The notes under the pieces are model-generated. The model was not told the DNA's origin. It saw only the letters and a program-made list of their open reading frames with translations, and ran no database searches. A DNA stretch of 64,000 nt, taken from assembly GCA_030727405.1 (NCBI GenBank), contig JANRBR010000018.1:1-64000 (forward strand). Reading direction: 5' to 3'. Numbering within the stretch: position 1 is the first letter of the stretch; each line of letters begins with the position of its first letter. Positions 1 through 64,000 of the stretch are shown one piece after another. Position numbers and translations under genes: made by a program. This stretch comes from Crocinitomicaceae bacterium. Its GTDB lineage: Bacteria > Bacteroidota > Bacteroidia > Flavobacteriales_D > Crocinitomicaceae.

Positions 1-2824
1 CATCAGACTGAATGGCCAAGGGATTTTCACCATATTGGCTGAAGCGATTTCGAAGGCTGAAAGAAGAGTTTTCTGAAAGGATGTCCTCATTCGTAAAGAC
101 ATATTCCTTTGAATTCAAGCTTGCTTCCTTGAATTCTATGATGCCATTTCCTGTCATTCCTTTTTTATCCAAAAGAATCGTCCCGTTCATGGCTACATTT
201 TCCTTAAACATTTGTAATGGATTTTGTCCATAACTGGAAACTTTCATAAGGGCTTTTCGAGGTTGGTAAGAGATCATAGCTTGCTCAGAATGAACAACCG
301 GATACCTTACCCCTGTTCCAAGTTCTTTGTTATCAAAGACTGCTAATCCAATGGTTGAATCTGGCAAAAACGTTAGCTTTTTTGAAACAGATACAGATTG
401 AAGGAAGTTAATGGTTCCTGTGCCTTGCAAACCATTATTGGAAAGGAAAATTTTGTTTTGATATTTCGTGTCCGTTTCATAAAAGGGATATCCTTCTGCG
501 GGTGCTTGAGCAACAAAACCGAAGGAATAATCGTTCATGATTTTTAATGGCTCTGGAATTTTAGGGAAAATTCCAGCTGAATTTAGACTGCCCTCAAAAC
601 GCAGACTCGCTTCAGAAAAATTATCCAAACTATCCAACTCAAAAGGAGATATGGCATAATAAAAACGTGTGCTATCATAGGCGCCTTTCAAGATGTCCTT
701 TGAATTGTAATAAACCTTCGATTCAGCAATTGATTTCAAAATGGGAAACTGATGGTTGGATGCTTTTATTCCCGACTTTGAATGGGAATCATCGATCTGT
801 AGTTCACCTTTGATGTTTTTAATCGTACTAAACATATAGATGCGCTCTGTTCCATCTTCCTTTCGCAATGGAATGACTCTTAGGCTAGCTTCATCCGTTG
901 ACAAAAGGTTTATTTTAAATGCTTCGTAGTCAAATTTAGAAAAGTTCGTATGCAACTCCAGTTTCCCAGCTACCAACCATCCACGGAATCCCATGTCCCT
1001 GTTTTTATACATGGTCACATGGTTCGAATCCGGGTAGATCGTCGTCTGCTGCACTTGAGATAAGGCGACTGCATCAATTTGATTTAAGCGCATTTCATTC
1101 AAATCCAACTGTATCTCAGCATATGCTTTTGTTCCGCGCTTTTCCTTGTTTCTCAATTCCATATTACGAGCCATTTCACTCAGATATGCATCCGCTGCAA
1201 TTTGTTCTTTCGTTTCCCGCATGGTTTGGGGACGCAAATCGGAAAGAATATTGATGTTATCATAATCGTTTTCACCGGAACTTGCTGCCGCATACGCCAA
1301 AAGCTTGGGTGAAATCACCACTTTTCTTGCCTCACCATCCAATGTTAAAAAGTCAAAAGAAGCCATATCCACCAACAAAGGTTTCGACTGATCGATGGTC
1401 TTTTTCAAAACATTGGCAACTTCACCTTCCGTCAATTCCATTCGATTAACTTTATTCACCAAGGATGCAATTTGCACAAAGGGATGAATGGCACCAATGC
1501 TTTGAAATTTAGCATAAATGGCAGGATCATAAAAATTCATGGATTGAAAACTTGCCTTTTTTTGTTCCTGAGCAGTCCCAACTTCATAAGTAAAATACGG
1601 ATTAGGCGTTCCGAATTCCCAAGTCAGTACTGGAGCGAAAACGTATACTTGAAAATAAGAATCAATGAACGGCACATATTCAGTGCCCTTTTTAATGGCA
1701 TTGATGGTGATTTCCTTGTTCTGTTCATTCAAGGTAAAGAAACAAGATTGAATCATTAACGAATCACCCGACTTGTAAAGCATTTTTGCCTTAGCGTTTC
1801 GCGAAATGATTTGTTGAGGATTCATTTCAAAATAAATGGAACTGATTTCAAACAGTGGAGCATTTTGACGTTTGAAAATAATTTTAGCTGGTTTATCTGA
1901 CGTTCCCCTACCGATAAAGTCTGGACCCTCCAAGGTAAATCCACCATCGTAGTCCATTTGATCGCGAAGGTTTAGAATTTTTAATCGTTTCTCGAAGGAA
2001 TTGAACTGCGGAGATTTCTCTCCCTCTCCTAAATCCAAACTTGTCAAGTCTTGAAGCCTCCCTAAAATAGGGGTTTTAAAATAGGGCGTTGTTAATTCAA
2101 CCGTGTCGACCTTTAATTTGGCAGTTGAAAAATCACATTTGTAAGACCGAAGATTGGCGAAGGTTTCGGATTTCGAGAACTTTACTTTTTCCCAGGTGAC
2201 GATTCCCTTGGAAGCTTGCCATTTGTTTTGAATGACATCAAAGTACCCAGTCGTTCCATAAATGACAATAGAATCTTCCAATTTCTGGTTGCCATTGTAC
2301 TTTAAACATTTTAGATCGATACCTGTCGCTTTTATTTTCAACGTTTTTCCTTCCTCCCATGCTAATTGCCCTTTGGAATAGGTCCAACGGTAATCCGGTT
2401 CTCGATAGAACGAACCATACCTAAAAAAATTAGCGGAGAATTTCAAAAAAGCCGTCAACTCTTCACCTGGTTCTTTTGCGTAGTCATCCACATACTTAAA
2501 CCAAGGATTCACCAAGTCGCTTTGACATTTATTTTCTACTAGATAAATGCTAGCAATCATGTAATGGTAAATTTCAGGATACAGCGGAATTTCTTTCTCT
2601 GCATACTTATTGCACTGATCAACCAAGCGATGAAACTGGGTTTCATTCAACAAGCTTCCTTTTATTCTTTGAGGCAAATCTTCCTTTAAAAAGGGAACCG
2701 CATCGTCGTCTAGGATCAATTTTTGCCATTCCTTCACAAATTTATCCCGTTCTTTTGGGAACGTTTGTGCCGTACTATTCGCAGCAAACAAACATAAAAA
2801 GAAGATTGAAAATACTAACCTCAT
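1..2824 (-). CDS. Very large secreted protein of unknown function (partial, C-terminus beyond left edge)
   Basis: An open frame of 941 codons without a stop runs from an ATG at 2824 off the left edge. The N-terminus (MRLVFSIFFLCLFAANSTAQ) is a typical Sec signal peptide, so the mature protein is periplasmic or at the surface. After it come a helical segment (residues ~20-130) and then many beta-rich stretches dense in Asp, Lys, Phe and Tyr. I recognise no catalytic motif. The gene starts 2 nt after the prmA stop, so it is probably the third gene of a tpiA-prmA operon. I do not know the family; size and composition suggest a large envelope protein of Flavobacteriales. Coding and secretion are well supported; function is open. 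Confidence 0.85.
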   Translation of the reverse strand, partial: MRLVFSIFFLCLFAANSTAQTFPKERDKFVKEWQKLILDDDAVPFLKEDLPQRIKGSLLNETQFHRLVDQCNKYAEKEIPLYPEIYHYMIASIYLVENKCQSDLVNPWFKYVDDYAKEPGEELTAFLKFSANFFRYGSFYREPDYRWTYSKGQLAWEEGKTLKIKATGIDLKCLKYNGNQKLEDSIVIYGTTGYFDVIQNKWQASKGIVTWEKVKFSKSETFANLRSYKCDFSTAKLKVDTVELTTPYFKTPILGRLQDLTSLDLGEGEKSPQFNSFEKRLKILNLRDQMDYDGGFTLEGPDFIGRGTSDKPAKIIFKRQNAPLFEISSIYFEMNPQQIISRNAKAKMLYKSGDSLMIQSCFFTLNEQNKEITINAIKKGTEYVPFIDSYFQVYVFAPVLTWEFGTPNPYFTYEVGTAQEQKKASFQSMNFYDPAIYAKFQSIGAIHPFVQIASLVNKVNRMELTEGEVANVLKKTIDQSKPLLVDMASFDFLTLDGEARKVVISPKLLAYAAASSGENDYDNINILSDLRPQTMRETKEQIAADAYLSEMARNMELRNKEKRGTKAYAEIQLDLNEMRLNQIDAVALSQVQQTTIYPDSNHVTMYKNRDMGFRGWLVAGKLELHTNFSKFDYEAFKINLLSTDEASLRVIPLRKEDGTERIYMFSTIKNIKGELQIDDSHSKSGIKASNHQFPILKSIAESKVYYNSKDILKGAYDSTRFYYAISPFELDSLDNFSEASLRFEGSLNSAGIFPKIPEPLKIMNDYSFGFVAQAPAEGYPFYETDTKYQNKIFLSNNGLQGTGTINFLQSVSVSKKLTFLPDSTIGLAVFDNKELGTGVRYPVVHSEQAMISYQPRKALMKVSSYGQNPLQMFKENVAMNGTILLDKKGMTGNGIIEFKEASLNSKEYVFTNEDILSENSSFSLRNRFSQYGENPLAIQSD

Positions 2825-2826
2825 TG

Positions 2827-3663
2827 CTATTTTTTAAATATTAAAACCGCCCAACCTTCACGTTCGAATTGTGCAACTTCAGTCAACTTCAAACTCAATG
2901 CCAACTTTTTTAATTCTTCTGTATCCGACACAAAAAAACCACTAAGCAATAATTTTGCATCCCTGTTCATTCGGTTAACATAGGTTTCTAATTGGGACTT
3001 TAGCACGTTTTTATTAATGTTGGCCAAGATGAAATCAAATCCTTCCATTGGAATTTCTTCTACCCCACCATGAATTGAAGTGATTTTTTGACACGCATTT
3101 CTAAGCGCATTTTCCCGGCAATTTTCAGCGGACCATTCCTCAATATCAATGGCAATGATATCGGTTGCTCCTCGTTTTTCTGCTAAAATCGCTAACACTC
3201 CTGTTCCACTCCCCATGTCCAAAACGCGTTTTCCTTCGAAATCCATCTCCATCATGGAGGAGCACATTAAATGCGTCGTTTGATGGTGTCCTGTTCCAAA
3301 AGACATTTTTGGTTCAATGACAATTTCGATGCCAGAAAAATCATCCAAATCATGAAACGGTGCTACCACTCGAATGTCCTCTCCAATAAACACTGGGTCG
3401 AATTGTGCTTCCCATTCCGCATTCCAATTTTGCTGTGGAATCAACTTTAGTTCGAACGATTGAATCTGTTCATGCTCTTGATTTATTCCATCAAACAATT
3501 GTTGCAGCGCTTCGCCGTCAAATGCTTCTTGTTGGATATAGGCTTTCACTAATGGAGTCTCCACATGAAAACTTTCGAATTCAAGATCCGCTAGATAGGC
3601 CACTATAATATCGTTCCATCCGTCGAAATCAGATAATTCAACGGTTAATTCGTAATAATTCAT
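2827..3663 (-). CDS. prmA: Ribosomal protein L11 methyltransferase PrmA
   Basis: A 278-residue SAM-dependent methyltransferase of the PrmA family, which trimethylates lysines and the N-terminus of ribosomal protein L11. The SAM motif I (VLDMGSGTGVLAILA) lies in the C-terminal half, followed by an acidic motif (IIAIDIEEWSAENC) and a motif IV-like stretch (DFILANINKNVL). The N-terminal part (MNYYELTVEL) is the usual L11-recognition ferredoxin-like domain. I chose the ATG at 3663: it overlaps the tpiA stop as ATGA and gives the normal N-terminus, while the longer frame reads through the end of tpiA. Translation is probably coupled to tpiA. Confidence 0.96.
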   Translation of the reverse strand: MNYYELTVELSDFDGWNDIIVAYLADLEFESFHVETPLVKAYIQQEAFDGEALQQLFDGINQEHEQIQSFELKLIPQQNWNAEWEAQFDPVFIGEDIRVVAPFHDLDDFSGIEIVIEPKMSFGTGHHQTTHLMCSSMMEMDFEGKRVLDMGSGTGVLAILAEKRGATDIIAIDIEEWSAENCRENALRNACQKITSIHGGVEEIPMEGFDFILANINKNVLKSQLETYVNRMNRDAKLLLSGFFVSDTEELKKLALSLKLTEVAQFEREGWAVLIFKK

Positions 3664-4403
3664 TGTAAAAAGCTTGCTAGTTGAAGAAAATGTGTTGCGT
3701 TTAACGAGGCGCCCCCGATGAGTCCACCGTTGACTTCTGGACAAGAAAAGATGCTTTCTGCATTTTCTGCATTTACACTTCCTCCATACAAGATAGGGAC
3801 ATTCCTGCCCTGCTCGCCAAAAAATTCCATCAACATAGACCTAATGAAAGCATGCACTTCGGTGATTTGATGAGTATCCGCGTTTTGACCCGTTCCAATC
3901 GCCCATATTGGCTCGTAGGCAATCGTAAGCAGTTCGAGTTGTTCCGGCTTCATTTGACCCAGCAAACCTGACAACTGCTCACGAATCAAGTGTAAATGTT
4001 CACCTACATTTCTCAAGTCCTCGTTTTCACCACAACAAAAGATAAACGAAAAAGAATTCCGGCAACAAGCTTCCACTTTTCCCAATAATAACGCATCCGT
4101 TTCATTAAAAATAGTTCTGCGTTCGCTATGTCCAATTAAAACAGATTGCGCTCCAATACTTTTCAATTGTGGGATGGAAATTTCACCCGTAAATGCGCCT
4201 AAGTCCATGCTATGCACATTTTGAGCACCCACATGAATCGCTTTGCGATCGGTTAATTGCTGGATATAAATTGATGGCGCATACAGTCGATATTCTAACT
4301 CAGCATACAATCTATTTGCTTCGCTAAAATTGGTGATCCACTCCTGAGCATCAGCTGCAGACAAATTCATTTTCCAATTTGCCGCAAGGATTTTCTTTCT
4401 CAT
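3660..4403 (-). CDS. tpiA: Triosephosphate isomerase
   Basis: A full-length 247-residue TIM barrel that interconverts dihydroxyacetone phosphate and glyceraldehyde 3-phosphate in glycolysis. The catalytic residues are visible: Lys11 in NWKMN, His92 in IGHSERR and the base Glu164 in YEPIWAIGTG, which also begins the flexible loop 6. The phosphate-binding YGGSV lies at 206-210, followed by the GGLIGGASL end motif. It is the first gene of a tight group with prmA and the large secreted protein. I found no exact TAnnTTTG element in the short gap upstream. Confidence 0.98.
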   Translation of the reverse strand: MRKKILAANWKMNLSAADAQEWITNFSEANRLYAELEYRLYAPSIYIQQLTDRKAIHVGAQNVHSMDLGAFTGEISIPQLKSIGAQSVLIGHSERRTIFNETDALLLGKVEACCRNSFSFIFCCGENEDLRNVGEHLHLIREQLSGLLGQMKPEQLELLTIAYEPIWAIGTGQNADTHQITEVHAFIRSMLMEFFGEQGRNVPILYGGSVNAENAESIFSCPEVNGGLIGGASLNATHFLQLASFLQ

Positions 4404-4463
4404 GCTCGAAAATAGTCATAATTCATGAATTTGAGCCGAAAAACAAACGGAAAAAGGCTTGGT

Positions 4464-5525
4464 TTACTTCTTTAATTTTTGGAGCTGAAGCTTTAAATCT
4501 TTGACGCTGAATTTGTGTGGACCTTCTGTTCCTTCATAGAATTTCATCACATTTCCATTCCATAAATAACATACTCCTGGAACATTTTTCTCGTTTCCAA
4601 TAGCATTCCAAAACTCGATGATTTCAATCACCTTATAAGGATAGCTTGCGCCGGCAAATTTGAAGAAATTCGGGATTTCCTCAGGGGCTTCATCCATAAA
4701 CAAAATCTGTAACTCAGGAAACTCAGGATTTCCCTTTCGCATTTCTGTTAATTCCTTCGCAGTTGCTTGACAATGTTCACAAGAAGGTGCGAAAAAACAA
4801 AGTAGTTTCTTTCCTTGATCAATGTTGGCATAGTATTTTGCAAATCCCGATTTCTTTTGCTTCGGACCAATTGGTTTCTCTTTGACATCTGTGGTGTCAA
4901 TTGCTGTAGCGGTTGCAATGGAATCTGGTGTGACTATTGCTTTTACCTGATCTACAGGCTGATCCATTTGAGGAGCACTGACTGCCTCTGTGCTTTTTTT
5001 AAAAAGCGGAACTATCATGAACATGGCTAAAATACAAGCGGTTACAATATTTGACATAGCTAAATAATTAGATTTTTTTGGTAATACTTCGTCCAATTTC
5101 CACACCAGCACGACAAGTAAGCCGATGGAAAGAACGTTTTTCATCAATGCTTGAGCAGGTGTCATGGGTAATAAACTACCGAAACATCCGCAATTCCCCA
5201 CATTCCCTTTTGTAATGATTTCGATGGTCAAATGAATACAAAACACGGACAACATTAAAATAATGGAAGGAATCACCCATTTCTTAAGATTAAAAGGAAA
5301 TAAAAGTAAAAAACCTAAGGCAAATTCAATACCGATTAAGGTCCGAGAGAAGTACTTGGCCAATAATTCCGAAAAACCCATGGGATACAACTGTTGCACC
5401 TCAAAGGTAGAAATCGTTCCATACATCGATGGATCAGGAAATATTTTCCCGAGAGCAGAAACTAAGAAAAGTCCAGCAACAATGATGCGAATGGACCAAG
5501 AACTGATGTTAGGCGATTTATTCAT
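4464..5525 (-). CDS. MauE/DoxX-type membrane protein fused to a thioredoxin-like domain
   Basis: A 353-residue inner-membrane protein. Residues ~10-165 hold four to five hydrophobic segments of the MauE/DoxX type with the characteristic NCGCFG motif after the third. A further TM (~160-175) leads to a linker rich in Thr, Asp and Lys, then a periplasmic thioredoxin-like domain with a CEHC active site (FFAPSCEHCQATAKEL, ~248). MauE-type proteins are thought to handle disulfide or quinone redox chemistry; substrate unknown. From memory, a protein of this architecture commonly sits beside tpiA and a DUF1599 gene in Bacteroidota, as here. A one-mismatch promoter-like element (TACATTTA on the minus strand, 5541-5548) precedes the ATG. 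Confidence 0.85.
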   Translation of the reverse strand: MNKSPNISSWSIRIIVAGLFLVSALGKIFPDPSMYGTISTFEVQQLYPMGFSELLAKYFSRTLIGIEFALGFLLLFPFNLKKWVIPSIILMLSVFCIHLTIEIITKGNVGNCGCFGSLLPMTPAQALMKNVLSIGLLVVLVWKLDEVLPKKSNYLAMSNIVTACILAMFMIVPLFKKSTEAVSAPQMDQPVDQVKAIVTPDSIATATAIDTTDVKEKPIGPKQKKSGFAKYYANIDQGKKLLCFFAPSCEHCQATAKELTEMRKGNPEFPELQILFMDEAPEEIPNFFKFAGASYPYKVIEIIEFWNAIGNEKNVPGVCYLWNGNVMKFYEGTEGPHKFSVKDLKLQLQKLKK

Positions 5526-5594
5526 AGCGACGATTTTTGATAAATGTAGATGAACATCTTTTTCGAGAATCAGAATTAACAGCCTTTTAACAAA

Positions 5595-6128
5595 TTACTG
5601 CAAGTGAATCAATGCAAATACACTGTAATTCAGCATATCGAAATAATTGCCTTCAACACCTTCTGAGGCAAGTGTTAGTCCTGCATTATCCTCAATTTGT
5701 TTGATGCGTAGTACTTTGGAAAGAATCAAATCAGTGAGTGAACTAACCCGCATATCGCGCCAAGCCTCACCATAATCATGGTTCTTTTTTTCCATTAATT
5801 CAAATGCTTCTTTTTCCACGATTCGGTACGCAACGATTGCTTCATCCACGCTCATGTCGTCGTTGATCTTTGCTTCATGACGCAACTGAATGATGGCCAT
5901 AATGCAATAATTAACAATGGCCATAAACGCATCTTCAAAGGACTCACCGACTTTATTTTCACCGGTTTCTTGAATGGTTCGAATGCGCTGTGCTTTGATG
6001 AAAATTTGATCAGTCAAAGAACTCGGACGTAAAATCCGCCATGAAGGACCATAATCATGAGATTTTTTTTCAAAGACCTCTCTGCAAACATTCATTACAT
6101 TTGTGTATTCAAGTGTAGTTTTTTCCAT
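5595..6128 (-). CDS. DUF1599 protein with two tandem domain copies
   Basis: A 177-residue soluble protein of the DUF1599 family (nucleotide-modification-associated domain 1). The domain occurs twice: EKKSHDYGPSWRILRPSSLTD around residues 20-40 and EKKNHDYGEAWRDMRVSSLTD around 105-125, each followed by an alpha-helical stretch ending in a hydrophobic helix (AIVNYCIMAIIQL; MLNYSVFALIHL). The biochemical role is unknown; the name comes from domain context in nucleotide or base-modification systems. I chose the ATG at 6128 because upstream residues are the antisense of folP and do not resemble the family. It is divergent from folP with only 9 nt between the two start codons. Confidence 0.88.
   Translation of the reverse strand: MEKTTLEYTNVMNVCREVFEKKSHDYGPSWRILRPSSLTDQIFIKAQRIRTIQETGENKVGESFEDAFMAIVNYCIMAIIQLRHEAKINDDMSVDEAIVAYRIVEKEAFELMEKKNHDYGEAWRDMRVSSLTDLILSKVLRIKQIEDNAGLTLASEGVEGNYFDMLNYSVFALIHLQ
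6096..6103 (+). promoter_or_regulatory. Candidate -7 element for folP
   Basis: TACATTTG is an exact match to the Bacteroidota -7 consensus TAnnTTTG, 34 nt before the folP ATG. It lies inside the divergent DUF1599 coding region. No clear -33 TTG is visible. Confidence 0.5.
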
Positions 6129-6137
6129 GGATTCAAT

Positions 6138-6989
6138 ATGACAACAAACACATCTTTTCGCTTCAGTCGTTTTATTCGCATAAAAGGACACCTTCACGAT
6201 TTCAGCAACCCAAAGATAATGGGAATTCTGAACATGACACCAGATTCGTTCTTCGAAAAGAGTAGAAAAACATTTGGTGCTGAGTTGATGGAAGTTGTGC
6301 AAAACATGGTAAACGAAGGAATGGACATCCTCGATGTAGGTGCAAGCAGCACTCGACCTGGTGCTCAACCACCAAGTGCTTCCGAGGAATTGGGTCGATT
6401 GCAGGAAGTGATTCCTTTTTTAAGAAAAGCCTTTCCAGATTTACTTCTATCTATTGATACATTCCACAGTGAGGTTGCTTCATTTGCTTTGAATGAAGGA
6501 TTCGATTTAGTCAATGACATTTCGGGAGGACAATTTGACGATCAATTATTGGAAACGGTAGCAACGCACAAAGCCGCTTATGTCCTAACTTACCATCGCG
6601 GGAGCAAAGCAAATAGCAGTGAATCTCATGTGAAAGATCACCTCATGATGGATGCCTTGCGTTACTTCTCGGAAAAAATCACCCTGTTGGAACAAAAGGG
6701 AATTTTAAACGTCATCCTCGATCCAGGATTTGGATTCGGGAAGTCACTTGAAGAAAATTACGAACTCATTCGTTCGTTTGACTTGCTTCATGTATTTGAA
6801 AAACCGATTTTAATTGGGGTCTCAAGAAAAACTATGATACGCGAAGTGCTTGCTGTTGACACAGAAAATGCACTAAATGGCACCAGTGTATTACATACCC
6901 TTTTGTATGCTAAAAATGCACATGTCTTTAGGGTTCATGATGTCAAAGAAATGAATGAAGTGAGGGCATTGATGAAGGCAAGTCTGTAA
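6138..6989 (+). CDS. folP: Dihydropteroate synthase
   Basis: A 283-residue TIM-barrel enzyme that condenses 6-hydroxymethyl-dihydropterin diphosphate with p-aminobenzoate in folate synthesis. Family motifs appear in order: MGILNMTPDSF (~28-38, pterin and pyrophosphate loop), DVGASSTRPGA (~72), a Ser-Ile-Asp-Thr stretch (~115), NDISGG (~133), DPGFGFGKS (~198) and the terminal RVHDV (~264). The ATG at 6138 gives the usual short N-terminus before the first motif; the longer frame upstream is the reverse of DUF1599. Confidence 0.97.
   Translation: MTTNTSFRFSRFIRIKGHLHDFSNPKIMGILNMTPDSFFEKSRKTFGAELMEVVQNMVNEGMDILDVGASSTRPGAQPPSASEELGRLQEVIPFLRKAFPDLLLSIDTFHSEVASFALNEGFDLVNDISGGQFDDQLLETVATHKAAYVLTYHRGSKANSSESHVKDHLMMDALRYFSEKITLLEQKGILNVILDPGFGFGKSLEENYELIRSFDLLHVFEKPILIGVSRKTMIREVLAVDTENALNGTSVLHTLLYAKNAHVFRVHDVKEMNEVRALMKASL
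6211..6218 (-). promoter_or_regulatory. Candidate -7 element for the DUF1599 gene
   Basis: On the minus strand this reads TATCTTTG, an exact TAnnTTTG match, 82 nt upstream of the DUF1599 ATG and inside folP. The distance is long, so this is a weaker call than the others. Confidence 0.3.
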
Positions 6990-7053
6990 ATCTTTATTAT
7001 ATTGAAACTTTTTTGCTTACTTTCGTATTATTGAATAAACTATTTCAAAATTT

Positions 7054-8010
7054 ATGAAATCAATTTTCCTCTTTGCAGCATTGTGTTTCTCGCAATTATT
7101 ATTTGCACAAGCACCGAGTGCAAACTTCACCATTTCCGATGAAGATTTAATTCTTTGTGAAGGTGATTGCATTTATGTGACCAATAATTCAACAGGCAGT
7201 GACCTGACATACTTATGGTCCTTTCAAGGTGCTACGCCCGCAACCTATGTTGGACAAAATCCGGGTCCAGTTTGTTTTCCAATTACAAGTGGTTCGACGC
7301 CTTACGCCATCACTTTAGTTGTAACAAACCCACAAAACGTTACAAGTACAATCACTCAGTTCGTTACCGTAAACGAAACACCTACAATGAACTTAACGTT
7401 ATCGGATACAACAGGTGGAGCGTACGTTGAAATCAATGACACCACGATAAACATGTATCAAAATGCCTATTTGTTCGCGGAAGGAACGCCAGCTGGAGGA
7501 AATTTGTATTGGTATCCAAGTGGAGTTATGTCAGATAGTATTTTAGGATGCTCACCATGTATTGCTGGTGATTCATTAACTGTTAATCCATTTTTCACCA
7601 CGAACTACGTAGCGACCTATACATTGAATGGTTGTTCTGTATCAGATACGGTTTTGGTAACTGTTAATTTCGCCACACAAGTATTGATTGAATTGCCGAA
7701 TTCGTTTTCACCAAATGAAGATGGAGAGAATGATTTCTTTAGGGTCTTAACAAATGTGGATGAGGATCAAAACTTCACAAACAATGCCAATAATGGTTTT
7801 GTGGAAGGTGGAGCAATCGCTGAAATTGACTTACGCGTTTACAACCGTTATGGTCAAATGGTTTTCAGAACAACGAATCCTCATGAGGGATGGGATGGAA
7901 CATTTAAAGGAAAACCTTTAAATCCTGCCACATATACCTACATTATGAACTTCCGCACCATCGATGGTCGCTCAGGCGATCGTTCAGGAAACGTTACTTT
8001 ATTTAGATGA
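7054..8010 (+). CDS. T9SS type B sorting-domain protein with PKD-like domain
   Basis: A 318-residue secreted protein. A signal peptide (FLFAALCFSQLLFAQ) is followed by a PKD/Ig-like module (SNFTISDEDLILCEGDC... YLWSFQGATP) and a second Ig-like stretch (~115-215). The C-terminal ~90 residues are a gliding-motility-associated (CHU_C, type B) T9SS signal: SFSPNEDGENDFF, VYNRYGQMVF, GWDGTFKGKPL and a final basic strand. Such domains direct export through the outer membrane by the type IX system. The stop overlaps the start of the PorP/SprF gene as ATGA, so the two are translationally coupled and likely act as a cargo with its dedicated partner. Confidence 0.92.
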   Translation: MKSIFLFAALCFSQLLFAQAPSANFTISDEDLILCEGDCIYVTNNSTGSDLTYLWSFQGATPATYVGQNPGPVCFPITSGSTPYAITLVVTNPQNVTSTITQFVTVNETPTMNLTLSDTTGGAYVEINDTTINMYQNAYLFAEGTPAGGNLYWYPSGVMSDSILGCSPCIAGDSLTVNPFFTTNYVATYTLNGCSVSDTVLVTVNFATQVLIELPNSFSPNEDGENDFFRVLTNVDEDQNFTNNANNGFVEGGAIAEIDLRVYNRYGQMVFRTTNPHEGWDGTFKGKPLNPATYTYIMNFRTIDGRSGDRSGNVTLFR

Positions 8011-9029
8011 TTATTATGAAAAAAATAGTTCTTTTTTCTGCAACTGTCCTTTGTTTTATTCAAGCAAAAGCACAACAAGATAAAAACATTAGCGCGTGGT
8101 ATCAATCCCAGGTTTTATACAACCCAGGAGCTGTAGCAACAGGAGCGGAAGATTATAGCATCTTCACAAACTTCCGTTCGCAATGGTTAACGGTTCAAGA
8201 TAAAGCCATGAGAACAAATACCTTAAATGCCGAATTTAAAATTCGAGATGGCGCGATGAGTAAAAACAGTTTCGGTGTTGGTATTTCTGCCATGAACGAC
8301 CAAACAGGAGATGGGAGTTTTATGACGACAAGTGTATCCATCCCTTTCAACTATACCGTTGCATTGGATCGAAACAACAAATTCTCCATTGGACTTTCTC
8401 CTGGATTCTACCAACAAAGTGTCAATCGAGATAACCAAACTTGGGAAAACGAATGGAATGGACTTGGATTTTTCTCCTCTCCTAATACTGAGTTGAGTCT
8501 TAATAGTTCCTACGCAACAATCGATTTAGGGACCGGAATGTATTACCAACATACAAGCCGTAACAAATCCTCCTTTTATGCTGGATATGCCTTGAATCAC
8601 TTAACTCGTCAAAAAATTGCGTTTTCATTTGGTGGAGACAAGTTATACATGAATATGGTTGTTCAAGCTGGAGCTGATTTGACAACGAAACGCCGCGATT
8701 TCCATGTACAACCGAGCATGATCTTCTTCCGTACAGGACCAAGCTACAACTTTACGGCTGGATGTTCATTTGAACATACCATCAAAGAAGGATCTTCAAT
8801 TACAAACATCAATAAATCTACGAATTTAACGTATGGTGTCTTCTACCGCCATAACGACGCCATTATTGCAACGTTTGGAATGAAAATAAAAGAATTCAAA
8901 TTTGGTTTAGCATTTGATGCGAATTATTCTAAATTAAATCAAGCAACAAGTAGTATTGGAGCCATTGAACTCTATTTCAAATCGCTACTGAACTACAAGA
9001 AATTGAATCACCGAAGCAAATTAAATTAA
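8007..9029 (+). CDS. PorP/SprF family T9SS outer-membrane protein
   Basis: A ~340-residue outer-membrane beta-barrel of the PorP/SprF family. It has a signal peptide (KKIVLFSATVLCFIQAKAQ), then the family's opening (SAWYQSQVLYNPGAVATG) and alternating amphipathic strands to the C-terminus. SprF of Flavobacterium johnsoniae is needed for secretion of the adhesin SprB; paralogues often sit next to a single type B cargo, as here. Two starts are possible: the ATG at 8007, which overlaps the upstream stop, and the ATG at 8016, which gives a canonical MKK signal peptide. A strong terminator follows. Confidence 0.92.
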   Translation: MIIMKKIVLFSATVLCFIQAKAQQDKNISAWYQSQVLYNPGAVATGAEDYSIFTNFRSQWLTVQDKAMRTNTLNAEFKIRDGAMSKNSFGVGISAMNDQTGDGSFMTTSVSIPFNYTVALDRNNKFSIGLSPGFYQQSVNRDNQTWENEWNGLGFFSSPNTELSLNSSYATIDLGTGMYYQHTSRNKSSFYAGYALNHLTRQKIAFSFGGDKLYMNMVVQAGADLTTKRRDFHVQPSMIFFRTGPSYNFTAGCSFEHTIKEGSSITNINKSTNLTYGVFYRHNDAIIATFGMKIKEFKFGLAFDANYSKLNQATSSIGAIELYFKSLLNYKKLNHRSKLN

Positions 9030-9033
9030 TTTG

Positions 9034-9070
9034 AAAAGCCCCTGACAGAAACGACAGGGGCTTTTTTTTT
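9034..9070. terminator. Rho-independent terminator, probably bidirectional
   Basis: The stem AGCCCCTG / CAGGGGCT with a 10-nt loop is followed by an uninterrupted T run on the plus strand; four A precede it. It ends the SprF-like gene and overlaps the stop codon of the convergent deaminase-like gene. Confidence 0.9.
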
Positions 9071-9932
9071 AGTGAAAAACTCCCCCTGTGTGTAGAAAGA
9101 GAATGGACTTCCCTTCTCCTTCAAAAAAATCAGGAAGGTTTTCATTCAATGCAAATAAAACCTTTCCAGTATAAACTGGCTCAATTTGAAAGTGATTTAT
9201 TCCGTAGAAATCATCTATAAACTTCATCAGACCTTCGCTTACCTTCGCATATCCTCCATGATGATAAGCATCCCAAATAATTAATTTATCACGAAGTAAA
9301 TGGAATTGTTCGTCATTGTTGAATAAGCAACGCATTTCAGTAAGCACATCAAATCCTTTTAAAACAGGAACCACTATCAATTTTGAATGATCAGGAATGG
9401 AGCGCAATAAACCCAAACTAGTGGTAGTGGTTCCTTGTGCCAATAGATAAAAATCAAATGTTTCCTCCAATTCATGTACGATCTCGGCACAACCTATGAT
9501 TCCCTCTTGATTTGCACCTCCCTCGGGAATCACCCAGATTTTATGTTCACCCATATAAACAATTCCGGATTCTTTCTTCGCGTTGGAAAAGTCGGATCTA
9601 GACAAGAAATTTAATTCCATTCCTAATGCAGCACATCGCGCTAAAACATGGTTAGATGTTTCATTCAGTTCCTCTCCCCTAACGTGACCAATGACTTTTA
9701 TTCCTAGCTCCTGACCAGCGGCAGCCGTTGCCAAGAGGTGATTGGAGAAAGCTCCTCCAAATGTGAGAATAGCATCACAATTTTCATCCAAGGCCTTCAA
9801 TAAGTTCCACTTTAATTTCCTCAATTTATTTCCTGAAATTTCAGGGTGAATTAAATCATCGCGCTTCACGAACAAATTATGATTCGAAACGTTACAAGGC
9901 AAGTTAAAGGATTCTACGCGGCTATTCCGCAC
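9069..9932 (-). CDS. PLP-dependent ACC deaminase / D-cysteine desulfhydrase family protein
   Basis: A fold-type II PLP enzyme. LFVKRDDLIHPEISGNKLRKLKW carries the PLP lysine in SGNKLRKLK, FGGAFSNH follows (phosphate/substrate loop), and GTTTTSLG lies later. Family members act on 1-aminocyclopropane-1-carboxylate or D-cysteine; the substrate here cannot be told from sequence. No in-frame ATG exists near the start. I chose the GTG at 9932 (287 aa) because homologues have about 20-35 residues before LFVKRDDL, and because the only exact promoter element (10002-10009) overlaps the longer TTG start at 10004. TTG starts at 9986 and 9935 are alternatives. Confidence 0.85.
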   Translation of the reverse strand: MRNSRVESFNLPCNVSNHNLFVKRDDLIHPEISGNKLRKLKWNLLKALDENCDAILTFGGAFSNHLLATAAAGQELGIKVIGHVRGEELNETSNHVLARCAALGMELNFLSRSDFSNAKKESGIVYMGEHKIWVIPEGGANQEGIIGCAEIVHELEETFDFYLLAQGTTTTSLGLLRSIPDHSKLIVVPVLKGFDVLTEMRCLFNNDEQFHLLRDKLIIWDAYHHGGYAKVSEGLMKFIDDFYGINHFQIEPVYTGKVLFALNENLPDFFEGEGKSILFLHTGGVFH

Positions 9933-9967
9933 CAAACCTGAGAACCAACCATCTAATTGAGAGGATA

Positions 9968-10165
9968 ATGAGTGAAGATTTTTCAAGTTTTTCAAAACGA
10001 TCAAATTTAGACGAAGAGGACTATTATATTTCTACTGAAGGATACATTGTTTTTACTGAAAAATACCATTTAAAGCGTGGATATTGCTGCAAAAGTGGCT
10101 GTAAACATTGTGCATATGGGTTTGACATCAAGACAGGAACTTTCAAAGAAAACAAAGATCTTTAA
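9968..10165 (+). CDS. DUF5522 small cysteine-rich protein
   Basis: A 65-residue protein with the DUF5522 pattern: DYYISTEGYIVFTEKYHLKR followed by GYCCKSGCKHCAYGF, a CC-x4-C-x2-C cluster that looks metal-binding. Function unknown; from memory, similar short proteins are common in Bacteroidota. The ATG at 9968 follows a purine-rich GAGAGGATA. Its TAA overlaps the stop of the convergent acyltransferase gene within the palindrome TTAA. Confidence 0.85.
   Translation: MSEDFSSFSKRSNLDEEDYYISTEGYIVFTEKYHLKRGYCCKSGCKHCAYGFDIKTGTFKENKDL
10002..10009 (-). promoter_or_regulatory. Candidate -7 element for the deaminase-like gene
   Basis: On the minus strand this is TAAATTTG, an exact TAnnTTTG match. 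It overlaps a possible TTG start at 10004, which argues that translation begins further downstream. The element lies inside the divergent DUF5522 gene. Confidence 0.4.
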
Positions 10166-10704
10166 CGGATCCCTTTTTCAGGATATTTACCTTCATATTG
10201 ACTCAACACGCTTTTGATGTAGTCAATGTCTGCATCAACGTTACCTGTTGGATGAAACAAACTGTGAAATCCACCCGTTTTCGTTTTAAAGTCAATGTAA
10301 CAGATGTAAATCGGGACACCCGCTTTTTGAGCAACGTAATAAAATCCTTTTTTCCAATTAGGATTATAATCCCTTGTTCCTTCTGGTGAGAAAACCATGA
10401 ACATCGATTCATTTTCTTCGAAATACTTCAACGCCGTATCTGTCAGGTTATTTTTTTTCTTGCGGTCAACTGGAATACCACCAATCGCTCTCAGAAACCA
10501 ACCAAGTGGTGGAAAAAATAGTTCTTTTTTCATGAGGTATCTCCCCTTGACACCAAAGAGGACAAATGCCATTCTTCCAAGGACAAAATCCCAATTAGAG
10601 GTATGGGGTCCAACAGCTATGACACACTTTTTGACATCACTTGGAACACTTTTATCAATCTTCCAACCAGTTAACCAAAAAATAAATCGTACGATTATCT
10701 TCAT
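10162..10704 (-). CDS. PlsC-like 1-acyl-glycerol-3-phosphate acyltransferase family protein
   Basis: A 180-residue membrane-associated acyltransferase. The catalytic H-x4-D motif is present (GPHTSNWDF, ~33), then a GIPVDR-type block (~75) and FSPEGTRDYNPNWKKGFYYVA (~107-127), the acceptor-binding EGTR motif. It probably acylates a phospholipid precursor or related acceptor at the inner membrane; it is shorter than classical PlsC. I chose the ATG at 10704 over a TTG two codons upstream. An exact promoter element lies only 3 nt before this ATG. Confidence 0.88.
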   Translation of the reverse strand: MKIIVRFIFWLTGWKIDKSVPSDVKKCVIAVGPHTSNWDFVLGRMAFVLFGVKGRYLMKKELFFPPLGWFLRAIGGIPVDRKKKNNLTDTALKYFEENESMFMVFSPEGTRDYNPNWKKGFYYVAQKAGVPIYICYIDFKTKTGGFHSLFHPTGNVDADIDYIKSVLSQYEGKYPEKGIR

Positions 10705-10707
10705 GTT

Positions 10708-10715
10708 CAAAGATA
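10708..10715 (-). promoter_or_regulatory. Candidate -7 element, near-leaderless (acyltransferase)
   Basis: On the minus strand TATCTTTG is followed by AAC and then the ATG, a spacing of 3 nt. If the consensus position applies, transcription would start at or next to the initiation codon. Confidence 0.5.
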
Positions 10716-10749
10716 ATCAATTCATCTTTCATTTATCTTTACAGTCGAA

Positions 10750-11979
10750 ATGTATCGCGCAAAAGAGATAATCTATATTTTATGCCTTGGAATTCTGTTT
10801 TATCTAACAGTCCAATTTTGCCTTATGATTTCCCCAAGACCTTCTGAGACAGAGCGCATTCCTACATTCAAAGAATCTCGAATGGAGCTTAGTGCACAGC
10901 CATTGACTCTAATGAAGGAATTGGTGACAATCGAGTTGTTTCAAGTTAAAAACCAATCTTTTTTAACGCAACTGAAGCAAATGATTCGATCCAAAAATGA
11001 CATGGATCAATTGGACGGCATTCAAATCGACTTTCACAAACCCATGAGTTTGATCCTGATGGACGGAGAAAAAACTCCACCCTTTTTACTGCACTTTAGC
11101 GCTAGTGACGTGGCAAAAAAGAAAACATTCGGTAAGCATTATGTTCAGGTTGGATCGGATGTTTTTTATGCTCCATCGGAACCATTCACGTTGAAACAGA
11201 TTAATTGGATGCTAAAAAATGTGAAATGGGAATCCGAAAGCATTCAAGATAAACAACTGATTGTTCAGCAAAACATGAATGGAAAAAAGACGAAAGGAAC
11301 GTTGAACTGGAAGGAAAACCAACTTCATTTTACAAGTGAATCCATCAGTGGTCCAAGTTTCAAAATACTACAACCGCGTTATTTTCACCTGAGTCAGGCC
11401 TTTCCTAAAAAGATGCTTTCTGCCATTCCCCAAGACCATGATTTAAGATTATTGCTCCATTCATTGGACCGTTTTTCAATTAACTACGATGGAGGGAAAT
11501 TAACTTCGGACGAATTGTTCCCATTTGCCGCATCTTTTGAAGCATTACTTCAGTATGATAATCCGGAAGCGATGAAGCAGTCGATGAACCAATTCAAAAC
11601 AGCCTTCGATACCTTGAAATGGGAAGGGAATCATGTTCAGATGGGGACACAACACATTTATTACCAAACCATTGGACCCAAATCACTTTATGTCTGCACG
11701 GACAAAGGTAAGTTTTGTCCAAATGGAGGTCCAAACCTGATTTCCTGCGACGTTGATTTCATGTGCAAAGGAGATTTAAAACGACTGACAACCGTTCAAA
11801 ACACCGGTTGGGCTGGACTTGTTTTGGATATGATCCCAGCATTTCGTGCCAGCAAAGAACTTTTTGATGGAACCAGTAAAATCAACACCACAAAAAAAGG
11901 AATTGACATCACATTCAAACCGGGTAAGATGGTTCTACATGAACTTATAAACGCCATGCTAGTCTATGGTCAAGAATAA
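10750..11979 (+). CDS. Unknown bitopic (membrane-anchored) protein
   Basis: A 409-residue protein I do not recognise. One N-terminal hydrophobic segment (residues ~7-29, IIYILCLGILFYLTVQFCLMI) is followed by a long soluble part with alternating charged and hydrophobic stretches, so the body is probably periplasmic. I see no catalytic motif; three cysteines lie in the C-terminal third (CTDKGKFC, SCDVDFMC region). It stands alone, divergent from the acyltransferase. A one-mismatch promoter element (TATCTTTA, 10734-10741) ends 8 nt before the ATG. Some Bacteroidota have similar 'DUF-type' outer-face proteins, but I make no family claim. Confidence 0.85.
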   Translation: MYRAKEIIYILCLGILFYLTVQFCLMISPRPSETERIPTFKESRMELSAQPLTLMKELVTIELFQVKNQSFLTQLKQMIRSKNDMDQLDGIQIDFHKPMSLILMDGEKTPPFLLHFSASDVAKKKTFGKHYVQVGSDVFYAPSEPFTLKQINWMLKNVKWESESIQDKQLIVQQNMNGKKTKGTLNWKENQLHFTSESISGPSFKILQPRYFHLSQAFPKKMLSAIPQDHDLRLLLHSLDRFSINYDGGKLTSDELFPFAASFEALLQYDNPEAMKQSMNQFKTAFDTLKWEGNHVQMGTQHIYYQTIGPKSLYVCTDKGKFCPNGGPNLISCDVDFMCKGDLKRLTTVQNTGWAGLVLDMIPAFRASKELFDGTSKINTTKKGIDITFKPGKMVLHELINAMLVYGQE

Positions 11980-12078
11980 TCCAAGACCTTTTGAAAACGA
12001 TTATAATCGCTTAAGTTTATCTCTTTAAAAATATTCGAAAAGAAGCCGCGTAATTAATGAAACTTAAATTCACTAATT

Positions 12079-12462
12079 ATGAAAACGTACCTTTTTTCGT
12101 TTGAAAAGCTAGATGTATGGAAGGAGGCACATGCGCTTGTGCTTCTGACTTACACGGCAACAAAAAAATTCCCAACTTCGGAGCGATTTGGACTATCCAA
12201 CTGGATGAAACAATCGAGCATCGACATTGTGAGTCAACTTTCCCTCGGTAGCGGTCCACTTCCGCGAAAGGAACAAATCGTTCATTATCAAAAAGCCTAT
12301 TCGGCCGGTATCGAACTGTTAAACCAGGCGTTGATTGCAAGAGACTTAGGGTATTTAACCGAGGACCATTGCTTGGAATACCGTGTTCATTTGGAAATGG
12401 TCACTGGAAAAATTCATGCACTTCGAAAATCACTTGTAGTAAAAACGATGGCGGCCGCATAG
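12079..12462 (+). CDS. Four-helix-bundle protein (23S rRNA intervening-sequence protein family), divergent
   Basis: A 127-residue, helix-rich protein. FEKLDVWKEAHALVLLTYTATKKFPTSERFGLSN matches the opening of the four-helix-bundle (TIGR02436 / S23) family. The conserved block that normally follows (SIPSNIAEG-like) is here replaced by SIDIVSQLSLGSG, so this is a divergent member. Family members form oligomeric bundles with a basic face; their role as free-standing genes is unknown. It stands alone between the unknown bitopic protein and the convergent glnN, sharing a terminator with it. Confidence 0.78.
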   Translation: MKTYLFSFEKLDVWKEAHALVLLTYTATKKFPTSERFGLSNWMKQSSIDIVSQLSLGSGPLPRKEQIVHYQKAYSAGIELLNQALIARDLGYLTEDHCLEYRVHLEMVTGKIHALRKSLVVKTMAAA

Positions 12463-12482
12463 AAAGCCTCTTTTTAAGCAAA

Positions 12483-12513
12483 AAAAAAGTCCCGATTGAG
12501 TCGGGACTTTTTC
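12483..12513. terminator. Bidirectional rho-independent terminator
   Basis: The stem GTCCCGA / TCGGGAC with a 5-nt loop is flanked by an A run on the left and a T run on the right, so it can serve both the four-helix-bundle gene and the convergent glnN. Confidence 0.9.
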
Positions 12514-12516
12514 ATT

Positions 12517-14703
12517 TTATCGAGTAAATAACATTTCTCTGAATTTCGGCAATGGCCAAAGCTCATCTTCCACTAATAACTCTAATTTATCGGCATGGTA
12601 ACGTATTTCATCGAAATGCGATTTAACGTTATCACAGTAAGCAAGTGCTTTATCTTCTGCATGCTCCAATTTGTTGGCGATTTTTCGTTGTTCGAGCATG
12701 GCATCGGAAGCTGTTTTCATTTTATTCATGTGCATGCTGATTTTCTCAATGATTTCAATTTGTGCTTTGGCCGCAGCTTTACCAGCTTTCTCACCTAGGA
12801 CACTCATTAAACCTTGCGCATTTGAAATCAATTTATTTTGGTATTCAACCGCTGCAGGAATGAAATTATTTTGAATCAAATCACCCATCAAACGAGATTC
12901 GATTTGAATTTTCAATACATAATTTTCAAATTCAATTTCGCGACGAGCATCTAATTCTCTTGGAGAAAGCACATCCATTTCTTCGAATAATTGAGCGACC
13001 TTTTTATCGTGCCAAATCTGCAAAGCACGTGGCGTATCTTTTAAATTTGCCAATCCACGTTTCTCAGCTTCAATTACCCATTCATCTCCGTATCCATTTC
13101 CTTCGAAGCGAATTTTTTTGGATTGTTTGATCATGGCTTGAAGTTCTTTCAAAATCGCTTCGTCTTTTCCTTCCCCTTTTGCAATGCGTGCATCAATTGC
13201 TTTTTTGAATACACGTAATTGTTTCGCCATAATCGTATTCAATACAATCATCGCAGATCCACAGTTTGCCGACGATCCAACCGCACGGAATTCAAACTTA
13301 TTACCCGTAAAGGCAAAAGGTGAAGTTCTATTTCGATCGGTATTATCCAAGAGAATTTGAGGTATCTTCCCGATGTTTAACTTCAATTCCGTTTTATCCT
13401 GAGGCGTCATTTTACCCGCTTTGATGTTTTTTTCTAAATCATCAAGCAATTGTGAAAGTTGACTACCAATGAACACCGAAATGATCGCTGGTGGTGCTTC
13501 ATTAGCACCTAAACGATGGTCATTCCCTGCTGATGCGATTGCTGCGCGCAACAAACCAGCATTTTCATGAATGGCCATAATCGTATTGACAAAGAAGGTT
13601 AAAAATTGCAAATTCGACTTTGGATTTTTTCCCGGAGCCAAAAGGTTTACACCTGTATTTGTGCTCAATGACCAGTTGTTGTGTTTACCAGAACCATTAA
13701 CGCCTGCAAAAGGTTTTTCATGCAATAACACACGGAAATTATGCTTGCGAGCAGTTTTCTCCATGATGTCCATTAACAATAAGTTATGGTCGTTTGCTAA
13801 GTTGCATTCTTCAAAAATTGGCGCACATTCAAATTGATTAGGAGCTACCTCATTGTGTCGCGTAGTAACTGGAATACCAAGTTTCAACGATTCCACTTCA
13901 AATTCGCGCATAAACGCATTCACGCGCTCAGGAATGGAACCAAAATAATGATCTTCTAATTGTTGTCCTTTCGCTGGTGCATGTCCAAACAAGGCTCTAC
14001 CAGTCAACATGATGTCTGGACGCGCATTAAATAATGCGGAATCAATTAAAAAGTATTCTTGCTCCCAACCTAGAGTTGCATTGACTTTATTGACATTTTT
14101 ATCAAAGTATTGGCATACATCTACCGCTGCGTGATCAATGGCATTTAACGCTTTTAACAAAGGCATTTTGTAATCCAAAGATTCTCCCGTGTAAGATATA
14201 AAGATGGTTGGTATACAAAGTGTTTTCCCAATGACGAAAGCTGGAGATGATGGATCCCATGCGGTATAACCACGGGCTTCAAACGTGTTTCTAATTCCAC
14301 CGTTAGGAAAGGATGAAGCATCTGGTTCCTGCTGCACCAACAAATCACCGTCAAAACGTTCAATTGCTTTTCCTGGACCAATTGGTTTAAAAAACGCATC
14401 GTGTTTTTCTGCAGTTGTTCCGGTTAAGGGTTGAAACCAGTGAGTGTAATGCGTTGCTCCTTTCGAAATCGCCCAGTCTTTCATGGCTGAAGCAACTTGA
14501 TCGGCATTTTTACGATCCAAACGTGTGCCATTTTGTGCTGATTCCAACATCGATTTGTACGTTTCAGATGGAAGGTATTCACGCATCACGTCGATGTGAA
14601 ATACATTTTGCCCAAACAATTCCGAAAGTTTACCGTCAAATTCAATGTGTTTAGGTTCTCTATTCAACACATCTTGATACGCATTTAGTCTTTTTGTTGC
14701 CAT
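12517..14703 (-). CDS. glnN: Glutamine synthetase type III
   Basis: A 728-residue GSIII enzyme that makes glutamine from glutamate and ammonia with ATP in the cytoplasm. Its length is normal for the type III family. The GSIII signature NGSGKHNNWS is present (~335), with the upstream TRHNEVAPNQFECAP block and a downstream RTSPFAFTGNKFEFR arginine-rich active-site segment. The ATG at 14703 gives MATKRLNAYQD. Its upstream region holds an exact promoter element and, further up, an unusual inverted repeat that could be an operator. Confidence 0.97.
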   Translation of the reverse strand: MATKRLNAYQDVLNREPKHIEFDGKLSELFGQNVFHIDVMREYLPSETYKSMLESAQNGTRLDRKNADQVASAMKDWAISKGATHYTHWFQPLTGTTAEKHDAFFKPIGPGKAIERFDGDLLVQQEPDASSFPNGGIRNTFEARGYTAWDPSSPAFVIGKTLCIPTIFISYTGESLDYKMPLLKALNAIDHAAVDVCQYFDKNVNKVNATLGWEQEYFLIDSALFNARPDIMLTGRALFGHAPAKGQQLEDHYFGSIPERVNAFMREFEVESLKLGIPVTTRHNEVAPNQFECAPIFEECNLANDHNLLLMDIMEKTARKHNFRVLLHEKPFAGVNGSGKHNNWSLSTNTGVNLLAPGKNPKSNLQFLTFFVNTIMAIHENAGLLRAAIASAGNDHRLGANEAPPAIISVFIGSQLSQLLDDLEKNIKAGKMTPQDKTELKLNIGKIPQILLDNTDRNRTSPFAFTGNKFEFRAVGSSANCGSAMIVLNTIMAKQLRVFKKAIDARIAKGEGKDEAILKELQAMIKQSKKIRFEGNGYGDEWVIEAEKRGLANLKDTPRALQIWHDKKVAQLFEEMDVLSPRELDARREIEFENYVLKIQIESRLMGDLIQNNFIPAAVEYQNKLISNAQGLMSVLGEKAGKAAAKAQIEIIEKISMHMNKMKTASDAMLEQRKIANKLEHAEDKALAYCDNVKSHFDEIRYHADKLELLVEDELWPLPKFREMLFTR

Positions 14704-14720
14704 TTTGTTTATTTTTTTGA

Positions 14721-14728
14721 CAAAGTTA
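14721..14728 (-). promoter_or_regulatory. Candidate -7 element for glnN
   Basis: TAACTTTG on the minus strand matches the consensus exactly, 17 nt before the glnN ATG. No clear -33 TTG is visible upstream. Confidence 0.55.
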
Positions 14729-14775
14729 TTTATTTTTTAGCCTTTAAGTGTATTATTTTGTCTTTTTTTTAAACA

Positions 14776-14799
14776 TACCCCCTCTTTTTTAAGGGGGTA
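14776..14799. repeat. Perfect 8-bp inverted repeat in the glnN-Nudix divergent region
   Basis: The arms TACCCCCT and AGGGGGTA are perfect complements around an 8-nt loop. This is the only GC-rich island in an intergenic stretch that is otherwise nearly all A and T. It lies 48 nt upstream of the glnN promoter element and about 78 nt before the Nudix ATG. It could be a binding site for a dimeric regulator of either gene; a T run does not follow, so it is not a typical terminator. Confidence 0.5.
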
Positions 14800-14877
14800 A
14801 ATCAATTATTTTTAATTTAATCATATAAAATCGATTAAATTTGATTGAATTATTAGAAAAAATACATTTTTGTAGGC

Positions 14878-15492
14878 ATGACAAAATTCGAATTCATTTC
14901 TCGATTTAAAAACGACTTACCTGGTGCAAGCGCCCATGAGGCATTTGCTCCATACAGAAAGCACTTTGAAAATAAAACCAATGTGACGCGCAAACCGGCA
15001 GCAGTTGCCATTCATTTTTATGTTCACCTAGGAAGTTGGTATTTTATTATCATTGAGCGCTCCTCCTATGATGGAAAGCACAGTGCTCAGATGGCCTTTC
15101 CGGGTGGAAAGCCGGAAACGAATGATCCGCATTTAGAATTTACAGCAAGAAGAGAGTCCGAAGAAGAAATTGGCATACCGACCATTCAAGGTGAACTGAT
15201 TAGCGAACTTTCCTTGGTTTGGATTCCTGTTTCTAGTTTTGAGGTAACACCTTTTGTTATTTTGCACGATGAACGTCCAACCATTCAATTGAATGAACGC
15301 GAGGTTGCAAATTGCTTTGAAGTCCATTTGGACGAATTACTCGACGATTCATCTGTTTCTAAAACGACCATTCAAGTCAACAAAGAAGTTCAACTGGAAG
15401 ACATCCCTTGTTTTCTATTAAATGGTAAAATTGTTTGGGGAGCAACAGCACTGATTTTAGCAGAATTAAAAACCTTGCTTAAAAATGACTAA
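14878..15492 (+). CDS. NUDIX hydrolase (CoA-pyrophosphatase-like)
   Basis: A 204-residue Nudix protein. The Nudix box is visible as FPGGKPETNDP followed by TARRESEEEIGI (~80-105), the arrangement seen in NudL-type CoA/NADH pyrophosphatases. It probably hydrolyses a nucleoside-diphosphate-X compound with a divalent metal; the substrate is not determined. It is divergent from glnN. Just before the ATG is TACATTTTTG, close to but not matching the promoter consensus. Confidence 0.9.
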   Translation: MTKFEFISRFKNDLPGASAHEAFAPYRKHFENKTNVTRKPAAVAIHFYVHLGSWYFIIIERSSYDGKHSAQMAFPGGKPETNDPHLEFTARRESEEEIGIPTIQGELISELSLVWIPVSSFEVTPFVILHDERPTIQLNEREVANCFEVHLDELLDDSSVSKTTIQVNKEVQLEDIPCFLLNGKIVWGATALILAELKTLLKND

Positions 15493-15496
15493 AAAC

Positions 15497-15530
15497 AAAA
15501 AGAGGAACAACTCTTGTTTGTTCCTCTTTC
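15497..15530. terminator. Rho-independent terminator
   Basis: The 12-bp arms AAAGAGGAACAA and TTGTTCCTCTTT surround a 7-nt loop just after the Nudix gene. The flanks are A-rich on the left and T-rich on the right, so it may also act for the convergent mnmD. Confidence 0.85.
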
Positions 15531-15639
15531 TGCTAAACCATGCTAAAACTATAAAACTAAAACTACAACTATGAAATGTAATTTGATGCAAATTTAAAGT
15601 CTTTTTTTCAATGAACAATCTTTTAATGTGAATTTTACA

Positions 15640-16302
15640 TTAAATTTTAATCGCCCGTGTCATTTCTCTTTTTCCTGGAGGTCCCGGTAAAGATTCTAAG
15701 GAAAAGCGCAATGATTTTAAATTTCGCTTCATTTGTCCTTGCGCACAATAGGTTACAAAAACTCCGCCACTCTTTAACATGTCATGCATAATGGTCAAGA
15801 TGGGTAAATCCCACATCTCCGCTTGTGCCCTAGGTCCAAACGCATCATAATATATAAGGTCCACCTGCTCGATCGAATGAAACGCTTGAATGTCCTGTTC
15901 TATTTTAGACAATTGAAAATAGGGATGTATTTCTTCAAACCTTCCCCAAGCGGACTGCATGATTTTCACATACATCTCTGATTCAAATTCACTTTTGGCA
16001 TAGTCCATTTGTTGCCAAATTTTCTCGGGAATGGGATGAAGTTCAATTCCTGCATATTGAATGTTACGTTTTTGAGCAAGGGCCCAATCCGCCGTTAAAA
16101 ATGCATTTAATCCGGTGCCAAATCCCATTTCGAACACCTTAAGCGGCTCCAAGGTCGCAGGCATGTTTTCAAGTCCATGGCGAATAAACACGTGAAGTGC
16201 TTCTTGCTTGGCTCCATGAGATGAATGATAGGTTTCATCCAACTCCGGTAGGTAGAGTGTTTTGGATCCATCATTCGTTTGCCGCACTTCCAATTCTTTC
16301 AT
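15640..16302 (-). CDS. mnmD: tRNA 5-methylaminomethyl-2-thiouridine methyltransferase MnmD (MnmC1-like)
   Basis: A 220-residue DUF752-type methyltransferase, the stand-alone counterpart of the methyltransferase half of MnmC, which finishes the wobble uridine modification of certain tRNAs. The N-terminus (EVRQTNDGSKTLYLPELDETYHS) is typical, the SAM motif is FEMGFGTGLNAFL (~57-69), and the catalytic-face motif YYDAFGPRAQAEMWD lies at ~145. I chose the ATG at 16302, which follows the upstream stop by 1 nt, over a TTG six codons earlier that overlaps the upstream gene. Confidence 0.92.
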   Translation of the reverse strand: MKELEVRQTNDGSKTLYLPELDETYHSSHGAKQEALHVFIRHGLENMPATLEPLKVFEMGFGTGLNAFLTADWALAQKRNIQYAGIELHPIPEKIWQQMDYAKSEFESEMYVKIMQSAWGRFEEIHPYFQLSKIEQDIQAFHSIEQVDLIYYDAFGPRAQAEMWDLPILTIMHDMLKSGGVFVTYCAQGQMKRNLKSLRFSLESLPGPPGKREMTRAIKI

Positions 16303-16303
16303 C

Positions 16304-16942
16304 TTATTTTTTTCGTGCAATCATGAGTCCATCTCTAATTGGAAGCAACACCTCTTCTACTCGATCATCGGCGTGAATAATGGTATTCAGTTCCCTCAAT
16401 AGTGTGGTATCCTTGTCATTTTTTTCTGGATCAGCCACTTTTCCCGACCACAATACGTTGTCCAAAATGATGTATCCTCCTGGTTTTACCAACGGAAGAA
16501 CAAGTTCGTAATACGCAATGTAGTTTTGTTTATCTGCATCAATGAACACAAGGTCCCACTCTTCTTTTAAGGTTGGAATCACTTCCAAGGCTGGAGAGAG
16601 AATGTATTCAATTCGCTTCGCATATTCGGAGGCATTGAAATACCCTTTCACTCGATTCACCAATTCTTCGTTGACATCAATCGTCACAAGTTTTCCATCA
16701 GCTGCAAGTCCTTCCGCCAAACAAAGTGCCGAATACCCGGTGTAAGTTCCTATTTCTAGGATGCGTTTCGGTTGAATCATTTTAGACAGCATGCTCAAAA
16801 CGCGCCCCTGAAAATGACCACTCAACATGCGCGGTTGCAAAACCTCCACATGCGTTTCTCGATTGATACGTTTGAGTAAATCGTTCTCGTCTTCTGAATG
16901 CGTACAACAATAGCGATCTATTTCTTGGGGAATGAATTCCAT
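16304..16942 (-). CDS. Class I SAM-dependent O-methyltransferase (caffeoyl-CoA OMT family)
   Basis: A 212-residue O-methyltransferase of the bacterial caffeoyl-CoA OMT-like family. Motif I is ILEIGTYTGYSALCLAEGL (~60), then VTIDVNEE (~86), the metal-binding VFIDADKQNY (~132) and LDNVLWSGKV (~160). The substrate is unknown. It is followed 1 nt later by mnmD, so the two form an operon. Confidence 0.92.
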   Translation of the reverse strand: MEFIPQEIDRYCCTHSEDENDLLKRINRETHVEVLQPRMLSGHFQGRVLSMLSKMIQPKRILEIGTYTGYSALCLAEGLAADGKLVTIDVNEELVNRVKGYFNASEYAKRIEYILSPALEVIPTLKEEWDLVFIDADKQNYIAYYELVLPLVKPGGYIILDNVLWSGKVADPEKNDKDTTLLRELNTIIHADDRVEEVLLPIRDGLMIARKK

Positions 16943-16962
16943 ATGATAAATATTTATTCCTA

Positions 16963-16970
16963 CAAAAGTA
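16963..16970 (-). promoter_or_regulatory. Candidate -7 element for the O-methyltransferase-mnmD operon
   Basis: TACTTTTG on the minus strand is an exact consensus match, 20 nt before the ATG at 16942. Confidence 0.5.
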
Positions 16971-17280
16971 ATGGAAATCCTTCGTTCATCGTTTTAACGC
17001 TTTTGCATCCATGAGAAATGATTGGCATCAACAGCAAGTACCTTGAACATTTACTTTGCATCTTATTTTTCAATTTATCCATTACAAAAATACTTTAAGG
17101 ATCTATTCCCCTAAAAAAGCAATGCATAAAAGAAGATGGTACATTCATTTTGATTCGTAAATATTCATTTGCTGCAAATTAGGAAGGATAAAAAATAAAG
17201 CATCTTCTTCAATTTGAGTAAATAATTCCATTTTGACATGGTTATGCTCAATTTGATTGCCTATAGTTCTTTCAATTTCC

Positions 17281-17288
17281 TAAATTTG
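17281..17288 (+). promoter_or_regulatory. Promoter for alaS
   Basis: TAAATTTG is an exact -7 match 19 nt before the alaS ATG. A TTG lies 21 nt upstream (17257-17259), a reasonable -33 element, which makes this one of the best promoters in the window. Confidence 0.6.
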
Positions 17289-17307
17289 CAAGCAAACAAA
17301 CTTAACA

Positions 17308-19923
17308 ATGACGGTTTCTGAAATACGCCAACAGTTTTTTGACTTTTTCGAGAGTAAAGGACATCAAATTGTTCCATCTGCACCCATGGTCGTAAAAAAC
17401 GATCCAACCTTGATGTTTACAAACGCTGGGATGAATCAATTCAAAGACTTTTTCCTTGGACATCAGCAAGCCAAACAAAAACGTGTGGCAAACGCTCAAA
17501 AATGTTTACGTGTTTCTGGAAAGCACAATGACCTTGAAGAAGTCGGAGTAGACACCTATCACCATACCATGTTTGAAATGCTAGGAAACTGGTCATTTGG
17601 CGATTATTTTAAAGAAGACGCAATTTCATGGGCTTGGGAATTGTTAACGGAAGTATACAAAATACCGGTTGACCTCATCTATGTCACTGTTTTTGAAGGA
17701 GATGCCAAAGATGGCGTTCCAAGGGATGAAGAAAGCATTGAAATTTGGAAAAAACACATTGCACAAGACCGCATCATTTTAGCTTCCAAAAAAGACAATT
17801 TCTGGGAAATGGGTGATACAGGTCCTTGTGGTCCATGTACGGAAATACACGTCGATTTAAGAAGCGACGCTGAACGACATGCTGTAAACGGATTAACGTT
17901 GGTCAACAACGACCATCCGCAGGTGATTGAAATATGGAACAATGTTTTCATGCAATTTAACCGAAAAGCAGATGGAAGTTTGGAACCACTTCCTTCCACA
18001 CATGTAGATACAGGAATGGGCTTGGAGCGCTTAGCAATGGCTCTCCAGGGAAAACAAAGCAATTACGATACGGATTTATTTCAAACCCTTATTCAATTTG
18101 TTTCGAAAGAATCCAATGTGCCTTATGGAAAATCGGAGGAAAGCGACATTGCCCTTCGCGTCATAGCAGACCACATACGAGCGATAGCCTTTTCCATTGC
18201 CGATGGACAACTTCCTTCGAACACAGGCGCTGGATACGTTATCCGTCGCATTCTACGTCGAGCAGTGCGCTACGGCTACCAAACTTTAGGTTTAAAAGAA
18301 CCCTTTCTTTGCAAACTATCGAGTGTCCTAGTGGAATTGATGGGGCATCCTTATGAAGAATTAATCAAGCAAAAAGACTTAATTGAAAAAGTCATTAGGG
18401 AAGAAGAACAAAGTTTTTTCCGAACCTTGGAACAAGGAATCAAACGCATGGACGATTTGATGGCGTCTTGTCGACAGGCAAAACAAAACATCATTTCAGG
18501 ATCGGATGTATTCGAGCTGTATGATACCTATGGATTTCCGGTTGATTTAACCTCATTGATTGCCCGGGAAAACGGTTTTAGCATTGACGAAGAAGGATTT
18601 CAAACCCAACTTCAAATCCAAAAGGACCGATCTAGAGCTGCATCTGTGATTGAAACAGATGATTGGATTCAAGTCGGACAGGACGTTTCCACTCTTTTTG
18701 TTGGATACGATTTGAAAAAAGCCACTGTTCACATTACGAAATACCGAAAAGTGAGTCAAAAAGGAAAGACTTTTTTCCAACTCGTATTTGACCAAACGCC
18801 ATTCTATCCAGAAGGAGGAGGACAAGTTGGGGATAAAGGATTGATTCAACATGGCGCAGAACGCACTCGGATTTTTGATACCAAAAAGGAAAATAACCTC
18901 ATCATACATCTGTGTGAGCAATTGCCTACGGAATTAACTGCCGAATTTGAAGCAATCATCGATTTAGACACACAAGAACAAACAGCAAAGAACCATAGTG
19001 CCACTCACCTCCTTCACCATGCCTTGCGAACCATTCTTGGAACGCATGTAGAACAAAAAGGATCTTTGGTAAATTCGACTAATTTACGTTTTGATTTTTC
19101 TCATTTCTCTAAAGTAAGTGACGAAGAAATGGAGCAAATTGAAGGACTAGTACATTCCGAAATAGCAAAAAACATTAGTCTTGACGAACACCGTTCCATA
19201 TTGATCGATGACGCTAAAGCGCTCGGTGCGATGGCTTTATTCGGAGAAAAATATGGAGACCATGTTCGTGTCATTAAATTTGGTGACTCGGTAGAATTAT
19301 GTGGTGGGATCCACGTGACGGACACCGCTAAAATTGGCTTATTTAAGATTGTTTCCGAATCTGCAGTGGCAGCTGGAGTCAGAAGAATTGAAGCCATTAC
19401 TGGAAAAGCGGCCGAAGCATACTTTAAAGAGAAAGCAACTACCTTGTCACAGGTTCAATCCGCGTTAAAAAACCCGAAAGACATTGTCAAATCGGTGGAG
19501 GACTTACTGACTAAAAACCAACAATTACAGAAAGAAATTGAGGTTCTTGTCCGTGAAAAAGCAGGAAGATTGAAAACCGAATTGAAGTCCCGAATGGAAA
19601 CCATCGGTGAGCTTTCTTTCTTAGGAGGAATCGTTGAATTGGATGCCAATTCAGTGAAGGATATTTTGTTTCAACTAAAGCAAGAATTCCCCAACTTTGT
19701 AGCCATCATTGGAAACAAGGATTCTGACAAGTGTGGGCTAAATTTATACATCGCAGAAAACCTAGTTGAATCAAATCAATGGAATGCTTCCCAGTGGATT
19801 AGAGAAGTCTCCACGCACATTCAAGGAGGAGGAGGCGGACAAGCTTTCTTTGCGACGGCAGGTGGAAAGCGCAGCGAAGGATTACAAACAGCCATTGACC
19901 TAATAAAAGCTAAAATTGCCTAA
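17308..19923 (+). CDS. alaS: Alanyl-tRNA synthetase
   Basis: A full-length 871-residue class II synthetase that charges tRNA-Ala. The N-terminal catalytic core begins with IRQQFFDFFESKGHQIVPSAP and contains TLMFTNAGMNQFKD (motif 1 region) and the GMGLERLAM motif 3. The editing domain has HSATHLLHH (~562) and the zinc ligands of CGGIHV (~665), which remove mischarged serine and glycine. The C-Ala domain ends with the glycine-rich GGGGGQAFFATAGG. The following glycosyltransferase overlaps its stop by 8 nt. Confidence 0.98.
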   Translation: MTVSEIRQQFFDFFESKGHQIVPSAPMVVKNDPTLMFTNAGMNQFKDFFLGHQQAKQKRVANAQKCLRVSGKHNDLEEVGVDTYHHTMFEMLGNWSFGDYFKEDAISWAWELLTEVYKIPVDLIYVTVFEGDAKDGVPRDEESIEIWKKHIAQDRIILASKKDNFWEMGDTGPCGPCTEIHVDLRSDAERHAVNGLTLVNNDHPQVIEIWNNVFMQFNRKADGSLEPLPSTHVDTGMGLERLAMALQGKQSNYDTDLFQTLIQFVSKESNVPYGKSEESDIALRVIADHIRAIAFSIADGQLPSNTGAGYVIRRILRRAVRYGYQTLGLKEPFLCKLSSVLVELMGHPYEELIKQKDLIEKVIREEEQSFFRTLEQGIKRMDDLMASCRQAKQNIISGSDVFELYDTYGFPVDLTSLIARENGFSIDEEGFQTQLQIQKDRSRAASVIETDDWIQVGQDVSTLFVGYDLKKATVHITKYRKVSQKGKTFFQLVFDQTPFYPEGGGQVGDKGLIQHGAERTRIFDTKKENNLIIHLCEQLPTELTAEFEAIIDLDTQEQTAKNHSATHLLHHALRTILGTHVEQKGSLVNSTNLRFDFSHFSKVSDEEMEQIEGLVHSEIAKNISLDEHRSILIDDAKALGAMALFGEKYGDHVRVIKFGDSVELCGGIHVTDTAKIGLFKIVSESAVAAGVRRIEAITGKAAEAYFKEKATTLSQVQSALKNPKDIVKSVEDLLTKNQQLQKEIEVLVREKAGRLKTELKSRMETIGELSFLGGIVELDANSVKDILFQLKQEFPNFVAIIGNKDSDKCGLNLYIAENLVESNQWNASQWIREVSTHIQGGGGGQAFFATAGGKRSEGLQTAIDLIKAKIA

Positions 19924-21220
19924 CGCAAAAAAAGTATTAATCATTACGTATTACTGGCCCCCAAGCGGAGGCAGCGGAGTGCAACGTTGGCTGCATTTTA
20001 GTCGCTACTTAGCACAAATGGGATGGGAACCAATCATCTACACACCTGAAAATGCAGAAGCACCTATTGTAGACGAAAGCTTACAAGATTCCTTCACAGA
20101 ATCGGTTCATGTCATCAAATACCCTATTTGGGAACCATTTGAAGCGTATAAAACGCTTACCGGAAAAAAAGGCAAAAAATTACAGACCGGATTTTTAAAT
20201 GAAGGTGGAAAACAAGATAAAAAATGGATTCAAAAAGCCGCACTATGGTTGCGTGCTAACTTATTCATTCCTGATGCAAAGAAATTTTGGATCAAACCTT
20301 CTATAAAGCATTTAAGTGATTTCTTAAAGGATCATCCTGTAGACATCATCGTTTCTACCGGACCTCCTCATACCACTCACTTAATTGCACTTGGCTTAAA
20401 ACGCGCTACAGGAACGCCGTGGCTCGCCGATTTTCGTGATCCTTGGACCAACATCGATTGGTTCGATAAACTACCGATGACCAACACTTCAAAACGAAAA
20501 CATGTTCGACTCGAACAGCAAGTGTTGCAAGAAGCTAGTGGTATTTCGTGTGTGAGTCGAACTTGGACCAAGGAATTTGAAGTCCTGGCAAACCGACCTG
20601 TCAAACTCATTACCAATGGATTTGCCCCAACAGACTTTCTTCATTTTGACAAAAAATCCGATCCTCATTTTACCATTCTCCATACAGGATCCCTAAATTC
20701 TGACCGAAATCCGCACACATTTTGGAAGTTTCTTTCCTACGAAATCGAGCGAAATGTTTCGTTGAAAAGTAAATTGAAAATTCAGTTAGTAGGCGCTGTT
20801 GACGTTAAGGTCATTGACTCCATCCATGCATGTGGATTAAGTGATTTTCTGGATCAGCGTCCTTTTATTCCACATCAAGAAGTGATTGAATTAATGTCGT
20901 CTTGTTCGCTTCTTTTATTGCCATTAAACAACGTCAAAAACCAACAAGGAATCATTCCTGGTAAATTATTTGAATACTTAGCGAGCAACCAACCTATACT
21001 TGCGATCGGACCAAAAACAGGCGATTCTGCACAGATTTTGCAGGAACAAGCAAACACCATGGTCATAGACTTTGATGAGGCCCCACAATGGACAGAAATT
21101 GAAGCCATGTGTCAGCGCGAAACGAATCGATCCTCAACCTTAAATGCATACAGCAGACAAGAGCTTGCTAAGGAGATGAGTGCGTTCTTAGATGAACTTA
21201 TTTTAACATCTTCGAAATAA
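19916..21220 (+). CDS. Glycosyltransferase, GT4-like
   Basis: A 434-residue GT-B glycosyltransferase. The N-terminal Rossmann half starts VLIITYYWPPSGGSGVQRWLHFSRYL, typical of Bacteroidota group 1/GT4 enzymes, and contains STGPPHTTHLIAL. The C-terminal nucleotide-sugar half includes GSLNSDRNPH and LLLLPLNNVKNQQGIIPGKLFEYLAS (~325-350). No ATG is available near the start: the natural start is the TTG at 19916, which overlaps alaS. It probably builds a surface polysaccharide. Its 3' end overlaps the convergent epimerase by 23 bp. Confidence 0.9.
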   Translation: MPNAKKVLIITYYWPPSGGSGVQRWLHFSRYLAQMGWEPIIYTPENAEAPIVDESLQDSFTESVHVIKYPIWEPFEAYKTLTGKKGKKLQTGFLNEGGKQDKKWIQKAALWLRANLFIPDAKKFWIKPSIKHLSDFLKDHPVDIIVSTGPPHTTHLIALGLKRATGTPWLADFRDPWTNIDWFDKLPMTNTSKRKHVRLEQQVLQEASGISCVSRTWTKEFEVLANRPVKLITNGFAPTDFLHFDKKSDPHFTILHTGSLNSDRNPHTFWKFLSYEIERNVSLKSKLKIQLVGAVDVKVIDSIHACGLSDFLDQRPFIPHQEVIELMSSCSLLLLPLNNVKNQQGIIPGKLFEYLASNQPILAIGPKTGDSAQILQEQANTMVIDFDEAPQWTEIEAMCQRETNRSSTLNAYSRQELAKEMSAFLDELILTSSK

Positions 21221-22295
21221 TCCCTAAAATTCTTTCCGTTGCGTTTCCATCCCATAATGGCGGAATTGCACCTTTTTTGTAATTTCCTTCATGAATATCT
21301 GCGATGAGGGAAAGAATCAATTGTTCATCGAAAGGAACCAAGGTATTCGTTCCTAAGTCAACTGTAATCGGCCGCTCCGTATTCTCCCTCAAGGTTAAAC
21401 ATGGAACTTGACGAAAGGTACTCTCTTCCTGTATCCCACCGCTATCTGTTAAAATCAATTTAGCATCTTTCACCAAAGCTTGAAAATCCAAATATCCTAA
21501 AGGATCTAACAAGTGAAGGTTCCCATTGGCTTTCCATTCAGCAACTTTATTGGACTGCTCGAAATTTTTGCGCGTTCGTGGATGAATTGGGAACACGATG
21601 GTGTATTTTTTGGATAATTCTTCGAATAAACGCATGATTTTCTCTTGTCCAACTGTTGAATCAACGTTCGATGGACGATGGAGCGTCACCAGAATATAGG
21701 GTTTTTCTTCAATGCCTAGTTTCTGTAGGATGCTACTTTTTGCGATTTGAGGCTCAAAATGTACAAGTGTATCAATCATCGTATTACCAACAAAAAATAC
21801 CTCGCCTTTTTTTTCCTCTTCATGCAGGTGATCAAGGCCACTTTGTTCGGTTACAAAGAAATAATCCGACAGTTCATCCGTTAATATACGATTGATTTCC
21901 TCTGGCATCGCACGGTCATTTGAGCGAAGTCCACTTTCTAAATGCGCTAACGGAATGCCCATTTTATTTGCCACTAACGCCGATGCAAGGGTGGAATTCA
22001 CATCTCCAGGAACAATCATTAAATCTGGTTTACCAATGTTTAAGATGAGTTCACTTAATTTACTCATCATGCTTGAAAATTGGTCTACAACAGAATTTGA
22101 GGACGCCGAAAGCATGTAATCGGGTTTCAATCCAAATTCTTCAAAGAACACTTCTGACATGTTCCGATCCCAATGCTGTCCCGTATGAACTATGATTATT
22201 TCTAATTCAGAATAAACCTGAACCAATTCTTTAAAACGAGTTACTTTGATGAAATTGGGACGCGTACCAACGACGATGAGAATTTTCTTAGTCAA
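21198..22295 (-). CDS. wecB: Non-hydrolysing UDP-N-acetylglucosamine 2-epimerase (first of two)
   Basis: A 365-residue WecB-family enzyme that interconverts UDP-GlcNAc and UDP-ManNAc. VVGTRPNFIKV (~9) begins the N-terminal half. The usual catalytic positions are kept: Asp in GDVNSTLA, Glu in HLESGLRS and PEEINR, His in VTLHRPSN, and the uridine site DSGGIQEE. The variants GDV (for GDT) and HLES (for HVEA) mark a distinct subgroup. It starts at a TTG (22295), since no ATG exists upstream of the conserved N-terminus. It overlaps the end of the glycosyltransferase by 23 bp, convergently. Confidence 0.93.
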   Translation of the reverse strand: MTKKILIVVGTRPNFIKVTRFKELVQVYSELEIIIVHTGQHWDRNMSEVFFEEFGLKPDYMLSASSNSVVDQFSSMMSKLSELILNIGKPDLMIVPGDVNSTLASALVANKMGIPLAHLESGLRSNDRAMPEEINRILTDELSDYFFVTEQSGLDHLHEEEKKGEVFFVGNTMIDTLVHFEPQIAKSSILQKLGIEEKPYILVTLHRPSNVDSTVGQEKIMRLFEELSKKYTIVFPIHPRTRKNFEQSNKVAEWKANGNLHLLDPLGYLDFQALVKDAKLILTDSGGIQEESTFRQVPCLTLRENTERPITVDLGTNTLVPFDEQLILSLIADIHEGNYKKGAIPPLWDGNATERILGIISKMLK

Positions 22296-22312
22296 GACAG
22301 TTTCTTTTGAGT

Positions 22313-22320
22313 CAAATTTA
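22313..22320 (-). promoter_or_regulatory. Candidate -7 element for the first 2-epimerase gene
   Basis: TAAATTTG on the minus strand, an exact match 17 nt before the TTG start at 22295. It supports that TTG as the real start. Confidence 0.5.
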
Positions 22321-22461
22321 CTAAAAGTCGAACAATATGAGGATACAAAATTTTCAAGGAATCAGAATAAAAAAATGCATGATTTTTTTCTATCGAAAAA
22401 ATCAAATTAGAGATATTATTGTATTTTTAGTGTGAATATTCAAACATATAAAACGTATACC

Positions 22462-22677
22462 ATGAAAAAAACATTCATTCTCGGAGCTTTTGCCACATTG
22501 ATGATGGTTTCTTGCTCAAAAGATTACAACTGCAAATGTGTAACAACCGAGTCCATTTCGGGTACAAATAATTCAAACACGGTTGTCGTTAATGGTAAAA
22601 AAGATGAAGCAAAAAGTGAATGCGAGGCGATGTCTTCTAATAATTTAACCATTACAAAAACTTGTACTATTCAATAA
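22462..22677 (+). CDS. Small lipoprotein, unknown function
   Basis: A 71-residue precursor. The ATG at 22462 gives MKKTFILGAFATLMMVSC, a signal peptide with a lipobox ending at Cys18, so the mature ~54-residue protein is lipid-anchored. It is rich in Ser, Thr, Asn and Lys and has four more cysteines (CKC, SEC, TC), perhaps forming disulfides. No family recognised. It stands alone with its own terminator. Confidence 0.75.
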   Translation: MKKTFILGAFATLMMVSCSKDYNCKCVTTESISGTNNSNTVVVNGKKDEAKSECEAMSSNNLTITKTCTIQ

Positions 22678-22695
22678 AAACGAGTTGATTTGAGT

Positions 22696-22727
22696 AAAAA
22701 GGAGGGCATTGCCCTCCTTTTTTTTTC
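22696..22727 (+). terminator. Rho-independent terminator
   Basis: GGAGGGC and GCCCTCC with a 3-nt loop, preceded by A residues and followed by a T run, 20 nt after the lipoprotein gene. Confidence 0.9.
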
Positions 22728-22739
22728 TATTTTCACGTC

Positions 22740-23336
22740 ATGAACACATTTGAATCTATTTTTCTAGACTTAGGATTGTCTTGGACACTTTCCAAATCCA
22801 TCCCCTACTTATTGATGGTGCTTTTAGGCTTCATCTTTGTTTACACGTTTCATTCGCGTATTGAACATAAGCTGAAAAAATGGATTGTCATGTCTTTCGT
22901 TGGACTCCTACCGTTCACACTTTACTTTGCGATTTACCCCATTTACCAAGGTGATTTTTCACATACATTTTTCTCGCCGGAACAATTAGATGACTTTCCG
23001 AAAGAACAAACGCTTTCTGTTGTGGTACTTCCCAGTTGTCCCTACTGCCATGAAACGGTTTCATTTATGAATGAATTGATCAAGCGTGAACCATCGCTGC
23101 ACATTCGATACGTCGTTGTGGCAGAAACTAAAGGAATGTTAAAGGATTTTAGATCCAAATTAGACAAACGAATAGACGTCATCATTTCAAAAAATCCCAA
23201 AAACTGGATTACGATGGCACACGGTGGATTTCCTTGCATGATTCTAAGTCAAAAAGGAAAGGTCATTCACGCATGGGAAAACGACTACTTTGGCGTGCGA
23301 GCAATCGATGAAATCATCCAGGAAAGCGAAAAATAA
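22740..23336 (+). CDS. Membrane protein with thioredoxin-like domain (CPYC)
   Basis: A 198-residue protein with two N-terminal TM segments (~18-38 and ~48-68) and a C-terminal thioredoxin-like fold. The active-site motif is LPSCPYCHETV (~98-101), and GGFPCMIL supplies the cis-Pro region (~160). The domain probably faces the periplasm and may reduce or shuffle disulfides. It ends 2 bp from the convergent yfhO-like gene without a visible terminator. Confidence 0.8.
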   Translation: MNTFESIFLDLGLSWTLSKSIPYLLMVLLGFIFVYTFHSRIEHKLKKWIVMSFVGLLPFTLYFAIYPIYQGDFSHTFFSPEQLDDFPKEQTLSVVVLPSCPYCHETVSFMNELIKREPSLHIRYVVVAETKGMLKDFRSKLDKRIDVIISKNPKNWITMAHGGFPCMILSQKGKVIHAWENDYFGVRAIDEIIQESEK

Positions 23337-23338
23337 AC

Positions 23339-26095
23339 CTACGCTTCTTCCTTTATTTCTACTTTTCGATTCATCCAAAACACACCAATACAAGCCAAGA
23401 TTAAAAGACTTGAGCCTGCAAAAGACACGTTGCTTCCTTTTTGGAACGCTTTCGGTTCAAACTTCCATTCAATTTGATGTTTCCCTTTTTCGATTTTTGC
23501 CGCACGTAAAACATAATTTGCTCTGAATGTTTCGATTTGTTTACCATCCACATAACAATTCCATCCTTCAGGATAATATATTTCACTGAAAACAGCAATT
23601 TGATCCGACTTGCTTTCACTCACATATTTCAATAACGTTGTCTCGTATTTGGTTAAGAGAATGGACGCATTTGTATCAACTGAGGTTCCAGAAGCCAGGG
23701 ATTTGAATTCCGTGTGAATCACCGCTTGTTTTTTTGTGTCAATCTTGCGCAAAGACAGCAATTCCTCATTCGCATTGGCTGCCCAGTTCACCTGATTCAC
23801 AAACCAAACAGGTCCGTTCGCATTGGTGTTTTTTATCGCTTTTTGATTTGGATTCACAACAATGTACTTCGTATTCAACATGTTGATTGCTGGATTTTTA
23901 TCCGAAACAGCAAGTTCATCTACCGTAATGGTATCAAATATTTGTTGAGCTAATTCCTGTGTTAATTGCATTTTAGCACCATATTCACGCAGTTTGGTAT
24001 TCTTCAAATCACTGATTTCTTTGTTTAATTGCTGCATTTCATCGTTGATGGCGAAATCAATTAATTCTTGGTATCGTTTTAATTTTGCACCATGGTATCC
24101 ACCTAAACTTTTATGAAAGAAGCTAGTTGCTGTCTCTGCAAAGGGATTTGAAAAATTCAATACACGGTAATTTGAATTTAAATTCAGTGCTCCAAATTTA
24201 GCATACACCGCATTCATTTCTTGATCCAACGCATCCTTGAAATAGACATTGTCTCCCATTTTCGCGAAAATCAGTTGCTCTTGCTGACTAGGTACTTTTT
24301 CGCGACTTAAAATACTCATGTCTGATGGATTCGGCGCATAAGGTATGGTCGCATCGGATGCAATGACGTAACTCGAGTATTGATCACCCGGTGTTTCATT
24401 GTTTAAATAACGTTTATTTACAGATATGTTGTCAGATAGTACAAGCAGCGCGAGTCCTCCGACAATCAAGCCTTTCGGTAAACTTGTACGGGATAACAAC
24501 AAGACGATTCCAGCGCCTAAGAACAAGAAGAAAATGGATCGTCCTAAATCCGCTTTAAACAATTCAATGCGCACATCTTCCACGGCATTCTTCATGCCAC
24601 TTAAATAGGAAATCTGACTTGGGTCCTTCACTGATTTCGCTTGATCGGCGAACATTTTCAATTCATTCTTCGTTATAAATTCACCTGACAACGAAGGAGA
24701 TGCATAAAGTATAACCGCTAAAAACACGATGGAAGCACTTCCAATTAGCCACGCTTTTTTATCACCAAGCAAGCCCTCTTTTCGGAGAAGTTTATCCAGA
24801 AACAATACACCAAGTGCAGGAATCATGATTTGCAACAAGGTCATGATCATTTTTGAATCCCTAAACTTATTGTACAACGGGAATTTGTTGATGAAGAAGT
24901 CATTAATTCCACCTGGATCATTCGATGACAATAGTATCGCAAGAATTCCAATAACTAAAAACGGCCATTTCAATGAATCTTTCAAAAAGATGAGTCCCAT
25001 CAAAAAGAAAAACAACATGACCACACCAAAATAAAAGGCACCACCACTAAAACTTTGTCCACCCCAATAACTTGGGAAGGCCGGCTTCGATGGATCTGTA
25101 TTCAACAACACATCCGAATATTGGTAATAATCTGGATTGGCATTGATAATTTCGGCGGCTTTTTCATTGTTCCCAAGTAAGTCCGTTTTTCCACCTTTGG
25201 CATTTGGCGCAACAATCGAAAGCCACTCTCCCCCACCGAAATTGTATTCCAGGATGTAATTTTTATTCAATCCTTCTTTCGCCGTCATCTTCGCTGCTTG
25301 TCCTTTGGGTTTCAATGTCAAATCAGAAGTTCCCCTTGTCGTGTATTTGCTGTATTCAAAGGTGGTCATTAAGTTGCTTGCAGAAGCCATCAGCGTTAGG
25401 GTAGAAACCACCATGAGTGCTCCAACAGTTTTACCTAAATACACCCATTCTTTTTGAAGTGCCAAACGAATCACTTCGGACAATGCCACCGCACCAAGCA
25501 AGAAGGATAAGTAGTAAGTCATTTGCAAGTGGTTCGCTGTTAAATTGAGTCCAAAAAACAAACCAAAAACGGCTGCTCCCAACAACCATTTGCCCCTAAA
25601 TGCCAAGATCAATCCTCCTAATGCAGGAGCCATGTAGGCGATTGCATTGACCTTGGACATGTGTCCAGCGCCAATGTAAAGCACGTTTATTGTCGAGAAG
25701 CCAAAAGCAATTGCACCAATGATTCCAAGCCATGGATTTACCCTCAAGCATAGGGCAAGAATGTAGAAACCGAGCATGCTCACAAACAAAATCCCAACTG
25801 GCCGTGGTAGTCCAAACTTGATTGCTTGATCGACATACGTTAACCAATTTGCGTTGTGATCAACCGAAATTTGATACGTCGGCATCCCTCCAAACATGGC
25901 ATTGGTCCAAAGTGGTTTTTCACCATGTACAAATTCATAATCCACGATTTCTTTGGACATTCCTTGAAATTGACGGATGTCACTTTGTTTCAAACTGTAT
26001 CCATCGAATAAAGGCGAAAAATAGATGGAGGACAATAGAATGAAGGCCGCAATAGCCACCAAATGAGGAAAAAGAGATTTTAATGTTGAATTCAT
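23339..26095 (-). CDS. YfhO-family polytopic membrane protein (GT-C type)
   Basis: A 918-residue membrane protein with about a dozen hydrophobic segments in the first ~560 residues and a soluble, likely extracytoplasmic region (~590-885), closing with one TM and a basic tail. The opening matches the YfhO family: a luminal loop with KQSDIRQFQGMSKEI and NAMFGGMPTYQI (acidic and Gly/Pro-rich), then the TM block. YfhO proteins are GT-C-like and in Bacillus transfer sugars onto lipoteichoic acid; the substrate in Bacteroidota is unknown. The stop lies 2 bp from the convergent thioredoxin-like gene. Confidence 0.9.
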   Translation of the reverse strand: MNSTLKSLFPHLVAIAAFILLSSIYFSPLFDGYSLKQSDIRQFQGMSKEIVDYEFVHGEKPLWTNAMFGGMPTYQISVDHNANWLTYVDQAIKFGLPRPVGILFVSMLGFYILALCLRVNPWLGIIGAIAFGFSTINVLYIGAGHMSKVNAIAYMAPALGGLILAFRGKWLLGAAVFGLFFGLNLTANHLQMTYYLSFLLGAVALSEVIRLALQKEWVYLGKTVGALMVVSTLTLMASASNLMTTFEYSKYTTRGTSDLTLKPKGQAAKMTAKEGLNKNYILEYNFGGGEWLSIVAPNAKGGKTDLLGNNEKAAEIINANPDYYQYSDVLLNTDPSKPAFPSYWGGQSFSGGAFYFGVVMLFFFLMGLIFLKDSLKWPFLVIGILAILLSSNDPGGINDFFINKFPLYNKFRDSKMIMTLLQIMIPALGVLFLDKLLRKEGLLGDKKAWLIGSASIVFLAVILYASPSLSGEFITKNELKMFADQAKSVKDPSQISYLSGMKNAVEDVRIELFKADLGRSIFFLFLGAGIVLLLSRTSLPKGLIVGGLALLVLSDNISVNKRYLNNETPGDQYSSYVIASDATIPYAPNPSDMSILSREKVPSQQEQLIFAKMGDNVYFKDALDQEMNAVYAKFGALNLNSNYRVLNFSNPFAETATSFFHKSLGGYHGAKLKRYQELIDFAINDEMQQLNKEISDLKNTKLREYGAKMQLTQELAQQIFDTITVDELAVSDKNPAINMLNTKYIVVNPNQKAIKNTNANGPVWFVNQVNWAANANEELLSLRKIDTKKQAVIHTEFKSLASGTSVDTNASILLTKYETTLLKYVSESKSDQIAVFSEIYYPEGWNCYVDGKQIETFRANYVLRAAKIEKGKHQIEWKFEPKAFQKGSNVSFAGSSLLILACIGVFWMNRKVEIKEEA

Positions 26096-26136
26096 TGTTC
26101 TATTTTTTTTGTGAATGTAGCTAATTCTTCGAAAAG

Positions 26137-27303
26137 TTAATCTTTTGCATTGGCATATTTCTGGACATCCTTCCCATCAATTTCCTGATCACAAAGGATG
26201 ACTAATCGTTCAATAATGTTTCTTAGTTCGCGAATGTTTCCCGTCCAATTGACCTTTTGCAAAGCAATTAATGCAGATTGATTGAGTGTTTTACAAGGAA
26301 TTCCATGGTCTGAACAAATCAACTGAATGAAATGATTTGCTAACACCGGAATGTCCTCTTTTCGATCGTTGAGTAATGGGACATGAATCAAAATGACCGC
26401 TAAACGGTGGTATAAATCCTCCCGAAAACGACCTTCCGAAATTTCCTTTCGCAAGTCTTTATTGGTTGCTGCTAGCACTCGGCAATCGACTTTTACATCT
26501 TTTTCGCCTCCAACACGTTGAATGACATTTTCTTGCAGTGCTCGAAGGACTTTTGCTTGCGCACTTAAGGACATGTCTCCGATTTCATCTAAAAACAAGG
26601 TGCCTCCAGATGCCAATTCGAACTTGCCTTTTTTATCCTTCACAGCGGATGTAAATGCACCCTTTTCATGTCCAAACAACTCGCTTTCAATTAATTCTGA
26701 AGGAATCGCTGCGCAATTCACCTCAATGTAAGGCATTTTGGTTCGATTGGACAACTCATGTAGGGAACGCGCCACCAATTCTTTACCGGTACCGTTTCCG
26801 CCAGTGATCAATACGCGTGCATCGGATGGTGCCACTTTCTCAATCATGGCTTTAATTTCCATGATAGCAGTCGTATCGCCAATGATTGAACTTCCTTTGA
26901 TTTTTTTGACGGTCGTTTTTAATATCTTCGTTTCTTGAACCAAGTTATTTCGGTCCTTCACATTTCTTAAAATGACCAGAATTCGATTTAAATCCAATGG
27001 TTTTTCGATGAAATCAAAGGCGCCGATTTTAATCGCTTGAACAGCAGTTTCTAAGGTTCCGTGTCCACTTATCATAATGATGGGCACATCACTTCCCTCC
27101 TCTTTCAATTGATGGAGTAATTCCATGCCATCCAAGATGGGCATTTTGATGTCGCAAAAAATGACATCAACCGTATTGGAATGAATCGTGTCCAATCCCT
27201 CTTTGCCATTTTCTGCTTCAAGTACTTGGCATTTCTCGTACTCCAAAATTTCTTTTAGTGCTCTTCGAATGGCTCTTTCGTCGTCAATAATCAGAACTTT
27301 CAT
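26137..27303 (-). CDS. Sigma-54-type response regulator lacking the DNA-binding domain
   Basis: A 388-residue NtrC-like regulator. The receiver domain has the phosphoacceptor Asp51 (FCDIKMPILDG) and the conserved Lys in FIEKPLD. The AAA+ domain has Walker A TGGNGTGKELVA (~165), GAFTSAVKDK (~215) in place of the canonical GAFTGA, and Walker B TLFLDEIGD. The protein ends at VQKYANAKD, soon after NIRELRNIIERLV, so the usual C-terminal Fis-type helix-turn-helix (~60 residues) is missing. Only 41 nt separate the stop from the next gene, so no hidden HTH follows. It is the third gene of an xth-pcm operon. No sensor kinase is near. Confidence 0.9.
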   Translation of the reverse strand: MKVLIIDDERAIRRALKEILEYEKCQVLEAENGKEGLDTIHSNTVDVIFCDIKMPILDGMELLHQLKEEGSDVPIIMISGHGTLETAVQAIKIGAFDFIEKPLDLNRILVILRNVKDRNNLVQETKILKTTVKKIKGSSIIGDTTAIMEIKAMIEKVAPSDARVLITGGNGTGKELVARSLHELSNRTKMPYIEVNCAAIPSELIESELFGHEKGAFTSAVKDKKGKFELASGGTLFLDEIGDMSLSAQAKVLRALQENVIQRVGGEKDVKVDCRVLAATNKDLRKEISEGRFREDLYHRLAVILIHVPLLNDRKEDIPVLANHFIQLICSDHGIPCKTLNQSALIALQKVNWTGNIRELRNIIERLVILCDQEIDGKDVQKYANAKD

Positions 27304-27306
27304 ACC

Positions 27307-27960
27307 TTATTTTTTCACTGTACGTTCCAACATTGGAACAAATTTAAATGTACCAAATTCCTCCTTGGTAAAGGCGGTTTCTGCCTGCTTAGTAATCTTG
27401 AGCATTTTTTGCTCTACTCCCTCTCCTACGGGAATGACCATGACGCCATTTACTTTGAGTTGCTTGAGTAATTCTTGGGGAATTTCTGGTGCACCACAGG
27501 TCACGAGAATTTTATCATAAGGCGCATTTAAGGCATTTCCTTTGTAACCATCTCCAAAAAAGAGTTTTGGATTGTAGTTAAGGTGGTGGATGACGTGTTT
27601 GGAAGACAATAATTCGCTTTGACGTTCAATGGAATACACTTTTGCTCCCAACTCACATAAAATGGACGTTTGAAATCCTGAACCTGTACCGATTTCCAAA
27701 ATTTTATCTCCTTTTTTCACCTCCAATAATTCTGTTTGGAAAGCTACAGTAAATGGATGAGAAATCGTTTGTCCTGCCCCGATTTGGAAGGCCATGTTTG
27801 TATAAGCTTGGTCTTCAAAGGCGGTATCTAGAAAGAAATGCCTGGGAACAACATCAAATGCTTCAAGGATGCGTTGATCCTTGATTCCCATATCCGCTAA
27901 TTTCTCGATGAGTAATTTTCGTTTGCCCTTGTGTTTAAATGTATCCTTTAAATGTTGCAT
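27307..27960 (-). CDS. pcm: Protein-L-isoaspartate O-methyltransferase
   Basis: A 217-residue repair methyltransferase that methylates isoaspartyl residues in aged proteins. VVPRHFF leads to the SAM motif (ILEIGTGSGFQTSILCEL, ~82), with the family's GAGQTISHPF block and the VTCGAPEIPQELL stretch. I chose the ATG at 27960 (MQHLKDTFKHKGKRKLL); the longer TTG start would overlap the upstream xth stop. It lies between xth and the NtrC-like gene, with gaps of 8 and 3 nt, so the three are an operon. Confidence 0.95.
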   Translation of the reverse strand: MQHLKDTFKHKGKRKLLIEKLADMGIKDQRILEAFDVVPRHFFLDTAFEDQAYTNMAFQIGAGQTISHPFTVAFQTELLEVKKGDKILEIGTGSGFQTSILCELGAKVYSIERQSELLSSKHVIHHLNYNPKLFFGDGYKGNALNAPYDKILVTCGAPEIPQELLKQLKVNGVMVIPVGEGVEQKMLKITKQAETAFTKEEFGTFKFVPMLERTVKK

Positions 27961-27968
27961 TCGCTGAA

Positions 27969-28727
27969 TTATAATTGAATTCCAACTGGACAATGGTCAG
28001 AACCGAAAACATCGTTTAAAATGAAGGACTCTTTCACTTGAGGTAAGAACGACTGACTTACTAAAAAATAATCAATGCGCCAGCCCACGTTTTTCTCACG
28101 TGCTCCAGCTCGGTAGCTCCACCAAGAATATTTTACTTGTTCAGGATTCATGGTTCGGAAGGTGTCGACCAAACCACTTTCAACGAAATGATTCATTCCG
28201 TTAATTTCTTCTTGCATGTAACCCGCAGCTTTGTTGTAATTCTCCTTTGGTCGAGCGAGGTCGATTGGCTGATGGGCCACATTAAAATCACCACAAACAA
28301 TGACAGGTTTTTTACTTTCCAAGTTTTTCAAGTAGGATAAAAAATCTGCATCCCAGGTTTGACGGTATCCCAAACGCAAAAGCTCGCTACCGGAATTCGG
28401 CACGTAAACAGAAATGACAAAATACGAAGGAAACTCCGCACAGACAACCCTACCTTCCGTATCGTGCTCTGCAACACCAATTCCATATGTGACATTTAGC
28501 GGTTGGCTTTTTGACAAAATTGCTGTACCTGAATAACCCTTTCGTTCTGCAGAATTCGCAAAAACGTGGTATCCTTCCAGCGCTACACAAGCATCTTGAA
28601 CTTGTTCAGGGGTGGCTTTGGTCTCTTGCAAGCAAATGACGTCTGCATTGACACGTTGCATGTCTGGAATAAAGGTCTTGCCTACAACGGCACGAATTCC
28701 ATTTACATTAAAGGAAATAATTTTCAT
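27969..28727 (-). CDS. xth: Exodeoxyribonuclease III / AP endonuclease
   Basis: A 252-residue ExoIII-family nuclease for base-excision repair. It has the opening MKIISFNVNGIRA, the catalytic glutamate in ICLQETKA, GDFNVAH (~150) and the C-terminal WRIDYFLVS and FGSDHCPVG with the active-site Asp and His. It heads the xth-pcm-NtrC-like operon, and a promoter element with an exact consensus lies 42 nt before the ATG. Confidence 0.95.
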   Translation of the reverse strand: MKIISFNVNGIRAVVGKTFIPDMQRVNADVICLQETKATPEQVQDACVALEGYHVFANSAERKGYSGTAILSKSQPLNVTYGIGVAEHDTEGRVVCAEFPSYFVISVYVPNSGSELLRLGYRQTWDADFLSYLKNLESKKPVIVCGDFNVAHQPIDLARPKENYNKAAGYMQEEINGMNHFVESGLVDTFRTMNPEQVKYSWWSYRAGAREKNVGWRIDYFLVSQSFLPQVKESFILNDVFGSDHCPVGIQL

Positions 28728-28769
28728 GTGGATTCTGGTTAATTTTTAAGCCATCGCTGAGCGAAGGTT

Positions 28770-28777
28770 CAAATTTA
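28770..28777 (-). promoter_or_regulatory. Candidate -7 element for the xth operon
   Basis: TAAATTTG on the minus strand, exact match, 42 nt upstream of xth, squeezed between xth and the stop of the porin pseudogene. It suggests xth starts a new transcription unit. Confidence 0.45.
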
Positions 28778-28778
28778 A

Positions 28779-29774
28779 TCAGAATTTAAGCTGAAAAAAC
28801 AGAAATTGATACGGTTCGAACGCTTTTTTTTCAGAATGAAAACAACGGAATTCGGTTCCAATGTTCATGTAGTCATTCAAAGAATAAGAAAGACCGACAC
28901 TTTCCGAAGCAAGTTTAGGGGACGAAACTTGAACATTCGTGGGGTCAATGAAATACTCCATCCGACCGTACAGCTTCATTCGATTGGACACATAGTAGGC
29001 TGATTGAGCATTTATTTGACCCCAATTTCTAGAAAAATTAATCCCTTGACTTCCGACAAATAAACAACTTTGAAACAACCATTTACCCTGACTGAACTGC
29101 ATGTTCCATTCACTAAGCATACGTGTTTGAGGCTCCTTAGCCTGCATGTTTGTTTCTCGTCCAACATAAGTTGACCAATTAAATTTCCATCGATCTCGTT
29201 TAAACTCAAGCAAGGAACCAAACGATGGTGAGAAATGAGCAAAATCCATCTTTTGCCAACCATTCATCGCAAAAAGGGATAGGCTCCAAGAAGCATTGAT
29301 CGTTCTGTTGTATTTCAAGCCACTGATGTAATATGGAACATACTCTGGAGCCAAACTTCTAGAATAAGAAATATGGTCACTACTTTTAGGCGTTTCATGT
29401 GTGTAAGGCGAACTAAACACGCCCATTGCGATAGAGGAGCGTTGCCATTTTCGTTGAATATAGGCCTCATATATCCAACGTTTGAACCATTTCTCATTGG
29501 AATAATTTTGATTCATGTAAGATCCCATTGCAGGAGAAAGTGCATACTTCCACTTGGTGTTTTCCCAGGTGAGTTAAAACAAATTGAGATTTATTTGAAA
29601 GGAATTCATATTGGACGAAGACACTAAATAGGGAACTTTTCCTAAATCATTTTTTTTACCAAGAACAGAATACCCATCAATGAGTCCATGCAATTGAAAA
29701 CGCAAGGTGTCGCGCGTTGCTGAGTAAACTAAAAAAGAGCTGGCGCAAAGGGTTGCCAATAATAAATGCCTCAT
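28779..29774 (-). pseudogene. Outer-membrane beta-barrel (porin-like) gene with an in-frame stop
   Basis: One reading frame of 332 codons runs from an ATG at 29774 to a TAA at 28779, but a TAA at 29574-29576 interrupts it after residue 66. The first part holds a signal peptide (MRHLLLATLCASSFLVYS) and the first strands (SFQINLNLF). The same frame continues at once with LTWENTKWKYALSPAMG and reads as a normal Bacteroidota beta-barrel: GVFSSPYT, YYISGLKY, AMNGWQ and a terminal FFQLKF. The stop lies within what looks like a strand; a Gln, Lys, Glu or Tyr codon would be one substitution away. It starts 1 nt after the GIN-domain gene. It may be a real nonsense mutation, a strain variant or a sequence error; the second half could also be translated alone from the ATG at 29528. 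Confidence 0.75.
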
Positions 29775-29775
29775 T

Positions 29776-30519
29776 TTATTTCTGAATTAAATCGCCTGAA
29801 CCATAACGAATTTTATGAATCGCTATAGGAATTCCGTAATACCAAATATCACCAGAACTTGACAGTTCGGCTTTCAATTTTAGTTGATTTGCCCTTAAAT
29901 AGGAAATGCCATTTGACGCGTACATGACGGAGATGGAATCACTAACCAACATTTGACGTGCGTCGAACGTGCCGTACCCATCCATGTCCAAACGCAGAAA
30001 ATCACATGACCCACCGATCGAAATATTGGAGAATCCGTGTGGATTGACCACATTAATGGAATTCGCCACAACCTGCAACTTGAGGTCACCAGCTCCATCA
30101 TTCATCAGGACATCCAAATGATTGGTTTGAATCGTATCCGTATTTGTTAAAAGTTCGGATCCCCAATAAATGAGTTTGGAAAGTTGTGTAAAATGTATTT
30201 TCACCAAGACATCGCCTGTTTTATAGCGCAGAAAAGGACATTTATTTCGGTTCCAAATTTCCAATTTCCCATCGACAACCGTCCAATCAATAAAATTTAC
30301 AAGATTCTTTCCAGCAACAATTTCCAGGTAGGAACTCGTATCTTGGACCAATTCAATTTTCAGTCGTTGGTGGATTTCCATTTGTTGAAAATCTGGAACG
30401 GCAATAATTTTACTGATCTCTTCGCCTGTCCCTTTCGAACAGGACCTATTCTCCGGTTTCTTGCACGAAGTAAAAACGATTAAAAGAAAAAGGAACGAAG
30501 TAATTTTTTGGAAGGTCAT
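29776..30519 (-). CDS. GIN-domain (DUF2807) lipoprotein
   Basis: A 247-residue envelope protein. The lipobox at VFTSC (~20) anchors the mature protein. The rest is a right-handed beta-helical GIN domain: FQQMEIHQRLKIELVQDTSSYLEIVAGKNLVNFI, then WGSELLTNTDT, LDVLMNDGAGDLKLQV, SNGISYLRA and a final GSGDLIQK. GIN domains are thought to form adhesin-like head structures; function unproven. Its start overlaps the stop of the PagL-like gene as ATGA. Confidence 0.85.
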   Translation of the reverse strand: MTFQKITSFLFLLIVFTSCKKPENRSCSKGTGEEISKIIAVPDFQQMEIHQRLKIELVQDTSSYLEIVAGKNLVNFIDWTVVDGKLEIWNRNKCPFLRYKTGDVLVKIHFTQLSKLIYWGSELLTNTDTIQTNHLDVLMNDGAGDLKLQVVANSINVVNPHGFSNISIGGSCDFLRLDMDGYGTFDARQMLVSDSISVMYASNGISYLRANQLKLKAELSSSGDIWYYGIPIAIHKIRYGSGDLIQK

Positions 30520-31619
30520 TTTTCACGGTTTTTAACATGATAGGAAAGACCAAACTCCAAGTAATCCGCTTTCGCATAATGTGTTTTAAGTCCAAAAAAT
30601 GCACTCATGCGGTGACTTAAGTAATACCGACAACCTAAACGAATGTAAAGCGGTCCTTCCGCTCGGTAACGATCACGCACATACACACCTACTCCGTAGA
30701 CGAAATTAAAGCGATCAAGAGGAAGAAGGTAGGAAGCGGAAATGCCCACTTGAAGGATATCCAATTGGGATTTTTCAACCATCGGTTCATAATTGAACAA
30801 GGCTTGTTTCGAAATGACGTCTAGGTTTACTTCAATACCAGATTTCGCATTAAAATAATTTCGAAGGGATAAGGATCCTGCATAAACCGGGTATTTTTTG
30901 CCACCGATCGGCATCGTTTCCTTGAAGGTTAACATTCCATTCACACTCCATTGCCACTGTTGATAAGTCAAAAAGTTAGATCCGATCAAGGTTCGGTTGT
31001 GCTTTGTTCTGTCTTGAACATGCATTTTATCTTGTAAGTAATGCTTATATCCAACCGAAACATAGGGTAAATTAATTCCTAAATTCGGGACCTTCAATGC
31101 ACCGTTACTAAAATGGGTCATGTCGATTGACAAGGAAAACGCTTCGTTTTTTACTTGGTACGTTTGCTTCAATGCAAAACACATCATGGCATTGAAATGG
31201 GAACCGATCGCCACATTTTTCGGATTGGAAATTGGATCATAAGGACGATTGGTATAGCCGAATCCGGTGCCAAACTTAAAATCCATGCGATACCTCTTTT
31301 TGCTTACAATGAGCATCTCCGCAAAACCATAAAGTCCAGCAAAACGACCTAGGACCTCATTATTACCAACAGAACCAATAAATAAGGTTGCACCAACTTC
31401 AGGTTTTCGGTAGGACAACTGCCAGATTTTTGAGCCATTTAATTGCTTGAAATAAGAGAGTTCGGTTGCCACAGCCACGTTTTGAGCCAAATGCGCCATT
31501 CCTGCATGATGCGCAGCAAGAAATCCAACCTTTTCCCGCACTTCGAACCCGCTCGACTGAGCCGTTAAAATTGGAGTGATCATTAGACAAATGCAAAAAA
31601 AGAGGCCGCTTTTTTTCAT
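30516..31619 (-). CDS. PagL-like acyloxyacyl hydrolase / lipid A deacylase family protein
   Basis: A 367-residue outer-membrane protein with a signal peptide (ICLMITPILTAQ). The beta-barrel core has the family's catalytic neighbourhood DMTHFSNGALKVPNLGINL (~167-185), where His and Ser of H-x-S match the PagL active site. PagL enzymes remove the 3-O acyl chain of lipid A; the Bacteroidota relatives are larger and their activity is untested. It begins a three-gene operon with the GIN-domain lipoprotein and the interrupted porin. An exact promoter element lies 4 nt before the ATG. Confidence 0.85.
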   Translation of the reverse strand: MKKSGLFFCICLMITPILTAQSSGFEVREKVGFLAAHHAGMAHLAQNVAVATELSYFKQLNGSKIWQLSYRKPEVGATLFIGSVGNNEVLGRFAGLYGFAEMLIVSKKRYRMDFKFGTGFGYTNRPYDPISNPKNVAIGSHFNAMMCFALKQTYQVKNEAFSLSIDMTHFSNGALKVPNLGINLPYVSVGYKHYLQDKMHVQDRTKHNRTLIGSNFLTYQQWQWSVNGMLTFKETMPIGGKKYPVYAGSLSLRNYFNAKSGIEVNLDVISKQALFNYEPMVEKSQLDILQVGISASYLLPLDRFNFVYGVGVYVRDRYRAEGPLYIRLGCRYYLSHRMSAFFGLKTHYAKADYLEFGLSYHVKNREK

Positions 31620-31623
31620 TATC

Positions 31624-31631
31624 CAAAATTA
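31624..31631 (-). promoter_or_regulatory. Candidate -7 element, leaderless geometry (PagL-like operon)
   Basis: TAATTTTG on the minus strand, then GATA, then ATG: a 4-nt spacing that puts transcription at the start codon. Only 27 nt separate it from the divergent mazG element. Confidence 0.5.
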
Positions 31632-31658
31632 ATGAATTCTATGATGTCAGAATAACTT

Positions 31659-31666
31659 TAACTTTG
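31659..31666 (+). promoter_or_regulatory. Candidate -7 element, leaderless geometry (mazG)
   Basis: TAACTTTG, then TTAT, then ATG at 31671. This is the same 4-nt spacing as at the PagL-like, LuxE-like and SUI1 genes. Confidence 0.5.
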
Positions 31667-31670
31667 TTAT

Positions 31671-32444
31671 ATGGATTCAAGACTTGTTGCGTTTGAGCGC
31701 TTATTAAATATCATGGATGACTTAAGGGAAAAATGTCCTTGGGATCAGAAGCAAACATTCGAAACATTGCGAAATTTAACGATTGAAGAAACCTATGAAC
31801 TGACGGATGCAATCACCAAAAACGACATGCAAGAAATCAAAGGTGAGATTGGAGACTTGTTCTTGCACCTCGTTTTCTATTGTAAATTGGGCGATGAACA
31901 AGGTCAATTTGATGTCACCAGTGTTTTGAATGCTATTTGTGAAAAGTTGATTTACCGTCATCCGCACATTTATGGAGACGTCACCGTTTCTGGAGAAGAG
32001 GAAGTAAAGGCAAATTGGGAAAAATTAAAATTAAAAGAAGGAAAAAAATCGGTACTGGAAGGCGTTCCTTCTTCCCTACCAGCACTCGTTAAAGCAACCC
32101 GCATTCAAGAAAAAGCAAAAGGAATAGGATTCGAATGGGAACACCGTCAAGATGTTTGGAAAAAAGTGGAGGAGGAAATGCAGGAACTTCAAGTCGAGGT
32201 GGAAGCAAACTCAGATCATGTGGAAGAGGAATTTGGTGATGTGTTGTTTTCACTTGTGAATTACGCACGTTACATCGGGATTTCACTGGAAAATGCTTTA
32301 GCACAGACAAATCAGAAATTCATCAAACGCTTTCAATTGATGGAGGATTTAATCAAAGAAAAGGAAATAGACATCCGAAACATGACCTTGAATGAATTGG
32401 ATGTTTTTTGGGATCAAGCGAAACAAAAATTAAAAACACCATGA
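31671..32444 (+). CDS. mazG: Nucleoside triphosphate pyrophosphohydrolase MazG
   Basis: A 257-residue protein with two MazG domains. The first has CPWDQKQTFETL and EETYEL with the metal-binding acidic residues and EIGDLFLHLVFYCKL; the second has EEEMQELQVE and EEFGDVLFSLVNYARY. MazG hydrolyses NTPs and dNTPs to monophosphates and may remove damaged nucleotides or lower ppGpp. The downstream MscS-like gene begins with an ATG overlapping its TGA. Confidence 0.95.
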   Translation: MDSRLVAFERLLNIMDDLREKCPWDQKQTFETLRNLTIEETYELTDAITKNDMQEIKGEIGDLFLHLVFYCKLGDEQGQFDVTSVLNAICEKLIYRHPHIYGDVTVSGEEEVKANWEKLKLKEGKKSVLEGVPSSLPALVKATRIQEKAKGIGFEWEHRQDVWKKVEEEMQELQVEVEANSDHVEEEFGDVLFSLVNYARYIGISLENALAQTNQKFIKRFQLMEDLIKEKEIDIRNMTLNELDVFWDQAKQKLKTP

Positions 32445-32928
32445 ATATTCCAGAATTAAGATTTTAGAGACGATTATCTTATTGGTTTTATCCATCATAA
32501 TTAAATTTGTTGCCAATAAATCTGTGAATCGATTTTTGTCCAAATTTGATTTTGACATCAAGCGAAAACGCATTACGATTCGCATCATCAATCTATTCTT
32601 GTGGATTTTTGTCGGAATCGTTTTAGCCGGAATTTGGAACATAGATGAACGAGGATTCGTTGTCTTTATCACCTCCATCATCACCGTAATGGGCGTTGCC
32701 TTTTTCGCCCAATGGTCGATTTTATCGAACATTACTTCGAGTTTAATCCTATTTTTCAATAACCCATTAAAAATTGGGGAAACGGTTCAGATTTTAGATA
32801 AAGAATATGACAAAGAAGCCGAATTAATAGACATCAGCTTCTTCTTCATGTACATCAAAACAAAGGAAAATCACCTGGTAACCATTCCTACTTCAGTCGT
32901 ATTGGCGAAAACGATTGTGCGCAAATGA
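32441..32928 (+). CDS. MscS-family channel protein, apparently frameshifted near the start
   Basis: Residues from the main frame include TM1 (ILETIILLVLSIIIKF), TM2 (IINLFLWIFVGIVLAGIW), the pore helix region GVAFFAQWSILSNITSSLILFFNNPLKIGETVQI and a short beta-domain, typical of small Bacteroidota MscS proteins. No ATG opens this frame. An ATG at 32441, overlapping the mazG stop, opens MNIPELRF and then stops at TAG. One extra T in the T4 run near 32462-32465 would join the two frames into an intact protein of about 162 residues with a whole TM1. Otherwise translation would start at the TTG at 32482, which cuts into TM1. Mutation or sequence error are both possible. Confidence 0.72.
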
Positions 32929-32963
32929 TCGGAAATACCGAAGAAATAAAAAAAGGCAAAAAA

Positions 32964-34202
32964 CTAAACCGGAAAACACAGAAAATACTTCTCCACTGGT
33001 TGGGCCAAAGCAGAGATGTTCAGGTTATCAGAAGCTTCTGTTAAATCCATGATCTCACCATTTTTCATCAAGAGATGAATGTTCTGTTTATCCTGGTTGT
33101 AAGCTTTGTTTGTTAAAACATCTGAATAAACAAAAAAGTCGACTTCATCCGATTTCAATGCATATGCCTCCTGAACCCGCATTCGTTCTGCCGCAATGCG
33201 CTCCTCACTAAAAGGCGCTTTCGAAATGACGATTTTAAACAATTTTCGATTGACCAAAGATTTAGACAATTGCGATAAAATCGGATCCGAATGGGATTGC
33301 CACACTTTGATGGCCGACCAAATATCGTAATCATCCAATTGAGCAAATTGACTTAGTACCTCCGGACGCGTGCGAAAATCATGTTCACTAATGTCTTGTT
33401 GCATGAAAAAATCCAAAGCGGGACTAGCGAAAATTTGAACACCCTGCTTAACGAGGTACTTTGCTCGACGCAACGCATGGATCAGCATAAACTCAGCTGC
33501 AACCACTGTTTTGTGCAGATACACTTGCCAGTACATTAAACGCCGTGCAACAATGAACTTTTCAATGGAATAGATTCCTTTTTCTTCTAATACCAATTGT
33601 CCATCCCGCACGTTTAACATTTCAATGAGCCGTTCCGAACCAATGATGCCCTCACTCACACCAGAGTAAAAACTGTCGCGGTTTAAATAATCTAGGCGAT
33701 CCATGTCCAGTTGACTGGACACCAATTGATGCAAGAATGGTTTGTGGTATTTATTCTGAAAGATCAATAATGCAGTATCCAACATGCCATTAAACTCCTT
33801 GGATAATTCTTCGATAAAAAACGACGAAATCTCTTCGTGACTCACTCCACAGACAATGTCGTATTCCAAGGCATGACTAAATGGACCATGTCCGATGTCG
33901 TGTAGTAAAATCGCCAAACAAACCCCACGTTCCTCCTCTGCCGTTATTTCATGTCCCTTTCGACGAATGGTTGCCACCGCTTCATTCATGAGGTGCATCG
34001 CGCCCAAAACATGATGAAATCTCGTATGGTTAGCACCGGGATAAACCAAGTGGCTTAATCCAAGTTGCATGATGCGACGTAGTCGTTGCATATGAGGATG
34101 TTCCAAAATATCGAAAATTATTTCGTCCGGAATTGTAATAAAACCATAGACCGGGTCGTTAATGATTTTCTTCTTATTGTTTCGATGTGGATTCGGATGC
34201 AA
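32964..34202 (-). CDS. HD-domain phosphohydrolase (dGTPase-like)
   Basis: A 412-residue HD-superfamily protein. The core is RLRRIMQLGLSHLVYPGANHTRFHHVLGAMHLM followed by AILLHDIGHGPFSHALE, with the metal-binding HD pair, then LDMDRLDYLNRDSFYSG. It resembles predicted dNTPases and nucleotide phosphohydrolases; substrate unknown. No in-frame ATG exists near the start. I chose the TTG at 34202, giving LHPNPHRNNKKKIINDPVYGF: an AAAGG lies 7 nt before it and an exact promoter element ends 24 nt before. Longer frames would overlap porX. Confidence 0.87.
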   Translation of the reverse strand: MHPNPHRNNKKKIINDPVYGFITIPDEIIFDILEHPHMQRLRRIMQLGLSHLVYPGANHTRFHHVLGAMHLMNEAVATIRRKGHEITAEEERGVCLAILLHDIGHGPFSHALEYDIVCGVSHEEISSFFIEELSKEFNGMLDTALLIFQNKYHKPFLHQLVSSQLDMDRLDYLNRDSFYSGVSEGIIGSERLIEMLNVRDGQLVLEEKGIYSIEKFIVARRLMYWQVYLHKTVVAAEFMLIHALRRAKYLVKQGVQIFASPALDFFMQQDISEHDFRTRPEVLSQFAQLDDYDIWSAIKVWQSHSDPILSQLSKSLVNRKLFKIVISKAPFSEERIAAERMRVQEAYALKSDEVDFFVYSDVLTNKAYNQDKQNIHLLMKNGEIMDLTEASDNLNISALAQPVEKYFLCFPV

Positions 34203-34226
34203 TTGAGTACCTTTATTAAATTCATT

Positions 34227-34234
34227 CAAAACTA
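34227..34234 (-). promoter_or_regulatory. Candidate -7 element for the HD phosphohydrolase gene
   Basis: TAGTTTTG on the minus strand, exact match. Its position argues for a start downstream of it, the TTG at 34202. Confidence 0.4.
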
Positions 34235-34249
34235 TTAAAAATAAGGCAA

Positions 34250-35794
34250 ATGCAAGGTAAAATTCTTTGGGCAGACGACGAAATCGAATTATTGAAACCA
34301 CATATTTTGTTTTTGGAGGCAAAAGGTTACACCGTGGACTCAGTCACCAATGGTCGCGATGCGATTGAAAAAGCCTTTGAGAAAAATTACGACATTATTT
34401 TCTTGGATGAAAACATGCCTGGTTTGACAGGACTAGAAACCTTGTTTCAGATCAAGGAACAAAAACCCTTGGTTCCGATTGTTATGATCACCAAAAGTGA
34501 AGAAGAACACATCATGGAGGAAGCCATTGGAAGTAAAATTGCGGACTACCTCATCAAACCAGTTAATCCGAATCAAATATTGTTGAGCATCAAGAAAAAC
34601 CTCGATCATTCCAAGCTCGTAAGTCAAAAAACCAATTCGAATTACCAACAAGAATTCCGTCAATTAGGCATGCAATTGATGGGAAGAATGGATGCAGATG
34701 AATGGAAAGAATTTTATGCAAAACTTGTTTATTGGGAATTAGAATTAGACCGCATTGAAGATTCTGGCATGCGCGAGATTTTTGACATGCAGAAAAAAGA
34801 GGCCAATAAATTATTCTGCGACTTCATCGAAGACCATTACCTTGATTGGGTAAACGGTACAGAGGATAGCCCTCAAATGATTCATACACTTGTTAAAGAT
34901 AAAATTGCACCTTTCATCGGCAAAGAAAAAACCGCGGTTCTGGTCATTGATAATTTAAGGTACGACCAATGGAAAATGATTGAACCCATTCTTTCACGGT
35001 ATTTTTCAAAGGAAGAGGAAGACATCGTATTCTCCATTTTACCGACGGCCACTCATTACGCGAGAAATGCCTTTTTTGCTGGACTTTTACCTTCTGAAAT
35101 AGAAAAAAGATTCCCGACTCTTTGGAAAAACGAAGAAGATGAGGGTGGAAAAAACATGCATGAAAAAGAGTTTTTGGACGCCCAATTAAAACGACTCGGT
35201 AAAAACGTTAAATGGAGTTACAATAAAATTACCAATGTCGAAGCTGGAAAAAAATTGGGGGATTCCTTTCACACCTGGAAAGACAACGATGTTAATTTCA
35301 TTGTCTACAATTTTGTCGACATGTTATCCCATGCCCGAACCGAAATGGAAGTGATTCGAGAGTTAGCAGACAACGAATCCGCTTATCGCTCCATCACCGT
35401 TTCTTGGCTCGAGCACTCTCCGCTATTGGAAATCATCAAAAAAATCGCTGAAGCTGGAATTCGCTTGATTGTAACGACTGATCACGGGACCATTAAAGTC
35501 AATAAACCAGTTCGCATCGTGGGAGAAAGAAACACGAATAGCAATTTACGTTACAAGGCTGGTAGAGGACTTAGCTATGAAGCAAAAGAAGTTTTTGTGG
35601 TCAAAAATCCGGGTGATGCCTTTCTTCCGAAATTAAAACTTTCAGCTGAATTTGTGTTTGCACGAGAACAAGATTTCTTTGTTTACCCAAACAACTACAA
35701 TCATTTTGTGAATTACTATGGCAACACCTTTCAACACGGTGGCATCTCGCTTGAAGAGGTACTCATTCCATACATTTCATTAAAGGCAAAATAA
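34250..35794 (+). CDS. porX: PorX: response regulator fused to PglZ/alkaline-phosphatase-like domain
   Basis: A 514-residue two-domain protein. The receiver domain starts KILWADDEIELLKPH and carries the phosphoacceptor Asp53 (FLDENMPGLTG) and the Lys of YLIKPVNP. A linker (~125-205) leads to a PglZ/APS-type domain: VLVIDNLRYDQWKMI, PTATHYARNAFFAG, NFVDMLSHAR and VTTDHGT with metal ligands. This is the architecture of PorX, which with kinase PorY controls T9SS genes in Porphyromonas gingivalis and has phosphodiesterase activity. No PorY is in the window. It is divergent from the HD phosphohydrolase. Confidence 0.93.
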   Translation: MQGKILWADDEIELLKPHILFLEAKGYTVDSVTNGRDAIEKAFEKNYDIIFLDENMPGLTGLETLFQIKEQKPLVPIVMITKSEEEHIMEEAIGSKIADYLIKPVNPNQILLSIKKNLDHSKLVSQKTNSNYQQEFRQLGMQLMGRMDADEWKEFYAKLVYWELELDRIEDSGMREIFDMQKKEANKLFCDFIEDHYLDWVNGTEDSPQMIHTLVKDKIAPFIGKEKTAVLVIDNLRYDQWKMIEPILSRYFSKEEEDIVFSILPTATHYARNAFFAGLLPSEIEKRFPTLWKNEEDEGGKNMHEKEFLDAQLKRLGKNVKWSYNKITNVEAGKKLGDSFHTWKDNDVNFIVYNFVDMLSHARTEMEVIRELADNESAYRSITVSWLEHSPLLEIIKKIAEAGIRLIVTTDHGTIKVNKPVRIVGERNTNSNLRYKAGRGLSYEAKEVFVVKNPGDAFLPKLKLSAEFVFAREQDFFVYPNNYNHFVNYYGNTFQHGGISLEEVLIPYISLKAK

Positions 35795-35841
35795 TCTGAT
35801 AATTATTGCTTCTTTAGAACAATTCAAAATAAGGGAATTCG

Positions 35842-35849
35842 TACCTTTG
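35842..35849 (+). promoter_or_regulatory. Candidate -7 element for the suf genes
   Basis: TACCTTTG is an exact match, 7 nt before the sufS ATG, so the leader would be very short. Confidence 0.5.
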
Positions 35850-35856
35850 TACGAAT

Positions 35857-37092
35857 ATGAGTGAATTGGAAAAAAAATCGTTTAATGTCCGAGAAATTCG
35901 AGAAGAATTTCCGGCGCTTCGTCAACAGATTTATGGGAAAAACCTCATTTATTTTGACAATGGTGCGACGTCGCAAAAACCACAAATGGTTTTAAATGCG
36001 ATTAATTTATTCTACTCCAAGGAAAATGCCAACATCCACCGTGGTGTGCATTACATGAGTCAAAAAGCCACTACGGAATATGAGGCTGCTCGCCAGCGCA
36101 TACAACATTACATTGGCGCTAGAAAATCAGAAGAAATCATTTTCACAAAAGGAACAACGGACAGCATTAATTTGGTAGCTTTTTCTTTTGGTCAATTGCT
36201 GTCATCTGGAGATGAAATCCTTATTTCTGCGATGGAACACCACTCGAATATCGTTCCTTGGCAAATGCTGTGTGAAAGACAAGGTTGCATCCTGAAAGTT
36301 GCCCCGATAAATCAACGAGGAGAATTGATCATGGAGGAATTTGAGCGCTTGCTCAGTCCAAAAACAAAATTGGTATCCATTACGCATATTTCCAACACAC
36401 TTGGAACCGTAAACCCCGTGAAGGAAATCATTCAAAAAGCACACGCTGTAGGCGCGAAAGTGCTGATTGACGGTGCGCAAAGCATTCAACACATGCACAT
36501 CAATGTGAAAGAATTGGATTGTGATTTCTATGTTTTTTCAAGCCACAAAGTTTTTGGTCCGACAGGTATTGGTGTGCTCTATGGAAAAGAGGATTTATTG
36601 GATCGCATGCCACCTTATCAAGGCGGAGGCGACATGATTTCACGCGTTACTTTCGAGCGCACAACCTACAATGAACTTCCCTTCAAATTTGAGGCAGGAA
36701 CGCCACACATTGCTGGAGGCATTTGCTTAGGAAAAGCATTTGAATTCTTAGAGTCCATTGACATGGAAGCAGCGGAACGACACGAACGCGAATTAGCGAA
36801 TTACGCAGAGGGCATGTTAGACACTTTTGAAGGCCTGCAAATCATCGGTGAAGCAAAAAACAAAACATCAGTTGTTTCCTTTTCAGTAAAAGGAATACAC
36901 CCCTTTGACATCGGAACCTTACTTGACAAACAAGGAATCGCTGTTCGAACCGGACACCATTGCACACAACCATTAATGGATTTTTATGGCATACCGGGAA
37001 CAGTTAGGGCTTCTTTTGCGTTTTACAATACGAAGGAAGAAATAGACACTTTTGTCCAGGCCGTTGAACGCAGTTTAAGCATGTTGAGATAA
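35857..37092 (+). CDS. sufS: Cysteine desulfurase SufS
   Basis: A 411-residue PLP enzyme that takes sulfur from cysteine for Fe-S cluster assembly. The N-terminus has IYFDNGATSQKP, followed by EHHSNIVPWQ. The PLP lysine is in SSHKVFGPTGIG (~230), and the persulfide cysteine is in RTGHHCTQPLM (~368). It is followed 1 nt later by sufE, whose product accepts the persulfide. The scaffold genes sufBCD are not in the window. Confidence 0.97.
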   Translation: MSELEKKSFNVREIREEFPALRQQIYGKNLIYFDNGATSQKPQMVLNAINLFYSKENANIHRGVHYMSQKATTEYEAARQRIQHYIGARKSEEIIFTKGTTDSINLVAFSFGQLLSSGDEILISAMEHHSNIVPWQMLCERQGCILKVAPINQRGELIMEEFERLLSPKTKLVSITHISNTLGTVNPVKEIIQKAHAVGAKVLIDGAQSIQHMHINVKELDCDFYVFSSHKVFGPTGIGVLYGKEDLLDRMPPYQGGGDMISRVTFERTTYNELPFKFEAGTPHIAGGICLGKAFEFLESIDMEAAERHERELANYAEGMLDTFEGLQIIGEAKNKTSVVSFSVKGIHPFDIGTLLDKQGIAVRTGHHCTQPLMDFYGIPGTVRASFAFYNTKEEIDTFVQAVERSLSMLR

Positions 37093-37093
37093 A

Positions 37094-37516
37094 ATGAATT
37101 TAACAGAAAAACAAGAAGAAATCATTCAAGAATTCGAGGTTTTCGATGATTGGATGGAAAAATACGAATACATCATTGATCTTGGTAAAGATTTGCCAAA
37201 AATTGATGAAGACCACAAAACAGAGGACCGTTTGATTGAAGGATGTCAATCACGTGTGTGGCTTGATTCCCATTTTGACAATGGAAAAATGCACTTTACG
37301 GCAGACTCTGACGCCATCATCACCAAAGGAATCATCGGACTTTTAATCCGCGTATTGGATCAAGAATCTCCAGAGTCCATAGCGAAAGCGGATTTATTTT
37401 TTATCGGACGGATCGGTTTGCAAGAACACTTATCTCCTACCCGAGCAAACGGTTTACTAGGAATGGTAAAACGATTAAAATTAGAAGCAATTAAACACAT
37501 TTCTGCAGCATCATGA
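37094..37516 (+). CDS. sufE: SufE family sulfur-transfer protein
   Basis: A 140-residue SufE protein. The active cysteine sits in LIEGCQSRVWL (~52), the conserved SufE motif, after DKYEYIIDLGKDL-like sequence. SufE accepts persulfide sulfur from SufS and passes it to the scaffold. Its stop overlaps the next gene as ATGA, so the three genes form one operon. Confidence 0.95.
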   Translation: MNLTEKQEEIIQEFEVFDDWMEKYEYIIDLGKDLPKIDEDHKTEDRLIEGCQSRVWLDSHFDNGKMHFTADSDAIITKGIIGLLIRVLDQESPESIAKADLFFIGRIGLQEHLSPTRANGLLGMVKRLKLEAIKHISAAS

Positions 37517-37818
37517 ATGAATTAGAAGACCGAATTGTTCAAATGATGAAAACCATCTATGACCCAGAAATACCTGTGGACATTTTTGAACTTGGTTTGA
37601 TTTACGAAGTTAAAATCGAAGATGGAAACCATGTTTTCATTGACATGACCTTAACTTCACCCAATTGTCCAGTAGCGGAAAGTTTACCAAAAGAAGTGGA
37701 AGATAAAGTTGCTTCTGTCGAAGGAGTTTCCTCCGCAAAAGTTGCCATCGTTTTTGATCCACCTTGGGACAAAGACATGATGAGTGAAGAAGCAAAACTA
37801 GAGTTAGGTTTCCTTTAG
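37513..37818 (+). CDS. MIP18/DUF59 Fe-S assembly protein (SufT-like)
   Basis: A 101-residue DUF59 protein with the motif YDPEIPVDIFELGLIYEV and TLTSPNCPVAESLPKEV (conserved Cys) and the terminal FDPPWDKDMMSEEAKLELG. Members (SufT, PaaD-like) act in late steps of Fe-S protein maturation. Coupled by ATGA overlap to sufE. The stop overlaps that of the convergent lipoprotein within TTAG. Confidence 0.93.
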   Translation: MNELEDRIVQMMKTIYDPEIPVDIFELGLIYEVKIEDGNHVFIDMTLTSPNCPVAESLPKEVEDKVASVEGVSSAKVAIVFDPPWDKDMMSEEAKLELGFL

Positions 37819-38240
37819 TCTTTGCGCAAAGCAAATCTTCTTAATCGGTATTGCTGGAAATCGTAGTATTCGAATTCTAAGTCTTTTTTGGAGGACAATA
37901 AAATTCGAATGTCGATGGTGTCCATTTCTCTGTAAACAAATAAATGCTCCCCATCTTCGCTGATACTGAAGGATGCTTGGTCCACAACAAAAGAGTCCAA
38001 CACTTGATTCAAACCAAAATACGAGTAATCAAAATCAATGCGTCCATTCATTTTTTTTGATTGAGAATTAATTTGAATCTTCCCAACGGGTAAACTGTCG
38101 TAAAAGGTAAATCCTTCTCCATCTAAAACACGGACAATTTCCACTTTCCAATCCCCATCGATTCTATTTAATTGTTTTTTTTGTTTCTGACAAGCAGAAA
38201 TCAAGATGGATAATAAAGTGAAAATGATGAAATGCTTCAT
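37815..38240 (-). CDS. Lipoprotein, unknown function
   Basis: A 141-residue precursor with a signal peptide and lipobox (FTLLSILISAC, Cys ~17). The mature part is beta-rich (GDWKVEIVRVLDGEG, NGRIDFDYSYFG, FEYYDFQQYRLRRFALRKD), reminiscent of lipocalin-like lipoproteins, but no family is certain. Its start overlaps the stop of the M20 hydrolase (ATGA), so the two are co-translated. Confidence 0.85.
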   Translation of the reverse strand: MKHFIIFTLLSILISACQKQKKQLNRIDGDWKVEIVRVLDGEGFTFYDSLPVGKIQINSQSKKMNGRIDFDYSYFGLNQVLDSFVVDQASFSISEDGEHLFVYREMDTIDIRILLSSKKDLEFEYYDFQQYRLRRFALRKD

Positions 38241-39421
38241 CCGTTCATAGCAATGCTACACATGGCCATCATTCCAATTTTCAATGACTCTGGATCCAGA
38301 TCAAAGCGCGGGTGATGAACTGCGTAAGTGAGGCCTTTTTCTTTATTTCCAACTCCTAAACGGAAAAAACATACAGGAATTTCTTGGCTGTAAAACGCAA
38401 AATCTTCTGCCGTCATGCGCAAAGCCAACTCATGAACGTGCTCACTCCCAAATAGGTTTTCAAATAATTGCTGAACTTCATTGGTCAAGTGTTCATCGTT
38501 CTTCAAGAATGGGTATCCTTTTGAAATACCAAGATCTATTTCCCCTTTAAATTGTGATGAAACCAAAACAGCTTCTTCCTCGAGGATTTGATAAGCCCGC
38601 GCCCTCCAGGTTTCGTCCATCGTTCGAAAAGTCCCTTTGATGAACGCCTCTGAAGGAATCACGTTCGTTGAACCCAGTGCTTCAAATCGACCAAAAGTCA
38701 ACACATGAGGAATGTTTTCCGGACATTCTTCTTGAAAACGAGCTTTTACACGACGCATCCATTCGGAACCCATTTCAATCGGATTCACACATTTTTCAGG
38801 CAAAGCACCATGTCCACCAACTCCTTTTATGCCTACATGTAATTCATCGCTAGAAGCCATGTATAAACCAGGACGGAGTCCGATGTTCCCAACTTCCATT
38901 TCTGGAAAAACATGTAAAGCATACATTTTCTCCACGCTTGGATGCTGTAAAACACCTGCTTTCATCATCAAACTAGCGCCACCAGGATTCATTTCCTCAC
39001 CTGGTTGAAAAATCAATTTCAAGGGTTTTTTAAGTTGGTTTCGATTGGCCTGAAGAATAACCGCTGTCCCAAGCAATATAGAAGTATGCGCATCGTGACC
39101 ACAGGCATGCATCCATCCATCCACTTGTGAACGATAAGAAACATCATTTTCCTCGTGAATGGGCAAGGCATCTAAATCAGCACGCAGACCAATGCATGAA
39201 ACTTCTTTCGTGTGATGATCCGCTCCAATCCAAGCAACCACGCCCGTTTCTGCTACGTTTGTTTCATGAGCAATTCCAAACTCCTGAAGAATATCCGCAA
39301 CGAAGCGCATAGTGTTTTTTTCTTGAAACGACGGCTCAGGATGACGATGAAGGTGTTCCCTCCAAGAACGTACTTGCTCAAAAAGTCCGTTTACCGCTTC
39401 TTTTAATTGTTCAGGATTCAT
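38237..39421 (-). CDS. M20 family amidohydrolase (hippurate/N-acyl-amino-acid hydrolase-like)
   Basis: A 394-residue M20D metallopeptidase-like enzyme. The HRHPEPSFQE opening, GLRADLDALPI, the metal-binding CGHDAHTSILLG (~98-110), the PGEEMNPGGA glutamate and the final MTAEDFAFYSQE with HHPRFDLD match the family. It would release amino acids from N-acyl or similar conjugates; substrate unknown. The start at 39421 overlaps the end of the TauE-like gene by 11 nt, so the tauE-amidohydrolase-lipoprotein genes are one operon. Confidence 0.93.
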   Translation of the reverse strand: MNPEQLKEAVNGLFEQVRSWREHLHRHPEPSFQEKNTMRFVADILQEFGIAHETNVAETGVVAWIGADHHTKEVSCIGLRADLDALPIHEENDVSYRSQVDGWMHACGHDAHTSILLGTAVILQANRNQLKKPLKLIFQPGEEMNPGGASLMMKAGVLQHPSVEKMYALHVFPEMEVGNIGLRPGLYMASSDELHVGIKGVGGHGALPEKCVNPIEMGSEWMRRVKARFQEECPENIPHVLTFGRFEALGSTNVIPSEAFIKGTFRTMDETWRARAYQILEEEAVLVSSQFKGEIDLGISKGYPFLKNDEHLTNEVQQLFENLFGSEHVHELALRMTAEDFAFYSQEIPVCFFRLGVGNKEKGLTYAVHHPRFDLDPESLKIGMMAMCSIAMNG

Positions 39422-39806
39422 TTGATGAGATGGATGAGTAACCAGATAAAATCAAGCGAAAAGAGACATACGCTAGAAAAACACCGAAGATTAATTTAAC
39501 CATTCCCGGAGACAATTTCAAAGAAAGTTTCGAGCCTACGTAGGCACCAATCAGAAATGTTGCGGCAATAACCAAACCATATTTCCATTCAATGTTTCCA
39601 GACTTCCAATAATTCATGACCGCAAAAATGACCACTGGCATAGAAAGCACAAAAAGACTTGTTCCTTGAGCTGTATGCTGCGATAAGCCCAGAAAGAATA
39701 CGAGCGCAGGGACAATGATGACTCCTCCACCGACACCGACAAAACCACTGAGGATTCCTGCAAAGATTCCAATGATGGCTAGAATAATAATTGTTTGAAT
39801 TGTCAT
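39411..39806 (-). CDS. Half-size TauE/SafE family permease
   Basis: A 131-residue membrane protein with four hydrophobic segments. GIFAGILSGFVGVGGGVIIVPALVFFLG is the TauE/SafE signature (~10-37), followed by AQGTSLFVLSMPV and a GAYVGSKLSLKLS loop. Full TauE proteins have two such halves (~250 residues); single-half proteins probably work as dimers. Substrate unknown, possibly sulfite or a sulfonate-type anion. I chose the ATG at 39806 over a GTG two codons upstream. Confidence 0.9.
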   Translation of the reverse strand: MTIQTIIILAIIGIFAGILSGFVGVGGGVIIVPALVFFLGLSQHTAQGTSLFVLSMPVVIFAVMNYWKSGNIEWKYGLVIAATFLIGAYVGSKLSLKLSPGMVKLIFGVFLAYVSFRLILSGYSSISSNES

Positions 39807-39813
39807 GACCACT

Positions 39814-39821
39814 CAAAGATA
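39814..39821 (-). promoter_or_regulatory. Candidate -7 element for the tauE-M20-lipoprotein operon
   Basis: TATCTTTG on the minus strand, exact match, 7 nt before the ATG at 39806. A second exact match, TATTTTTG (39823-39830), lies just upstream. Confidence 0.45.
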
Positions 39822-39832
39822 TCAAAAATACA

Positions 39833-40804
39833 TTACGCTTCAACCAATAGGTTACATCCTCTAATATCTGCATCATCGAAGCGTCCCTCCAAATAGAACC
39901 CGTCCTCAACCGTTCGACCTAAGTCTTGTGTTTGAATGAAAGCACAACTATGCTTATTGGCTAAATCAATTACGTTGATTCCACCTGTGCGTTCATTTGA
40001 AAAATATTGAAAAGGATCGTATGGATCACGAATTAAAATCTTCATCCATGGAACAACTTGAAATTTCCCATCTTTCATTGAATACCCTTGCGAAAGCAAC
40101 TCTGTCATTCCATATTCCGAGCGTATTTCAGAAACACCTAAACCCTTCTTTAATTCCCGATGCAATTCGGTTTTTGTCAATTCTTTCCGTCGGCCCTTCA
40201 TTCCTCCTGTTTCAACGATGATGGCTTGTGATAAATCAACCTGAGCCTCCGCTAAATCGAGAAGCGCGTATGAAACCCCAAAAATGATGACCTTTTTCTT
40301 TTCTTTCAAGGCTTCTTGGTAACGTTCAATGAGGGAAGCGGGATCATTCAATACAAATCCAGAGCTCACTTGCTCCGATTGTTGGATGAATGCATTCACC
40401 ATATAAACCAGTGAAGAATCACCTTGTTCGACGTAATTTGGCAAGAGCGCCAGCACAACATAATCTTTCACTGAACCAAAAAAATGGGTAAAGCCCCGGG
40501 AAAAAGAATTCTCGTACCATTCTTTTTCGAAAATAAGGTGTTGACTTCTTCCCGAAAGACCCGTTCCACTGCTTTGAAAATGTAAATCGACCTTGTGTGC
40601 GTTTTGATCGATGACACGCGTCGTTTTAAAAAAAGAAATGGGTAAAAATGGAATATCCTCTATTGATTTAGGATTGTTTCGCCGCACCAAATCAGCATAA
40701 GATCGATAAACCGATACGTTTTCATATTGATATTGAAACAAAGCCAAGGCTCGTTCTTCAAAATTATCCGCGTTGGTGGTGACTAAAAATTCCTTGGGAT
40801 TCAT
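39833..40804 (-). CDS. LuxE-like acyl-protein synthetase family protein
   Basis: A 323-residue protein of the LuxE family, the acyl-activating subunit of fatty-acid reductase in luminous bacteria. Visible blocks are IPFLPISFFKTTRV (~53), SSGTGLSGRSQHL (~80, nucleotide loop-like), VETGGMKGRR (~197) and SEYGMTELLSQGYS (~233), the adenylate-forming enzyme pattern. No luciferase genes are near; in Bacteroidota such proteins probably activate an acyl or amino-acyl substrate for another pathway. An exact promoter element lies 4 nt before the ATG. Confidence 0.87.
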   Translation of the reverse strand: MNPKEFLVTTNADNFEERALALFQYQYENVSVYRSYADLVRRNNPKSIEDIPFLPISFFKTTRVIDQNAHKVDLHFQSSGTGLSGRSQHLIFEKEWYENSFSRGFTHFFGSVKDYVVLALLPNYVEQGDSSLVYMVNAFIQQSEQVSSGFVLNDPASLIERYQEALKEKKKVIIFGVSYALLDLAEAQVDLSQAIIVETGGMKGRRKELTKTELHRELKKGLGVSEIRSEYGMTELLSQGYSMKDGKFQVVPWMKILIRDPYDPFQYFSNERTGGINVIDLANKHSCAFIQTQDLGRTVEDGFYLEGRFDDADIRGCNLLVEA

Positions 40805-40808
40805 CCAA

Positions 40809-40816
40809 CAAAGTTA
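40809..40816 (-). promoter_or_regulatory. Candidate -7 element, leaderless geometry (LuxE-like)
   Basis: TAACTTTG on the minus strand, then TTGG, then ATG at 40804; a 4-nt spacing. Confidence 0.5.
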
Positions 40817-40859
40817 AGGTGAAATGTGCATTCTTCGTCTTTAAGAGCGGAAATCTGTG

Positions 40860-40867
40860 TAATTTTG
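40860..40867 (+). promoter_or_regulatory. Candidate -7 element for hemH
   Basis: TAATTTTG, exact match, 32 nt before the ATG at 40900 and 47 nt before the preferred hemH ATG at 40915. Confidence 0.4.
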
Positions 40868-40914
40868 AACAAGCGTTGAGAAACGTTGTTACATTTAATA
40901 TGATTGGTTCAAGC

Positions 40915-41940
40915 ATGAAAAAAACAGGAGTCTTACTCATTCAATTAGGGACACCCGATAGTCCAAAAACACGTGATGTCAGGAAATACTTGACTGAATT
41001 TTTAAATGACCCAAGGGTAATTGACATCCCATGGATCGCACGAAAGATTCTCGTGAATGGGATCATTGTTCCTTTTCGCGCTCCAAAATCCGCCAAAATA
41101 TACAAGGAACTTTGGAACTTAAGCGATGGGGTTTCTCCTTTAATGACGCACACTAAAAATGTACAAACCTTGCTACAGGAGTCCTTTCAGCAAGAAAATG
41201 TCACAGTTGAAATGGCCATGAGGTATCAAAATCCCTCCATGGACAGTGTATTAGAACGAATGCACAAAGCGAATTACGATGAAATCATCATTCTTCCGCT
41301 TTTCCCTCAATACGCAAGTGCCTCAACAGGATCTGCCGTTGAAAAAGCAATGGACATTATCCGCAAATGGTGGGTTATACCAGAGGTGAAAATCATCAGT
41401 CAATTTTATGACAACGATGGATACATTTCATCGATTGTGGACAATGCGAAAGCATTCCAAATAAAAGACTACGATCACGTGTTGTTCTCCTATCACGGTC
41501 TTCCCGAACGACAAGTGGATAAAGTGTATGAAGGAACTGATTTGTGTTCAGATCAACCTTGTGAGACGGAAATCAATGAGGAAAATAAGTTTTGTTACAA
41601 AGCAACTTCCTTTGCTACAACACGATTGATTGCCGAAAAAATAGGTTTAACGGAATATCAATACACCGTTTGTTTTCAATCCCGTTTGGATAAAAAATGG
41701 CTTACGCCTTTTTCAGACAAAGTAGTCGAGGAATGGGGTAAAAAAGGCGCGAAAAAATTACTTGTTTTTAGTCCCGCATTTGTTGCTGACTGCTTAGAAA
41801 CCTTGATTGAAATTGGTGAGGAATACCAAGAAATCTTTGAGGAAAACGGCGGCGAAAAAGTGCAATTAGTCCCTAGTTCGAATAGCCATCCGCTCTTTGT
41901 AAAAGGACTCGAAAAATTGATTCGACAACAAATGAATTAA
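40915..41940 (+). CDS. hemH: Ferrochelatase
   Basis: A 341-residue ferrochelatase that inserts iron into protoporphyrin IX, the last step of haem synthesis. Motifs: VLLIQLGTPDSP (N-terminus), LPLFPQYASASTGS, the active-site HGLPERQVDK with the catalytic His (~190), FQSRLDKKWLTPF and a C-terminal FADCLETLIEI-like stretch (FVADCLETLIEIGEE). I chose the ATG at 40915; the in-frame ATG at 40900 adds five residues and is also possible. Confidence 0.96.
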   Translation: MKKTGVLLIQLGTPDSPKTRDVRKYLTEFLNDPRVIDIPWIARKILVNGIIVPFRAPKSAKIYKELWNLSDGVSPLMTHTKNVQTLLQESFQQENVTVEMAMRYQNPSMDSVLERMHKANYDEIIILPLFPQYASASTGSAVEKAMDIIRKWWVIPEVKIISQFYDNDGYISSIVDNAKAFQIKDYDHVLFSYHGLPERQVDKVYEGTDLCSDQPCETEINEENKFCYKATSFATTRLIAEKIGLTEYQYTVCFQSRLDKKWLTPFSDKVVEEWGKKGAKKLLVFSPAFVADCLETLIEIGEEYQEIFEENGGEKVQLVPSSNSHPLFVKGLEKLIRQQMN

Positions 41941-41980
41941 GTAAACGAGCTTGCATTTTTCCTATTACATTTATATGTAG

Positions 41981-41988
41981 TAAATTTG
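41981..41988 (+). promoter_or_regulatory. Candidate -7 element for ahcY
   Basis: TAAATTTG, exact match, 35 nt before the ahcY ATG. Confidence 0.5.
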
Positions 41989-42023
41989 CAGGCGATTAAC
42001 AAAATAACAAATTAACTATTTTT

Positions 42024-43316
42024 ATGGCTTATAAAGTAAAAGACATCAGCTTAGCTGAATGGGGAAGAAAAGAAATCAAATTGGCAGAGGCTGAAATGCC
42101 AGGACTCATGTCGCTACGTCAAGAATATGACACGACTAAACCATTAGCTGGAGCAAGAATTGCAGGATGTCTACATATGACAATTCAAACTGCCGTATTA
42201 ATTGAAACATTAGTGGAATTAGGAGCTGAAGTTACCTGGTCATCTTGTAATATTTTCTCTACTCAAGATCACGCTGCTGCCGCTATCGCTGCTGCAGGAA
42301 TTCCAGTTTTTGCTTGGAAAGGAATGAATGAAGAAGAATTCGACTGGTGTATTGAGCAAACGTTGTTTGCTTTTGAAGGCGGTAAACCATTAAACATGAT
42401 CTTGGACGATGGAGGTGATTTAACGAACATGGTTTTTGATCGATTCCCAGAATTAACAAAAGACATCAAAGGATTATCAGAAGAAACAACTACAGGTGTG
42501 CATCGTTTGTATGAGCGTGTAAAAAATGGTACACTCGTAATGCCAGCTATCAACGTGAATGATTCCGTAACGAAATCGAAATTTGATAACAAATACGGTT
42601 GTAAAGAATCATTGGTAGATTCTATTCGTCGTGCGACTGACACCATGATGGCAGGAAAAGTTGCCGTTGTTTGTGGATATGGCGATGTTGGTAAAGGATC
42701 TGCTGCCTCTTTAAAAGGAGCTGGAGCTCGTGTAATTGTTACAGAAATTGATCCAATTTGTGCTCTTCAAGCGGCAATGGATGGATTCGAAGTGAAACGA
42801 TTGGACACTGTTGTTCATTTAGGTGACATCATTGTAACAACTACAGGTAATAAAAACATCGTTGTTGGTCGTCATTTCGAAAACATGAAGGACAAAGCAA
42901 TCGTTTGTAACATTGGGCATTTTGACAATGAAATAGACATGGCTTGGTTGAACAACAACCATGGTGCTTCTAAAATCGAAATCAAACCACAAGTTGACTT
43001 ATATAACATCAATGGCAAAGACATCATCATTCTTGCAGAAGGACGTTTGGTGAATCTTGGTTGTGCAACGGGTCACCCATCATTCGTGATGTCCAACTCG
43101 TTTACGAACCAAACATTGGCTCAATTAGAATTGTGGTTACATGCCGATAAATATGGCAATGACGTATACATGTTGCCAAAACATTTAGATGAAAAAGTGG
43201 CTCGTTTGCACCTTGCTAAAATTGGTGTGGAATTAGAAACATTAAGCGTAGACCAAGCTGATTATATCGGTGTAGCTGTAGAAGGTCCTTTCAAAGCGGA
43301 ACATTACCGTTACTAA
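42024..43316 (+). CDS. ahcY: Adenosylhomocysteinase
   Basis: A 430-residue NAD-dependent hydrolase that splits S-adenosylhomocysteine to homocysteine and adenosine, keeping SAM-dependent methylation going. It shows [41 protein letters not shown], the NAD-binding [13 protein letters not shown] (~212) and the C-terminal Lys and Tyr of [18 protein letters not shown]. Codon use is notably neat, as for a highly expressed gene. It is monocistronic with a strong terminator. Confidence 0.98.
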
Positions 43317-43325
43317 AAAACCAAA

Positions 43326-43366
43326 GCATAAAAAAAAGCGGAGTAAACACTCCGCTTTTTTTATGC
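43326..43366. terminator. Bidirectional terminator with an extended inverted repeat
   Basis: The core GCGGAGT / ACTCCGC with an AAAC loop is extended by 8 A and 7 T and closed by GCAT and ATGC, giving almost 19 paired bases. It can serve ahcY and the convergent outer-membrane protein gene. Confidence 0.92.
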
Positions 43367-43381
43367 TTAAAATTAAAAGTC

Positions 43382-43999
43382 TTATAATTTGTACGTGTAT
43401 TGAAAAGAAAATAAGGGTCCGCCAATTCCAACCTCAGCACCAAGTGCTGAATTATAGCTAAAGAAATAACGGAATCCATAGCATAAACGAGCGGAAACCG
43501 GAATGACCACTAAATCCTGAGGACCAAAATTTTCGTTCAACACCCCATTTATCCATTGTTTTTGCCAGCGGCTATTCGTTCCCACTGCCGCACCAATATA
43601 GGAATCTACATTGGGACTGGAGGTAGGAATCATGAAATTAAATCTTGCTTGTAACCTTAGGCGTGATTTATAATCGATGTAATCTGAAGCGATATACTGC
43701 CATTGATTGTTTGCAAAAATGGTATCCGTACTAACATATGATTCTTTATATGAATTGTAAAGCAAATCAATCCCTATGCTTACATCATTTGAAATCATAT
43801 ATGCGTAACGCAAACCACAGGGCGGAATGCTCGTAGATGACAGTGCATTCATTGAATTCGTTCCTGAATCAAAGAAATCAAATTTCATGAAGTTTGGTCC
43901 ACCACCATATACTTCAAACAGATGATTTCCTTGGTAGGAAGCTTGACCAAAGGAAAAGCCCCAAATCAAAAAGAACAAAACAAGCAGATTACTTTTCAT
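43382..43999 (-). CDS. Outer-membrane beta-barrel protein (OmpW/opacity-like)
   Basis: A 205-residue protein with a signal peptide (VLFFLIWGFSFGQA) and eight or so amphipathic strands: LFEVYGGGPNFMKFDFF, LRYAYMISNDVSIGIDLLYNS, LRLQARFNFM, RLCYGFRYFFSYNSALGAEVGIGG and a C-terminal FSFQYTYKL ending in an aromatic-rich strand. It looks like a small eight-stranded barrel; ligand unknown. It starts 1 nt after the aconitase stop, an odd operon partner. Confidence 0.8.
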   Translation of the reverse strand: MKSNLLVLFFLIWGFSFGQASYQGNHLFEVYGGGPNFMKFDFFDSGTNSMNALSSTSIPPCGLRYAYMISNDVSIGIDLLYNSYKESYVSTDTIFANNQWQYIASDYIDYKSRLRLQARFNFMIPTSSPNVDSYIGAAVGTNSRWQKQWINGVLNENFGPQDLVVIPVSARLCYGFRYFFSYNSALGAEVGIGGPLFSFQYTYKL

Positions 44000-44000
44000 C

Positions 44001-46268
44001 TTATGCTTCCATTAACTTAATCAAATTTAACGCTGAACCAGCTTTAAACCACTCAATTTGAGCTGCATTGTACGTATGGTTTAGCAAGATTTCTTCCGTC
44101 GAACCATTTGCATGATTGAGTTTCAAAGTGATTTGTTTTCCAGGTGCAAACGATACAAGATCAGAGAAATCAAATGTATCGTTCTCCAAAATTTTGTCGT
44201 AGTCCATTTCATTTGCAAAAGTTAAGGCCAACATACCTTGCTTCTTCAAGTTTGTTTCGTGAATACGTGCAAATGATTTTACGATGACCGCACAAACACC
44301 TAAATGACGTGGTTCCATAGCGGCATGCTCACGAGAAGATCCTTCTCCATAATTATGATCACCAACCACGATTGTAGGGATACCAGCGGCCTTGTAGGCA
44401 CGTTGAACAGCTGGAACTTCGCCATATTCACCAGTTAATTGATTTTTCACCGAATTTGCTTCTCCGTTAAATGCGTTTTCAGCACCAATCAATAGGTTAT
44501 TTGAAATATTATCTAAATGTCCACGGTAACGCAACCATGGTCCAGCCATGGAAATGTGATCCGTTGTACATTTTCCTTTTGCTTTGATCAGCAATCGAGC
44601 AGACTCGATGTTGTTTCCGTCCCAAATTGGGAAATTTTCCAACAACTGAAGACGCGATGAATCAGGTGCAACCTTAATTTCGACATGACTTCCATCTTCT
44701 GCTGGAGCTTGGTATCCATTATCCTCCACCGCAAATCCGCGTTGTGGCAATTCATCCCCATGAGGAGGATTCAATTTAATTTGCTCTCCTTTGTCGTTTG
44801 TTAATGTATCCGTCAATGGATTAAATCCTAAGTCACCCGCAATCGCCAAAGCAGCAACCATTTCTGGAGAGGTTACAAAGGCATGTGTATTAGGATTGCC
44901 ATCGGCACGTTTGGAGAAGTTTCGATTGAAGGAATGTACGATGGTATTTTTCTCTTGTTTTTCTGCCCCTTCTCTTGACCATTGTCCAATACAAGGACCG
45001 CAAGCATTGGTAAATACTTTGGTACCCATTTTTTCAAAATCCGCCAAAATTCCGTCGCGATCTGCCGTGTAACGAACTTGCTCAGAACCAGGATTGATTC
45101 CAAATTCAGCTTTCGGCGTGATGCCTTGAGCAACTGCTTGTTGAACAATCGATGCTGCACGAGCAAGGTCTTCGTAAGATGAATTGGTACATGAACCAAT
45201 TAGACCCCATTCCACTTTCATCGGCCAGTTATTTTCAGTCGCTTCCGCGCGCATTTTAGAAACAGGAGTTCCTCTATCTGGCGTGAATGGACCGTTGATA
45301 TGCGGTTCTAAGTCACTTAAATTGATTTCAATGATTTGATCAAAATATGCTGTAGGATTGTCATAAACTTCTTGATCTCCTGTCAAATGCTCCGCAATTT
45401 GATCAGCTGCCTTCACCACTTCTTCGCGGCCAGTAGCCATTAAATAGCGGCGCATGGACTCATCGTAACCAAAAGTGGATGTTGTTGCTCCAATTTCAGC
45501 TCCCATGTTACAAATGGTTCCTTTACCAGTGCAAGAAAGTGAAATCGCTCCTTCACCAAAATATTCTACAATCGCACCCGTGCCACCTTTCACGGTAAGA
45601 ATATCTGCCACTTTTAAAATCACATCTTTTGCAGAAGTCCAACCGTTCAGTTTTCCAGTCAGTTTCACTCCGATTAACTTAGGAAATTTCAACTCCCAAG
45701 CCATTCCTGCCATCACGTCTACCGCATCTGCACCACCAACACCAATCGCAATCATTCCGAGTCCACCAGCGTTTACTGTATGTGAATCCGTACCAATCAT
45801 CATTCCACCTGGGAATGCATAATTTTCCAACACAACTTGGTGAATGATCCCTGCTCCTGGTTTCCAGAAACCGATTCCGTATTTATTTGAAATGGACGAT
45901 AAGAAATTAAATACTTCGTTATTTTGATTCAAGGATTCTTGTAAATCTTTGCTTGCACCTAATTTGGCTTGGATTAAGTGATCCGCATGTACCGTTGATG
46001 GTACAGCCACTCTTTTTTTACCCGCTTGCATGAATTGCAACAAAGCCATTTGTGCCGTAGCATCTTGCATAGCCACTCGATCAGGAGCAAAGTCCACATA
46101 AGAGTTGCCTCTTTCATAGGCTGCTTGTGCGTTTCCATCCCAAAGGTGAGCATAAAGAATTTTTTCAGACAAAGTCAATGGTCTACCAACCACCTTTCTT
46201 GCTGCTGCAATACGCTCTGGATATTGCGCGTATACCTTTTGAATCATGTCAAGATCGAATACTTTCAT
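44001..46268 (-). CDS. Aconitate hydratase (mitochondrial-type)
   Basis: A 755-residue TCA-cycle enzyme interconverting citrate and isocitrate. The 4Fe-4S cysteines are in [14 protein letters not shown] (~360) and [13 protein letters not shown] (~427), the substrate loop is [12 protein letters not shown] (~163), and the swivel domain has [22 protein letters not shown] (~640). Length and motifs match mitochondrial and Bacteroidota aconitases, not E. coli AcnB. An exact promoter element lies 28 nt upstream. Confidence 0.97.
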
Positions 46269-46296
46269 AATGCTATTTTATTTTTTGTTGTGCGCG

Positions 46297-46304
46297 CAAA
46301 TTTA
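46297..46304 (-). promoter_or_regulatory. Candidate -7 element for the aconitase gene
   Basis: TAAATTTG on the minus strand, exact match, 28 nt before the ATG at 46268. Confidence 0.5.
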
Positions 46305-46395
46305 AGGAATTTGACGCATTAAAGAAATTGAAAAAGCGGGAAAAATTTTTTATTCCTAAAGTTTGATTGTAACTTACCCTTTCAAAAAGAAAATT

Positions 46396-46770
46396 ATGCG
46401 CATTTTTTCAGGACTATTTCTGGTTTTATTCTTGCTCTCAGCAACTGTCTCTGACATTGAAAAAGGAACAGCAACCTATTATGGAAATGGCTTCAACGGT
46501 CGTCGTACCTCCTCAGGTGAAATCTTTCAAAACCATTTATTGACTGCCGCTCACAAAACACTTCCATTCGGAACAACGGTAAAAGTAACGAACCTTAAAA
46601 ACGATTCAACCGTTGTGGTAAAAGTAAACGATCGACTTCCGAAAAGTTCACGGCATCACATTGATCTTACGCTCGCAGCCGCAAAAAAACTTAATTTTGT
46701 CAGAGATGGAATTGCATCTGTCACAATAGAAGTCCTTTCGAGTCAAAATGAAGATACCAAAAAGCATTAA
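46396..46770 (+). CDS. rlpA: RlpA-like septal-ring lytic transglycosylase / double-psi beta-barrel protein
   Basis: A 124-residue secreted protein with a signal peptide (RIFSGLFLVLFLLSA) and an RlpA-type double-psi beta-barrel: GTATYYGNGFNGRRTSSGE, LTAAHKTLPFGTTVKVTN and the catalytic Asp in KVNDRLP, followed by HHIDLTLAAAKKL. RlpA cleaves denuded glycan strands of peptidoglycan at the septum. No SPOR domain follows, as is usual for the short form. I chose the ATG at 46396 because it gives a proper signal peptide. Its end overlaps the next gene by 23 bp. Confidence 0.92.
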   Translation: MRIFSGLFLVLFLLSATVSDIEKGTATYYGNGFNGRRTSSGEIFQNHLLTAAHKTLPFGTTVKVTNLKNDSTVVVKVNDRLPKSSRHHIDLTLAAAKKLNFVRDGIASVTIEVLSSQNEDTKKH

Positions 46771-47827
46771 AGAATTAAAAATTGTTGAACTTTCAACCGT
46801 ACTTGCAGGACCTTCGGTGGGGATGTTCTTCGCTGAACTGGGTTCAAAAGTCATCAAAGTTGAACACCCTAAAAACCCTGATGTAACAAGGACATGGAAA
46901 CTTCCTCGTGAAGATCAAAGCAGTCCAATTTCTGCCTATTTTTGCAGTGTCAATTACGGAAAAAACTACCTTTCTTTGAATCTTCTCGACCCAAAGGATT
47001 CGGTCATACTCATGGAACTCTTAATAGATGCGGATGTCCTCCTAACAAATTTCAAGCGAGGAGACGATCAGAAATTTGGACTAGAAAAAAAAACATTACA
47101 TGCCTTGAATCCACGTTTGATTGTAGGAAAAATCAGTGGGTTTGGCGAAGAAAGTGACCGCGTCGCTTACGATTTAATTCTTCAGGCAGAAACGGGTTTT
47201 ATGTCCATGAATGGAACCCCTAATTCCGGTCCAGTAAAAATGCCTGTGGCGCTCATCGATGTACTTGCCGGACATCAATTGAAAGAGGGAATACTGATTG
47301 CATTGTTGGAACGACAAATTTCTGGACTTGGTTCTGAGGTAAGTGTTTCTTTATACGATGCAGCCATCTGCAGTTTGGTCAACCAAGCGTCCAATTACCT
47401 AATGACAGGACACATTGCAAAACGCATGGGAAGCTTACATCCGAACATTGCACCATACGGAGAATTATTTCAAACAAAAGATCATGCTCTTGTTACGTTT
47501 GCGATAGGTTCTGATTCCCAATTCAAAAAATTCTTAGGTGTTTTAAACGCTGTAGAGCTAGCTGATGACCCACGTTTTGTACACAATCAACAGCGCTTGG
47601 AAAATCGAGAAGCGCTTTTTACACTGCTGCAAACGTTCATTAATGAATGGATGTGCGACACCTTATTGAATGAACTGCATGTCCTTCAAGTACCTTGCGC
47701 AAAGGTGAAAGAAATCGACGAAGTATTGACGGATGAACATGCAAAACCGTTGATTTTACAAGAAGAAATCTTGGGATTCCAAACAGCACGTGTTCGCACA
47801 ACAGCATTTCATATTTCACATGATTAG
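46748..47827 (+). CDS. CaiB/BaiF family CoA transferase
   Basis: A 359-residue class III CoA-transferase, related to alpha-methylacyl-CoA racemase. KIVELSTVLAGPSVGMFFAELGSKVIKVEHP is the typical N-terminus, KPNYLSLNL-like KNYLSLNLLDP follows, and the active-site Asp is in MPVALIDVLAGHQLKEGIL (~173). GGGYRLP-like loops are replaced here by SLHPNIAPYGELF. It would move CoA between carboxylic acids; substrate unknown. It overlaps both neighbours, so it is translated as part of a coupled chain. Confidence 0.9.
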   Translation: MKIPKSIKELKIVELSTVLAGPSVGMFFAELGSKVIKVEHPKNPDVTRTWKLPREDQSSPISAYFCSVNYGKNYLSLNLLDPKDSVILMELLIDADVLLTNFKRGDDQKFGLEKKTLHALNPRLIVGKISGFGEESDRVAYDLILQAETGFMSMNGTPNSGPVKMPVALIDVLAGHQLKEGILIALLERQISGLGSEVSVSLYDAAICSLVNQASNYLMTGHIAKRMGSLHPNIAPYGELFQTKDHALVTFAIGSDSQFKKFLGVLNAVELADDPRFVHNQQRLENREALFTLLQTFINEWMCDTLLNELHVLQVPCAKVKEIDEVLTDEHAKPLILQEEILGFQTARVRTTAFHISHD

Positions 47828-48257
47828 GACACCACAAACATCCCTCGAATGGGAATCTTATTACGATTTGCGTTACCGCATCCTTCGAAAACCTTGGCAG
47901 CAACCAAGGGGATCTGAACGCAATAACGGAGATGATAAAGCAGAACATTTCGCATTTTTCATTCAAAATGACCTTGTTGGTGTTGGAAGACTTGATTTTA
48001 CTTCTATGAATAGCAGTCAGATTCGATTCATGGCAGTAGATGATAAACACCAAGGAAAAGGAATCGGAAAAAAACTCATGATGCACATGGAAGAACTGGC
48101 ACAAAGAAAAGGATGTTCTGAAACAGTTTTACATGCAAGGGAAATAGCCCTTCCATTTTATCAAAAATTAGGCTACCACACCATTGAAAAATCGCATCTT
48201 TTATTTGACGAAATACAACATTACTTAATGAGTAAAAAGCATGAATACAGTCGCTGA
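47820..48257 (+). CDS. GNAT family acetyltransferase
   Basis: A 145-residue GNAT protein. IRFMAVDDKHQGKGIGKKLMMHMEELA carries motif A with the acetyl-CoA pyrophosphate loop (Q-x-x-G-x-G/K: HQGKGIGKKL, ~80-90), and ALPFYQKLGYHTI is motif B (~115). The acceptor is unknown. I chose the ATG at 47820; it overlaps the CaiB-like stop by 8 nt, and its own end overlaps trmH by 17 nt. Confidence 0.88.
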   Translation: MIRTPQTSLEWESYYDLRYRILRKPWQQPRGSERNNGDDKAEHFAFFIQNDLVGVGRLDFTSMNSSQIRFMAVDDKHQGKGIGKKLMMHMEELAQRKGCSETVLHAREIALPFYQKLGYHTIEKSHLLFDEIQHYLMSKKHEYSR

Positions 48258-48930
48258 AAATAAATTTATTCTAGAATCGTTTTACCACATCATAACACCG
48301 AATAAAATCGAATTATTCGACCGCATAGCAGCAGACCGGACGCGATACCTCACCATTGCTTTGGAAAACATTTACCAAGAACACAACGCTTCCGCTGTTT
48401 TGCGCACCTGTGATTGCTTTGGCATTCAAGATTTGCAGGTGATCGAAAAGGACAATCAATATCAAATTCAAAGAGACATTGCCTTAGGATCAGGAAGGTG
48501 GGTGGACATATATAACTTTAATCAAGAAGTGGGGCCAACAAAAACGTGTATTTCCGCATTGAAAAACCAAGGATATCAAATCGTTGCAACAACTCCGCAT
48601 ACCGATGCCTATACGGTGCATGACCTTCCTCTTGAAAAACCTTTGGCTTTTTTCTTTGGGACAGAACGCCAAGGCTTGAGTGAAGAAGTGTTGGAGGCAG
48701 CAGACATGCATGTGCGCATTCCTATGTATGGTTTTACTGAAAGTTTCAATATTTCTGTTTCTGTAGCTGTGTTGTTGCAAACCATTCGCCAACGACTTGA
48801 ACAAAGTAACTACGATTGGAAATTACCTGAGGCGGAGCAAACTGCCTTGAAAATCGAATGGTGCGAGAAAATTTTGAACGGAGGAAAAGCACTTAGCGCA
48901 GATTTTCGAGCGAGGTATCAAAAAGATTGA
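48241..48930 (+). CDS. trmH: tRNA (guanosine-2'-O-)-methyltransferase TrmH (SpoU family)
   Basis: A 229-residue SPOUT-fold RNA methyltransferase that methylates the ribose of G18 in tRNA. Motif 1 is ENIYQEHNASAVLRTCDCFGI (~40, with the catalytic Arg), motif 2 is FFFGTERQGLSEEV (~137) and motif 3 is IPMYGFTESFNISVSVAVLL (~160). It is the last gene of the rlpA-CaiB-GNAT-trmH coupled chain. Confidence 0.93.
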   Translation: MNTVAENKFILESFYHIITPNKIELFDRIAADRTRYLTIALENIYQEHNASAVLRTCDCFGIQDLQVIEKDNQYQIQRDIALGSGRWVDIYNFNQEVGPTKTCISALKNQGYQIVATTPHTDAYTVHDLPLEKPLAFFFGTERQGLSEEVLEAADMHVRIPMYGFTESFNISVSVAVLLQTIRQRLEQSNYDWKLPEAEQTALKIEWCEKILNGGKALSADFRARYQKD

Positions 48931-48938
48931 TACATTTG
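48931..48938 (+). promoter_or_regulatory. Candidate -7 element for thx
   Basis: TACATTTG, exact match, right after the trmH stop and 30 nt before the thx ATG at 48969. Confidence 0.5.
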
Positions 48939-48968
48939 TGTAGTTATTCTGTACATATACAATTACTT

Positions 48969-49172
48969 ATGGGAAAAGGAGATAAAAAAACGGCAAAAGG
49001 TAAACGTACCATGGGATCTTATGGGGTTACCAGAAAACGTAAAGAGGAAAAAGTGGTCATTGTACCTAAGGTGAAAAAGGTGAAAAAGGTGAAAAAAGTA
49101 GCTAGTGAAACAACGAAACCAGCTGCTAAGAAACCCGCCGCAAAGAAAACTGCCACCAAAAAATCTGAATAA
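48969..49172 (+). CDS. 30S ribosomal protein Thx
   Basis: A 67-residue, very basic protein. The opening MGKGDKKTAKGKRTMGSYGV is the Thx signature in Bacteroidota. It is followed by a Lys/Val-rich stretch (PKVKKVKKVKKVA) and an Ala/Lys-rich tail (PAAKKPAAKKTATKK) that looks like a repeat expansion. Thx sits on the head of the small subunit. I chose the ATG at 48969, since the longer frame adds an unrelated N-terminus. Confidence 0.9.
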   Translation: MGKGDKKTAKGKRTMGSYGVTRKRKEEKVVIVPKVKKVKKVKKVASETTKPAAKKPAAKKTATKKSE

Positions 49173-49204
49173 AAAAAAGCTGTCGTTTGACAGCTTTTTT
49201 TTTT
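49171..49204 (+). terminator. Rho-independent terminator of thx
   Basis: AGCTGTC / GACAGCT with a GTTT loop, preceded by A8 and followed by T10, directly at the thx stop codon. Confidence 0.92.
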
Positions 49205-49282
49205 AACAAAATCCCACATTAATTCACATTATGTATCCTATGTGAAAAGTAATCATGAATTTTGAAACTAATTTAATCGACA

Positions 49283-50344
49283 ATGAAGCATAATTTCGGA
49301 GCAGGTCCCTGCATTTTACCTCAAGAAGTTTTTCAAGAAGCAGCAAAGGCTGTTTTGGATTTCAATGGACTTTCCATTCTAGAAGTATCTCACCGTCACA
49401 AAGATTTTGTAGCGGTTATGGACGAAGCGATTGCGCTCGTGAAAAAAGCACTTAATGTTCCAAGTGGCTACTCCGTTGCGTTCCTTCAAGGCGGCGCGAC
49501 TTTGGGATTTACCATTGTTGCACTGAACATGATGCGCGAAAATAAAAAAGCGGGTTACATCAATACCGGTACATGGGCAAGTGGCGCCATAAAAGAAGCA
49601 AAAAAAGTCGGAGTAGATGTGAATGTATTTGCGTCTTCCGAAGATAAAAACTTCACCTACATCCCGAAGAACTACAGCATTCCTACCGATGTGGATTACA
49701 TCCATTTCACCTCCAACAATACGATCTACGGAACTCAATTTAAAGCATTTCCAAAAACGGATTTACCACTTGTTTGTGATATGTCATCCGATATTTTCTC
49801 GAAAGAAATTAATGTAGCCGATTTCGACATTATTTATGCTGGAGCTCAAAAAAATTTAGGTCCGGCAGGTGCAACGCTATACATCATTAAGGACGAAATT
49901 TTAGGTAAATCTAGCTCTCTATTTATGCCAACGTATTTAGACTTGAAGCAACAAGTGGAGAAAGAATCCATGCTAAATACGCCACCAGTATTTTCCGTTT
50001 ACGTTGCTATGTTGAATTTACGAAATTTGATCGCCAACGGAGGGGTAAAAGCGATGGAACAACGCAACAACGAAAAAGCAGCATTGTTGTATAAAGAAAT
50101 TGACGAGAATCCGTCCTTCCGAGGAGCAGTCGAGGTGGAAGATCGATCGAACATGAATGTTACTTTTTTATTGAACGATGAAAGTCGAGCAGATGCATTT
50201 GATGCCATGTGGAAAGCAGCAGGAATTGTGGGATTACCAGGACACCGTTCTGTTGGTGGATATCGCGCTTCTATCTACAATGCATTGCCCATTGAAAGCA
50301 TTCAAGTTTTGGTGGATGTTATGAGAAAATTCAATCAACAATAA
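49283..50344 (+). CDS. serC: Phosphoserine aminotransferase
   Basis: A 353-residue PLP aminotransferase that converts 3-phosphohydroxypyruvate and glutamate to phosphoserine. The N-terminus is HNFGAGPCILPQEVFQEA, then LEVSHRHKDF, FLQGGATLGFTIVALN, and the PLP lysine in YAGAQKNLGPAGATL (~193). The end has GLPGHRSVGGYRASIYNALP. It is followed 14 nt later by serA, so the pair forms a serine-biosynthesis operon. Confidence 0.97.
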   Translation: MKHNFGAGPCILPQEVFQEAAKAVLDFNGLSILEVSHRHKDFVAVMDEAIALVKKALNVPSGYSVAFLQGGATLGFTIVALNMMRENKKAGYINTGTWASGAIKEAKKVGVDVNVFASSEDKNFTYIPKNYSIPTDVDYIHFTSNNTIYGTQFKAFPKTDLPLVCDMSSDIFSKEINVADFDIIYAGAQKNLGPAGATLYIIKDEILGKSSSLFMPTYLDLKQQVEKESMLNTPPVFSVYVAMLNLRNLIANGGVKAMEQRNNEKAALLYKEIDENPSFRGAVEVEDRSNMNVTFLLNDESRADAFDAMWKAAGIVGLPGHRSVGGYRASIYNALPIESIQVLVDVMRKFNQQ

Positions 50345-50358
50345 GTTAAGTATTACGC

Positions 50359-51303
50359 ATGAAAATATTAGCAAACGACGGTATTTCACCTTTGGGTCAG
50401 CAACTTTTAGAAGCTGCTGGACATCAAGTGATCACGGAAAAGGTCGCACAGGAACAACTAGCTGCGGCAGTCAACGAACAAGGAATTGATGTGGTTTTAG
50501 TTCGAAGCGCAACGACGGTCCGACAGGAGGTCATTGATGCATGTCCCGGAATCAAAATCATTGGTCGAGGTGGTGTTGGAATGGATAACATTGATGTTGA
50601 TTATGCACGAAGCAAAGGCATCCATGTCATCAACACACCTGCATCTTCCTCTCAATCCGTAGCCGAATTGGTTATGGGTCAGTTCTTTTCACTTTCCCGT
50701 TTTCTTCATGATTCGTTCAAAAACATGGAAACAGGTGATTTCTCCAGTTTGAAAAAAAACTATGCGAAAGGAGTCGAATTGCGAGGTAAAACTCTCGGAA
50801 TCATTGGATTTGGCCGAATCGGACAAAGCTTGGCCTCTTATGCATTAGGAATTGGGATGAACGTAATCGCCATTGATAATGCAAAAAAAGACGTTAGCCT
50901 AAGCCTAAAAATTGGAAACAAGGACCTACAAATAACCATGACAACAGAACCCGATTTACAGCAGTTTTTAGGTGAAATGGATTATATTTCGATCCATGTT
51001 CCCAAACAAAAGGATGGCAGTGCTGTGATCGGCGCGAATGAATTCGCTCGCATGAAAAAAGGAGTATTTATGTCAAATGCAGCACGTGGTGGTGTTGTGA
51101 ATGAAGACGCTTTACTAAATGCATTGAATGAAGGCATCGTTGCTGGAATGGCATTAGATGTTTTTGAAAATGAACCGAATCCACGTAAAGATTTATTAAA
51201 TCATCCAAAAATTGCTTGTACCCCGCACATCGGTGCAGCCACATTGGAAGCTCAAGACCGCATCGGCGAGGAACTTGCTCAATTAATCATCGGACTTGCA
51301 TGA
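50359..51303 (+). CDS. serA: D-3-phosphoglycerate dehydrogenase (short form)
   Basis: A 314-residue D-2-hydroxyacid dehydrogenase. The NAD motif is LGIIGFGRIGQSLA (~147), the catalytic Arg is in SNAARGGVVNEDAL (~237), Glu is in FENEPNP and His in PHIGAATLEAQ (~287). It lacks the ACT-type regulatory tail of long SerA enzymes, as is common in Bacteroidota. With serC it starts serine synthesis. A terminator follows. Confidence 0.95.
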   Translation: MKILANDGISPLGQQLLEAAGHQVITEKVAQEQLAAAVNEQGIDVVLVRSATTVRQEVIDACPGIKIIGRGGVGMDNIDVDYARSKGIHVINTPASSSQSVAELVMGQFFSLSRFLHDSFKNMETGDFSSLKKNYAKGVELRGKTLGIIGFGRIGQSLASYALGIGMNVIAIDNAKKDVSLSLKIGNKDLQITMTTEPDLQQFLGEMDYISIHVPKQKDGSAVIGANEFARMKKGVFMSNAARGGVVNEDALLNALNEGIVAGMALDVFENEPNPRKDLLNHPKIACTPHIGAATLEAQDRIGEELAQLIIGLA

Positions 51304-51322
51304 TTACCAAAGATAAAAAGCA

Positions 51323-51356
51323 AAAAAAAGGGACACATGAAAATGTGTCCCTTTTT
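51323..51356. terminator. Rho-independent terminator
   Basis: An 11- to 12-bp stem (AAAGGGACACAT / ATGTGTCCCTTT) with a short loop, flanked by A and T runs, between serA and the convergent cyclophilin gene. It can work in both directions. Confidence 0.9.
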
Positions 51357-51375
51357 AGTTTTAGTAGGATGATGA

Positions 51376-51831
51376 TTAATCGCGGATAATTTCGATTGAA
51401 TCAATGCTATCTCCTTCACGAATGTCATCGATGACATTCAATCCCTCTGTTACTTTTGCAAAGCAAGTGTGGTTGCGATCTAAATGCGCTGTATTTCTTC
51501 TAGAATGACAAACAAAAAATTGTGAGCCTCCGGTATTTCTTCCAGCGTGAGCCATGGAAAGTACCCCTCTATCATGAAATTGATTGTCACCTGTTAATTC
51601 ACAATCGATTTGATAACCTGGTCCACCTGTTCCCGGCATGCCTTTTCCACCTTCACGGGTGTTTGGACAACCTCCCTGAATCACGAAATCGGGAAGCACT
51701 CGATGCCACTTCAATCCATTGTAATAACCTGATTCCGCGAGCTTTACGAAATTTTCTACTGTTTTTGGCGCATCACTTTCGTAAAATGTCACGTGCATTT
51801 CACCTTTGTTGGTTTTAATGATTCCTTTCAT
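51376..51831 (-). CDS. Cyclophilin-type peptidyl-prolyl cis-trans isomerase
   Basis: A 151-residue cytoplasmic cyclophilin without a signal peptide. It has the active-site WHRVLPDFVIQGGCPNTREGG (~42-60), SMAHAGRNTGGSQFFVCHSRR (~92) and HTCFAKVTEGLNVIDDI. It helps folding by isomerising Xaa-Pro bonds. It is alone, convergent with serA. Confidence 0.95.
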   Translation of the reverse strand: MKGIIKTNKGEMHVTFYESDAPKTVENFVKLAESGYYNGLKWHRVLPDFVIQGGCPNTREGGKGMPGTGGPGYQIDCELTGDNQFHDRGVLSMAHAGRNTGGSQFFVCHSRRNTAHLDRNHTCFAKVTEGLNVIDDIREGDSIDSIEIIRD

Positions 51832-51973
51832 ATCTTCAATTTGATGCTGCGAAATTACGTGTTGAAGTTGAATTGCTAAAATGGAGTTTTGAACAATGCA
51901 GTATGGGAATACCTGTTGAAAACTTAGTTGATAACGAATTCACAGAGACTTTAATCTGACTTTATGTGAACGT

Positions 51974-51981
51974 TAAATTTG
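51974..51981 (+). promoter_or_regulatory. Candidate -7 element for the 52011 gene
   Basis: TAAATTTG, exact match, 29 nt before the ATG at 52011. It lies after an upstream in-frame GTG (51966), which argues for the ATG. Confidence 0.45.
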
Positions 51982-52010
51982 TAAAAGAACGAACCAACAA
52001 ACGATTTTCT

Positions 52011-52547
52011 ATGTTCAATACACTTACAAAACGAAAACTCACCGACAATCAAGTTGCCAATGTTTTCATTAACGCCATTTTCGATAGTGTTGACAATGGG
52101 TTTAAAGAAGTGGCTTCGATGATCAACGAAGACTCTGCTTTCGTTCAATCGCCTTCCATACCAGAAAATAATAATGGGGAATTTGGAATGATTGTTCTTG
52201 TTGGAAACCTGTCTTTCCTAGAAAGCACATTTGAATCAGATCAAGCAGAGCGTGTAGAAAACATCATTTTCGATAAAGTTTCAAAAATGTACGAGATGGA
52301 TTTGGTTTCATTCAGGGATTTAGTTCGTGAATACCAATCGTTCATCATGCGCGTGAATCATCCATCTAAAAACTGGATTTATGGCATGTCTAAGGCTGTA
52401 TTTCATAAATACCAACTCAATGAGTGTCAAGATGAATATTTCCGCCGTATGCAAGCACCAAATCCTTTATTCTTAAAAAGAATGGACGAGGTGATGTCTA
52501 ATTTCATTTGGAATTGGGACGCGTTCTTCAAAAAATACAGAATCTAA
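52011..52547 (+). CDS. Unknown soluble protein
   Basis: A 178-residue protein I do not recognise. It has no signal peptide or TM segment, is mostly helical with many acidic and aromatic residues, and holds no motif I can name. Noticeable stretches are NGEFGMIVLVGNLSFLE (a possible beta strand core), SFRDLVREYQSFIMRVNHPSKNW and the aromatic C-terminus MSNFIWNWDAFFKKYRI. I chose the ATG at 52011 over a GTG at 51966 because of the promoter element between them. It is monocistronic with its own terminator. Confidence 0.8.
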   Translation: MFNTLTKRKLTDNQVANVFINAIFDSVDNGFKEVASMINEDSAFVQSPSIPENNNGEFGMIVLVGNLSFLESTFESDQAERVENIIFDKVSKMYEMDLVSFRDLVREYQSFIMRVNHPSKNWIYGMSKAVFHKYQLNECQDEYFRRMQAPNPLFLKRMDEVMSNFIWNWDAFFKKYRI

Positions 52548-52561
52548 TTAATGATAGATAT

Positions 52562-52593
52562 AAAAAAAGGAGCGTAAATCGCTCCTTTTTTTT
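52562..52593. terminator. Bidirectional rho-independent terminator
   Basis: GGAGCG / CGCTCC with a 5-nt loop, A7 on the left and T8 on the right, between the unknown gene and the convergent clpB. Confidence 0.9.
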
Positions 52594-52605
52594 GCCTTAT
52601 TTTTT

Positions 52606-55218
52606 TTACACTTCTTCTAATGCTGTAATGGGTTTTCGAAACACCATTTTTCCATCAAACACATCCATCACAATGTTTTTTGTTTGGTCTATGTTTCCAC
52701 TCAACAATGCTTTCGAAAGCTCATTTAAGACTTGTTTTTGAATCACTCTTTTAATTGGACGCGCACCAAAGAATGGGTCATATCCTATTTCCGCAATGTG
52801 ATCAAAAGCATCTTGTGTAATGTGCAGACTTAAATCCATCTCTTTCAATTTATGTTTCAAGCCATCCAATTGAATTTGAACAATTTGCTTCACATTCGTC
52901 ATCGTCAATGGCGTAAACATGATCACCTCATCGACACGATTGAGGAATTCTGGTCGAATCGTTTGTCGCAACAATTCCATGACCTCTATTTTTGCTTTTT
53001 CTGCCGTTTCATCGAAATCCTTTTCTTTCACCTTTTCAAAGCGATCATGGATAATGGAAGATCCTAAGTTTGACGTCATAATGACGATTGTATTTTTAAA
53101 ATTGACCAATCTTCCTTTGTTATCGGTAAGTCGACCATCATCCAATACTTGAAGTAAAACGTTAAACACATCTGGATGGGCTTTTTCAATTTCATCCAAT
53201 AAGATGATGGAATATGGTTTTCTCCGAACCGCTTCTGTCAATTGTCCACCTTCGTCGTAACCAATATATCCCGGAGGAGCGCCCACCAAACGACTAACCG
53301 TGTGTTTCTCCTGGTATTCACTCATGTCAATCCGCGTCATGGCGTTTTCGTCGTTAAACATGTATTCGGCTAAAGCTTTCGCTAATTCCGTTTTACCTAC
53401 ACCAGTAGTTCCCAAAAAGATAAAGGAACCAATTGGACGTTTTGCATCTTGTAATCCAGCCCTGCTTCTACGTACCGCATCTGAAAGGGCAGAAATGGCC
53501 TCCTCTTGTCCTACAACGCGTTTATGCAATTCATCTTCCAAGCGCAATAATTTGGACACTTCGCTTTCAAGCATTTTATTTACAGGAATTCCGGTCCATT
53601 TTGAAATCACTTCTGCTATCTCATCTACATCGACTTCCTCTTTAATCATTTTGGAATTTGCTTGCAACACGATCAATTGTTGTTTTAATGTTTCCAAGCG
53701 CTCTTCTTCCTGTTTGATTTTTCCGTAACGGATTTCGGCAACTTTACCATAATCGCCATTTCTCTCGGCTAAATCAGCTTCGTATTTCAAGGATTCGATT
53801 TCTTCTTTTGTACGCTGAACAGCATCCACTACATCTCGTTCGGCTTGCCATTTAGATTGAAGGGAATTCCGTTGCTCGTTGAAGTTAGCCAATTCGCGTT
53901 CGACTGGTTCTAATTTCTTCGTGTCATTTTCCCTTTTCAAGGCCGCACGTTCAATTTCCAGTTGCATGATTTTTCGTTCAATTTCATCTAACTCCTCCGG
54001 TTTTGAATTGATTTCCATGCGTAGCTTCGATGCTGCTTCATCAATTAAATCGATGGCTTTATCAGGAAGATGTCTGTCGGTAATGTAACGTTGGGACAAT
54101 TCCACGGCAGAAATAATGGCTGCATCTTTAATGATTACCTTATGGTGATTCTCATATTTTTCCTTAATTCCGCGTAAAATGGAAATCGCATCTTCCGTAG
54201 TAGGTTCGTCTACAAGAACTGTTTGAAATCGACGCACCAATGCTTTATCCTTCTCAAAGTATTTCTGGTATTCATTTAAGGTGGTCGCACCCACGGCTCT
54301 TAGTTCCCCACGCGCTAAAGCTGGCTTCAAAATATTTGCCGCATCCATTGCTCCTTCTCCTCCCCCAGCACCAACCAAGGTATGGATTTCATCGATGAAC
54401 AGAATGATTTCTCCTTCCGCTGCAATCACTTCCTTAACAACCGCTTTTAAACGCTCTTCAAATTCTCCTTTGTATTTCGCCCCTGCAATCAATGCCCCCA
54501 TGTCCAAGGAGTAAACGATCTTTGATTTTAGGTTTTCAGGAACATCTCCGCTCACGATTCGATGCGCCAATCCTTCTGCAATAGCGGTTTTACCAACACC
54601 TGGTTCCCCAATCAAAATTGGATTGTTTTTTGTTCGACGAGTCAAAATTTGTAATACACGTCGAATTTCATCATCACGACCAATAACCGGATCAAGTTTT
54701 CCTGATTCAGCGAGTTCATTAAGGTTTTTAGCAAATTTTTCTAAGGATTGATAGGTATTTTCTTGGTGTTGAGAATTTACTTTTTCTCCTTTTCTAACAT
54801 CCATAATAGCGGCTTTTAATGTTGATTTTGAAAGTTTATTGTCTTTTAATAATTTCCCGATGGTATCTGAAGAATCCAAAAGCGAATAAAATAGTATTTC
54901 TATAGAAACGTATTCATCTCCAAATTCCTTGAGTGTTCCGATAGCAGATTGAAAAACACGGTTTGCCGCTGGACTCAAATACACTTGTCCACCACTCACT
55001 TTAGGATAAGTATCCACAATGCGCCCTAACGCAGCCTGCAGCATCCCCTGGTTGATGTTTAATTTTTTTAGGATATAAGGAATCACTTCTTGGTCCACTT
55101 CTAATATCCCTTGAAGTAGATGTCCCGTCTCTATGGATTGATGTCCCTTTGCCTCAGCAATGTTTTGCGCTTGCTGAACGGCTTCTTGTGTTTTGATGGT
55201 GAATTTTTGAAAGTCCAT
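52606..55218 (-). CDS. clpB: ATP-dependent chaperone ClpB
   Basis: An 870-residue Hsp100 disaggregase. The N domain begins [18 protein letters not shown]; the first AAA+ has Walker [16 protein letters not shown] (~207), a long coiled-coil middle domain (~410-530, rich in Glu, Lys and Arg) follows, and the second AAA+ has [17 protein letters not shown] (~603) and [17 protein letters not shown]. It rescues aggregated proteins with DnaK. I chose the ATG at 55218, which gives the standard N-terminus; the longer frame adds 26 atypical residues. I found no exact TAnnTTTG element upstream, so it may use a different (for example heat-shock) promoter. Confidence 0.97.
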
Positions 55219-55392
55219 ATGTCTATTTATTGTACACCTGAAGCACGTCAAAAGCCAATCCAACTGAAAAAAAACAGCCATTTTTTCCGATTTCACCTCG
55301 CTATCATGTCTTTTTTTCCGATTTATAGATGATTTAGGAAAATCACTTCTGACAATGTAACCATTTGTGTATGGACCACGTTAAGGAACCAT

Positions 55393-55809
55393 ATGAAGTC
55401 AAATTGGAACATTCATGGATTACTATTAGGAACTTGTTTCATCACTGGAACATTCTTTAGCATTCATGCAAAGCCTATTTTACCAAAAAAACCATCTTCC
55501 ATCTTTGTAGTGAAAGAGGGACAAACACTTTATCAGATTTCAAAATCAGCTGAACTCACTTTACGTCAATTGTATAAGTTCAATGATTTTAATCCAAGCG
55601 CGGACATTTTAGAGCCCGGATCAAAAGTCTATTTAAAGCAAAAGAAAAGGAAATCAACTCAAAACGAGTTCGTAATAGTGGAAAACTCCACCACACTTCG
55701 TCAGATCGCCAACATAGAAGGCATCCGATTGAAATCATTAATGAGAATGAATCAAGGTTCTTCTCCGGACGAACAACTACCGAATGGAGAAAAGGTATTC
55801 CTTCGTTAA
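55393..55809 (+). CDS. Secreted LysM-domain protein
   Basis: A 138-residue secreted protein. The signal peptide (GLLLGTCFITGTFFSIHA) is followed by two LysM modules: VVKEGQTLYQISKSAELTLRQLYKFND (~40-80) and IVENSTTLRQIANIEGIRLKSLMRMNQ (~93-137). LysM binds the glycan of peptidoglycan, so the protein probably sits on the cell wall. It stands alone with a terminator. Confidence 0.9.
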   Translation: MKSNWNIHGLLLGTCFITGTFFSIHAKPILPKKPSSIFVVKEGQTLYQISKSAELTLRQLYKFNDFNPSADILEPGSKVYLKQKKRKSTQNEFVIVENSTTLRQIANIEGIRLKSLMRMNQGSSPDEQLPNGEKVFLR

Positions 55810-55847
55810 CTTGCATTGCAAGGGAAGGAATTTGTTTGTTGTTTGTT

Positions 55848-55874
55848 ATAAAGTCCCGCTCGTCGGGACTTTTT
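55848..55874 (+). terminator. Rho-independent terminator
   Basis: AAAGTCCCG / CGGGACTTT with a 5-nt loop and a T run, about 40 nt after the LysM gene. The stem resembles the terminator at 12483-12513. Confidence 0.88.
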
Positions 55875-56034
55875 AGTTTGTGTCATCCATTGTTAAGAAA
55901 AATGATTGATTTTTTACTTGAATTGGTTGAAAGAAATGTTTATTTTTAAACTAGTCTACCATTATGGAATCAATGCTTGCTTTGCCATTGTGATTAAAAA
56001 ATAGGTAATTGACGTGATTGTTAAAACTCATGTT

Positions 56035-57069
56035 ATGAAAAAACTAAAATACCTCAGCGTGCTTTCCCTTCCTGTTTGTGTTTGGATCAGTTTTCATCAA
56101 ACTGGGGTACTAACTTTTCTTCCTGCCATCATCTATTTTGGCGCGATTCCATTTTTTGAATTGATCATCCCTTCGTCTACCGATAATTTATCCGAGCAAG
56201 AAAAAGAATTGGCGAGGAAGGATTCCTTCTACACCATTCTTTTGTGTTTGATGCTTCCCATTCAACTTGGATTTCTTTGGTTTTTCTTAACAAACATTAG
56301 CGAAACGACAAATACGAGTGATTTGGTTGGACAAATTCTGTCCATGGGCATCATGTGTGGGGTAATTGGAATCAACATTGGTCACGAACTTGGACATCGT
56401 TCGAATCGAATGGAACAAATCATCGGAGAATTGCTTTTATTGACCTCATTGGAAAATCACTTTGTTCCTTACCACAACCGCGGACATCACACCAATGTTG
56501 GAACAAAGAAAGATCCAGCAACCGCTCGAAGAAACGAATGGGTATTCCTCTTTTGGTTTCGATCACAAATTGGAAGTTACATTCAAGCGTGGCAAATCGA
56601 AAATACACGTATGAACATCATCGGAAAATCACGGTTAAGTTTGCAGCACAAGATGATTCAGTATACCATACTGCATTTCCTTTTCCTCGCAGGGATATTC
56701 AGCGCATTCGGTGGAACGGTCCTAATATACTTCCTTTATACCGCAACAATAGGGATTTTATTATTGGAAACTGTAAACTACATTGAACATTATGGTTTGT
56801 ACCGCGAGCAACGCGACAACGGAACCTTCGAAACGGTAAAACGAAAACATTCTTGGAACTCGAATCATATAATCGGACGGGTGGTACTATTTGAATTAAG
56901 TCGTCATTCAGACCATCATTTCAAAGCGGATAGACCTTATCAACTATTAGAAACTTCGGATGAGTCTCCAGTGATGCCAACGGGATATCCCGGAATGATG
57001 TTGCTCACCTTTATCCCTCCCTTATTTTTCAAAGTGATGAATAAACGGGTAGATGAGGCATTAAAATAA
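56035..57069 (+). CDS. AlkB-like membrane diiron monooxygenase / fatty-acid desaturase family protein
   Basis: A 344-residue membrane protein with five to six hydrophobic segments. The histidine boxes of the AlkB subgroup are in place: HELGHR (~115), HNRGHHTN (~147), NYIEHYG (~252) and SRHSDHHF (~290). AlkB-type enzymes hydroxylate the end of alkanes or related chains with two irons and need a rubredoxin-type partner, which is not next to it. The substrate is unknown. I chose the ATG at 56035 over the GTG at 56014. Its end overlaps the convergent DUF58 gene by 9 bp. Confidence 0.9.
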   Translation: MKKLKYLSVLSLPVCVWISFHQTGVLTFLPAIIYFGAIPFFELIIPSSTDNLSEQEKELARKDSFYTILLCLMLPIQLGFLWFFLTNISETTNTSDLVGQILSMGIMCGVIGINIGHELGHRSNRMEQIIGELLLLTSLENHFVPYHNRGHHTNVGTKKDPATARRNEWVFLFWFRSQIGSYIQAWQIENTRMNIIGKSRLSLQHKMIQYTILHFLFLAGIFSAFGGTVLIYFLYTATIGILLLETVNYIEHYGLYREQRDNGTFETVKRKHSWNSNHIIGRVVLFELSRHSDHHFKADRPYQLLETSDESPVMPTGYPGMMLLTFIPPLFFKVMNKRVDEALK

Positions 57070-57978
57070 CTTTTGTCTTTTCAAGAGGTATTGCAATAAA
57101 ACTTGATTGTAGCCTTCGTGAATATTTGCCGTCATAAAATCTATTCGATGATTGACACAACGCATTTTTACTTCATTAAAATAGGCTTCGATTCCTTTCA
57201 CATAATGCTCCCTAACCTCGGCTGGCTGCAAAAGCATTTTCTCACCTGTCTCCATATCAATTAATTGATGTGGTCGGTTATCTAATTCAAAGTTTTGCTC
57301 CATTTTAGCATCCAAGACATGAAATAAAATGACTTCATGTTTATTGTGTTTCAAATGCTGCATCGCGCGAAACAATTCATCGATGCGATTTGGGTCGTCC
57401 AATAAATCAGTAAAAATCACCACCATGCTGCGCTGATGCGTCAATTCAGAAATATCATGTAAGGCTTGGATGGCATCTGTACCTGAACGACTCTTTTCTT
57501 CGTAGTCCTTCATGCGTTTCTCTAATTCGCTGTAAAGAAAACGATGATGGGTCAAGGAAGATTTCGCTGATGTATGCAAATCCAATTTATCCGAAAAGAG
57601 GGATAATCCAACCGCATCTCTTTGCCGCTTTAAAAGCTCGATTAAACTTGCTGCTGCATAAACAGAAAATTCGAATTTTGTCAAGTCACCTTTTGGAAAA
57701 AACATCGAACTTGAGCCATCAATAACGATTTGACAACGCAAATTTGTTTCTTCCTCAAATTTCTTGGTGAACATTTTTTCCGTACGACCAAATAAGCGCC
57801 AATCAATGTTTCGAGTTGATTCTCCCGGATTATACAAGCGGTGTTCGGCAAATTCCACCGAAAATCCATGAAAGGGACTTTTATGCAATCCCGTAATAAA
57901 TCCTTCCACTACTTGTTTAGCCAACACCTCAAGGTTGCCAAATTGTGCTAATCGAAGTCGGTCTATTTTTGGATTCAT
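57061..57978 (-). CDS. DUF58 domain protein (vWA-like)
   Basis: A 305-residue cytoplasmic protein. The DUF58 block GESTRNIDWRLFGRTEKMFTKKFEEETN (~50-80) leads into a vWA-like segment with a MIDAS-type motif, IVIDGSSSMFF (~88). Such proteins usually lie in a MoxR-BatA-BatB type cluster that acts in envelope stress; here it is alone. Its end overlaps that of the AlkB-like gene convergently. Confidence 0.92.
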   Translation of the reverse strand: MNPKIDRLRLAQFGNLEVLAKQVVEGFITGLHKSPFHGFSVEFAEHRLYNPGESTRNIDWRLFGRTEKMFTKKFEEETNLRCQIVIDGSSSMFFPKGDLTKFEFSVYAAASLIELLKRQRDAVGLSLFSDKLDLHTSAKSSLTHHRFLYSELEKRMKDYEEKSRSGTDAIQALHDISELTHQRSMVVIFTDLLDDPNRIDELFRAMQHLKHNKHEVILFHVLDAKMEQNFELDNRPHQLIDMETGEKMLLQPAEVREHYVKGIEAYFNEVKMRCVNHRIDFMTANIHEGYNQVLLQYLLKRQKLF

Positions 57979-57998
57979 AGGTAGCAGAGAATATGAAC

Positions 57999-58006
57999 AA
58001 AAATAA
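57999..58006 (-). promoter_or_regulatory. Promoter for the DUF58 gene
   Basis: TATTTTTG on the minus strand, exact match, 20 nt before the ATG. A TTG (plus-strand CAA at 58028-58030) lies 21 nt further upstream and could be the -33 element. Confidence 0.5.
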
Positions 58007-58073
58007 TCATTATTTTAGGGAGTAAAGCAACCTACTGCCTCCTATCTCGTCAATGACTTATAAAACAACGCAC

Positions 58074-60557
58074 ATGAAAAACTTCAACTTCAGTAAAACA
58101 CTTGCGACATTGATCCTTTTCGGAGGACTTTTTTCAATTAAAGCACAAGTAACAGGCTTTGCCATTAATGGACTAACGACGCCGACATCCATGCCTACCA
58201 GTATTTGTGGAATGACAGCAAACATATCTTTTTCTGCGCTCACTCCAAGTACAAGTTCTACTGGTACAGCAACCATCCCGTACGTTATCACAGGAAATAA
58301 CTTCACCGGATTTCAATTTGTCTCGCAAGTCAATTGGGGCGATGGAATGGTCAATACATCAAATGGAGGAACAGGAACAAGCGGCACGAACATTTCGATG
58401 GCGCCACCACTCACACATACGTATACCACGCCAGGAACCTACAGCATTTCTACCATGGTATACAACTCTTCGAATCAAACATACGCCATGGATTCATTGC
58501 TTTTGACTGTTGGATCTTGTACTGCTAATTTTTACTGCTTGATACAAGTGGATTGCGACAATAATGGCACCGTCGATTCACAAATAAACACTCCCGTACC
58601 TGTTACCTTAACAAACGGAACCACGACCTACACAGACACCACTCAAAACAACATGTTTATGATAAATAACATTTGGGCTGGAAACTATACATTATCGATT
58701 GACCCTAGCTGGCTAGCGGCAAATAATTACGTCATTGGAGGTATTATTCCAAGTCCAACAGTCACTGTAGGTAGCGGGACAACCACAACCCTAATTACCT
58801 TGCATTGCGCTTCCCAAACAACCATGCTTTGCGCAACAGGTCAAATTTACTGCGATGCGAACGATAATGGAGTCATGGATTCTGGAGAAACACCCATCGC
58901 TAACGCACCCGTTTCGGTGAATGGCACCGTGACTTATTCCAATCCAAATGGATTCTTTTCGATGAGTTATCCTGGGGTAATTAACGACACGGTCAATTTA
59001 AGTATCTCTTCTGCTTGGCTTGCTCAAAATGGATATGCTATTTTGAATAATAACGGAGGCAATGTATTTGCCATCTTTGGAACTCCTTGTAACAGTGGAA
59101 TTCCCGTGACAAACGTAAACATTCCTCTCAGTTGTGGAGGAAACGTTAGTACAACCTTGTGTTATTCAGGTTTCGTATTTTGTGATGCCAACGGAAATGG
59201 TGTGATGAATTCTAGTGAAGCGCCTTTAGCAGGAGCTCCTGTTTTGTTATACAATACATCTGCTGGCAATAGCTCTGTTACAGTGTATACTGATTCAACG
59301 GGTTATTTCTCCTATTGTGGACAATTGAGCAATAGCACCTATTTGATTGCAACCATTAGTCAAGCTTGGTTGACATACAATGGTTACAATCCAACGGTTG
59401 GCGTTCTTACACTCATCGGAAGTCCTTCGGGTACAACAAACGTAGGTTACATTGCCGTTAACTGCGGTGGAACGACCACCACATGCGCAGATTTATGGAC
59501 AACGGTTACACCTTGGATTGGTTATTACCAGAACACAACTGCTTACGTGAAAATCAACTGGGGAAATTATGGTCCGGGGGCAGCAGGAAATTACACAATG
59601 ACCATGAGTTTCCCTGCGGGAGTAACGGTCAACACATCCAGCATTGCGAATGGAGGAACGGTTAGTGGAAACACGATTACTTGGAATTTATCCTCTGCTT
59701 CTAGCTTCTTTAGTAATTACGATGTGATTACGTTTAACGTGCCTAGTGGACTTACCTCAGGAACGGCGCATTACTTTACATCCACCATTGCTCCAACAAA
59801 CGGCACGGATTGTTCGACAGCAAACAATGCTGGAAGTTTGCTTCAATTAGTAGGAAATAGTTATGATCCAAATGACAAAACAGTTGCACGTCCAGCCTCG
59901 ACTATTCAGACCATTGGAGAACCAGTGAGTTCTTTGGATGGGGCAACTCAAGAAACCTTAACGTACACCATACGTTTCCAAAACACGGGTACGGCTCCAG
60001 CTCAAAACATATTCATTCTTGACACCTTGGATGCAGATTTAGATTGGTCGACTCTAACCTTGGTAGAAGCCACTCATAACATGCAAATTGTCAACCTAGG
60101 AAACGGAGTAATGCGCTTTGAATTCCCAAGTATTTGGCTCGCTGATAGCACCACTAATGAACCAGAAAGTCATGGGCATTTGGTCTATCGAATTAGAGAG
60201 AATGCATCGGCTACAGTTGGCACTGAAATTGAAAATACCGCTTATATTTATTTTGACTGGAACGCTCCTATCATTACCAATACAACCTACAACATAAACG
60301 TTATTGCCATCGATGGTTTAACCGAAAACAACGCATTAAATGTGAACGTATTCCCAAATCCAGCAAGCGAATCTTTAACGATTTCTTGCGAGGGAGATTT
60401 TGACTATCAATTGATCGATTTGTCCGGAAGAATCATTTCAAGCGGATCAGCAACAGATTCAGAAAGTATTTCTGTTTCCAATGCAGCCGCTGGAATTTAC
60501 CAACTGAACGTGCAAACAAACAAAGGAAATTCAAGTTTGAAGGTGATCAAACAATAA
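58074..60557 (+). CDS. Large T9SS type A sorting-domain protein with PKD, SdrB-like repeats and DUF7619-type domain
   Basis: An 827-residue secreted protein. A signal peptide (FSKTLATLILFGGLFSIKA) leads to a PKD-like domain (~50-150), then three similar units of about 110 residues (~150-475) of SdrB type, each with a CDANDNG-like calcium-type loop (DCDNNGTVDS, CDANDNGVMDS, CDANGNGVMNS) and a WLAQNGY-like ending. A DUF11/CARDB-like domain (~475-605) and the block YDPNDKTVARPA ... TYTIRFQNTGTAPAQNI with YIYFDWNAPIITNT (~605-745) follow. The C-terminal NVFPNPASESLTISC ... LKVIKQ is a type A Por tail. Likely a surface adhesin. The ATG at 58074 opens the signal peptide. Confidence 0.93.
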   Translation: MKNFNFSKTLATLILFGGLFSIKAQVTGFAINGLTTPTSMPTSICGMTANISFSALTPSTSSTGTATIPYVITGNNFTGFQFVSQVNWGDGMVNTSNGGTGTSGTNISMAPPLTHTYTTPGTYSISTMVYNSSNQTYAMDSLLLTVGSCTANFYCLIQVDCDNNGTVDSQINTPVPVTLTNGTTTYTDTTQNNMFMINNIWAGNYTLSIDPSWLAANNYVIGGIIPSPTVTVGSGTTTTLITLHCASQTTMLCATGQIYCDANDNGVMDSGETPIANAPVSVNGTVTYSNPNGFFSMSYPGVINDTVNLSISSAWLAQNGYAILNNNGGNVFAIFGTPCNSGIPVTNVNIPLSCGGNVSTTLCYSGFVFCDANGNGVMNSSEAPLAGAPVLLYNTSAGNSSVTVYTDSTGYFSYCGQLSNSTYLIATISQAWLTYNGYNPTVGVLTLIGSPSGTTNVGYIAVNCGGTTTTCADLWTTVTPWIGYYQNTTAYVKINWGNYGPGAAGNYTMTMSFPAGVTVNTSSIANGGTVSGNTITWNLSSASSFFSNYDVITFNVPSGLTSGTAHYFTSTIAPTNGTDCSTANNAGSLLQLVGNSYDPNDKTVARPASTIQTIGEPVSSLDGATQETLTYTIRFQNTGTAPAQNIFILDTLDADLDWSTLTLVEATHNMQIVNLGNGVMRFEFPSIWLADSTTNEPESHGHLVYRIRENASATVGTEIENTAYIYFDWNAPIITNTTYNINVIAIDGLTENNALNVNVFPNPASESLTISCEGDFDYQLIDLSGRIISSGSATDSESISVSNAAAGIYQLNVQTNKGNSSLKVIKQ

Positions 60558-60577
60558 GAATAATATCAGGTTTTCAT

Positions 60578-60610
60578 AAAAAACGCCCAATTTCTTGGGC
60601 GTTTTTTTTT
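60578..60610 (+). terminator. Rho-independent terminator
   Basis: AACGCCCAA / TTGGGCGTT with a 4-nt loop, followed by a long T run, just before the CDF gene. Confidence 0.92.
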
Positions 60611-60623
60611 GTACCTTGCCTCC

Positions 60624-61505
60624 GTGAAGGAAATCAAAAAAACAGCGACCAAAACGGCTATCATGAGCATCATTACGAACTCCGTGATGGCTGGTGTAAA
60701 GGGAACTGCTGGGGTATTTGGTCATTCCGATGCACTGATTGCTGATGCGATTGAATCAACGGCCGATATTTTCGCGAGTTTCTTGGTGCTTTTTGGCTTG
60801 AACTACTCGACCAAACCTGCCGATGAAGACCATCCATACGGACACGGAAAAGCAGAAGCGCTTATTACCTTTGCTGTAGTTGGCTTTTTACTTATTTCTG
60901 CAACGATTATCGCCGTTGAAAGCATTCGAAACCTAAGCGAGCCACAAGAAAAACCTGCCTTTTTCACCTTGTACGTACTAGGAGCAATCATCCTCATCAA
61001 AGAGCTTTCCTATCAATACGTCAGTCGCAAAGCAAAAGAAACCAATTCTTCCTCCTTGAAAGCGGACGCTTGGCATCACCGCAGCGATGCCATTTCATCT
61101 GGGATTGCGTTTATTGGAATTTCACTTACGTTCTTATTCGGAAAAGGATTTGAAAAAGCGGATGATTGGGCAGCGTTGATTGCATCTGTATTCATCGTGT
61201 ACAATGCCTTTTTAATTTTTCGTCCTGCCTTGGGTGAAATCATGGATGAACACATTCACCACGACCTGATTGATGAAATTCGTTTGCATTCGCTTGAAGT
61301 TTCAGGTGTGATCGATACGGAGAAATGTTGGGTACGTAAAACGGGAATGGTCTATATTGTTGATCTGCACGTAGAAGTGGCAGGAGATATCAGTGTTTTT
61401 GAGGGACATGAAATATCCCATCGATTAAAAGATCATTTAATGGATTGCATTCCAACGATAGCCGATGTCTTGATTCACATTGAACCGGCTCGAAAGTCAA
61501 ATTAG
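60624..61505 (+). CDS. Cation diffusion facilitator (CDF) transporter
   Basis: A 293-residue metal/proton antiporter with six TM segments. The zinc-site motifs are LIADAIESTADIFAS (D-x3-D like, ~35), HPYGHGKAEALITF (~65) and WHHRSDAISSGIAFIG (H-x3-D, ~145); the cytoplasmic C-terminal domain has YIVDLHVEVAGD. It probably exports Zn, Fe or Mn. No ATG fits before MSIITNSV (60663). I chose the GTG at 60624, since the K-rich MKEIKKTATKTAI start is typical; a TTG at 60609 lies inside the terminator. The sequence TACCTTGC lies 4 nt before this GTG. Confidence 0.88.
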   Translation: MKEIKKTATKTAIMSIITNSVMAGVKGTAGVFGHSDALIADAIESTADIFASFLVLFGLNYSTKPADEDHPYGHGKAEALITFAVVGFLLISATIIAVESIRNLSEPQEKPAFFTLYVLGAIILIKELSYQYVSRKAKETNSSSLKADAWHHRSDAISSGIAFIGISLTFLFGKGFEKADDWAALIASVFIVYNAFLIFRPALGEIMDEHIHHDLIDEIRLHSLEVSGVIDTEKCWVRKTGMVYIVDLHVEVAGDISVFEGHEISHRLKDHLMDCIPTIADVLIHIEPARKSN

Positions 61506-61506
61506 A

Positions 61507-61851
61507 CTATCCTTTTTTCTTTGTTTGCGTGTAGCCTTCTTTGATCAATAAATCAAAGATTTTATCCTTAAAGTTTCCTTGGATTAACACCTCTCGATCC
61601 TTCACGGTACCACCTACCCCACATTTGCTTTTCAACAGCTTACCGAGTTCTTTTAAATCGTCCTCCGTGCCAGTAAATCCTTCAATTAAGGTCACTTCTT
61701 TCCCCGCACGCTGCTTGCGGTCGATGGAAACGTAAAGTCGCTGTTGATTATTCACTAAGGTATCTTGTTCTTCCTCCTCTTCATGCTGAAATTGAAAATT
61801 CGGATTGGTCGAATAAACGACATTTACACGGTTCTTATCTTTCTTAGACAT
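61507..61851 (-). CDS. eIF1/SUI1-like translation factor (YciH family)
   Basis: A 114-residue protein with an acidic, disordered N-terminus and a SUI1 domain: VSIDRKQRAGKEVTLIEGFTG (~42-62), LKELGKLLKSKCGVGGTVKDREVLIQG (~68-93) and FKDKIFDLLIKEGYTQ. SUI1 is the fold of eukaryotic eIF1; bacterial YciH homologues bind the 30S subunit and affect initiation fidelity. It ends 1 nt from the convergent CDF gene. Its own promoter element lies 4 nt before its ATG. Confidence 0.93.
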   Translation of the reverse strand: MSKKDKNRVNVVYSTNPNFQFQHEEEEEQDTLVNNQQRLYVSIDRKQRAGKEVTLIEGFTGTEDDLKELGKLLKSKCGVGGTVKDREVLIQGNFKDKIFDLLIKEGYTQTKKKG

Positions 61852-61855
61852 ACCA

Positions 61856-61863
61856 CAAATTTA
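61856..61863 (-). promoter_or_regulatory. Candidate -7 element, leaderless geometry (eIF1-like gene)
   Basis: TAAATTTG on the minus strand, then TGGT, then ATG at 61851. A TTG lies 16 nt upstream (CAA at 61880-61882). Confidence 0.5.
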
Positions 61864-61941
61864 CAAACAAGTACGAAAACAACGCGCTTCCAACAATAAT
61901 TTAAGTTGAATATAGTTAAGCATTTACATCAACTCTTTTTC

Positions 61942-62649
61942 ATGAAACTACTAAAAACCGCTTCCTCAAATGCTTCGATAAAAATGTGGGCAGAAGATGA
62001 TCGTCCAAGGGAAAAATTACTTTTAAAAGGAAAAGAAAGCTTATCCGATGCAGAATTACTTGCGCTTATCATTGGTTCGGGATACCGCAATAAAAGCGCT
62101 TTGGATTTAGCCCGTGAAGTGTTGGTTTCGGTTCAAAACGACTGGCATCAATTGGCCAAAAAATCGGTGCAAGAATTAACGAAAACAAAAGGGTTGGGCC
62201 CCGTTAAATCGATTAACATCGTCGCAGCACTTGAAATTGGAAAAAGGCGCGAAGCCTTCTCCATCCCACCCAAAACCAAGGTGCGAAATTCTAAAATGAT
62301 TTTTGATCATTTAAAAAAACAGTTTCAAGGACTGGACCACGAAGAATTTTATGTCGTTTACCTCAATTTTGCCAACGAAATTCTTGACACGATTCAATTA
62401 TCCAAAGGGGGAATGACCAGCACAATTGTCGACGGAAAAGTATTGTTTCATCATGCATTAAGCTGTCGAGCAACTGGATTCATCCTATGCCATAATCATC
62501 CAAGTGGCAATATCGGGCCAAGTGAAACAGACAAAACACTGACCTTTAAATTAAGGGAATTTGCCAAACTTATCGATCTACAGCTGATAGACCACCTTAT
62601 TTTCACAGATAATGGTTATTTTAGCTTTGCCGATGAGGGCATTATTTAA
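61942..62649 (+). CDS. radC: RadC family (JAB/JAMM) protein
   Basis: A 235-residue RadC protein. A helix-hairpin-helix part (ESLSDAELLALIIGSGYRNKSALDLA and TKGLGPVKSINIVAALEIGKR) precedes the JAMM metalloprotease-like domain with HNHPSGNIGPSETD (~190-203). The name comes from DNA repair, but the function is not established. I chose the ATG at 61942; MWAEDDRPREKL at 61984 is another possible start. Confidence 0.93.
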   Translation: MKLLKTASSNASIKMWAEDDRPREKLLLKGKESLSDAELLALIIGSGYRNKSALDLAREVLVSVQNDWHQLAKKSVQELTKTKGLGPVKSINIVAALEIGKRREAFSIPPKTKVRNSKMIFDHLKKQFQGLDHEEFYVVYLNFANEILDTIQLSKGGMTSTIVDGKVLFHHALSCRATGFILCHNHPSGNIGPSETDKTLTFKLREFAKLIDLQLIDHLIFTDNGYFSFADEGII

Positions 62650-62652
62650 CTT

Positions 62653-63810
62653 ATGTCATTAAAAAAAATCATTACCGTTATTGGGGCTCGTCCTCAAATC
62701 ATTAAAGCTGCGGCCATTAGCCGAGCAATAGCAACAGAATTCTCAAGTAAATTGCAGGAAATCATTGTTCACACGGGTCAACATTACGATGAAAACATGT
62801 CGGATGTTTTTTTTCAAGAACTAGGTATTCCGAAACCTGCCTACAACCTGAATGTTGGAAGCGGATCACACGGTAGCATGACCGCAAAGATGTTGGACGG
62901 ACTTTCCACTTTGTTTACGGAAGAAAAACCAGATGCAGTGCTTGTTTATGGAGATACCAATTCCACCATCGCTGCTGCACTTGCCGCTGCAAAAATCCAC
63001 ATCCCGGTCATTCATGTAGAAGCAGGATTAAGAAGTTACAACAAAGCCATGCCCGAAGAATTAAACCGCATTGCTTGTGACCACATGAGTTCGCTTTTGT
63101 TTTCCCCAACGCTAGCGGGAATGGAAAACTTAAAAAAAGAGGGTTTTAATTTAGCGCCAGTCCAGAAAGCGAGCATTGATCATCCAAACACCTACCATTG
63201 TGGTGATGTGATGTATGACAATAGTTTATTTTTCTCTCAACTTTCGGATGAGCAATCCACCATTCTGTCGCAGCATCAATTAGAAAAAGAGCAGTTTATC
63301 CTTTGTACCATACACCGCGACAACAATACAGATGATGCAACTTCCTTGAATTCGATTTTTAACGCACTTGTTCGGATCCAAGAAAAAACAGGGCATGACA
63401 TCATTCTTCCCTTGCATCCGCGGACAAAAAAGAAAATGGAGGAGTTGTTATCTCCCGATCTTCAAACCAAATTGAACAAAAACGAACAGATAAAAATCAT
63501 TCCTCCAGCTGGTTTCTTGGACATCATCGCATTGGAAAAACATGCGCGCATGATCATTACCGACAGTGGTGGACTTCAAAAGGAAGCGTTTTTCTTTGAA
63601 AAACCTTGCGTCATTTTAAGGGAACAAACCGAATGGATTGAAATTGTTTCAAATGGAAATGCCTGTTTAACAGGAGCCGATGAAGAACTGATTGTGGAGC
63701 ATTCTTTGGAATTACTTTCCAAATCTGATTTTACCTTTCCTTCTTTATTCGGTGATGGAAATGCAGCAAAATTCATTTGTCAAAAAATACTAGAAGACCT
63801 ATTGTGCTAA
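62653..63810 (+). CDS. wecB: Non-hydrolysing UDP-N-acetylglucosamine 2-epimerase (second of two)
   Basis: A 385-residue paralogue of the epimerase at 21198-22295, clearly different in sequence. Motifs: TVIGARPQIIKAAAISRA, VHTGQHYDENMSDVFF, VYGDTNSTIAAALAAAK, HVEAGLRSYNKAMPEELNR, CTIHRDNNTDD and TDSGGLQKEAFFF. It follows radC by 3 nt and overlaps the next gene. An insertion (FNLAPVQKASIDHPNTYHCGDVMYD) sets it apart and suggests the WbpI/FnlC-like side of the family, so the sugar could be other than GlcNAc. Confidence 0.93.
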   Translation: MSLKKIITVIGARPQIIKAAAISRAIATEFSSKLQEIIVHTGQHYDENMSDVFFQELGIPKPAYNLNVGSGSHGSMTAKMLDGLSTLFTEEKPDAVLVYGDTNSTIAAALAAAKIHIPVIHVEAGLRSYNKAMPEELNRIACDHMSSLLFSPTLAGMENLKKEGFNLAPVQKASIDHPNTYHCGDVMYDNSLFFSQLSDEQSTILSQHQLEKEQFILCTIHRDNNTDDATSLNSIFNALVRIQEKTGHDIILPLHPRTKKKMEELLSPDLQTKLNKNEQIKIIPPAGFLDIIALEKHARMIITDSGGLQKEAFFFEKPCVILREQTEWIEIVSNGNACLTGADEELIVEHSLELLSKSDFTFPSLFGDGNAAKFICQKILEDLLC

Positions 63811-64000
63811 ACATATTCGTAGACCACATATCGCCACGTTTGATTTATACCTTGCAATTCGTTCTTGAGAACCGAGGTGTGGACTACCAATTGTGCAACG
63901 ATTACATTCAATTCCAGCAAATGGAAGGGATGAAACTCAATTATTCAGAACGTCATTTCGACCATGTTCTCCACTTAAAACCAAGCACCCTTCTTTTTGA
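63804..64000 (+). CDS. Probable polysaccharide deacetylase family protein, N-terminus (partial)
   Basis: An open frame of 65 codons runs from a GTG at 63804, overlapping the end of the epimerase, off the right edge: LNIFVDHISPRLIYTLQFVLENRGVDYQL and HFDHVLHLKPSTLLF. This resembles the N-terminal domain (DUF7033-like) that precedes a polysaccharide deacetylase in Bacteroidota, but the catalytic part is outside the window. The neighbouring epimerase supports a role in glycan synthesis. The assignment is from memory of the N-terminal pattern and is tentative. Confidence 0.6.
   Translation, partial: MLNIFVDHISPRLIYTLQFVLENRGVDYQLCNDYIQFQQMEGMKLNYSERHFDHVLHLKPSTLLF

Follow-up and report, generated by a model that had tools for sequence, protein, structure and literature searches.

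Five genes in a 64-kb window (the whole 64,000-nt stretch of DNA analysed, from a freshwater Bacteroidota bacterium) carry an exact TAnnTTTG -7 element 3 or 4 nt from the ATG. Judging from the sequence, we think it probable (about 0.87) that ordinary -7 elements give leaderless mRNAs at the PagL-like, mazG, LuxE-like and SUI1 genes and, to within a nucleotide, at the acyltransferase gene, that these genes belong to a distinct class with 4 nt between element and ATG (N4), and that the two divergent genes on either side of a single short gap are started alternately. Ordinary primary-sigma -7 elements would be positioned to make the A of the ATG the first transcribed base, and the leaderless mRNAs would be translated from their 5′-terminal start codon.

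The divergent start codons of the PagL-like gene and mazG leave a gap of 51 bp between them (Table 1). Both gap promoters have an exact TAnnTTTG (TAHHTTTG) -7 element, the type used by the Bacteroidota primary sigma factor (sigma-ABfr), whose promoters are described as TTTG / TAnnTTTG. The predicted transcription starts at 31619 and 31671 are separated by 52 bp, and the two -7 elements lie 27 bp from each other. Gene bodies flank the gap, so there is no intergenic space for a promoter farther upstream. The exact -7 element is what both gap promoters share with sigma-ABfr promoters; neither has a TTG 15-25 nt 5′ of the element. We did not use a -33 TTG/TTTG as a defining feature of Bacteroidota primary sigma promoters because this motif has been reported to be much less evident in F. 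johnsoniae (PMC6847099). In the ORF list, the PagL-like gene also overlaps the next minus-strand ORF by 4 nt.

The footprint of RNA polymerase extends from ~50 bp upstream to 20 bp downstream. Since the usual footprint on one gap promoter spans the second, a polymerase on one would cover the other, and alternate use of the PagL-like gene and mazG is likely. One polymerase would probably shut out the other at these overlapping promoters, and the two genes would then be started in alternation.

Table 1. Coordinates of the predicted leaderless genes, their -7 elements and the divergent gap in the window.
Feature	Position	Strand	Remarks
Start codon of PagL-like gene	31619-31617	-	ATG
Start codon of mazG	31671-31673	+	ATG
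-7 element TAATTTTG of PagL-like gene	31624..31631	-	then GATA, then ATG (4 nt)
-7 element TAACTTTG of mazG	31659..31666	+	then TTAT, then ATG (4 nt)
PagL-like gene, 367 aa, predicted leaderless	30516..31619	-	Pfam PagL PF09411, E 8.9e-10
mazG, 257 aa, predicted leaderless	31671..32444	+	Pfam MazG, E 7.7e-36
Divergent gap, two promoters back-to-back	31620..31670	.	from sequence
-7 element TAACTTTG of LuxE-like gene	40809..40816	-	then TTGG, then ATG at 40804 (4 nt)
LuxE-like gene, 323 aa, predicted leaderless	39833..40804	-	Pfam LuxE, E 2.6e-9
-7 element TAAATTTG of SUI1 (eIF1-like) gene	61856..61863	-	then TGGT, then ATG at 61851 (4 nt)
SUI1/eIF1-like gene, 114 aa, predicted leaderless	61507..61851	-	Pfam SUI1, E 1e-19
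-7 element TATCTTTG of acyltransferase gene	10708..10715	-	then AAC, then ATG at 10704 (3 nt)
Acyltransferase gene, 180 aa from ATG, predicted leaderless or nearly so	10162..10704	-	Pfam Acyltransferase, E 6.3e-16

An earlier note on this DNA had described two exact -7 elements in the gap with 4 nt to each ATG, a 4-nt spacing at 40804 and 61851, and a 3-nt spacing at 10704. We confirmed all of these from the sequence. Its further statement, that other genes with an exact element have 7 nt or at least 17 nt, held with one exception: the spacings found were 3, 4, 7, 16 and 17-40 nt, and the 16-nt spacing belongs to a second element of the 39806 gene, which also has an element at 7 nt. The bare element TANNTTTG was not enriched in the window (69 occurrences vs 68.6 expected), and such counts were dropped as uninformative. 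When the spacing and the start codon were included, TANNTTTG-N4-ATG occurred 7 times vs 1.44 expected, and none of 100 shuffles reached 7. Four of the seven matches are gene starts; the remaining three (24080+, 29503+, 39254+) lie antisense within minus-strand ORFs and look like chance matches.

We then measured the distance (d) from TAHHTTTG to ATG in a 464-kb sample consisting of the window and 400 kb of the same genome (2.23 Mb, 42 contigs). Genes in this sample (439 ORFs) were called as greedy ORFs (90 aa or more), candidate ATGs were taken from the first 35% of the ORF, and mazG itself was excluded from the full 464-kb histogram. The distribution of the 120 element-ATG pairs at d 0-40 was bimodal. 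A spike of 21 pairs at d=4 (P = 1.9e-12, binomial vs uniform) was flanked by 2 pairs at d=3 and 3 at d=5; there followed a trough at d 6-13 (14 pairs over 8 spacings), a broad mode of leadered genes at d 14-24 (56 pairs over 11 spacings) and 22 pairs at d 25-40. Restricting the count to the first ATG (422 genes) left d=4 at 21, vs 2 at either adjacent spacing. After base-by-base shuffling of the upstream stretches (300 rounds), d=4 averaged 0.45 and never exceeded 3.

Over the whole genome, TAHHTTTG-N4-ATG was found 111 times vs 22 times for the reversed pattern. N3 and N5 together gave 83 sites (41.5 per spacing) vs 40 in the reversed control (20 per spacing); the sum over N3-N5 was 194, with 62 in the reversed control. 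Per spacing, N7-12 had 38.2 sites and N14-24 had 48.6. Adjacent spacings served as the main control because the reversed pattern proved an imperfect control in some genomes (e.g. G126, 82 vs 124). The N4 surplus is ~70-90 sites (111 less an expectation of 22-42 set by the reversed control and the adjacent spacings), which presumably corresponds to an equal number of genes. The earlier note had proposed a genome-wide scan over N3-N5. Its expectation was borne out at N4, where the peak was sharp, and failed at N3 and N5, which did not rise above adjacent spacings. The class in this genome is N4, and N3-5 is too wide. For the acyltransferase gene, orthologs support the 3-nt spacing despite the lack of a genome-wide N3 rise.

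The spike depends on the whole element. A TTTG placed 4 nt 5′ of an ATG had TA in place in 22/29 cases, vs 22/213 at 25-40 nt (P = 1.7e-13, Fisher); at 6-12 nt, TA was in place in 14/97. Because TA is needed together with TTTG, we favour a promoter over a ribosome signal, and TTTG-N4-ATG as a translational signal without promoter meaning is ruled out by this test. Spacer composition was compared in stretches of the source genome and of same-genus genomes (29 N4 genes, 76 leadered genes). The N4 spacer was A-poor (18/116) compared to the last 4 nt of leaders (103/304; P = 1.7e-4) and to the first 4 nt 3′ of the -7 element in leadered genes (127/304; P = 1.8e-7), and the A-rich, leader-like sequence before the start codon was absent from N4 spacers. 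In the same stretches, an A at -3, which promotes initiation in F. johnsoniae (PMC6847099), was present in 6/29 N4 spacers. A pyrimidine at -1 was also considered as an indication that transcription starts at the A and was dropped, being common in leadered genes too and thus non-discriminating.

The neighbourhood of N4 genes differed from that of other genes. A divergent upstream neighbour was found for 12/21 N4 genes vs 116/414 of all genes (P = 0.005 vs the rest), and overlap with a same-strand upstream ORF for 0/21 vs 97/414.

The position of the transcription start was inferred from published data on two Flavobacterium species. The -7 element occupies positions -12 to -5 in both F. johnsoniae (PMC6847099) and F. 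psychrophilum (PMC9723704), and 241 of 434 F. johnsoniae candidates lay 4-5 nt from the start (PMC6847099). An element followed by 4 nt would therefore put +1 on the A of the ATG.

We assessed whether the geometry is kept among orthologs. For the LuxE-like gene (window and 22 same-genus relatives, 47-77% protein identity), the element lay exactly 4 nt from the start in 19/23 sequences and at 5 nt in 2; the remaining 2 had no exact element, though a one-base variant stands at 4 nt in one of them. The DNA around the element has diverged: pairwise identity was 34% over the 38 nt upstream and 29% in the spacer (15/19 rows kept after removal of near-identical upstream regions), and the 100% identity of the element itself is by construction, these rows having been picked for an element at 4 nt. 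The 19 starts at 4 nt comprise 9 ATG and 10 GTG codons. GTG stood exactly 4 nt 3′ of the element at L194, L197-L201, L205-L207 and L212. To our knowledge, leaderless GUG starts are undescribed in Bacteroidota. We also considered N4-GTG as a second genome-wide class of the source genome, which was unsupported (21 vs 15 for the reversed pattern). As N4-GTG is not clearly enriched there, the GTG starts of the LuxE relatives are a special case.

For mazG, 80 relatives up to 98% identical were collected, mostly from records labelled as Flavobacteriales or Crocinitomicaceae metagenome genomes; a few are labelled Polynucleobacter, Chryseobacterium or Chitinophaga, labels that mazG identity does not bear out. 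With the window, these 81 sequences yielded 60 divergent pagL/mazG pairs in which both starts could be called (8 lacked a pagL match, 12 a callable pagL ATG and 1 a callable mazG ATG). The gap was 43-69 bp in 57/60 pairs. The element was at most 7 nt from the ATG for pagL in 50/60 pairs, for mazG in 33/60 and for both genes in 30/60. In the 12 nearest relatives (L001-L012), both genes had the element at 4 nt (12/12). Beyond these, mazG had an exact element at 3-17 nt or none within 60 nt, and its N4 geometry is not family-wide. Short 6-7 nt spacings were also flagged at L015, L021-L023, L025-L027 and L029.

Retention of the geometry was also weaker for SUI1 and the acyltransferase gene, as for mazG. 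Among 23 callable SUI1 orthologs (window included), the element lay at 4 nt in 11, at 3 nt in 1 and at 28-43 nt in 3, and 8 had no exact element within 60 nt. Among 21 acyltransferase orthologs (window included), it lay at 3 nt in 6 and at 4 nt in 3. The other 12 had no exact element within 55 nt (10 with ATG, 2 with TTG), and 6 of these have a one-base variant at the 4-nt spacing. When the four N4 genes of the window were compared with two relatives, the element stood at 4 nt in 7/8 comparisons and at 3 nt in 1/8. Leadered genes with the same start showed shifts of up to 6 nt, some none, in these relatives. Three window genes with elements at 20-34 nt had none in the relatives where the genes were found.

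Two other window genes, 35857 and 39806, have a 7-nt spacing that is kept at 7 in two relatives. Together with pagL of distant relatives, they point to 6-7 nt as a second conserved short spacing, with predicted leaders of 2-3 nt.

The spike extends through the family of the source bacterium. N4 exceeded the reversed control in 80/80 genomes of the family (the source genome included), with ratios of 4.3-8.9 in six genomes of its genus and a median of 2.5 in the other 74. Compared to the mean of N7-12, N4 was 2.8-3.7 times as frequent in the genus; medians were 1.3 in f6 and ~1 or less in f11, f17, f18, f24, f33 and f35, among 79 phylum genomes that were hand-picked to span families after the N4 counts were known, so that these medians describe a non-random sample. 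The share of N4 among exact elements up to 40 nt from an ATG was 21/120 in the source genome vs 3/43 in stretches of four f6 genomes. No spike was seen in f18, f24, f33 and f35 (4, 3, 3 and 2 genomes compared); 70 kb of f18 stretches had zero element matches, too little to use alone. In f25, a GC-rich family of another class, N4 was 2.5-11 times the adjacent spacings (4 genomes). We examined 30 of 90 N4 sites in three f25 genomes (G144, G136 and G101; loci L137-L166, 53-60% GC), and 28 of them open ORFs of at least 80 aa, although several of these ATGs lie within a longer open frame and a composition of 53-60% GC favours long ORFs. The f25 genes with an exact element may be mainly leaderless.

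The data were weighed against three other explanations. Many of these genes could have very short leaders, with transcription starting 1-3 nt before the ATG, chiefly where the element is 5-7 nt away; such mRNAs would be nearly leaderless, and their initiation may be of the ordinary 30S kind. The pagL orthologs fit this, as the element was 5, 6 or 7 nt away in 29 of 61 callable sequences and 3-4 nt away in 21, and so do the two window genes that hold 7 nt in both relatives. A sample of more distant relatives was likewise raised at d=5, 6 and 7 (21, 16 and 12, vs 31 at d=4). The nearest relatives, L001-L012, repeat the same genes (12 at d=1, 18 at d=4, 15 at d=7), and we did not count them as independent evidence. 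In the source genome, however, the spike is at exactly 4 and spacings of 5-7 are near background, and the LuxE-like orthologs keep to 4 nt; we regard very short leaders as unlikely. It is doubtful, too, that the class is a by-product of genome compaction, in which short intergenic regions press promoters onto start codons and leaderlessness has no role. The genome is small, and the pagL/mazG gap stays narrow in nearly all pairs. Compaction alone, however, predicts a continuum of short leaders, and what we observed was the trough at 6-13 nt. Larger genomes of the same family have the spike as well (G403, 4.6 Mb, 144 sites; G469, 4.7 Mb, 164 sites).

That AT-rich upstream regions yield TTTG-N4-ATG by chance, with an element that is not a promoter, is very improbable. 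TANNTTTG does occur at chance level in the window, and three of the seven N4 matches there are antisense within ORFs. Yet adjacent spacings, the reversed pattern and shuffled sequence all stay well below N4, the TA part is needed, and orthologs retain the geometry. Chance explains only ~22-42 of the 111 sites, and as a full account it is refuted by the spacing controls, the shuffles, the TA test and the ortholog geometry. The reading of these genes as a distinct class of predicted leaderless genes, as the earlier note had suggested, is supported by the N4 spike, the trough, the TA test, the A-poor spacer and the diverged orthologs.

Leaderless mRNAs have already been reported in Bacteroidota (PMC9723704, PMC7366714), and the kind is known. 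Of 890 mapped cases in F. psychrophilum, 5.5% were leaderless (PMC9723704), ~3.7% of 5′ UTRs were shorter than 10 nt in B. thetaiotaomicron (PMC7366714), and leaders were longer than 10 nt in 87% in F. johnsoniae (PMC6847099). The authors of these studies concluded that leaderless mRNAs are few. A genome survey found a Pribnow-like leaderless class in 1 of 37 Bacteroidetes/Chlorobi genomes, and its authors deemed high percentages of missed leaderless genes unlikely (PMC3160421). The leaderless mRNAs of the three species have the same -7 element and come from the same phylum as the genes described here. They are known from transcript data, whereas the present class is known from sequence alone; set against those transcript studies, this analysis shows the geometry kept across orthologs. 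The leaderless genes of Actinobacteria and Deinococcus-Thermus are likewise a class defined by a promoter signal set at a constant, short spacing before the start codon (PMC3160421), with a Pribnow box in place of the TAnnTTTG found here.

Our literature searches found no work on leaderless mRNAs for Crocinitomi and, judged by title, none on the subject for leaderless mRNAs with Bacteroidota promoters or with Porphyromonas/Prevotella. The passages, titles and abstract openings consulted held no description of a sharp spike, of conservation with exchange of ATG and GTG, or of differences between families. This analysis adds the sharp spike and shows that it is conserved and differs between the sampled families.

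Bacteroidota do without Shine-Dalgarno sequences. Tentatively, and at slightly less than even odds, we suggest that in parts of this phylum leaderless initiation is a gene-specific, selected state and not noise: the distance would be held at 4 nt despite diverged upstream DNA, with AUG or GUG free to serve as the start, and the use of this state would range by family from none (f18, f24, f33, f35) to the main element position (f25). The pagL/mazG gap would then be a compact two-way leaderless promoter from which one gene can be started at a time. A sharp, conserved class can be read from sequence in the Crocinitomicaceae lineage, in contrast to the few leaderless mRNAs concluded elsewhere in the phylum. 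The luxE-like, pagL, mazG and SUI1 genes, along with families with and without the spike, provide material for work on leaderless ribosome initiation in Bacteroidota. Start-codon calling is helped as well, as the promoter position points to the GTG starts of the LuxE-like relatives.

To see which genes carry N4, we scanned 17 N4 genes of the source genome, from the sample outside the window, against Pfam. Matches were obtained for 14/17: MutS family, chorismate-binding enzyme, DHH phosphoesterase, proline dehydrogenase, DEAD-box helicase, ribulose-phosphate epimerase, DXP synthase, UbiA, ABC transporter, RbfA, DegT aminotransferase, PAP2 phosphatase, type III pantothenate kinase and peptide deformylase. 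No ribosomal-protein gene was among these 14. Two of the 17 (L084, L091) have a possible start codon earlier than the N4 ATG. Within the window, the SUI1/eIF1-like gene (61507-61851) is a translation factor gene that is itself predicted to be leaderless. The listing of N4 sites also contains further back-to-back N4 pairs of candidate gene starts, at G000:C6:60344-60451 and G000:C23:102185-102286, with 102 and 96 bp between the ATGs.
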